Source: an uncultured Pelagibacteraceae bacterium (GTDB lineage Bacteria > Pseudomonadota > Alphaproteobacteria > Pelagibacterales > Pelagibacteraceae). Taken from it: 33,270 bases of DNA. The notes beneath the pieces are model-generated. The model was given only the letters and a program-made list of their open reading frames with translations, had not been told where the DNA came from and made no database searches. A program made the translations under genes and the position numbers. Below, in pieces: positions 1 through 33,270 of the stretch (position 1 is its first letter; every line of letters begins with the position of its first letter). The stretch lies in NCBI GenBank assembly GCA_902593405.1, contig CACJIB010000013.1:1-33270 (forward strand). Reading direction: 5' to 3'.

Positions 1-176
1 TGATCAGGATTTCTTAAAGTCCAAAAGAAAATTAATAGATGAACAAAATTAAAAGCAAAATATTCAAGTTTTAAGTAATTAAAATCAAATTCATTAAATA
101 CAGAAAAAAATAACATTATAAATGGTGCATAGGATAAGAATATTTTTAAAAAAGGACTTTTATTAAGTGATGACAT
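1..176 (-). CDS. mreD: MreD, rod shape-determining membrane protein (partial, C-terminus off window)
   Basis: The minus strand stays open from the ATG at 176-174 to the window edge, giving the first 58 residues. They start MSSLNKSPFLKIFLSY and are rich in Phe, Leu and Ile, with at least two hydrophobic stretches as expected for the multi-spanning inner-membrane protein MreD. The ATG overlaps the mreC stop (TAATG), so translation is probably coupled. MreD is the third component of the MreBCD shape complex that guides lateral-wall peptidoglycan synthesis. Sequence conservation in MreD is weak, so the call rests mainly on position directly after mreB and mreC plus hydrophobicity. Confidence 0.75.
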   Translation of the reverse strand, partial: MSSLNKSPFLKIFLSYAPFIMLFFSVFNEFDFNYLKLEYFAFNFVHLLIFFWTLRNPD

Positions 177-1024
177 TATTCTTCTCCACCTATTTTATAA
201 GAAACTATTTTTACATAGTTGAGTTGTGTAAAATCAGAAAAAAAATTAATTTTTCCCTCTGATATGTTGTTAATTTTTCCAATTGGTATACCAGGTTTGA
301 ATAAACCACCAAGACCTGAAGTGTAAGCAAAAATTTCTTTATTTTTAAAATCTTCTCTAAATTCTTCTTGAGTATGTTCAATTTTTCCAAAATCACTTCC
401 TGTTCCAGAAATTACAGCTTGTATATCATCTGGCTCTAATACAGATGGTATTTTACTATTAAGATCAGACAATAGTAATGCCCTTGAATTAGTATAATTT
501 ACCTCAATTATTTGGCCGACTAGATAAACATCATCAATAACAGCCATTCCAATTTTTACTTTATCTTTTGTGCCTTTATTTAATACTACTGATTTTAAAT
601 ATGGACTGTCTTTATCAATTAAAACTCTGGCAAATATTTCTTGTGAATTTATACTTTCATCAAGTAACTCTCTAAGCTTTTCATTTTCTGCAGTTAAAAA
701 ATCATTTTGTAATTTAAGTTGTTCAGAATTTTCTATTTTAATTAATTCTTTCTGATGACTTTCATACAAATCCATATGTGATTTGAATTTTGATGTTATT
801 TCTTTTAATTTATTTTCTGGAATTGATGCAATATGAGATGATCTATAAATTACTTCATTAATTCCTAATTTAACAAATTGAATTGCTTTAAAATTTAAAT
901 TACTTAGAACAATTACAAAAATTGATAAAATAATTAAAGTAAGTAAAGAAAATTTTTGTTTATCTTTTTTTTTTAAGAAAGCTGACCTAATGGCAATTAC
1001 AAAATCATCTCTGCCAGTAGCCAT
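176..1024 (-). CDS. mreC: Rod shape-determining protein MreC
   Basis: This 282-residue protein has a basic cytoplasmic N-terminus and one membrane segment at about residues 26-45. A Lys/Glu-rich coiled coil follows at about 60-115, then the periplasmic beta-rich MreC core (ARVLIDKDSPYLKSVVLNKG, later GQIIEVNYTNSRALLLSD). This is the normal MreC layout and a typical length. MreC dimers bridge cytoplasmic MreB filaments to the elongasome in the periplasm. The gene starts 5 bases after the mreB stop and overlaps mreD, so leuA-mreB-mreC-mreD reads as one operon. Confidence 0.93.
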   Translation of the reverse strand: MATGRDDFVIAIRSAFLKKKDKQKFSLLTLIILSIFVIVLSNLNFKAIQFVKLGINEVIYRSSHIASIPENKLKEITSKFKSHMDLYESHQKELIKIENSEQLKLQNDFLTAENEKLRELLDESINSQEIFARVLIDKDSPYLKSVVLNKGTKDKVKIGMAVIDDVYLVGQIIEVNYTNSRALLLSDLNSKIPSVLEPDDIQAVISGTGSDFGKIEHTQEEFREDFKNKEIFAYTSGLGGLFKPGIPIGKINNISEGKINFFSDFTQLNYVKIVSYKIGGEE

Positions 1025-1029
1025 TTTTC

Positions 1030-3635
<2,606 letters not shown>

Positions 3636-3657
3636 AACTAAAATTTTTAGAAAATCT

Positions 3658-3685
3658 ATAATACAATCTATGAGAGAGATTGCAA
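3658..3685 (-). promoter_or_regulatory. Candidate sigma-70 promoter for leuA
   Basis: Reading the minus strand, TTGCAA (3685-3680) and TATTAT (3663-3658) are separated by 16 bases, and the leuA ATG follows about 22 bases after the -10. Both boxes are close to consensus. The call is motif-based; no transcript evidence is available. Confidence 0.4.
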
Positions 3686-3737
3686 AATAATTAGTTAAAT
3701 AATCAATTTTAATGGACCATTTTAGGCTTACGGAAAA

Positions 3738-5420
3738 TTAATTATAAATAGACTCAATTTTAGGCATTAACCGTAAAAGCTCTTTTGTATATTCATGTGT
3801 TGGTTTTAAAAATAAATCCTCAGTGTTTGAAACCTCACACAATTTGCCATCTTTTAAAACTCCAATTCTATTGCACATTTGTCTAACAACCGGTAAGTCG
3901 TGACTTATAAACAAAATTGTTAAATTTAATTGTTCTTGAAGATCTTTAAGTAAATTTAATATTTGAGCTTGGATACTTACGTCCAAAGCAGAAGTGGGTT
4001 CGTCACAAACCAAAAGTCTTGGTTGTGTGGCAAGCGCTCTTGCAATTGATATTCTCTGTCTTTGTCCTCCTGAAAATTCATGTGGATATCGATCTGCAGA
4101 TTTTTGAGTTAATTCTACTGACTCAAGTAAATCATAAATATAATTCTTTAAATCTATATTTGATATTGATGGTTTGTGAAGTGTGATTGGTTCTGCAATT
4201 ATATCTTTTACTTTTAATCTTCCATTTAGTGAAGAATAAGGATCTTGAAATATCATTTGAATTTGTTTTCTAAATTTCATTAATTCGGATCTTAATTTTA
4301 TTTTTGTAATACAAACGTTGTCAAAGAATATATCTCCAGAAGTAGGTTTAAATAAATTTACAATCATTTTTGCAATTGTAGATTTTCCACTTCCACTTTC
4401 TCCTACCAAGCCAAAAGACTCACCTTCTTTTATGTCAAAAGAAATATCATCAACAGCCATCACAGAATTCTTAGAACTTTCTGTAAAAAAATTATCATCA
4501 AAACTTTTACTCAAATTTTTTATCTGTACTAAATTTTGATCTATTATTCCTTTTTTTGTCCATCTATTTAATATTTTGATATTATTTTCTTTTTTGTCAC
4601 TGTTTTCTTTTTCAACTATTATAAATCTTGAAATTTTTTTGTTAGTTGGTGGAACTGAACTTACTAAACTCTTAGTATAATTTTCTTGTGGTTTAGTTAA
4701 TATTTTTTTAGTTTGACCAATTTCAACTAAATTGCCGCTTTTCATAACTGCAACTCGGTCTGCAGTTTCAGCTATAACCCCCATGTCATGAGTAATTAAA
4801 ATGACCGCAAGGTTTCTTTCTTTTGTTAATTTTTTAATTAGTTCTAAAATCTGAGATTGAATTGATACATCTAATGCTGTTGTTGGTTCATCTGCAATTA
4901 ACAATTCTGGCTCGCAACATAAAGCTAAAGAAATTACTACTCGCTGTCTCATTCCGCCTGAGAATTGGTGAGGATAATTATCAAATCTTGTTTCTGCATC
5001 TTTTATGCCAACCTCTTTCAAAAGATTTATAGATTTATTTTTTGCTTCCTCTTTACTTAATTTAAGATGAGTTTGAATTGTTTCTATTAACTGCTCACCC
5101 ACAGTAAGAATTGGGTTAAGTGAAGTTTGAGGATCTTGAAATATCAATCCAATTTTATTTCCTCTATATTTAACAATACTTTCAGAATTTTCATGAATGT
5201 TAAGATCACCCAACATAACTGAGCCACTAGATACCTTGCCTGGTTCATCTATTAAATTTATAATAGCGTTTCCTACTGTACTTTTTCCTGAGCCAGACTC
5301 TCCAACTAATCCTAAAATTTCTCCTTTGTTTACCTCAATATTTACATTCCTAGCAGCGTTAACTGTTTCTTTTCTCATTTGATAATCGACACTAAGATTA
5401 TTTATTTTTAAAAATGTCAT
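3738..5420 (-). CDS. Peptide-type ABC transporter, fused double ATPase
   Basis: Two complete ABC ATPase domains lie in one 560-residue chain, like GsiA/YejF and fused DppD-DppF proteins. Domain 1 has Walker A GESGSGKST (about residue 40), signature FSGGMRQR and Walker B LLIADEPTTALD. Domain 2 repeats these as GESGSGKST (about 350), FSGGQRQR and LLVCDEPTSALD. Each domain ends in an oligopeptide-type C-terminal tail. The ATG at 5420-5418 (MTFLKINNLSV) overlaps the permease stop as ATGA. A longer frame reaches 5525, but its extra residues read through the permease gene. This subunit powers the importer made with the three genes upstream. Confidence 0.93.
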   Translation of the reverse strand: MTFLKINNLSVDYQMRKETVNAARNVNIEVNKGEILGLVGESGSGKSTVGNAIINLIDEPGKVSSGSVMLGDLNIHENSESIVKYRGNKIGLIFQDPQTSLNPILTVGEQLIETIQTHLKLSKEEAKNKSINLLKEVGIKDAETRFDNYPHQFSGGMRQRVVISLALCCEPELLIADEPTTALDVSIQSQILELIKKLTKERNLAVILITHDMGVIAETADRVAVMKSGNLVEIGQTKKILTKPQENYTKSLVSSVPPTNKKISRFIIVEKENSDKKENNIKILNRWTKKGIIDQNLVQIKNLSKSFDDNFFTESSKNSVMAVDDISFDIKEGESFGLVGESGSGKSTIAKMIVNLFKPTSGDIFFDNVCITKIKLRSELMKFRKQIQMIFQDPYSSLNGRLKVKDIIAEPITLHKPSISNIDLKNYIYDLLESVELTQKSADRYPHEFSGGQRQRISIARALATQPRLLVCDEPTSALDVSIQAQILNLLKDLQEQLNLTILFISHDLPVVRQMCNRIGVLKDGKLCEVSNTEDLFLKPTHEYTKELLRLMPKIESIYN

Positions 5421-6346
5421 TTTTTTAATTTTGGATTTAAAGTATCTCTCATCCAATCCCCTAATAAATTTATAGAAAATGCTAAAATAACCAAGAAAAT
5501 TGCTGGAAAAAAAGTAATCCACCATTCTCCTGAAAATAAAAAATCATTACCAAGTCGTATCAATGTCCCTAAAGAAGGTGTTGTTGGAGGGACGCCAACT
5601 CCTAAAAAACTTAAAGTAGACTCGGCTAAAATAGCAAGAGCTAAACCAATAGTTCCAATTACTAGTACTGGTCTTAAAATATTTGGTAAAATATGTTTAA
5701 ACATAATAATTATATTTGAAACCCCAATTATTGTTGATGCTGAAACATAATCTTTATTTTTTTCCACCAAAGTTGCTGCTCTAGAAACTCTAGCAAATTG
5801 TGGCCACTCTGAAATCCCAATTGCAAATATTAAAACATAAATTGCCATTTCATCATGCATTTCTCTTGAGATTAATCCTCTAGCTATACCATCAACAAGC
5901 AAAGCCATCAAAATACTTGGTACTGTTAACTGAACATCAGTTAACCTCATTACTATCATTTCATATTTTCCTCCAAAAAATCCAGCTGTTAATCCCAATC
6001 CAACCCCAAGGATTAAACTAAAAATTATCGCAGAAAAACCTACAATTAAAGAAATCCTACATCCATACAAAATTGTTGATAGCATATCTCTTCCTTGTCC
6101 ATCAGTACCTAAAATAAATTTTGCAAGACCATCTTCTGTCCATGATGGGGGTGTGAATGCATCCATTAGTGATAGAGAGGACGGGTCAAAGGGATTGTAA
6201 GGTGTTATGAGCTCAACAAAGAAAGAACAGAAAAAAATTATAAATAAAATAGTAGATGATACAATAGCAGTAGGAGATTTAATAAAGCTATGATAAATAT
6301 CACTATCTTTTATTCTTTCCCAAGTATTTAAAGTTTTGCTATCCAC
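5417..6346 (-). CDS. Peptide-type ABC transporter permease (DppC/OppC type)
   Basis: A 309-residue inner-membrane permease with an N-terminal membrane anchor (about residues 28-50) and five further hydrophobic segments. The coupling-helix EAA-like region is around SAATLVEKNKDYVSASTIIG, adapted from the DppC pattern (here RAATLVEKNKDYVSA). The N-terminal OppC-like extension FDPSSLSLMDAFTPPSWTED and GTDGQGRDMLSTILYG are hallmarks of DppC. It pairs with the DppB-type subunit, whose stop overlaps this start by 8 bases. The substrate could be di- or oligopeptides, glutathione-like compounds or nickel; sequence alone does not decide. Confidence 0.92.
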   Translation of the reverse strand: MDSKTLNTWERIKDSDIYHSFIKSPTAIVSSTILFIIFFCSFFVELITPYNPFDPSSLSLMDAFTPPSWTEDGLAKFILGTDGQGRDMLSTILYGCRISLIVGFSAIIFSLILGVGLGLTAGFFGGKYEMIVMRLTDVQLTVPSILMALLVDGIARGLISREMHDEMAIYVLIFAIGISEWPQFARVSRAATLVEKNKDYVSASTIIGVSNIIIMFKHILPNILRPVLVIGTIGLALAILAESTLSFLGVGVPPTTPSLGTLIRLGNDFLFSGEWWITFFPAIFLVILAFSINLLGDWMRDTLNPKLKK

Positions 6347-7322
6347 TTGCAGTGTCTCCTTTAACTCTTATTCTTGGATCAATTAAATAATAAAGAATAT
6401 CAACTATAAAATTTATCATTACGAAAACAAAAGCTATAAAAACTAAATAAGCTGACATGATTGGTATATCTACGAATTGAACTGCTTGAATAAATAAGAA
6501 GCCCATTCCAGGCCATTGAAAAACAGTTTCAGTAATAATTGAAAACGCAATTAAAGTTCCAATATTTATTCCTGCTATAGTTATTACTGGTATCAATCCA
6601 TTTTTTAATGCATGTTTATATTTAATACTATTTTCACTAATACCACGAGCACGCGCAAATTTAATATAATCTGTTTGTAATATTTCCATCATCTCTGCTC
6701 GCACAAGTCTGATGATATAAGTCATTTGGAAAAGGCTTAACGTTACTGAAGGAAGTATAATTGCTTTAAGTCCTGAAACTGTTAAAAAACCTGTAGTCCA
6801 AAAACCTAAATCAACAACTTCTCCTCTTCCAAAAGAGGGTAATATTCCTAAGATTACTGCAAACAAATATATAAATAATATACCAATTACAAATGTGGGG
6901 AGTGAAACTCCCAGCAAGGAGATGGCTAAAACAAAATCACTTAAAAAACCTTTTCGATTTATACCTGTATAAACTCCCAAAAATGTACCAGTTACAAGCG
7001 CAATTAGTGCTGAAATAACCACAAGTTCAATAGTTGCAGGCAATCTTTCAACTATTAATTCTGAAACAGGTCTTCTTAATTGATATGAAATTCCAAACTC
7101 ACCCTTAGAAGCATTAACTATAAATCTTGAAAACTGCACATGAATTGGATCCATTAAACCCAATGTTTCTCTTAATTCTGCTCTTTCCTCATCAGAAGTT
7201 TCTTCTCCAACCATATTATTGATTGGATCTCCAACAAAATTAAATAAAGAGAAAGATACAAAAGCGACAACCAACATCACCAAAGCAGATTGAAACAGCC
7301 TTTTAATAAAATATTTTATCAA
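6339..7322 (-). CDS. Peptide-type ABC transporter permease (DppB/OppB type)
   Basis: A 327-residue permease starting MIKYFIKRLFQSALVML, the typical DppB N-terminus, with about six membrane segments. The EAA loop appears as RLVRAEMMEILQTDYIKFAR and RARGISENSIKYKHALKNGL. The C-terminal end DILYYLIDPRIR is also the family signature. It forms the heterodimeric membrane channel with the neighbouring DppC-type protein. It lies 61 bases after the binding-protein gene, and that gap holds a long hairpin. Confidence 0.93.
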   Translation of the reverse strand: MIKYFIKRLFQSALVMLVVAFVSFSLFNFVGDPINNMVGEETSDEERAELRETLGLMDPIHVQFSRFIVNASKGEFGISYQLRRPVSELIVERLPATIELVVISALIALVTGTFLGVYTGINRKGFLSDFVLAISLLGVSLPTFVIGILFIYLFAVILGILPSFGRGEVVDLGFWTTGFLTVSGLKAIILPSVTLSLFQMTYIIRLVRAEMMEILQTDYIKFARARGISENSIKYKHALKNGLIPVITIAGINIGTLIAFSIITETVFQWPGMGFLFIQAVQFVDIPIMSAYLVFIAFVFVMINFIVDILYYLIDPRIRVKGDTASG

Positions 7323-7340
7323 TTTGTGAAGGTTTAAATT

Positions 7341-7372
7341 TACAAGCCCTTTAAATTTTTAAAGGGCTTGTA
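7341..7372 (-). terminator. Perfect 15-bp hairpin between binding-protein and permease genes
   Basis: TACAAGCCCTTTAAA (7341-7355) and its exact complement TTTAAAGGGCTTGTA (7358-7372) leave only two unpaired bases. On the minus-strand transcript it sits right after the binding-protein stop and before the permease start. No U-run follows on that strand, so it is more likely an mRNA-stabilising or partial-attenuation hairpin than a full terminator. This is a common way to make binding protein in excess over permease. Confidence 0.6.
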
Positions 7373-7383
7373 ATAATTTTTAA

Positions 7384-8946
7384 TTAGTTAAAACTAGCAG
7401 TTCTGAATAACGGTTCGTTATTCGGTCTGATAGGAACATTAACATTGCTTTTAGATGCCCAAGAAATTACTTGGTGATGTAAAGGAAGATAAGAAATATC
7501 ATCTTTTACAATTTTCCAAGCTTTTGCAATTGCAGCATTTCTTTTATCTAAATCAACTTCACCTTCCATAACTCTAATTGCAGCATCAACATCAGCGTTA
7601 CTAAAGTTAACTTTGTTCCAGCTAGCACCAGTTTCATATAGGTAATGGAAAACATAGTGACTATCTAAAGTTGGAACACCCCATCCTAGCATATAGAAAT
7701 CACCTTGATCATCTTTAAGCTCTTTGAAGTGTTTACTTTTAGTTTGAGCAAATAAGTTAACATTAACTCCAATTTTACCCAACATTCCAACAACAGCAGT
7801 ACATATTGCCTCATCGTTTACATATCTGTCATTAGGACATCTAAGTTCAACGTCAAAACCATTAGGATAACCCGCATCAGCTAAAAGTTTTTTTGCAGCA
7901 TTAACATCGTAAGCTAATCTTTTATCAAGATCTTTAGTGTAACCATTTACACCTGGGAAAGTTATAATTCCCGCTGGTTCACTTAAACCTCTCATAACTT
8001 TTTTCTTGATCGCTTCAATATCAATTGCTTGATAGAGAGCTTGTCTTACTTCTTTTTTCTTAAATGGATTATCGCCTGTATTACCAGTTCTTAATTTGTC
8101 AGCTGCTTGATCCATACCTAAGAAAATTGTTCTCATTTGAGCTGTACTTTCAACTTTGTGACCTGAAGAAGAACCAATTCTTTTTAAATCCTGAACGGGT
8201 GCATCTGTAACTATATCAATTTCTCCAGATAATAATGCTGCAACTCTAGTGGCTGCGTTTTTAATAGGAAGTAACTCAATTTGAGTTACTTTTTTATCTT
8301 TCATCTCACCCCACCAGTGTTTATTTCTTTTAAACACAGTTTTAGTGTTAGGCTCTCTTAAAGTAATTTTAAAAGGTCCAGTTCCTAAAGCATTTGTAGC
8401 TGAAAATGTTTCTTGCCCTGCATCCCAATTTTGTGGTGCCATTGCAAAATTTTTCTCTGACCATGCTTTTGACATGATAAAAATATTTGAGAGTTGATTT
8501 AACAGAATAGGATTTGGTTTACTTGTTGTAATTATAACAGTGTGATCACCAACTGCTTTAACTCCTGAGATAGTGCTTATATACTCTTTAAAATCCGATG
8601 TTCTTTGTTTAGCTCTTAATATACTAAATACGACATCTTCAGATGTCATATCAGAACCATCAGAAAATTTTACACCTTTTCTTAATGTAAATTCCCAATT
8701 ATTTGGATCAGTTGCTCTCCACTTTGTTGCTAAAGCAGGTCCAATTTTCATATCCAAACCTCTTTGAACTAAAGCTTCATAAACCTGTCTTGAAACCTGA
8801 GTAGTTGGACCTTCGTTTTGTGCATGTGGATCTAGTGTTAGACTGTCTCCTTGCATAGACCACTTAATTGTTTTTGCCCATGCTGAAGAAAATCCAAATA
8901 CTAGAACTAATGACAATAGTATTCTTACTATATTTTTAGTGTTCAT
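7384..8946 (-). CDS. Periplasmic substrate-binding protein of peptide ABC transporter (SBP_bac_5)
   Basis: The protein of 520 residues has a clear signal peptide ending AWA before KTIKWSMQGD (cut after about residue 24). The mature part follows the family-5 binding-protein pattern: LTLDPHAQNEG, YEALVQRG, LRKGVKFSDGSDMTSEDVVF and DPNNWEF. It captures substrate in the periplasm and delivers it to the permeases downstream. The ATG at 8946 is preferred over one 12 bases upstream, because GAGGGGA lies at the right distance in front of it. The first gene of the importer operon; transcription from the 80-base gap before it is likely. Confidence 0.93.
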   Translation of the reverse strand: MNTKNIVRILLSLVLVFGFSSAWAKTIKWSMQGDSLTLDPHAQNEGPTTQVSRQVYEALVQRGLDMKIGPALATKWRATDPNNWEFTLRKGVKFSDGSDMTSEDVVFSILRAKQRTSDFKEYISTISGVKAVGDHTVIITTSKPNPILLNQLSNIFIMSKAWSEKNFAMAPQNWDAGQETFSATNALGTGPFKITLREPNTKTVFKRNKHWWGEMKDKKVTQIELLPIKNAATRVAALLSGEIDIVTDAPVQDLKRIGSSSGHKVESTAQMRTIFLGMDQAADKLRTGNTGDNPFKKKEVRQALYQAIDIEAIKKKVMRGLSEPAGIITFPGVNGYTKDLDKRLAYDVNAAKKLLADAGYPNGFDVELRCPNDRYVNDEAICTAVVGMLGKIGVNVNLFAQTKSKHFKELKDDQGDFYMLGWGVPTLDSHYVFHYLYETGASWNKVNFSNADVDAAIRVMEGEVDLDKRNAAIAKAWKIVKDDISYLPLHHQVISWASKSNVNVPIRPNNEPLFRTASFN

Positions 8947-9028
8947 TATTCCCCTCATTTTTAAAATTTATTTAAAAAAGTATAAGTGAAATAATTGAAT
9001 TATAGTAGCAATAATTTAGTAATAAAAT

Positions 9029-10069
<1,041 letters not shown>

Positions 10070-10618
10070 TTAATTAAATATTTTAGCACCTCTGGTCATA
10101 GCTACTGCCCCTGTTCTCGAAGTACTTATAAGTCCCAAAGGCTTTAATTTTTTATTCATTACATCAATCTCTCTTCTAAGAGCAGTTATTTGAATTACTG
10201 CTGAAGATTTTGTTTCATCTAATATTACGGGATTAAATTTTTTACAAGCATTTAAGCATTTTTCAATTTTATTTCTTTTGCCCACAACTTTAAACAAAGC
10301 CATTTCCTTAAAAATTACGTTTTTGTCCTCTCTTTTAAATTCTGCAACTTTATGAACAGGTACTAATTTAATTAATTGAAGTCTTATTTGATCAATAACT
10401 TGAGGTGTCCCAGTTGTAACAATTGTTATTCTTGAGATATTTTTAACTGCATCAACCTCAGCAACAGCTAATGACTCGATATTATATCCTCTTCCAGAAA
10501 AGAGACCGACTACTCTTGCAAGAACTCCAGCCTCATTATCAACCCAAACAACAAAAATATATGTATCCGGTTTTTGTTTCTTCGTAGGTACGCTGTAAGC
10601 TGATTTGGATTTAGGCAT
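10070..10618 (-). CDS. ilvH: Acetolactate synthase small (regulatory) subunit
   Basis: A 182-residue protein with an N-terminal ACT domain starting at about residue 20 (VVWVDNEAGVLARVVGLFSG, then GYNIESLAVAEV). The C-terminal small-subunit domain contains LFKVVGKRNKIEKCLNACKK. IlvH/IlvN binds valine and activates the catalytic subunit. It is encoded 5 bases after ilvB, which supports one mRNA and stoichiometric expression. The alpha-proteobacterial proteins are usually named IlvH or IlvN; both names fit. Confidence 0.95.
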   Translation of the reverse strand: MPKSKSAYSVPTKKQKPDTYIFVVWVDNEAGVLARVVGLFSGRGYNIESLAVAEVDAVKNISRITIVTTGTPQVIDQIRLQLIKLVPVHKVAEFKREDKNVIFKEMALFKVVGKRNKIEKCLNACKKFNPVILDETKSSAVIQITALRREIDVMNKKLKPLGLISTSRTGAVAMTRGAKIFN

Positions 10619-10623
10619 TTTGA

Positions 10624-12390
10624 TTATACTAAGGCTTTGCCTTTTCCTTTAATTTTATTTTCCTCTTGATCATTTGGACCTAAGATCATTTGATTATGAG
10701 GTTTTCCAGATGGAATCATTGGGAAACAATTTTCATTAGGATCAACATGGCAATCAAATATAACTGGTCCATCGTAATCGATCATTTCCTGAATTTTATC
10801 ATCAAGATCACCTGGATTGTCTGCTTTGATTCCTTTACAGCCATATGCTTCAGCCATTTTCATAAAATCTGGTAATGCTTCAGAGTAACTCTCGGAATAA
10901 TTTTTTTCATGAAGCAATTCCTGCCATTGTCTAACCATTCCCATGTATTGATTATTTAAAATAAAAATTTTTATAGGAAGATTGTATTGAACTGCTGTAG
11001 ACATTTCTTGCATAGTCATTAAAACTGAGGCTTCTCCAGCAATATCAATTACTAATTTTTCAGGATGAGCAATTTGCACGCCAACAGCTGCTGGCAATCC
11101 ATACCCCATGGTTCCTAAGCCACCAGATGTCATCCATCTATTTGGTTTATTAAATTTATAATGCTGAGCAGCCCACATTTGATGTTGTCCAACCTCGGTA
11201 GTAACATAAGTATCTTTATTCTTAGTTAATTCATAAAGTCTTTGAACCGCATGTTGAGGTTTTATACTTTCATCACTATTTACAAAATTAAGAGAATCTT
11301 TTTCTCTCCATTTTTCGATTTGCTCCCACCACTTAGCTATATTCGACTTATTTGATTTGCTATGACCGTTTTTTCTTTTAGAAATTGTCTTATTAATTTT
11401 GCTGATAACACTCGTAACATCCCCAACTATTGCAAGATCCACTTTAATAATTTTATTAATTGATGATGGATCTATATCAATATGAACCTTTTTTGAATTT
11501 GGTGAAAACTCATCAATTTTTCCAGTAATACGATCATCAAATCTTGCACCAATATTAATTAATAGATCACAATCATGCATAGCATTATTTGCTTCATAAG
11601 TACCATGCATACCAAGCATTCCTAAAAATTGATTATCATCTCCAGGGTATGCACCTAATCCTTGAAGTGTAGAAGTTATAGGAAAGCCAGTTAGCTCAAC
11701 AAATTCTCTTAAAGCCTGACTTGCTTTTGGACCTGAGTTAATTACTCCTCCGCCACTATAGATGATTGGTTTTTTGGCCTTACTTAATAATTTTACTAAT
11801 TCATCAATTTGATCTTGAGAAAATTTATTGTGAGATTTTCCGTTTAATTTTTTTTCTTTATTTGGTTTTTTATATTTCGCTTTTGCAAATTGAATATCTT
11901 TTGGAATATCGATTAAAACTGGACCAGGTCTTCCAGTTGTTGCAACTTTAAAAGCTTCATGCATAATTTTTGAAAGATCATTAATATCTTTAACTAACCA
12001 ATTGTGTTTCGTGCAAGGTCTTGTAATTCCTGTAGTGTCACATTCTTGAAATGCATCTGTTCCAATTAAATGTGTTGGAACTTGACCAGAAATACAAACT
12101 AACGGTACAGAGTCCATATATGCATCTGTTAAAGCTGTAACAACATTAGTTGCCCCAGGACCTGATGTAACTAAAACTACACCTGGTTTTCCTGATGATC
12201 TTGCGTAACCTTCGGCTGCGTGACCGGCACCTTGCTCGTGTCTAACTAAAATATGTTTAATAGAAGGATGATTTTTTAATTCATCATAAATCGGTAATAC
12301 CGCGCCACCTGGATAACCAAAGATATGTTCCACCCTTTGGTCTTCAAGACATTTAAATACAATTTCTGCTCCAGTTAATAATTTTGGCAT
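10624..12390 (-). CDS. ilvB: Acetolactate synthase large (catalytic) subunit
   Basis: This 588-residue thiamine-diphosphate enzyme makes 2-acetolactate or 2-aceto-2-hydroxybutyrate. Its N-terminal domain has GYPGGAVLPIYDEL and the catalytic glutamate in VRHEQGAGHAAEGYAR (about residue 52). The central FAD-type domain follows, then the C-terminal TPP domain with LGTMGYGLPAAVG and ILNNQYMGMVRQWQ. The TPP/Mg motif reads IAGEASVLM, where the family normally has GD; the codon is clearly GAA. No Shine-Dalgarno site is seen, and a promoter-like pair ends 5 bases before the ATG, so the mRNA may be leaderless. It is first in ilvBHC. Confidence 0.95.
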   Translation of the reverse strand: MPKLLTGAEIVFKCLEDQRVEHIFGYPGGAVLPIYDELKNHPSIKHILVRHEQGAGHAAEGYARSSGKPGVVLVTSGPGATNVVTALTDAYMDSVPLVCISGQVPTHLIGTDAFQECDTTGITRPCTKHNWLVKDINDLSKIMHEAFKVATTGRPGPVLIDIPKDIQFAKAKYKKPNKEKKLNGKSHNKFSQDQIDELVKLLSKAKKPIIYSGGGVINSGPKASQALREFVELTGFPITSTLQGLGAYPGDDNQFLGMLGMHGTYEANNAMHDCDLLINIGARFDDRITGKIDEFSPNSKKVHIDIDPSSINKIIKVDLAIVGDVTSVISKINKTISKRKNGHSKSNKSNIAKWWEQIEKWREKDSLNFVNSDESIKPQHAVQRLYELTKNKDTYVTTEVGQHQMWAAQHYKFNKPNRWMTSGGLGTMGYGLPAAVGVQIAHPEKLVIDIAGEASVLMTMQEMSTAVQYNLPIKIFILNNQYMGMVRQWQELLHEKNYSESYSEALPDFMKMAEAYGCKGIKADNPGDLDDKIQEMIDYDGPVIFDCHVDPNENCFPMIPSGKPHNQMILGPNDQEENKIKGKGKALV

Positions 12391-12395
12391 TAGGC

Positions 12396-12425
12396 AATCT
12401 AGCTGAAGTTGTGCTAATTGGTCAA
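12396..12425 (-). promoter_or_regulatory. Candidate promoter for ilvBHC, possibly giving a leaderless mRNA
   Basis: On the minus strand TTGACC (12425-12420) and TAGATT (12401-12396) are 18 bases apart. Only 5 bases separate the -10 box from the ilvB ATG (12390), so transcription would start at or next to the start codon. The absence of any ribosome-binding sequence before ilvB agrees with this. Confidence 0.4.
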
Positions 12426-12442
12426 GTTTAAGAATGAAAATT

Positions 12443-13351
12443 TTAAATTTTTTTCAAAAAATTATTTAGGTCTTGTGGCTTTAATTTCGTCCAGCTCATC
12501 ATATTGCCTCTAGCCCAAGTACTTTGTCTTTTGGCGTATTGTCTAGTTTTTATGGCTATTTTTTCTTTAGTATCATTCAAATCTTTTTGTTTTTTTAAAT
12601 ATTGTCTAATTTCATTAATTCCAATAGCCTTGTTAGCGCTTTTATCTTTTCTAACCCTTAGCTTTATGAAATCTTTTACTTCTTTTATTGCTCCATTTCC
12701 TATCATCTCCCTTGTTCTTAAATTGATACGCTCAATTAGCTCTTGTCTAGGATAATCAACGTAAACTTTAAAGAAATCATCTTCCATGAAATTTGATTTT
12801 GTGTTTTTAAACCATTCATGTATAGATTTTTTTGTAAACTTTTTTACTTCATAAGCTCTAATAGATCTTTGTGTATCTGTAGAGTTTATTTTTCCTATTG
12901 AAGATGGATCTAATTTTAAAAGTTTTTCATAAAACTTCTTTTGTCCAAGTTGTTTTTGTAAATCTCTGATTTGATTTCTTAATTTTAATGAAATATTTGG
13001 GATTTTAACTAAACCATCAGTTAAAGCTTTAAAGTACAAACCTGTGCCTCCAACAAGTATCGGGGTTTTTTTTCTTTTTTTAACTTCCCTAATTTTTTTA
13101 ATAACCAACTTCAACCAATCACCTGTAGAAAAGTTTTTTGTAACATTATGAAAACCATACAAATGATGTTTTATTTTCTGGTATTTTTTTGGATCTGGTC
13201 TAGCTGATAAAATTTTAAGCTGTTTGTATACTTGCATACTGTCCGCATTAATAATTTCTCCATTAACTTTTTTTGCAACTTTAATTGCAAAACTTGATTT
13301 TCCTGATGCTGTGGGTCCTGATATTAATATAATCTTGGATTTTAAATCCAT
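12443..13351 (-). CDS. miaA: tRNA dimethylallyltransferase
   Basis: MiaA adds a dimethylallyl group to A37 of tRNAs that read codons starting with U. The 302-residue protein begins with the P-loop SGPTASGKSSFA (about residues 10-20). DSMQVYKQLKILSARP (the DxxQVY switch) follows, then VGGTGLYFKALTDGL near residue 100. The C-terminal AIGINEIRQYL and RQYAKRQSTWARG motif binds tRNA. Length is typical. It lies 2 bases after the protease gene and 52 bases before ilvB, so it ends the hflK-hflC-DUF2065-protease-miaA run. Confidence 0.97.
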   Translation of the reverse strand: MDLKSKIILISGPTASGKSSFAIKVAKKVNGEIINADSMQVYKQLKILSARPDPKKYQKIKHHLYGFHNVTKNFSTGDWLKLVIKKIREVKKRKKTPILVGGTGLYFKALTDGLVKIPNISLKLRNQIRDLQKQLGQKKFYEKLLKLDPSSIGKINSTDTQRSIRAYEVKKFTKKSIHEWFKNTKSNFMEDDFFKVYVDYPRQELIERINLRTREMIGNGAIKEVKDFIKLRVRKDKSANKAIGINEIRQYLKKQKDLNDTKEKIAIKTRQYAKRQSTWARGNMMSWTKLKPQDLNNFLKKI

Positions 13352-13353
13352 GA

Positions 13354-14769
13354 TCAGTCTAGCTTAACACCTATGTATCTTCGTTGATTTTGATTGTTGT
13401 AAATAGCAAGTAAAACTGTTTTTTGATTTGAATTTAGAACTTCCTTTGTAATATTTCTTAAGTCATCGGCTGATCTAATTTTTTTCTTCTGTGCTTCAAC
13501 AATAATGCTGTTAAGTTCTATCGAATTTACTAGAGGGCTGTTGTTTGCAATTTTTGTTATCACAAGTCCCGTTGTCTGATTTGGTAAATTTCTATTTTTA
13601 ATATCTTCTTTAGTTAATTGTCTTACTGCTATTCTTAAACTCTCAATGATATCTTCATTATTTTGTTCTTGAGTTTCTCGATTTTTACCTATTTTAAAAT
13701 CATCTGAAGTTTCTAATCTTCCTAAAACAACATCTTTAATTATTTCTTTTTTGTCTCTCCAAACTTTAACTTCTACTTTTTTTCCAACTTCTGTCCGTGC
13801 TACAATAGCTGGAAGTTCTTTCATTTGATTTATTTTTTCTCCATTAAATTCTAAAATAATATCACCAGCTTGTATTCCTGCTTTTTCTGAAGGACTGTTT
13901 TCAGCAACACTAGCAACTAATGCTCCTCTTGCTTTGTCTAATTTTTCAACTTCAGCAATTTCTTTTGTTACATCTTGAATTCTAACTCCTAACCATCCTC
14001 TTTTTGTTTCGCCAAATTCTATAAGTTGTTTAATAACTCTTTGCGCACTATTTGAAGGAATGGAAAATCCTATTCCTACATTTCCACTTCTCCCAAGTAT
14101 AGCTGTATTTATACCAACAACATTCCCCTGCATATCAAATAGAGGACCACCAGAATTTCCTGAATTTATCGAAGCATCTGTTTGAATAAAATCTTCATAT
14201 CGTGATAAACCAATTGATCTATTTCTAGCTGAAATAATTCCAGCAGTAACAGTTCCACCTAAACCAAATGGATTTCCAATTGCTAAAACCCAATCACCAA
14301 TTCTTGCTTTGTCAGAGTCGCCAAATGCTACAGGGATAAACTTTTCATCTGTTTCTAATTTTAAAACAGCAATATCCATAAGTGGGTCAGCGCCAAGAAC
14401 CTTAGCTTTAAATTCCTTGTCTCCATACACTCTTACAATAATATCGTCGGCATCTTGGATAACGTGATTATTCGTAACCACAATTCCTTTCTCATCTATT
14501 ATAAACCCAGAACCCAAAGCAGCTGATTGTCTTTCCTGAGGTGTCCCAAATTCTTTAAACATATCCTCAAAAGGAGACCCTGGAGGAAATTGAAAAGGAA
14601 AAGGATTAGAATTTGTTGTGATAGTGGTTGTTGTAGAAATGTTTACAACAGATGGCATTAATTTTTCAGCAAGATCTGCAAAGGAAGCAGGAACTGGTTT
14701 AGAATTCACATTCAATGAAAAAGTAAATGAAATAACTAGCGTTAAGAATATTAGTTTAATCTTATTCAT
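13354..14769 (-). CDS. Periplasmic Do-type serine protease (DegP/DegQ family)
   Basis: The 471-residue protein carries an N-terminal signal peptide (about residues 1-23) and a trypsin-like domain. The catalytic triad is His102 in VTNNHVI, Asp132 in DPLMDIAVLKLE and Ser206 in GNSGGPLFD. Two PDZ domains follow, the first near residues 250-345 (WLGVRIQDV, SPSEKAGIQAGDIIL) and a more divergent second one near 380-465. It degrades or refolds damaged envelope proteins. The position next to hflK-hflC suggests shared envelope quality control. DegP, DegQ and MucD cannot be told apart here. Confidence 0.95.
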   Translation of the reverse strand: MNKIKLIFLTLVISFTFSLNVNSKPVPASFADLAEKLMPSVVNISTTTTITTNSNPFPFQFPPGSPFEDMFKEFGTPQERQSAALGSGFIIDEKGIVVTNNHVIQDADDIIVRVYGDKEFKAKVLGADPLMDIAVLKLETDEKFIPVAFGDSDKARIGDWVLAIGNPFGLGGTVTAGIISARNRSIGLSRYEDFIQTDASINSGNSGGPLFDMQGNVVGINTAILGRSGNVGIGFSIPSNSAQRVIKQLIEFGETKRGWLGVRIQDVTKEIAEVEKLDKARGALVASVAENSPSEKAGIQAGDIILEFNGEKINQMKELPAIVARTEVGKKVEVKVWRDKKEIIKDVVLGRLETSDDFKIGKNRETQEQNNEDIIESLRIAVRQLTKEDIKNRNLPNQTTGLVITKIANNSPLVNSIELNSIIVEAQKKKIRSADDLRNITKEVLNSNQKTVLLAIYNNQNQRRYIGVKLD

Positions 14770-14770
14770 A

Positions 14771-14956
14771 TTAGCTCTTAATAAAATAAATAATTATAAA
14801 ACCTATTAGTGCAAAAATAAGTCCACCTGATCTAAGCTGACTATCTTTAACAAGTTCTAATTTTTTCAACATATTTTTCATTTTTGCCGGAAATAAGGCG
14901 TACAAAATTCCTTCAATAAATAAGAAAAGACCAAAAGCTATAACTAGCTCACGCAT
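14771..14956 (-). CDS. DUF2065 (YjeT-like) small membrane protein
   Basis: A 61-residue protein with two membrane helices: about residues 3-22 (ELVIAFGLFLFIEGILYALF) and 45-60 (LIFALIGFIIIYFI), joined by a basic loop. FPAKMKNML and LRSGGLIFALIG are characteristic of DUF2065/YjeT. These proteins often sit beside hflC, as here (7 bases after hflC, 1 base before the protease gene). Its biochemical role is unknown. Confidence 0.85.
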   Translation of the reverse strand: MRELVIAFGLFLFIEGILYALFPAKMKNMLKKLELVKDSQLRSGGLIFALIGFIIIYFIKS

Positions 14957-14963
14957 TTAAGGA

Positions 14964-15836
14964 TTATTGTTGGATTTCAGGTTTTATGTTCCCAAAAAAT
15001 TTAAAAAATTCACTATCAGGTGATAAAATTAGAGAGGTTTCACCACCAATAAGAGCTTTTTCATATGCTTGCATAGCTCTATAAAAAGCAAAAAATTCTG
15101 GATCTTGACCAAAAGCATCAGCAAATATTTTATTTCTTTCTCCATCACCTTCACCTTTCATAATCTCAGATTGTTTTTGAGCATCTGCTAAAATTACAGT
15201 AACTTCTTTATCAGCCGTTGATGTAATAGTGACAGCCATCTCTGCTCCTTTCGCTCTAAATTCTTTTGCTTCTCTTTCCCTTTCAGTCTGCATTCTTCTG
15301 TAAATTGCATCACTGTTTGCTTGGGGTAGATCTGCTCTTTTAATTCTAACATCAACAATATTAATTCCAAAATTTTGTGCTTCGTTATTAACACCTTCTT
15401 TGATTAGAGCCATTTGCTTAGATCTATCTTTAGATAATAATGTTTGTAATTCCTCTTGACCTAATACATTTCTTATTCTTGAATTTATAATTGTAGATAA
15501 TCTTGATCTTGCAACTCTTTCATTTCCAACTGAAATATAAAACTTCAGTGGATCAACGATTTGAAATCTTGCAAATGCGTCCACTATAAGACGTTTCTGA
15601 TCTGATGCAATAACCTCTTCAGGTGGAGCATCTAAATTTAAAATTCTTTTATCTAAATAAACAACGTTTTGAATAAATGGAATTTTAAAATTTAAACCTG
15701 GTTTCATGATAATTCTTTTTGGATCACCAAATTGAAGAATAATTGCTTGATTAACCTCTTTGACTATAATTATTGATAAAAAGGCCACAACTCCAATTGC
15801 AACTAATACACCTGCTAATATTTTTCCAGCTTTCAT
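14964..15836 (-). CDS. hflC: HflC, SPFH-domain modulator of FtsH protease
   Basis: A 290-residue protein with an N-terminal signal-anchor at about residues 7-25, then an SPFH/band-7 domain. Family hallmarks are QAIILQFGDPKRI, KPGLNFKIPFIQNVVYLDKR and the helical end AEMAVTITSTADKEVTVILA. HflC forms with HflK a large periplasmic cage around FtsH and controls turnover of membrane proteins. It begins 1 base after hflK stops. Length is slightly shorter than the E. coli protein but normal for the family. Confidence 0.95.
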   Translation of the reverse strand: MKAGKILAGVLVAIGVVAFLSIIIVKEVNQAIILQFGDPKRIIMKPGLNFKIPFIQNVVYLDKRILNLDAPPEEVIASDQKRLIVDAFARFQIVDPLKFYISVGNERVARSRLSTIINSRIRNVLGQEELQTLLSKDRSKQMALIKEGVNNEAQNFGINIVDVRIKRADLPQANSDAIYRRMQTEREREAKEFRAKGAEMAVTITSTADKEVTVILADAQKQSEIMKGEGDGERNKIFADAFGQDPEFFAFYRAMQAYEKALIGGETSLILSPDSEFFKFFGNIKPEIQQ

Positions 15837-15837
15837 T

Positions 15838-16938
15838 TTAATTCGTCGCTTTCTTTTTTAACTCAGGTAATGGTAAATACGGAACTACTCCTGAACCTGC
15901 ATTTTTTTCTATAATTACTTTATCTATATCAGCTAAAACTTTTTCCATAGTTTCCAGATACATTCTCTCTTGAGTAACTGCTTTTGCGTTTTTATACTCA
16001 TTGTAGATAGCTATAAATCTGCTTGCTTCACCCTCAGCTTTTGCAACAACTTCCTTTTTATATGCTTCAGCTGCTTGTAAAATTTTTTGCGCTTCCCCTC
16101 GTGCTCTTGGAATAACATCATTTGCATAAGCTTCAGCTTCATTTTTAGATCTTTCCATGTCTGCTCTCGCAGCTTGTACATCTCTAAATGCATCAATTAC
16201 TTGATCTGGTGGGTCAGCTTTTTGAGTTTGAACTTGTGTAATTTGAATTCCACTTTCGTAATCATCTAAAATAGTTTGAATAATTTCTTGAGTTTCAAGC
16301 TCAATTTTAGATCTTCCCTCTGTTAAGATTGGTTGGATATCACTTTTAGCTATCACCTCTCTCATTGCAGTTTCAGCAGCTGCTTTAACCGTACCTTCTG
16401 GGTCTTGAATTTTAAATAAAAAATTACCAGCATCTTTGATTACCCAGAATACTGAAAAGTCTATATTAACTATATTTTCATCTCCAGTTAACATTAAGCT
16501 TTCCTGTGGAACATCAGCAACACCCCCACCTGTAGAAAAACCACTGTCTCTCTCAGATCTAAATCCTATGTCCATTCTATTAACCTTAGTGACTTTCGGT
16601 GTTTGAACTGTTTCAACAGGAAAAGGTATATGATAGTTCAAACCAGGCTGTGTAGTTTTTACAAACTTACCAAATCTTAATACAACACCTTGTTCATCTG
16701 GCAATACTCTATAAAGTCCACTTGCTAACCATACAAAAACTAAAACTAATAAAATTAGACTTATTGATTTTCCTCCTGAAGTTTTTCCACCAGGTAAAAA
16801 TCTTTTAATTTTATCTTGCAGATCTCTAATTAATTCGTCGACATTTGGCGGTGTAGGACCTCTACCTGATCCATTACCACTACCACCTCCACCAGGAGGT
16901 GCTCCCCAAGGACTTTGACCTTTAAAATCATCTGACAT
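15838..16938 (-). CDS. hflK: HflK, SPFH-domain partner of HflC
   Basis: The 366-residue protein starts with a Gly/Pro-rich cytoplasmic stretch (SPWGAPPGGGGSGNGSGRG), typical of HflK. A membrane helix follows at about residues 60-80 (ISLILLVLVFVWLASGLYRV), then the SPFH domain (DEQGVVLRFGKFV, PGLNYHIPFPVETV). A long helical region ends the protein (AYANDVIPRARGEAQKILQA). It partners HflC. No ribosome-binding site is seen; a promoter-like pair lies 7 bases before the ATG. It is the first gene of the operon and is divergent from mrp. Confidence 0.95.
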   Translation of the reverse strand: MSDDFKGQSPWGAPPGGGGSGNGSGRGPTPPNVDELIRDLQDKIKRFLPGGKTSGGKSISLILLVLVFVWLASGLYRVLPDEQGVVLRFGKFVKTTQPGLNYHIPFPVETVQTPKVTKVNRMDIGFRSERDSGFSTGGGVADVPQESLMLTGDENIVNIDFSVFWVIKDAGNFLFKIQDPEGTVKAAAETAMREVIAKSDIQPILTEGRSKIELETQEIIQTILDDYESGIQITQVQTQKADPPDQVIDAFRDVQAARADMERSKNEAEAYANDVIPRARGEAQKILQAAEAYKKEVVAKAEGEASRFIAIYNEYKNAKAVTQERMYLETMEKVLADIDKVIIEKNAGSGVVPYLPLPELKKKATN

Positions 16939-16945
16939 ATGCCAA

Positions 16946-16975
16946 AGTATATAGTGTCTTTATTGCAAAAAACAA
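16946..16975 (-). promoter_or_regulatory. Candidate promoter for hflK operon, possibly leaderless
   Basis: On the minus strand TTGTTT (16975-16970) and TATACT (16951-16946) are 18 bases apart, and the hflK ATG begins 7 bases after the -10 box. The expected start point is 0-2 bases before the ATG. The same geometry is seen before ilvB. Confidence 0.35.
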
Positions 16976-16989
16976 GTAATGATACTTTT

Positions 16990-17814
16990 ATGACTGATAA
17001 AAAACCTGAACTTAGTGCCGCAATGAAAAGTAAGCTAGAACCTAAAAAATTCAATAAGAATCCTATTCTTGGAACTAAGTTTACAATTGCAATATCTAGT
17101 GCAAAAGGTGGTGTTGGAAAATCTACATTTGCAACGAATCTTGCTTTAGCTTTGAAAAAAGTTGGATGCAAAGTTGGTCTTTTAGATGCAGATATTTATG
17201 GTCCATCAATTCCTAAAATGTTCGATATTAATGAAAAACCAAAAAGTGATGGTCAAAAATTAGATCCAATTACAAAATATGACATTCAGTGTATGTCGAT
17301 TGGTTTTTTAGCTGATCAACAAACTCCAATGATATGGCGTGGTCCTATGGTGACAAGTGCAATTAAAACTTTTACTCAGAAAGTAAATTGGAAAGATTTA
17401 GATTTTATTATTGTTGATATGCCACCAGGAACTGGTGATACTCAACTTACATTTTCTCAAGAAATAAAAATGGATGGTGCAATAATTGTAAGTACACCTC
17501 AAGAAGTGGCTCTTTTAGATGTTAAAAGAGGTATTAAAATGTTTGATAAACTTGGAGTTAAAATTTTAGGTTTAGTTGATAACATGAGTTTTTTCATTGG
17601 AGACGATGGAAAAAAATATAAAATTTTTGGGGAAGGTGGGGTTAAAAAAACTGCAGAAGAATTCCAAAAAGAGTTTTTGGGTGAAATTCCAATTAATCCA
17701 GAAGTTGGTAAAAATGGAGATGAAGGAAAGCCAATTGTAGAGGCTAGCCCTGAACATGAAATTTCTAAGATATATTTTAATTTTGCTGAAAAAATTAAAT
17801 CAACTTATCTTTAA
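16990..17814 (+). CDS. Mrp/ApbC-type iron-sulfur carrier P-loop ATPase (short form)
   Basis: This 274-residue MinD/ParA-like ATPase has the deviant Walker [16 protein letters not shown] (about residues 36-50), then [14 protein letters not shown] and the Walker B region [30 protein letters not shown] is specific to Mrp/ApbC. The family carries Fe-S clusters to targets. Two oddities are visible. The N-terminal MIP18-like domain is missing, and the CxxC that normally follows NMS is replaced by [17 protein letters not shown]. The ATG at 16990 is preferred to one at 16939, which abuts hflK. Its stop overlaps the thyX 3' end by 20 bases. Confidence 0.88.
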
Positions 17815-18742
17815 GATCAAAAGCAGTCATTAATTCATTCCACTCTCTTTTAGACAGTCCAGAGTTTTCAACATCTACATTTTCGCCTTTAATAAATTTT
17901 TGAATAATTAACTTTCCTTTTGTAGAAACCTCCGTTCCACCAACTCTATAATCCATAAAAGCTTCATAAGTTATAGGAACCCATTTTTTTACCGTATCTA
18001 ACATTATATCAGCGTAGACTCTAATTTCATATTGAGCATGACTATCAGCTCTTAATCTTAAAAAGTTCATTAAATTTAATAAATCAGTTTTCCAATACCA
18101 TTGAGTATAGGTATTTAATGTTAAATTCATTCTTGCAAGTTCTCTTGCTAAACCTTTTTTATTTTCATCAATAGTTGATCCATCAAATCTTTCATTTAGC
18201 ATAGTCTCGTAATTATCATAAGTTCTTTCCGCATCACTTTTTAAAAGTTCTAAAACTTCCTCTGCCTGTTTTCCTTCTAAGACATCTCCTCTACCCTGTC
18301 TGTTACTAGTTGATTGAGCAGCTAAATTTTCTTGTGATGGCAAGTAAAATTCTTTATCTAAAATTGAATATCTAGCAGAATATTCATTAACATTTGCAGT
18401 TCTATGTCTAATCCATTGTCTTGCAATAAATATTGGAAGCTTAACATGATATTTAATTTCACACATTTCGAATGGAGTGCTGTGCCAATGCCTCATCAAA
18501 TATTTTATTAAACCTTTATCAGTTGAAACTTGTTTGGTGCCTTTTCCGTACGATACTCTTGCTGATTGAACTATGGATGTGTCATCACCCATATAGTCAA
18601 CAACTCTTACAAAACCATGATCTAAAGCTGGAATTGCTTCATATAGGATTTTTTCAAGGTCAGGAGCAGTAACTCTTTTTGTTTGATTACTTTGAGATTG
18701 TTGATTTTTTATTTCTTCTTGTTGTTCTTTAGTTAATTTCAT
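17795..18742 (-). CDS. thyX: Flavin-dependent thymidylate synthase
   Basis: ThyX methylates dUMP to dTMP using FAD, NADPH and methylene-tetrahydrofolate. The ThyX signature [15 protein letters not shown] (residues 112-126) is intact, and HSTPFEM at about 87 is the usual substrate-site motif. The start is set at [10 protein letters not shown] (18742). A longer frame to 18865 exists only because it runs antisense through the tmRNA acceptor piece. The 315-residue length includes a charged N-terminal extension. It is convergent with mrp and divergent from ssrA. Use of ThyX instead of ThyA fits small free-living marine genomes. Confidence 0.96.
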
Positions 18743-18750
18743 GATTGTTA

Positions 18751-18778
18751 TTGAATCTGTTGTAATTACTTTTATATT
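18751..18778 (+). promoter_or_regulatory. Candidate ssrA promoter
   Basis: TTGAAT (18751-18756) and TATATT (18773-18778) are separated by 16 bases. The expected start is near 18784, exactly where the first tmRNA hairpin (GTTGG-TTTT-CCAAC) begins. The promoter lies in the 41-base gap between the divergent thyX and ssrA. Confidence 0.5.
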
Positions 18779-18783
18779 AATAA

Positions 18784-19050
18784 TGTTGGTTTTCCAACTA
18801 CGACGATAAACGAATTTCGTAATAACCATTGCGGACGTGGGGGCAGTACCCACCACCTCCACCATTACAACTTATGGGGGTGAACTAGATTCGACGGGTG
18901 ACTAAAGGCTATTCTTTCGTTCGGGATTGTTCCACCGTAACGGGCTAATTTATAATTGCTAACGAAAGTTACGCACTTGCTGCCTAATTAACTTAGTTAA
19001 TTAAGCAAACGGGGTCCGGGGCACCTGGCAACAGAACGCCCCTACTTTAA
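18784..19050 (+). ncRNA. ssrA: Two-piece (circularly permuted) tmRNA
   Basis: The acceptor piece comes first (about 18784-18863). It has a T-arm GTGGG-GGCAGTA-CCCAC, acceptor strand CACCTCC (18853-18859), discriminator A and encoded CCA (18861-18863). After an 11-base spacer the coding piece begins GGGGGTG (18875-18881), which pairs with the acceptor strand through seven pairs. The conserved AGATTCGACGGG follows. The tag frame at 18958-18987 reads ANESYALAA and stop, ending in the usual ALAA degron. The piece ends with a GGGGC/GCCCC hairpin (19018-19022 with 19038-19042). This permuted layout is typical of alphaproteobacteria. tmRNA rescues stalled ribosomes with SmpB. The exact mature 3' end is uncertain. 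Confidence 0.93.
19031..19042. repeat. attL core, direct repeat ACAGAACGCCCC
   Basis: The 12-base sequence is identical to 29415-29426 at the other end of the element. It forms the 3' arm of the terminal hairpin of the tmRNA coding piece, so insertion leaves the gene functional. Beyond it the element supplies TACTTTAATTTAGAA, similar to the CTATTTAATTTAATT that follows the right copy. Confidence 0.85.
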
Positions 19051-19091
19051 TTTAGAATTGTTGTATATCAACAAACCTTAACTAAATTCCT

Positions 19092-19125
19092 CTACGAAGT
19101 TTTCTACGAAGTTTCTACGAAGTTT
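19092..19125 (+). repeat. Three tandem CTACGAAGTTT repeats near attL (candidate integrase arm sites)
   Basis: Exact copies start at 19092, 19104 and 19115, about 50-83 bases inside the attL core. The same motif recurs near attR at 29345 and 29356. Short direct repeats at both ends of an element with a lambda-type integrase are expected for arm-type binding sites. They are too short and too close together to be a CRISPR. Confidence 0.6.
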
Positions 19126-19268
19126 TGAAACGAAAATAAGACACATAGAGAAGTCTTAAATTCAAAGATGATACACACTACTTATTTTGATGAAGACTTA
19201 ATCCTCGTTCAAATTTGATAGGTTTGCCAACTATAACATTTTAGTTCTTAAAGTGAGATTTCGATAAT

Positions 19269-20000
19269 TTATTGTGAAAGATAATTTCTACCTACAATTT
19301 TACCAGAATTTGAGATTTTAAACATTCTAGATAGTTGAATTTTAGTAATGTGTTTTGTTAATTTAAGTTTATTCAAGTAATTGTATTTTATAGAGTTCAA
19401 TCCTCTTCGATTGTATGTTGTCGTTCCTAGTTTTCTTCTTTTAGATATTTTCTCACCACTTCTTCCAATACCTATTCCTTGCGTATAAGTTTTTAAAAAT
19501 ATTTGTGTGAATTTTTTATCAGATAAGTGTCTTGAAGAATTTTCTACCTCTTCATCATCACAATAACTAATATCAGTATAGATTGAGTGTGTTGTTTGTA
19601 ATTTTAAATCCTTTTGTTTATAGAAAGTAAATGAATACCAATAATGTGTGACCGTTCTATTTTTTAATTCATATGTTTCTGTTTTCTCTAATCTATATGA
19701 TTTTATCCATAGTTTTTTTACAATAAGTCTAGATTTGCCTGTAAGATAAACATAGGCATATTTCATCTTGTCATAATCGATTTTATCTTTAGCGATATTG
19801 TAATTAGTAATTTTATTAGTTTTTGTTTTTGAACTATAAAAATATTTCCAAAAATTCTCTAATCTATATTGTAGAATTACAGAATTACCTTTTCTTACTT
19901 TAACATAATTAGAAGTTTTAAATCTGCCACTACCTTTAGGTTTTTCTATTCTTATTGGTGTCTTTCTTCTAATTTTTATCCATTGTGTTTTGATTTTCAT
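19269..20000 (-). CDS. Unknown basic protein, second of a two-gene unit
   Basis: A 243-residue protein I do not recognise. It is rich in Lys, Arg, Tyr and Thr. The middle has alternating hydrophobic and polar residues (YAYVYLTGKSRLIVKKLWIK, HYWYSFTFYKQ), suggesting beta strands. A short acidic patch (YCDDEEVENSS) lies near residue 150. The C-terminus (KLKLTKHITKIQLSRMFKIS) could be a helix-turn-helix. There is no signal peptide or membrane segment. Its ATG directly follows the stop of the upstream gene (TAG then ATG, no gap), so the two are translationally coupled and probably work together. A nucleic-acid-binding or replication role is possible but unproven. Confidence 0.75.
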   Translation of the reverse strand: MKIKTQWIKIRRKTPIRIEKPKGSGRFKTSNYVKVRKGNSVILQYRLENFWKYFYSSKTKTNKITNYNIAKDKIDYDKMKYAYVYLTGKSRLIVKKLWIKSYRLEKTETYELKNRTVTHYWYSFTFYKQKDLKLQTTHSIYTDISYCDDEEVENSSRHLSDKKFTQIFLKTYTQGIGIGRSGEKISKRRKLGTTTYNRRGLNSIKYNYLNKLKLTKHITKIQLSRMFKISNSGKIVGRNYLSQ

Positions 20001-20708
20001 CTAAAGAGTATTTTTAGGAAATATACCTTTTGAAAGATTTACAATTAAATTTTTAGCAGAAACATAGGCAAGTTGAACTTGTCTAAATCCACCATAACCA
20101 ACTTGTCTTGCTATTTCAGAATTGTTTAATGTCTTTAAACTGCCTTGCCATTTGAAGTCTTTATTCTTCCTTAACCATACTTGATACAATGTATTAAGTT
20201 CTTTATGTTTAACGGGTCGATAGAATGATATTGCTCTCTTTTTTTCAATATTAGGAATTTTGTGTATCTGTTTTAACTTGTCTAATTCGGTGTCTATCTC
20301 AACTCTATTTTTAGATAATGGTATTTGAACGGTAAAGTAATTATCATCTTGAATGAAGTCTTTTGGTGTCTTCACATATCTAATAGTAAAGTCACCAAAT
20401 AGATGAATGTATTTGTTAAACATCTTATTCAAATAATTAAACATCTCTTTATCACTCATTTTCAAGTGGTGTTTCATCGATTTAATCTCTTTTAAATCAA
20501 TCTCTTTCCAACCAGTAATTTTAATCTTATGTTTAGTAGAACTTTTCTGTCTATTCTTATTTGCTTGATTAAACTCAATAGAACTACCTTCTAAATCTAC
20601 GCAAACCTTTAACCATTGAAAGAACCACCAAATATCTTTCTTTCCATACTGAATTTTAGACAATGATTTGTCTTTATTTACTTTGATAGTTCTACTTTTG
20701 ATAGACAT
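20001..20708 (-). CDS. Unknown basic protein with C-terminal helix-turn-helix-like segment
   Basis: A 235-residue cytoplasmic protein without a family I can name. The N-terminal half holds an aromatic stretch (KDIWWFFQWLKVCVDLEG) and a Lys-rich region. The C-terminus has TLNNSEIARQVGYGGFRQVQ, which reads like a helix-turn-helix recognition unit. No ribosome-binding site precedes the ATG at 20708. A promoter-like pair ends 6 bases before it, so the message may be leaderless. It is the first gene of the leftward unit and diverges from the structured RNA region. In a satellite-type element this position often holds replication or regulatory genes; here that is only a guess. Confidence 0.75.
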   Translation of the reverse strand: MSIKSRTIKVNKDKSLSKIQYGKKDIWWFFQWLKVCVDLEGSSIEFNQANKNRQKSSTKHKIKITGWKEIDLKEIKSMKHHLKMSDKEMFNYLNKMFNKYIHLFGDFTIRYVKTPKDFIQDDNYFTVQIPLSKNRVEIDTELDKLKQIHKIPNIEKKRAISFYRPVKHKELNTLYQVWLRKNKDFKWQGSLKTLNNSEIARQVGYGGFRQVQLAYVSAKNLIVNLSKGIFPKNTL

Positions 20709-20714
20709 ATACGC

Positions 20715-20742
20715 AATATACAGACAGGGATAATCAAATCAA
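20715..20742 (-). promoter_or_regulatory. Candidate promoter for the leftward two-gene unit
   Basis: On the minus strand TTGATT (20742-20737) and TATATT (20720-20715) are 16 bases apart, and the ATG begins 6 bases further on. Just upstream, an inverted repeat ACTACGA/TCGTAGT (about 20742-20786) and the palindrome TGCGTA-GA-TACGCA (20796-20809) could be operators. The motif TCATCGTA at 20777-20784 recurs in the other divergent promoter region of the element. Confidence 0.45.
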
Positions 20743-20928
20743 CTACGAATAGTCAATAACACACGAGTATAACTGCTCATCGTAGTTTTCTTATTTGCGT
20801 AGATACGCAGATGTATAAATACTTTTATATAGTTTTGTAGAGTTTGTTTTAAATAGACAAAAATAGAGTATCTCTTGTGGTTTAAAGACAGACATTTATG
20901 GGATTAAAATTTTTATTATATCAAGTTT

Positions 20929-21284
20929 GATAGGACAATCAATTTGACTATCCGAAACTCGTAGGGATACGAGGGGAATCGTTGAAGATTATTGAAGACG
21001 AATTATTATAATATGATGAACGATAGGCAGTTAAGGTCGTTCTAAAATAATGAACTGAAAGATTTAGACTATACCTTGAGGTCTAATACACACTAGATTA
21101 CTTAATCAGTCTAGAGAATGTGTGCGGTATAAGGTTGAAGTAAATAGTGAGAACAGCAACCCCACTTATCTTACAATGTAAGTTTTCAGATTAAGGGTGT
21201 CTGGGACGGCAATCAAGAATGTCCTGATACATTTTGTTTATCTTTCGGATAGGCAAGGTGTATCTAAACATCAATCAAGTTTAG
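20929..21284 (+). ncRNA. Large structured RNA candidate, class unknown
   Basis: The 673 bases between 20709 and 21381 contain no good gene. From 20929 they are dense in helices: GATAG/CTATC (20929-20952); CTCGTA/TACGAG closed by a GGGA tetraloop (20958-20973); ATCGTT/AACGAT (20978-21024); CAGTT/AACTG (21028-21057); a pseudoknot at 21064-21131; GGTTG/CAACC (21133-21161); CTTAC/GTAAG (21170-21182); GGAC/GTCC (21204-21224); a 17-bp stem at 21226-21264 with loop TTTCG; and TAAAC/GTTTA (21265-21283). In the 17-bp stem four pairs are G-U only if the plus strand is the RNA; on the minus strand they would be A-C mismatches. This favours a plus-strand RNA. Positions 20810-20928 are A+T-rich with no clear promoter. 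It could be a member of the large ornate RNAs of phages (GOLLD-like), or a long leader of the genes at 21382; I cannot assign it. Confidence 0.6.
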
Positions 21285-21323
21285 GTCATTGGTACTTTAT
21301 TAAATGAGTTTCAATATTGGGTA

Positions 21324-21355
21324 CAAGTGCGAAGCACTTGTTTGCGAAGCAAACA
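21324..21355 (+). repeat. Tandem GCGAAGC mini-hairpins
   Basis: Two adjoining perfect hairpins share the core GCGAAGC: CAAGTGC-GAA-GCACTTG (21324-21340) and TGTTTGC-GAA-GCAAACA (21339-21355). GCGAAGC is known as an unusually stable DNA mini-hairpin, found in some phage origins and phage N4 promoters. They lie between the structured RNA and the first small gene. Function here is unknown. Confidence 0.7.
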
Positions 21356-21381
21356 CACTAGAGAACAAGAGGAGAGAAACA

Positions 21382-21600
21382 ATGGGTGCGATGAGAATAA
21401 GTGATTACTATTTGAGTGAGGTTTTGTTGTTATGTGAATGGGTGATTAAGAATACTGAAACTTCAAATAGACAAAACATTAGAGCAAAGAGTTTAATTAA
21501 AAGAGTTAAAAGATTTGTAAATACAGCAGGTCATTTAAACGAAATAAATGGTCATATTAAAGAAGATAGAAACAGAGCAACTTTGGATAAATTTTTATGA
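21382..21600 (+). CDS. Small unknown protein, 72 aa
   Basis: The start at 21382 (MGAMRISDYYLSEVLLLCEW) is chosen because GGAGAG stands 5 bases upstream. An earlier in-frame ATG at 21304 would read through the tandem hairpins. The protein is alpha-helical and basic (RAKSLIKRVKRFVNTAG) without a signal peptide or membrane helix. It opens a run of five very small genes (21382-22509) whose first two overlap by ATGA. I do not recognise a family. Small basic helical proteins of this kind are common in early regions of phages. Confidence 0.6.
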   Translation: MGAMRISDYYLSEVLLLCEWVIKNTETSNRQNIRAKSLIKRVKRFVNTAGHLNEINGHIKEDRNRATLDKFL

Positions 21601-21731
21601 GTATAGAAAAAGATAAAGACACAAAAGAACTAGCAAAAGAAATCGTTAATGCGTGGAATCAACCATTAGAAAATGAGAGTGATGAAGAATTTAAAGAACG
21701 AATGACGGAAAAAGACACTAAAGAGGAATAA
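21597..21731 (+). CDS. Tiny acidic protein, 44 aa
   Basis: The frame starts MSIEKDKDTKELAKEIV, overlaps the previous stop as ATGA and ends TAA at 21729-21731. It is highly charged, with Glu, Lys and Asp making up much of it, and likely helical. The tight overlap and the matching strand support it as a real gene even at this length. Function is unknown. Confidence 0.45.
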   Translation: MSIEKDKDTKELAKEIVNAWNQPLENESDEEFKERMTEKDTKEE

Positions 21732-21739
21732 ATATAGTT

Positions 21740-21883
21740 ATGAATAAGATTAAAGAAATAATAAGAAAAATAGAAAGTAAAAAAGAAACATTTGAGAAAA
21801 TAGCACTTCTAAAAGAACTAGATGATGAGGTGTCTAAATTTAGAAAAGAACTAATCAACAAGTTTCAAAGGGAAAACAAATAA
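21740..21883 (+). CDS. Tiny coiled-coil protein, 47 aa
   Basis: MNKIKEIIRKIESKKETFEK begins a Lys/Glu-rich, probably coiled-coil peptide ending FQRENK. The stop overlaps the next ATG as TAATG, a coupling seen across the element. No family assigned. Confidence 0.45.
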   Translation: MNKIKEIIRKIESKKETFEKIALLKELDDEVSKFRKELINKFQRENK

Positions 21884-22269
21884 TGTCAGATTTAATAAGA
21901 ATGTCAGCAGAACAAATGCGAAGAAAAGGTATGTTAAATGCTGAACAAAGACGAAAAAGAGAGCAAGAATATAATATGAAAGTTGAACAAATGTCTAAAC
22001 ACAATGTTGGTGGTTTATATGACATACGAGCAATTAAGAAATCAAAACAATTTGAACAACAAAAAAATCATTACAATATTGAACAAGCAAGAAGTGAGTT
22101 AGAGGATTTATTACAAGCAAATCGTCTATACAAATTTTCGTTTGAAACAGAGGAGTTTATTAAAAGGATTTCTGGTAGAGAAGCAGATAGTTATACTATT
22201 AGAGAAACTGGTAAATTCATTTCTGATTTGATTAACGAAATTAAAGTTAAATACGAAGTTAAAGAATAA
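21883..22269 (+). CDS. Unknown helical protein, 128 aa
   Basis: A soluble, charged protein. Its first 40 residues (SAEQMRRKGMLNAEQRRKRE) are basic and probably helical, followed by a Gln-rich linker. A second part from about residue 65 contains LEDLLQANRLYKFSFETEEF. No cysteine motif, signal or membrane segment is seen. It is the largest gene of the small plus-strand cluster and starts on the overlap with the 47-residue frame. I do not recognise it. Confidence 0.65.
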   Translation: MSDLIRMSAEQMRRKGMLNAEQRRKREQEYNMKVEQMSKHNVGGLYDIRAIKKSKQFEQQKNHYNIEQARSELEDLLQANRLYKFSFETEEFIKRISGREADSYTIRETGKFISDLINEIKVKYEVKE

Positions 22270-22329
22270 TCTAATAATCGAATTGTTGAAGTCAGATAAA
22301 AACATAAAACGGCAAATAAGGAAATCTCA

Positions 22330-22509
22330 ATGTGGCATACAAATATAGAACGGCAACAATCAAGACCAAGTGAAAAGAAAATAAATGTGAATTTTACAAT
22401 AAACAAAAATCTTTATGAACAATTTAAACAAGTTGCTCAAAAGGATATGAGAAAATACTCTAATATTATCGAAGGTAGTATTAAGAGATATGTTCAGTCT
22501 AAATTATAA
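22330..22509 (+). CDS. Ribbon-helix-helix-like small protein, 59 aa
   Basis: The frame starts MWHTNIERQQSRPSEK and ends QSKL. Residues 17-57 fit the ribbon-helix-helix pattern: a short strand (KKINVNFTI), helix 1 (NLYEQFKQVAQKD), a turn and helix 2 (YSNIIEGSIKRYVQSK). CopG/Arc-like proteins with this fold bind DNA as dimers and often repress their own promoters. It closes the tiny-gene cluster and is a good candidate for the regulator acting on the repeated TACGATGA sites. The DNA target is inferred. The start lacks a strong ribosome-binding site. Confidence 0.6.
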   Translation: MWHTNIERQQSRPSEKKINVNFTINKNLYEQFKQVAQKDMRKYSNIIEGSIKRYVQSKL

Positions 22510-22550
22510 ATATAAGTACCTTCAACAAAAAGACTTATTAGATGATATGT

Positions 22551-22582
22551 CGGCAGTAGTTTTCTTTCATTCACTACTGCCG
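22551..22582. terminator. Strong hairpin between convergent genes
   Basis: CGGCAGTAGT (22551-22560) pairs perfectly with ACTACTGCCG (22573-22582) around a 12-base loop; flanking ATAT can extend it. It lies exactly between the plus-strand cluster (ends 22509) and the minus-strand lipoprotein gene (ends 22589). It lacks a U-run on either side, so it may act as a bidirectional terminator or as an mRNA 3'-end protector. Confidence 0.6.
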
Positions 22583-22588
22583 ATATGA

Positions 22589-23029
22589 TTAAGAAAGTTT
22601 ATATTCTATTAAGACTAAAGTCCTCCAACCCGACTTCTCTTTTAAAACTTTTTTATGAACTATTTTATAACCAGCGATAGAAACATCTTCTAATTTACTA
22701 TCAGCAGTTAAGTCGTAAGTTTTTGTAATACCCTTTCCATTTTCTTTATGAGTGATTACCTCATTACTTACTAATGAGTGTTGAGTAATATCAGCAATTT
22801 TGATTTTCGCACTTAAAACTGCTTTGGATTCACTTATATTCAAATCCTTACTCCAACCATTTCCACATACCTTGATAACTCTATCTGTCTGTTTGTTTTT
22901 ATTACAATAGACATTGATAAACTTTTGTAAGTCATCAGGACTTGTAATTGTTTTCTTATTCTTAACATATGAACTATTGGTACAATTACTTAACATTAAC
23001 CCAATAATCATTATTAGTATTATTCTCAT
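22589..23029 (-). CDS. Lipoprotein, LPP20-like
   Basis: The 146-residue protein starts with a lipoprotein signal whose lipobox is LSNC, with the lipidated Cys at residue 16. The mature part has two further Cys (VYCNKNK, IKVCGNGW). A C-terminal domain follows (about 68-146: AVLSAKIKIADITQHSLVSN, then LEDVSIAGYKIVHKKVL and WRTLVLIEYKLS). Its alternation resembles the LPP20/FlgT-type lipoprotein fold. It should sit in the inner leaflet of the outer membrane. It is last in the serine-recombinase operon and abuts the upstream gene without a gap. Surface or entry exclusion is one possible role for such cargo; none is shown. Confidence 0.7.
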   Translation of the reverse strand: MRIILIMIIGLMLSNCTNSSYVKNKKTITSPDDLQKFINVYCNKNKQTDRVIKVCGNGWSKDLNISESKAVLSAKIKIADITQHSLVSNEVITHKENGKGITKTYDLTADSKLEDVSIAGYKIVHKKVLKEKSGWRTLVLIEYKLS

Positions 23030-23272
23030 TTAACCTCCTGTTATTGAGAAAACAAAAATCACAGCATTCCAAAACAATTCATTACCTTGTTCCGAATACA
23101 TTAAGTCGTGCCAGAAACCATTACTCATATAAACGGTTTCATTACAGACTTTGATTTCTTTTGATGAAACGATTACTCCGTTTTCTGTAATCGTTTCTGT
23201 TTTGTAGGTACATTCATCAGCATTTACTGATTGAATGAATATAAAAAGAAAAATTATAATTCGTTTGACCAT
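23030..23272 (-). CDS. Small exported protein with Cys pair, 80 aa
   Basis: A signal peptide (MVKRIIIFLFIFIQSVNADE, cut probably after VNA) precedes a short mature part with two cysteines (ECTYKTETI, EIKVCNETVYM) that could form a disulfide in the periplasm. The tail (ELFWNAVIFVFSITGG) is hydrophobic and may touch the membrane. It overlaps the previous gene by 19 bases and abuts the lipoprotein gene. Family unknown. Confidence 0.65.
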   Translation of the reverse strand: MVKRIIIFLFIFIQSVNADECTYKTETITENGVIVSSKEIKVCNETVYMSNGFWHDLMYSEQGNELFWNAVIFVFSITGG

Positions 23273-23508
23273 AACTTCTCTTTCTTCTTTTGACTTAACT
23301 CAAATTGTAATTGATTAAGTATTGCGTCCATTAAATTGAAAAATGCGATATGAACTTCTTGTTCAAAAATGGATTTTCTACATTCGTCAGTTTTACAATT
23401 AGTTAAAACATTGGTTATTACCATTTGATAATATTCATTAGATTTACCAAATGCGTGAGTTGTAAAAGTTAATAGAAACAAAAATATTAGTGTCTTAATT
23501 AACTTCAT
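23254..23508 (-). CDS. Small exported helical protein, 84 aa
   Basis: A classic signal peptide (KTLIFLFLLTFTTHAFG) is followed by a helical mature domain with a Cys pair (TNCKTDECRKSIF) and an amphipathic C-terminus (LNQLQFELSQKKKEKLW). It starts by overlapping the zinc-finger gene as ATGA. Unknown function; one of three adjacent genes for envelope-directed proteins in the element. Confidence 0.65.
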   Translation of the reverse strand: MKLIKTLIFLFLLTFTTHAFGKSNEYYQMVITNVLTNCKTDECRKSIFEQEVHIAFFNLMDAILNQLQFELSQKKKEKLWSNEL

Positions 23509-23732
23509 TTTAACTTACCTCCTCTCGTCAAATCTTGTTCAAAGTCGTAAATATCCAAATCGTCAGCAATACTTTGAGCAAGTTCTTTTCTGATTTTGTC
23601 TTCTCTTTTTTTGGTACAATCGGAACAAAGAGTATAACCAAGTGGCGACTTATATTTCTTATCTAGAAATTTATCGAAATTGGATAATTCTTCATTACAA
23701 TCATAGCAAATTGGAACAATTGTAATCGTCAT
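23505..23732 (-). CDS. Small zinc-ribbon protein, 75 aa
   Basis: Two CxxC pairs, CYDC (about residues 9-12) and CSDC (about 37-40), are spaced as in zinc-ribbon or treble-clef folds. A charged helical tail follows (KREDKIRKELAQSIADDLDI). Such proteins often bind nucleic acid or RNA polymerase (DksA/TraR-like), but the spacing is not diagnostic. The ATG overlaps the serine-recombinase stop as TAATG, so the two are co-translated. Confidence 0.65.
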   Translation of the reverse strand: MTITIVPICYDCNEELSNFDKFLDKKYKSPLGYTLCSDCTKKREDKIRKELAQSIADDLDIYDFEQDLTRGGKLK

Positions 23733-24403
23733 TATGCTACCTCTAAAAGTTTAAGATTATGTGGTCGATTTAAGATTTTATGAACTTGAGGATAATAAAT
23801 TCGTTTGCCGAACTTATTTTTAATCTCATCAGATATCTTTCTATATCCAAGTCCAGATTTTCTTAAATTTATCATTGATTGAAGAACGGTAAATTCCTTA
23901 TCATCTGGTACAAGTTTCTTGTCTTCTACCTTGTATCCAAATTCAGTATATCCACCGAGATATCTTCTCTCTTGTTTAGCAATCTTCTTACTTGCTAATA
24001 CTCTTTGAGAAATATTTTCTCTCTCAATTTCAGCAAGTGAAGCAAGAATGGTGACGAAAATTTTAGAAACACCATCTTTGTGAATATTACCGATATCAGT
24101 AATACAAATGTCTTTGTGTTCCTTTTTAAAATCATCAACAAGTTTTAAAGTATCAATGACTTTTCTTGATAATCTATCCAATCTTGAAACAACAAGTTTT
24201 GAATTAGATTTTAGATTAGATAAAACCTTTTGAAACACAGGTCTTTTTCTAAACTCTACCCCACCAGAAACTACTTCCGAATACACTCTATCAATTGAAA
24301 ATCCGTGAAGTTCAGCAAATGCTCTACACTTCTTTTCTTGAACTTCTAGAGATGTTCCGTTCAAACTTTCTTGATGTGATACTCTTAAATACGCAATATT
24401 CAT
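23732..24403 (-). CDS. Serine recombinase (resolvase/invertase family)
   Basis: The 223-residue protein has the serine recombinase catalytic domain. YLRVSHQ at residues 4-10 holds the nucleophilic Ser9, SLEVQEKKC follows, VVSRLDRLSRKV (about 71-82) supplies the catalytic arginines, and LASLAEIERENISQRV is the E-helix region. The C-terminal HTH is around LGYRKISDEIKNKFGKRIYY. The start at 24403 has a perfect AAAGGAGG ribosome site; a longer frame to 24463 lacks one. It could resolve dimers or concatemers of the element, or invert DNA. It leads an operon of five genes, which differs from the integrase unit on the opposite strand. Confidence 0.93.
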   Translation of the reverse strand: MNIAYLRVSHQESLNGTSLEVQEKKCRAFAELHGFSIDRVYSEVVSGGVEFRKRPVFQKVLSNLKSNSKLVVSRLDRLSRKVIDTLKLVDDFKKEHKDICITDIGNIHKDGVSKIFVTILASLAEIERENISQRVLASKKIAKQERRYLGGYTEFGYKVEDKKLVPDDKEFTVLQSMINLRKSGLGYRKISDEIKNKFGKRIYYPQVHKILNRPHNLKLLEVA

Positions 24404-24417
24404 TAGTTTTCCTCCTT

Positions 24418-24449
24418 TTGTTATTAGACGCACATACAAGTAATAACAA
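24418..24449. promoter_or_regulatory. Inverted repeat TTGTTATT/AATAACAA upstream of the recombinase gene
   Basis: Arms at 24418-24425 and 24442-24449 are perfect complements with a 16-base spacer, immediately ahead of the recombinase ribosome site. It could be an operator or a recombinase binding site. Confidence 0.4.
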
Positions 24450-24493
24450 ATTGGTATCAACACCTACAGAGGAAACAAGCAGAAACCACCCTC

Positions 24494-24575
24494 TACGATG
24501 ACTAAAACCTTAAGAACTCATCGTAATTTTCGTAGTAAATCAATATACGATGACTGAAACCCTAAAAAGTCATCA
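24494..24575. promoter_or_regulatory. Repeated TACGATGA operator-like sites
   Basis: TACGATGA occurs at 24494-24501 and, in a second repeat, at 24546-24553 as TACGATGACT. The reverse TCATCGTA lies at 24518-24525, giving a perfect 8-bp inverted repeat with the first. GATGACT/AGTCATC forms another (24549-24575). CTCATCGTA followed by one variable base and TTTTC (24517-24531) matches 20776-20790 at 14 of 15 positions. The sites fill the region between the divergent recombinase and plus-strand operons. Confidence 0.55.
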
Positions 24576-24577
24576 TT

Positions 24578-24606
24578 TTTACTCGTAGGACATTATGCTG
24601 TATAGT
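24578..24606 (+). promoter_or_regulatory. Candidate promoter for the rightward operon
   Basis: TATAGT at 24601-24606, preceded by TG, has a weak -35 TTTACT (24578-24583) 17 bases upstream. The expected start near 24613 coincides with the first base of the pseudoknot stem, which supports both calls. Confidence 0.45.
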
Positions 24607-24612
24607 AGGGAT

Positions 24613-24716
24613 ATGTTTGAAACAAAGAGAAATTCTAGTAATTCGAAGATGATGAACATCTCTTATTTCAAACATTCTTACAATATCATTGTAATACTTG
24701 GTAGTTCATCATCTTC
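24613..24716 (+). promoter_or_regulatory. 5'-leader RNA pseudoknot ahead of the rightward operon
   Basis: Stem 1 pairs ATGTTTGAAA (24613-24622) with TTTCAAACAT (24666-24675), and AAGAGA (24625-24630) with TCTCTT (24659-24664). The loop of stem 1 contains GAAGATGATGAAC (24645-24657), which is perfectly complementary over 13 bases to GTTCATCATCTTC (24704-24716) downstream. Between lies a hairpin TTACAAT-ATC-ATTGTAA (24678-24694). A polypurine ribosome site and the ATG at 24740 follow. This is an H-type pseudoknot with a nested hairpin and could act as a switch or a translational operator. Confidence 0.65.
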
Positions 24717-24739
24717 ACAAAAAGAAAGAGAAAGAGAAA

Positions 24740-25189
24740 ATGGAAAATAATATAAAAGAAAGACAAGTAAGTGTTAATGTAATTGCTACTTACGAAAATC
24801 AAGAACAAGAGTGGTTTGATACATCGATTGTTATTAAACCTATTAACAAGACGATTGAACAACAATTATCTGTTGAAAAGAAAGTTCTAAAACAAGTAAT
24901 TGCTTGTTTAGAGAATGACAAGAGTGAGTTAGTAAAATTATCTCTTGCTTACACTTTAGACGGAATGAAATCTGATAAAGATTTAATTGAAAATGGTTTT
25001 GGGTTTATCACTAGAACTAATAGTAAATACTATTTTCAACCAGACCAAAGAGGTGAGTTTGTTCAAATGCTTTGTGAAGAATTAAACATCGCAGACAAAA
25101 CTTTATCTTACAAAGACTGGGCAGAAAAAAACAATGTCAAAAGTGTTTCTGAAAGAGGTTCAGAAAATCTAGGTCAAACAATTCAATAA
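24740..25189 (+). CDS. Unknown protein, 149 aa, first gene of the rightward operon
   Basis: The start MENNIKERQVSVNVIATYEN is chosen because it follows a polypurine ribosome site, and an upstream in-frame ATG (24698) lies inside the pseudoknot. The N-terminal third looks beta-rich (VSVNVIATYENQEQEWF, SIVIKP). The centre is helical (SVEKKVLKQVIACLENDKSE), and the C-terminus has KTLSYKDWAEKNNVKS. The protein is soluble and acidic. No family recognised. Its expression is likely controlled by the pseudoknot and the TACGATGA sites. Confidence 0.7.
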   Translation: MENNIKERQVSVNVIATYENQEQEWFDTSIVIKPINKTIEQQLSVEKKVLKQVIACLENDKSELVKLSLAYTLDGMKSDKDLIENGFGFITRTNSKYYFQPDQRGEFVQMLCEELNIADKTLSYKDWAEKNNVKSVSERGSENLGQTIQ

Positions 25190-25209
25190 AGAAAGAGAGG
25201 TACTTAATA

Positions 25210-25716
25210 ATGAATACTGAAAATAATAAAATCTACGACATTTACAAAAGTGAGAATTCATTAACTATGAATTATGATGTTTGGAATGTTGGTCATAATG
25301 ACGATATTGAAATAGATAAAAATGAAGTATTTGCTAATGAACAAGAAGCAATCAAACATAGTAAAAATTGTCTTAAAGAATACGATGAAAACTATGATTG
25401 GTGGTCTCACATTCACGAGGAAATAGTTGATAATATAGATATCGAACCTCATACACATAACATTGAGAAGAAAAACGAAGTTATCAAAAAGAGTGTAGAT
25501 GAGATAATCAAAGACCCACGAAACAAATATTATACTGAAAATGAATTTGGCGATATTGATTTAGATAAAGTTAATTCAAGGTTAATTCAGTTGGGTCTTC
25601 CAAGATTTTGTAAAGTTCATTCTGAAATTCAGAAAAAAGATAAGTTCAGACAAGTTGTTTATTATCTTACAGACAAAGAACCAATAGCAGAAAAGGATAT
25701 CAATGAAACAAAGTAA
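25210..25716 (+). CDS. Unknown acidic protein, 168 aa
   Basis: A soluble protein rich in Asp, Glu and Asn, with an aromatic and His-containing middle (YDENYDWWSHIHEEIVDNID) and a later basic part (LIQLGLPRFCKVHSEIQKKD). No signal or membrane segment is seen. It lies 20 bases after the previous gene and its stop overlaps the next start by 14 bases. I do not recognise it; strong acidity is also a trait of DNA-mimic phage proteins, but no specific match is visible. Confidence 0.7.
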   Translation: MNTENNKIYDIYKSENSLTMNYDVWNVGHNDDIEIDKNEVFANEQEAIKHSKNCLKEYDENYDWWSHIHEEIVDNIDIEPHTHNIEKKNEVIKKSVDEIIKDPRNKYYTENEFGDIDLDKVNSRLIQLGLPRFCKVHSEIQKKDKFRQVVYYLTDKEPIAEKDINETK

Positions 25717-27112
25717 TTTAGATTTCGTTGATAATAAGTTTAGGGAGTTAGGTATTACACTCCCTAAACAAGAGTTAGAATTTGCGACTAAACAATTTGT
25801 CTATCACGGACAAGCAATTGGTTTATCAAGTAATAACGATAGAGAAAGTGATTTAGGAATTTTGGTAGATAAAGATACACAAGAAATTAACGAATGGGTT
25901 TGGAACATAATCACTAAAGAACAAAAAAAAATAAAAGATTTCGAAACTCTTGGTTGGGGTTCAAATATTAAAGAATTCTTAATGACAAGACAAAATCATT
26001 TAATTCAAAATCAAAACGAAGATGAATATTCAATCGCAAGAAGTAATCAGGTCACAAGGTATATACGAGCATTAAATGAAGCAGTTTTAACTATTCCAAG
26101 ATTTAAACAAGATACATTTACTAACAAACAATTTCTTCAAGGTTTTATTAAAAAGATTTTTAAGATTGAATTAAATCAACACGATTTAAACAGAGCAGTT
26201 AAAGATAGAAACTTTTTAAAATATTTCTTTAGTGCTGAAAGTTTAATAACATCTAGTAAGTTATTCTGGATAGTCTTTGATGTAGTTTATACATTTTCAA
26301 ACTTTAGTGAATTTAACTATTCTGATTGGGAAAGAGTTCTTTCAAGATACGATAGACTTTCGTCAGATGAATATTTTGTTGAGAGATGTAAAAAAATTCA
26401 CGGCGATATAGTTGCTAGACATTCAAGAGATTTCTTTAGTGGAACTAAACTTGATGACTACATTACAATGTATAGAGGATTTTTAGTTAAACCAAATCGA
26501 TATGTAAGAAAAGGTATTAAGAAATTAAATAACCCAAACGCACATATTCAAGATGAAGGAAGAGGTTTCAGTTATACATTAGATAAAGAACAAGCAGTTC
26601 GGTTTGGTTCTAGATATCATTTTAGAACTGATTTGAACTTTAGAAAAAACTTACCAAGTCTTTTTGGTGCGATGTCTAAAAGAAAACTAACCAAGAACTT
26701 ACAAAGAGAATACAAAAAAGTTTTAGGAAGTTTTTATAATCAAAACTATTTAAATGAGAATACACGAAGATGTGTCGGTACTTTTAGAGTTAAGAAAAAA
26801 CATATTATCACTTTTGATGTTTTAAGTCCTGAAAGTGAAATCTTTGCTGACCCAAACAATGTTGAGTTGATTAGATATGATTTCATAACTGATGAACAAG
26901 ATATTCAATCAGCAATTTGGAATGTTTCGAAAGAACCTATTGTTCAAGAACAAGGTGAAAAATGTATGCTCAATTTAATCAAAAATGATGAATATCATAA
27001 CGATGTAGAAAGTTATTTGGATAAATTTGATTTAGAGAGAATAAAAGATTTTCATCTTCCAATACCACAATCATCACTACCATTAAAACCAATAGAAAGG
27101 AAAGCAGTATGA
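25703..27112 (+). CDS. Putative ADP-ribosyltransferase (R-S-E type)
   Basis: A 469-residue protein, the largest in the element. Its C-terminal half carries the order of motifs of arginine-type mono-ADP-ribosyltransferases: Arg258 in ITMYRGFLV, the strand GRGFSYTLDKEQAVRFG with Ser290 in the place of the STS motif, and Glu377/Glu379 in SPESEIFADP (ExE). The spacing, 32 residues from R to S and 87-89 to the glutamates, suits the fold. Residues 1-240 are helical and of unknown role. Phage T4 uses such enzymes (Alt, ModA, ModB) to modify host RNA polymerase. A similar host- or helper-directed role is inference. The STS motif is imperfect (FSYT). Confidence 0.5.
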   Translation: MKQSNLDFVDNKFRELGITLPKQELEFATKQFVYHGQAIGLSSNNDRESDLGILVDKDTQEINEWVWNIITKEQKKIKDFETLGWGSNIKEFLMTRQNHLIQNQNEDEYSIARSNQVTRYIRALNEAVLTIPRFKQDTFTNKQFLQGFIKKIFKIELNQHDLNRAVKDRNFLKYFFSAESLITSSKLFWIVFDVVYTFSNFSEFNYSDWERVLSRYDRLSSDEYFVERCKKIHGDIVARHSRDFFSGTKLDDYITMYRGFLVKPNRYVRKGIKKLNNPNAHIQDEGRGFSYTLDKEQAVRFGSRYHFRTDLNFRKNLPSLFGAMSKRKLTKNLQREYKKVLGSFYNQNYLNENTRRCVGTFRVKKKHIITFDVLSPESEIFADPNNVELIRYDFITDEQDIQSAIWNVSKEPIVQEQGEKCMLNLIKNDEYHNDVESYLDKFDLERIKDFHLPIPQSSLPLKPIERKAV

Positions 27113-27375
27113 TTAAACTAAAAGACCACAAACCAACTGATAAAGGCGAATGGAGAGAATTTGAGATTAAGGGAAATGAATTAAAAGTTCTTACCAAGAT
27201 TATAACTAATATCGAAGAATTAGAAAATGCTTGTAAAGAGTTCAAAGAACTAAATCCAAATAGTCCAGAGATAGTCAAATTTTGTAATGATGGTTCGAAG
27301 TTCTTTAGAGAATGGTTTGAACTTTTATCAATGACTATTTCATATGAAAAAGGAAAGAAAGTGAGTATTCAATAA
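27109..27375 (+). CDS. Unknown small protein, 88 aa
   Basis: A soluble helical protein (NELKVLTKIITNIEELENAC) with a conserved-looking end (CNDGSKFFREWFELLSMTIS). Its ATG overlaps the previous stop (ATGA) and its stop overlaps the clamp-loader ATG (TAATG), so it is made together with both. The tight link to the AAA+ gene suggests a partner, but no family is evident. Confidence 0.65.
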   Translation: MIKLKDHKPTDKGEWREFEIKGNELKVLTKIITNIEELENACKEFKELNPNSPEIVKFCNDGSKFFREWFELLSMTISYEKGKKVSIQ

Positions 27376-28004
27376 TGACTTACTTTAATGAAATTCCATT
27401 AACAGAAAAGTATCGACCAAATAAATTATCTGAATGTGTATTACCATTGAGAATTAGTAAGAGATTAGAAAAATGGAAACAAAAACAACCTAATCACTTA
27501 ATATTTTATGGAAACGCAGGAGTTGGAAAAACATCTACTGCGATAGCACTTGCTAAAGAATTAGCACCAGATGATTACATAATCGTTAATGCGTCTAAAG
27601 ATAACGATGACAATTTCATAAACAATTATGTTTCAAAAGTTATGAGAAATATCTCTCTATTTGGACAGAAACGAATTATTATTCTTGATGAGAGTGATAG
27701 ATTAACTGAAAACGCACAGACTTCATTAAGACGACCATTGGAAGAGTTTAGTCATCTATGTTCGATTATCTTTACATTTAACTACGATGATAAAGTAATC
27801 GAACCAATCAAGTCTAGATGTTTAGAATTCGATTTCAATTTAAACAAAAACGAAAAAGATGAAGTTAAACAATCATTAACCAAAAGACTTAAATCAATTA
27901 TTAGAAAGGAAAAGAAAGACATCTCAAAGAAAGAGTTGGATTTGATAGTAAATTCAAAGTTTCCAGATATGAGAAGATGTCTAAATGAACTAGAGGTTTT
28001 TTAG
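27375..28004 (+). CDS. T4 gp44/RFC-like clamp-loader AAA+ ATPase lacking the collar domain
   Basis: The 209-residue protein starts LTEKYRPNKLSECVLP, close to the N-terminus of T4 gp44. Walker A GNAGVGKT (46-53), Walker B IIILDESD (101-108), sensor-1 Asn136 in FTFNYDD and the arginine-finger SRC box (147-149) are all present. It ends with FPDMRRCLNELEVF, which matches the end of the gp44 lid region. T4 gp44 is about 319 residues, so the C-terminal collar that forms the oligomer ring is absent. No clamp, polymerase or gp62 gene is present. It may act on the replisome of a helper phage or the host; that is inference. Confidence 0.85.
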   Translation: MTYFNEIPLTEKYRPNKLSECVLPLRISKRLEKWKQKQPNHLIFYGNAGVGKTSTAIALAKELAPDDYIIVNASKDNDDNFINNYVSKVMRNISLFGQKRIIILDESDRLTENAQTSLRRPLEEFSHLCSIIFTFNYDDKVIEPIKSRCLEFDFNLNKNEKDEVKQSLTKRLKSIIRKEKKDISKKELDLIVNSKFPDMRRCLNELEVF

Positions 28005-28029
28005 GCATTAGTCTTGAATGCTTAAAAAA
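27997..28029 (+). promoter_or_regulatory. Hairpin across the clamp-loader stop codon and ahead of integrase
   Basis: TTTTTTA (27997-28003), G, and GCATT pair with AATGC, T and TAAAAAA (to 28029), a 13-pair stem with one G-U and a 7-base loop. It spans the TAG stop and ends 24 bases before the integrase ATG. U-run and A-run are in the opposite order from a terminator, so it may instead reduce read-through translation of integrase. Confidence 0.5.
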
Positions 28030-28053
28030 TCCATCTACCATTGATTGTCAATT

Positions 28054-29334
28054 ATGCCGAAGATAAATTTTAAAAAAGAATACAACAAACCACCGATTGT
28101 CATTTTTAAATATGACAATAGTAAAAATTATTATTTACGATTTTATGTAGATAAGAAATATGGTCGTAATGGTTGTTATGAGAAAAGTTTAGGAAAAAGA
28201 ATTTCTACATTAAGAGAAGCAGAAACAAAATCAAAACAGATATGGAAAGAATTTTATAAAAATTATTCTACAGATGAATTTATCTATGACATAGATTTTC
28301 ATAAAGATATTGCTAAACCCTATCTTGATAGAATTAAAAAGAGATACGAACAAGACGGCAAACCACAATACTATAGAAAAACTTTAAATCGATACACCAA
28401 TAGTATCAAACCATATTTTGAAGATGTCGATTACAGAAACAAAGATAGTATGAATACAGCAGTTGAAGATTTGTTTTTTGATTTAGACAATCAAAGTTTA
28501 TCTCACGCAACTCAATTAAAGTATAAAGATATCTTAAATCAGATGTTTAAAAAGGCATTAAACAATAATGATGTTCCTTTTAATCAAATACCAGACTTTC
28601 CAAAATTAGATAGAAACTTTAAAACTAGACGAGATAGTTATGAACCAAAAGAACAAAGAAGAATTATCGATGCTTTCTTAAAATTAGGAAAAGAAAAAGA
28701 AAATTCATATTACGATGAAGTTGCTGATTACCTAGAAATGTTAAGGTCTGCTGGATTTAGACCAGGAACAGAATTATTAAAAGTTAAAAGAAATCAATTA
28801 AAGTATATTCCTAGACCAAGTAATCCTAAATTTCCTATTTTACAGATTAAGTTAATTGAACATAAAAAGAATAGTAAAGGCGATTTGAGTAAAGTTCATA
28901 CTCAATCAATTAACGATTATTTCACTTACAACATTTATGAACCAAGAGTTAAGACTAGATATCCAAAATGTAATGACTTTGATTATCTATTTTTTCCTAA
29001 ATTAAAAAACAGACAAAGTATTTACGATAAGATTAGAAAAGACTTTGTGAGAATTAGTCGAGGTTTAGGACTATATCTAGCAACAGATACACCAAGACCA
29101 TTATACACATTCAGACATACATTTATTAACCAAAGAGAAAGAAAAAATGTTCCTGCGAATGTAGTATCACTTCACTCAAATACAGATGTAGAGATGATTA
29201 GAAAGTATTACAAATCTCAAAGTGAATATCAGACTGCTTTAGACCACGAGAAGATATTTCCTGAAAGTTCTGATTTTATCCAAAAACTAGAAAAATCTAC
29301 TACGAAGAACCAAAACAAGAAATCTGACAAATAA
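28054..29334 (+). CDS. int: Tyrosine recombinase (site-specific integrase)
   Basis: The 426-residue integrase has an N-terminal arm-binding region (MPKINFKKEY to about 60), a core-binding helical domain (about 80-185) and a catalytic domain. Catalytic residues are Arg236 in SAGFRPGTELL, a Lys near 271, Arg354 in YTFRHTF (the His before it is Tyr, common in phage integrases), His374 in SLHS and the nucleophile Tyr at 385 or 386 in RKYYKS. It inserts the element into ssrA. The ATG at 28054 is used; TTG at 28045 is possible, and no strong ribosome site is present. It ends 80 bases from the attR core and is the last gene of the element. Confidence 0.93.
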   Translation: MPKINFKKEYNKPPIVIFKYDNSKNYYLRFYVDKKYGRNGCYEKSLGKRISTLREAETKSKQIWKEFYKNYSTDEFIYDIDFHKDIAKPYLDRIKKRYEQDGKPQYYRKTLNRYTNSIKPYFEDVDYRNKDSMNTAVEDLFFDLDNQSLSHATQLKYKDILNQMFKKALNNNDVPFNQIPDFPKLDRNFKTRRDSYEPKEQRRIIDAFLKLGKEKENSYYDEVADYLEMLRSAGFRPGTELLKVKRNQLKYIPRPSNPKFPILQIKLIEHKKNSKGDLSKVHTQSINDYFTYNIYEPRVKTRYPKCNDFDYLFFPKLKNRQSIYDKIRKDFVRISRGLGLYLATDTPRPLYTFRHTFINQRERKNVPANVVSLHSNTDVEMIRKYYKSQSEYQTALDHEKIFPESSDFIQKLEKSTTKNQNKKSDK

Positions 29335-29363
29335 CGAAAACTTACTACGAAGTTTCTACGAAG
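29300..29363 (+). repeat. CTACGAAG repeats near attR (candidate integrase arm sites)
   Basis: Copies start at 29300 (inside the integrase 3' end), 29345 (full CTACGAAGTTT) and 29356 (CTACGAAG then AAGTTT). The latter two are 11 bases apart, as on the left side, and lie about 50-70 bases inside the attR core. Confidence 0.6.
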
Positions 29364-29414
29364 AAGTTTCCAAAAACCTATATTTTCTGTATATAATAAA
29401 ATAAAGGTCGTTCT

Positions 29415-29426
29415 ACAGAACGCCCC
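29415..29426. repeat. attR core, direct repeat ACAGAACGCCCC, with palindromic core-type site
   Basis: This is identical to attL 19031-19042. The perfect inverted repeat CGTTCT-AC-AGAACG (29409-29422) overlaps its left part and is a good candidate for the paired integrase core sites of attP. A T-run (29440-29449) just beyond is probably the original ssrA terminator. It lies between the integrase and ppdK genes. Confidence 0.8.
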
Positions 29427-29430
29427 CTAT

Positions 29431-32097
29431 TTAATTTAATTTTTTTTTAATTTCAGCTTGAGCGGCAGCCAACCTTGCAACAGGAACTCTATAGGGTGAA
29501 CAAGAAACATAATGCAATCCTGCATTTGAACAAAAAGAGATACTATGTGGATCTCCTCCATGCTCACCACAGATACCTAACTTTAGATTTTTGTTTTGTT
29601 TTCGTCCTTTTTCTACTGCTATTTCAACTAAATCTGAAACTCCATCATCTATTGAAACAAAAGGATCAACAGAAAATATTTTGTTTTCTAAATAATCATT
29701 TAAAAATTTACCACTATCATCTCTACTGATCCCAAAAGTAGTCTGAGTTAAATCATTTGTTCCAAAACTAAAGAATTCTGCGTGCTTAGCGATCTCCTTT
29801 GCTTTTATTGCCGCTCTGGGTAATTCAATCATCGTTCCAACTAAAAATTCTATTTTTAATTTATTTTGTTGTTGAACTTGACTAGCAGTTCTAATTACTA
29901 ATTCTTTCATTATTTTAATCTCAGCCTCTGTAGACACTAAAGGTATCATTATTTCAGGAAATGCAGATTTAATTTTATTTTTTTTAAGGTAAACCAAAGC
30001 CTCAAATATTGCTTTACATTGCATTTCATAAATTTCAGGAAAAGATATTCCCAGACGACATCCTCTATGACCTAACATAGGGTTTTGCTCATGGAGCTCT
30101 TCAATTCTTGAATCAACCTCTTTAACTGGGAGATTAACTATACTAGCAATCTCATTAATTTCCTTTTCTGTACGTGGTAAAAATTCATGTAATGGTGGGT
30201 CTAACAATCTAACTGTGACTGGTAATCCACTCATGATTTTAAAAATATCTATAAAATCTTTTCTTTGATGTGGTAACAGTTTTTGTAATGCTATTGCTCT
30301 ATCTTCTTTTGTTTTAGATAATATCATTTCTCTTACAGACAAAATTCGTTCTTCATCAAAAAACATATGTTCAGTTCTGCATAGTCCAATACCCTCTGCA
30401 CCAAAATCTTTTGCTGTTTTGGTATCTTTTGGTGTCTCAGAATTTGTTCTTACTTTTAATTTTCTAAAGCTATCTGCCCAAGACATTAACTTTGAAAAGT
30501 CACCAGAAATTTCAGGCTTCACAGTTGAAACACTTCCAGCAATAATTCTTCCAGTTGAGCCATCAATAGTGATTACGTCTCCCTCTTTAATCTCCATTGA
30601 AGAAGTTTTAAAAGATCTATTTTCATAGTTTATATCAATTTCACTTGATCCTGATACACATGGTCTACCCATGCCTCTTGCTACAACAGCTGCATGACTT
30701 GTCATTCCTCCTCTAGCAGTTAAAATTCCTTTAGCGGCATGCATTCCTTGTATATCTTCTGGAGAGGTCTCTACTCTGACCAAAATTGTATCTTGCATCA
30801 TTGCAGTTAATCTTTCAGCTTCTTCTGATGTAAATACAACTTTACCACTGGCTGCACCTGGTGATGCTGGCAATCCATTTGCTATTACATTAATTGAACT
30901 TTTTTCATCCAAAGTTGGATGCAAAAGTGTATCTAAAGAGTTTGGGTCAATTCTTAATACAGCTTCCTTTTTAGAAATTAATTTTTCTTTAACCATGTCA
31001 ACTGCAATCTTGACTGCTGATTTTGCTGTTCTTTTTCCTGATCTTGTTTGAAGCATCCATAGTTTACTATTTTCAACTGTAAATTCTACGTCTTGCATAT
31101 CTTTGTAATGCATCTCTAGTTTTTTCAAAATTTTTTGAAGTTCTTTAAAGACTTTAGGCATAGATTCTTCCATTGATAATTCTTTTACTTTAGCGTCTCT
31201 TCTAGCCTTTTTTGTTATGTATTGAGGAGTCCTTGTACCCGCTACAACATCTTCACCTTGCGCATTAATCAAATACTCACCATATATTTCATTTGATCCA
31301 TCTGATGGATTTCTTGTAAACACAACTCCTGTTGCACAATCATCACCCATATTTCCAAAAACCATTGATTGAACATTTACAGCAGTTCCCCACTCGACTG
31401 GGATTTGATTTAATTTTCTATAAACTTTTGCTCTATTACTTTCCCATGATAAAAATACTGCACTTATTGCTCCTAGCAATTGCTCATAAACATCTTGAGG
31501 AAAATCTTTTTTTGCTTTTTCTCTTACTGTTCTTTTAAAATCTTCAATTAATCCATCCCAATCACTTTCATCTAAATCTGTATCTAACAAAACTCCTTTA
31601 GTAAGTTTATAATTTTCAATTAATTCCTCAAAATGGTATCCTTCTACACCCATTACCACATTGCCGTACATTTGAATGAATCTTCTATAGCTGTCTTTAG
31701 CAAATCTTCCATTTGAAGTTTTAATGGCTAAAGCTTTAACTGTTTTATCGTTCAGACCTAGATTTAGAATAGTATCCATCATACCTGGCATTGATACTCT
31801 TGCGCCAGAACGTACAGACAACAAAAGTGGATTCTTTAAGTCTCCAAATTTTTTAGAAACATCATTTTCAATTAATTTTAATTCTTTTTTAATTTGAGAA
31901 ATTAAATTTTTATTTAATTTTTTTTTATTTTTATAAAAAATTTCACAAACATTTGTAGATATAGTAAAACCAGGAGGCACTGGAAGACCCATTCTTCCCA
32001 TTTCAGAAAGATTAGCACCTTTTCCTCCTAAAAAATTTTTAGGATTTTTAATTTTTTTACTATCCTTAGAATTAAAGTTTAATATAAGTTTTTTCAT
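29431..32097 (-). CDS. ppdK: Pyruvate, phosphate dikinase
   Basis: PPDK interconverts pyruvate, ATP and phosphate with PEP, AMP and pyrophosphate. The 888-residue protein has the N-terminal nucleotide-binding domain (FLGGKGANLSEMGRMGLPVP near residue 22). The swivelling domain with the catalytic His follows in GGMTSHAAVVARGMGRPCVS (about 460). The C-terminal PEP/pyruvate barrel carries GLCRTEHMFFDEERI, MLGHRGCRLGI and GICGEHGGDP. Length is normal. The ATG overlaps the glyS stop as TAATG, so the two genes are coupled. The gene ends 5 bases from the attR core, with no disruption by the element. Confidence 0.97.
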   Translation of the reverse strand: MKKLILNFNSKDSKKIKNPKNFLGGKGANLSEMGRMGLPVPPGFTISTNVCEIFYKNKKKLNKNLISQIKKELKLIENDVSKKFGDLKNPLLLSVRSGARVSMPGMMDTILNLGLNDKTVKALAIKTSNGRFAKDSYRRFIQMYGNVVMGVEGYHFEELIENYKLTKGVLLDTDLDESDWDGLIEDFKRTVREKAKKDFPQDVYEQLLGAISAVFLSWESNRAKVYRKLNQIPVEWGTAVNVQSMVFGNMGDDCATGVVFTRNPSDGSNEIYGEYLINAQGEDVVAGTRTPQYITKKARRDAKVKELSMEESMPKVFKELQKILKKLEMHYKDMQDVEFTVENSKLWMLQTRSGKRTAKSAVKIAVDMVKEKLISKKEAVLRIDPNSLDTLLHPTLDEKSSINVIANGLPASPGAASGKVVFTSEEAERLTAMMQDTILVRVETSPEDIQGMHAAKGILTARGGMTSHAAVVARGMGRPCVSGSSEIDINYENRSFKTSSMEIKEGDVITIDGSTGRIIAGSVSTVKPEISGDFSKLMSWADSFRKLKVRTNSETPKDTKTAKDFGAEGIGLCRTEHMFFDEERILSVREMILSKTKEDRAIALQKLLPHQRKDFIDIFKIMSGLPVTVRLLDPPLHEFLPRTEKEINEIASIVNLPVKEVDSRIEELHEQNPMLGHRGCRLGISFPEIYEMQCKAIFEALVYLKKNKIKSAFPEIMIPLVSTEAEIKIMKELVIRTASQVQQQNKLKIEFLVGTMIELPRAAIKAKEIAKHAEFFSFGTNDLTQTTFGISRDDSGKFLNDYLENKIFSVDPFVSIDDGVSDLVEIAVEKGRKQNKNLKLGICGEHGGDPHSISFCSNAGLHYVSCSPYRVPVARLAAAQAEIKKKLN

Positions 32098-33270
32098 TAA
32101 CGGGAGTCGATTAGAGAAAAATTAACATAATTGTTGAACGTTTTACACATCATTTGAATTAGTTCCAGCCTATTCTTTTTAATAATAGGGTCATCTTCGT
32201 TCACAATTACATTATCAAAAAAGTCAAAAACCTCTCTTTTGACGTTAGCTAAATTGTCCAATGTTTGAACATAATTTTCATCTTTATTAATACCTGAAAA
32301 ATATTTCCTTAATTCACCAATTTTTTTAAATAGGTTTTTTTCTAACTCAGTTTTAAAAATACCAGGGTCAGTTGTATTTGATAATTCTATTTTATTATTT
32401 TTTAATTCAACATCTAAAATGTTTGAGGCTCTTTTATAGCTTGCAATAATATCTAAACCATTTGGTTTGTTAATAATTTTATTTAAATGTTTAGCTTTAT
32501 TAAAAATAATAACAGATTGATCTAAATTATAAGAACTGGTTGATGCTTGAATTATGTCATTTCTAATATTTTCTTCCTTCATATGATATTTTAATCTATC
32601 CATTAAAAACTCTGATAATTCATTTTGTAAAGATTGGTTATCAATTCCAAAACCTTGATCTAAATACAGGCTTAAAGAATAATTAATTAAATCTTTTATT
32701 TTAAAATCTTTTTTATTTTCAACAATTATTCTTATTACTCCTAATGCTAATCTTCTTAGAGCATATGGATCTTTAGAACTTGTTGGCTTTTGATTTAAAC
32801 CAAAAAAACCAACTAAAGTATCTATCTTATCAGCTAAAGAAAGGGCTATACTAAATGGTTTTTTTGGGACTCTTGAGCCTGAACCTTCAGGTAAATATTG
32901 CTCACTTATGGCCAAAGCCAAATCTTTATCAAAGCCTTGTGCAACAGCAAAATAACCTCCCATCACACCTTGAAGTTCTGGGAATTCACCCACTAGTTCT
33001 GATAATAAATCAACTTTACAAATTGATGCTGATAATTCAACTTTTTCTTTACTGATTAAAAGTTCATCTGATATCATTCCACCCAATTTTCTCATTCTTT
33101 GGGCTTTATCAAAATAACTTCCTAATCCTTTAAAATAATTCATTAATTTTAAATCAGTAACTTTTTTAACCATATTTTGAGATTTATCTTTTTTCCAAAA
33201 AAATTCTGCATCACTTAATCTTGCTTCAACCACTCTTTCATTTCCTAATTTAATTAATCCCTTTTTATCT
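32097..33270 (-). CDS. glyS: Glycyl-tRNA synthetase beta subunit (partial, N-terminus off window)
   Basis: The frame is open to the window edge and gives the last 390 residues. The stretch GNERVVEARLSDAEFFWKKD near the edge is a strong GlyS hallmark. KKPFSIALSLADKIDTLVGF, PYALRRLALGVIRI and the C-terminal anticodon-binding-like helical domain (DEDPIIKKNRLELIQMM type) follow. GlyS is the beta subunit of the bacterial heterotetrameric glycyl-tRNA synthetase. The full protein is about 690 residues, so roughly 300 N-terminal residues lie outside. It precedes ppdK with a 3-base overlap. Confidence 0.95.
   Translation of the reverse strand, partial: DKKGLIKLGNERVVEARLSDAEFFWKKDKSQNMVKKVTDLKLMNYFKGLGSYFDKAQRMRKLGGMISDELLISKEKVELSASICKVDLLSELVGEFPELQGVMGGYFAVAQGFDKDLALAISEQYLPEGSGSRVPKKPFSIALSLADKIDTLVGFFGLNQKPTSSKDPYALRRLALGVIRIIVENKKDFKIKDLINYSLSLYLDQGFGIDNQSLQNELSEFLMDRLKYHMKEENIRNDIIQASTSSYNLDQSVIIFNKAKHLNKIINKPNGLDIIASYKRASNILDVELKNNKIELSNTTDPGIFKTELEKNLFKKIGELRKYFSGINKDENYVQTLDNLANVKREVFDFFDNVIVNEDDPIIKKNRLELIQMMCKTFNNYVNFSLIDSR

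Follow-up and report, generated by a model that had tools for sequence, protein, structure and literature searches.

An integrative element at the tmRNA gene

The window, that is, the whole 33,270-nt stretch of DNA analysed here (contig CACJIB010000013.1 of an uncultured Pelagibacteraceae bacterium), contains a SAR11 integrative element lying between the 3' end of the tmRNA gene and a partial repeat of that end. Its main features are as follows:

18747–19046 (18770–19078 according to ARAGORN): tmRNA gene
19031–29449: integrative element, about 10.4 kb
19269–20000, minus strand: gene for a 243-aa protein, no Pfam or PHROG family
20001–20708, minus strand: divergent gene for a 235-aa protein, no Pfam or PHROG family
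20709–21381: non-coding interval between divergent genes, 673 nt
20929–21284, plus strand: candidate structured RNA, based on fold and pair probabilities; GC 0.36
21382–21600, plus strand: first operon gene, 72 aa, with AGGAG upstream
21740–22269, plus strand: two further operon genes, 47 aa (from 21740) and 128 aa (from 21883)
23732–24463: resolvase (Pfam, 2.9e-29)
25703–27112: 469-aa protein, no Pfam, PHROG or NCBIfam match
27375–28004: T4-type clamp-loader protein (PHROG, 3.2e-53)
28045–29334: integrase-like protein, no Pfam or PHROG family

The element is bounded by a 35-nt repeat (19031–19065 and 29415–29449), 77% identical and unbroken over its first 12 bases. We read the integrase-like protein as a putative tyrosine recombinase, columns R239, R357-H358 and Y389 being invariant in three aligned proteins; relatives were found in four of the 399 same-genus genomes, the own genome counted, so that such elements are seldom seen. 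Integrase relatives and the att-like repeat are present, although a phage satellite would in addition lack capsid genes and depend on a helper; the element also carries many genes of unknown function. The phage location entertained in the earlier note was not supported: the stretch sits in the 10.4-kb integrative element, and a Pfam and PHROG scan of 10 element proteins recovered neither a capsid nor any other phage structural family. The clamp-loader protein matched 2,507 phage records, every one at less than 60% identity, and its presence on a SAR11 element may be a sign of a helper or rival phage resembling T4. A stretch of the 469-aa protein, which matched no phage, may resemble ADP-ribosyltransferases, as judged by eye. 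Searches of solved structures with three element proteins returned nothing credible.

A near-identical element resides beside the tmRNA gene of another uncultured Pelagibacteraceae genome, AG-359-P21 (locus L024). Whereas the two copies differ at 15 positions over the whole element, the flank beyond it (29500–31000) shows 86, 86 and 78 differences per 500 bases (16–17% divergence), which indicates recent movement of the element. On the other side, the two sequences are similar only from 18773 onward, a position within the tmRNA gene; positions 1–728 of L024, on the tmRNA side away from the element, do not resemble the flank in the window, so that gene order on that side is not the same in the two hosts. 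Twelve of the 14 coding differences are synonymous, supporting both the reality of the genes and their recent spread. Seven of the 15 differences fall in the two divergent genes (19482–20705; 1.4 of 10.4 kb), and six of these seven are synonymous (three of three in the 243-aa gene, three of four in the 235-aa gene).

In another same-genus genome, an integrase-like remnant with one internal stop directly follows the tmRNA gene (L019, 10759–11256), and the tmRNA site seems to have been used again and again. A resolvase 81% identical to that of the window is encoded on a contig assigned to a MAG of the Flavobacteriales (L028, 13–744), reflecting either wrong binning or wide transfer.

The non-coding interval and its predicted fold

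The interval preceding the operon (its bounds depend on our own choice of genes) is the longest of the 11 gaps of at least 50 nt in the window, the next measuring 234 nt, and its GC content of 0.337 ranks second among the 11, in keeping with the long gaps and raised GC used to recognize SAR11 structured RNAs. The candidate RNA differs in GC from the rest of the element (0.36 vs 0.288), where no window outside it attains the same value; across the whole 33-kb window, 8.7% of the 356-nt windows match it. This 356-base stretch is real and non-coding. As the earlier note had stated, it is free of genes: no ORF of at least 60 aa overlaps it, and the longest stop-to-stop frame touching it, among frames starting after 20600, has 44 codons. 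Its parts and immediate surroundings comprise the following structures:

20932–20937 with 21220–21225, plus strand: helix closing the main domain, mean pair probability 0.97
20958–20973, plus strand: 6-bp GNRA hairpin with a GGGA cap, CTCGTA-GGGA-TACGAG
21018–21057, plus strand: possible H-type pseudoknot, 21018–21023/21037–21042 with 21028–21032/21053–21057
21226–21264, plus strand: long hairpin, a continuous 17-bp stem with four G-U pairs
21265–21269 with 21279–21283, plus strand: small 3' hairpin
21323–21355: two adjoining hairpins of 8 and 7 bp with 3-nt loops and GCGAAGC tips

The 17-bp stem is non-random, none of 20 shuffled windows carrying a plus-strand stem as long. It was found exactly where it had been described, with the pairs T232-G258 and T237-G253 (212xx numbering) included, and an 18th pair (U-G) is possible. 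That the four G-U pairs favour the plus strand is borne out by the 150-nt window at 21226, which folds at −39.0 kcal/mol on the plus strand and −25.4 kcal/mol on the minus strand; the GNRA-capped stem was likewise recovered, with its GGGA loop. Among hairpins of at least 17 bp with loops of 3–10 nt, the window holds this one on the plus strand and one on the minus strand (23243–23285). The latter, of 17–18 bp, lies where two short genes meet and near the 150-nt window at 23101 (minus strand, in a coding part of the element), which has the lowest z (−6.05) among 294 windows of that size (mean −0.75, sd 1.37).

The description of the stretch as packed with helices stands in part. The named helices are present and perfect hairpins are in excess, the five of at least 6 bp in 20929–21382, two of which stand downstream of the candidate RNA, being equalled in 3 of 300 shuffles, but overall folding is within the range of random real segments: the z of 20929–21284 was −2.74 (1 of 100 shuffles) and −3.14 (0 of 200), and −2.74 was reached by 5 of 72 random 356-nt segments drawn from the window and five related loci. 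With the long hairpin left out, 20929–21220 gives z −0.08 on the plus strand and −1.62 on the minus strand. The folding energy of the stretch is −87.6 kcal/mol on the plus strand and −70.1 kcal/mol on the minus strand; over 20870–21382, z is stronger on the minus (−3.72) than on the plus strand (−3.1). The pseudoknot can be drawn but is not significant, since 25 of 300 shuffles carry such a pattern, and the predicted fold pairs the region differently.

A hairpin arm at 21087–21096, ACACACTAGA, is repeated at 21352–21361, ahead of the operon's ribosome-binding site, where the copy could compete for pairing and switch the hairpin; a repeat as long was seen in 24 of 500 shuffles. Hairpin tips of the GCGAAGC type are very stable in DNA. 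The sequence TGCGAAGCA was found in eight of 67 loci, six being copies of this element and two viral stretches.

Homologues of the candidate RNA and related elements

The earlier note had raised membership of the GOLLD or ROOL families, or else a new class, and had proposed an Rfam search. When 20700–21500 was searched on both strands at E up to 10, neither these nor any other Rfam family matched, and the proposed membership is not supported. Structure model R1, which was built from in effect one sequence and would miss distant relatives, matched one of 399 genus genomes and one of 282 order genomes, in each case the own genome (the two sets overlap, and strict filters were applied). Of six named genomes, only that of AG-359-P21 (G439) was matched, the hits being the identical copy and another of 9 bits (E 3.74); of nine loci, only L024 was, through that identical copy and, inside it on the opposite strand, a match of 13.1 bits (E 0.024). 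A further 32 loci gave no match, and when five related regions were searched unfiltered, no score exceeded 5.9 bits (best E 0.039).

Nucleotide searches with blastn brought up 34 phage records at E up to 10, the best 20 of which had a top E of 3 and a coverage of at most 5%, and no plasmid at E up to 1. All of the 101 genomes searched at E 10 produced matches; apart from the window itself, those listed have E values of 5.3e-4 at best and lengths of about 52 bases at most, and they are read as chance. Two 16-base patterns from the RNA retrieved 10 and 18 viral stretches, and R1 matched none of these 28.

The only second copy, in the single cell of L024, is letter-identical. Given that about 0.5 difference is expected in 356 bases, its 0 differences are uninformative on constraint, and an identical copy offers no covariation to assess, so that a new class cannot be claimed. 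Within the collections searched, the candidate RNA is specific to this element.

Related elements were located in L025/L038, L026, L018/L027, L017/L029, L028, L036 and L039. A single comparison links the product of the first operon gene to a relative in L026 at E 1e-6 (0 of 1000 shuffles), and the 47- and 128-aa products have relatives in L018 and L039. In L026, a Rep_1-like gene (E 0.0034, below the curated cut-off) ends 17 bases before the relative of the 21382 gene, and L018 encodes a relative of this Rep_1-like protein (E 0.0036); these two weak matches hint at a link to Rep. For the small proteins similarly placed in L036 and L039, alignment gives 22% identity and no Rep family is matched, and L038 contains no match either to the Rep_1-like protein of L026 (E 0.01) or to the candidate RNA. 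The gaps ahead of the operon in five related loci fold at z −2.19 to −4.3 on the plus strand and have no resemblance to the candidate RNA; the control region of the element differs from those of its relatives.

The two divergent genes have no match in 11 related loci (E 0.01); other genomes gave three weak matches to the 235-aa gene (E 1.2e-5 to 0.006), each interrupted by stops, which were taken as chance. The 235-aa protein matched no phage, and its predicted structure has a mean pLDDT of 36.8. Viral contigs were searched for relatives with five proteins and an alignment of the integrase; none was confirmed.

Possible roles of the candidate RNA

Because the rare stem needs its G-U pairs, the GC content is raised and the gap is unusually long, a plus-strand structured RNA at 20929–21284 is plausible. 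Long GC-rich gaps of SAR11 genomes are enriched in structured RNAs, and sorting the gaps by length and GC has yielded such RNAs (PMC2704228; PMC6429828). Tentatively, with a probability of roughly 0.4, we consider the candidate RNA to be a plus-strand 5' leader or control RNA of the element's small-gene operon, a reading favoured by the divergent control region, by the absence of terminator-like sites on the plus strand before the operon (none in 20600–21500) and by the 21382 gene with its AGGAG, which lies directly downstream. The long stem with its G-U pairs, the closing helix and the relatives of the operon genes in related elements also speak for it. Transcription, read-through and regulation are the steps that we infer: a transcript initiated a little upstream of 20929, in the stretch common to it and the divergent 20001–20708 gene, would traverse the closed domain (20932–21225) and the long hairpin before entering the operon at 21382, and the RNA fold would set operon expression or its timing. 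Several observations count against a leader. The two best promoter consensus matches are on the minus strand, with promoter-like sites at chance level overall (six seen vs 4.2 expected); 5 of 72 segments fold equally well; z is stronger on the minus strand for 20870–21382; 8.7% of windows are as GC-rich; and there is no homologue except the identical copy.

The hairpins might instead act as DNA, with the stretch serving the island as an origin of replication or as a single-strand origin. Folded as single-stranded DNA, both strands outdo shuffles (z −2.62 and −2.30), the two GCGAAGC-tipped hairpins stand just downstream, and a weakly Rep_1-like gene occupies the slot in L026, with a relative in L018. 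As DNA, however, the long stem carries four G-T mismatches and is absent from the predicted plus-strand DNA fold, and the 10 scanned window proteins include no recognized Rep family; we regard an origin as unlikely. An ordinary regulatory gap, in which the helices other than the one long hairpin arose by chance, is to our minds just as doubtful. It would agree with the z of −0.08 obtained once that hairpin is removed, the 5 of 72 random segments, the 25 of 300 shuffles with a pseudoknot pattern, the lack of any diverged homologue among those found, and the pre-operon gaps of the five related loci, which reach z −2.19 to −4.3 on the plus strand while being unlike the candidate RNA, but it sits poorly with the long hairpin, the GC raised within the element, the gap length and the high number of perfect hairpins, which 3 of 300 shuffles reached.

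Less probable still is a free-standing, trans-acting RNA aimed at a helper phage or at the host. The T4-type clamp loader encoded on the element would fit such a role, as would the abundant non-coding transcript that Vibrio PLE satellites make (PMC7567579); yet none of 17 leaders belonging to genes of the element is complementary to it above shuffles (z −0.9 to 1.73), and no terminator-like site follows the stretch on the plus strand. We also envisage, as a very improbable reading, that the candidate RNA replaces the Rep_1-like gene of L026 before the same operon and starts or times replication, in which case the two divergent proteins would perhaps be involved; were it true, SAR11 would have a novel class of replication control run by RNA. 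A literature search found no paper joining satellites, phage-inducible chromosomal islands, noncoding RNA and a replication origin.

A structured RNA is credible yet unproven here, and the stronger story lies in its surroundings. If it is confirmed, a SAR11 element that moved recently would have, in its control region, a structured RNA outside all Rfam families, and the near-identical element in two diverged hosts provides a concrete system for testing whether a marine mobile element is controlled by RNA.

Among known systems, the ColE1 primer RNA II is a structured RNA of a replicon, similar in size to the candidate RNA; its priming and its antisense partner have no known counterpart here. 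GOLLD and ROOL are large structured RNAs of phages and prophages, and the candidate RNA likewise has a predicted structure, although it is shorter than GOLLD, many members of which exceed 800 nt (PMC12286853). They are encoded in phages or prophages near tRNA islands; no tRNA was found in the window, and the tmRNA gene, 1.9 kb from the candidate RNA, is the integration site. Like the inter-inverted-repeat transcript of PLE (PMC7567579), the candidate RNA is a non-coding stretch of a mobile element, but it has no antisense match to the element's leaders above shuffles. Among the 25 longest of 172 listed inverted repeats, no pair brackets it. Finally, compared with the SAR11 structured leaders of PMC2704228, the candidate RNA stands apart in being located on a mobile element, absent from Rfam and represented by a single version, while sharing with them its position in a long, GC-raised gap ahead of genes.
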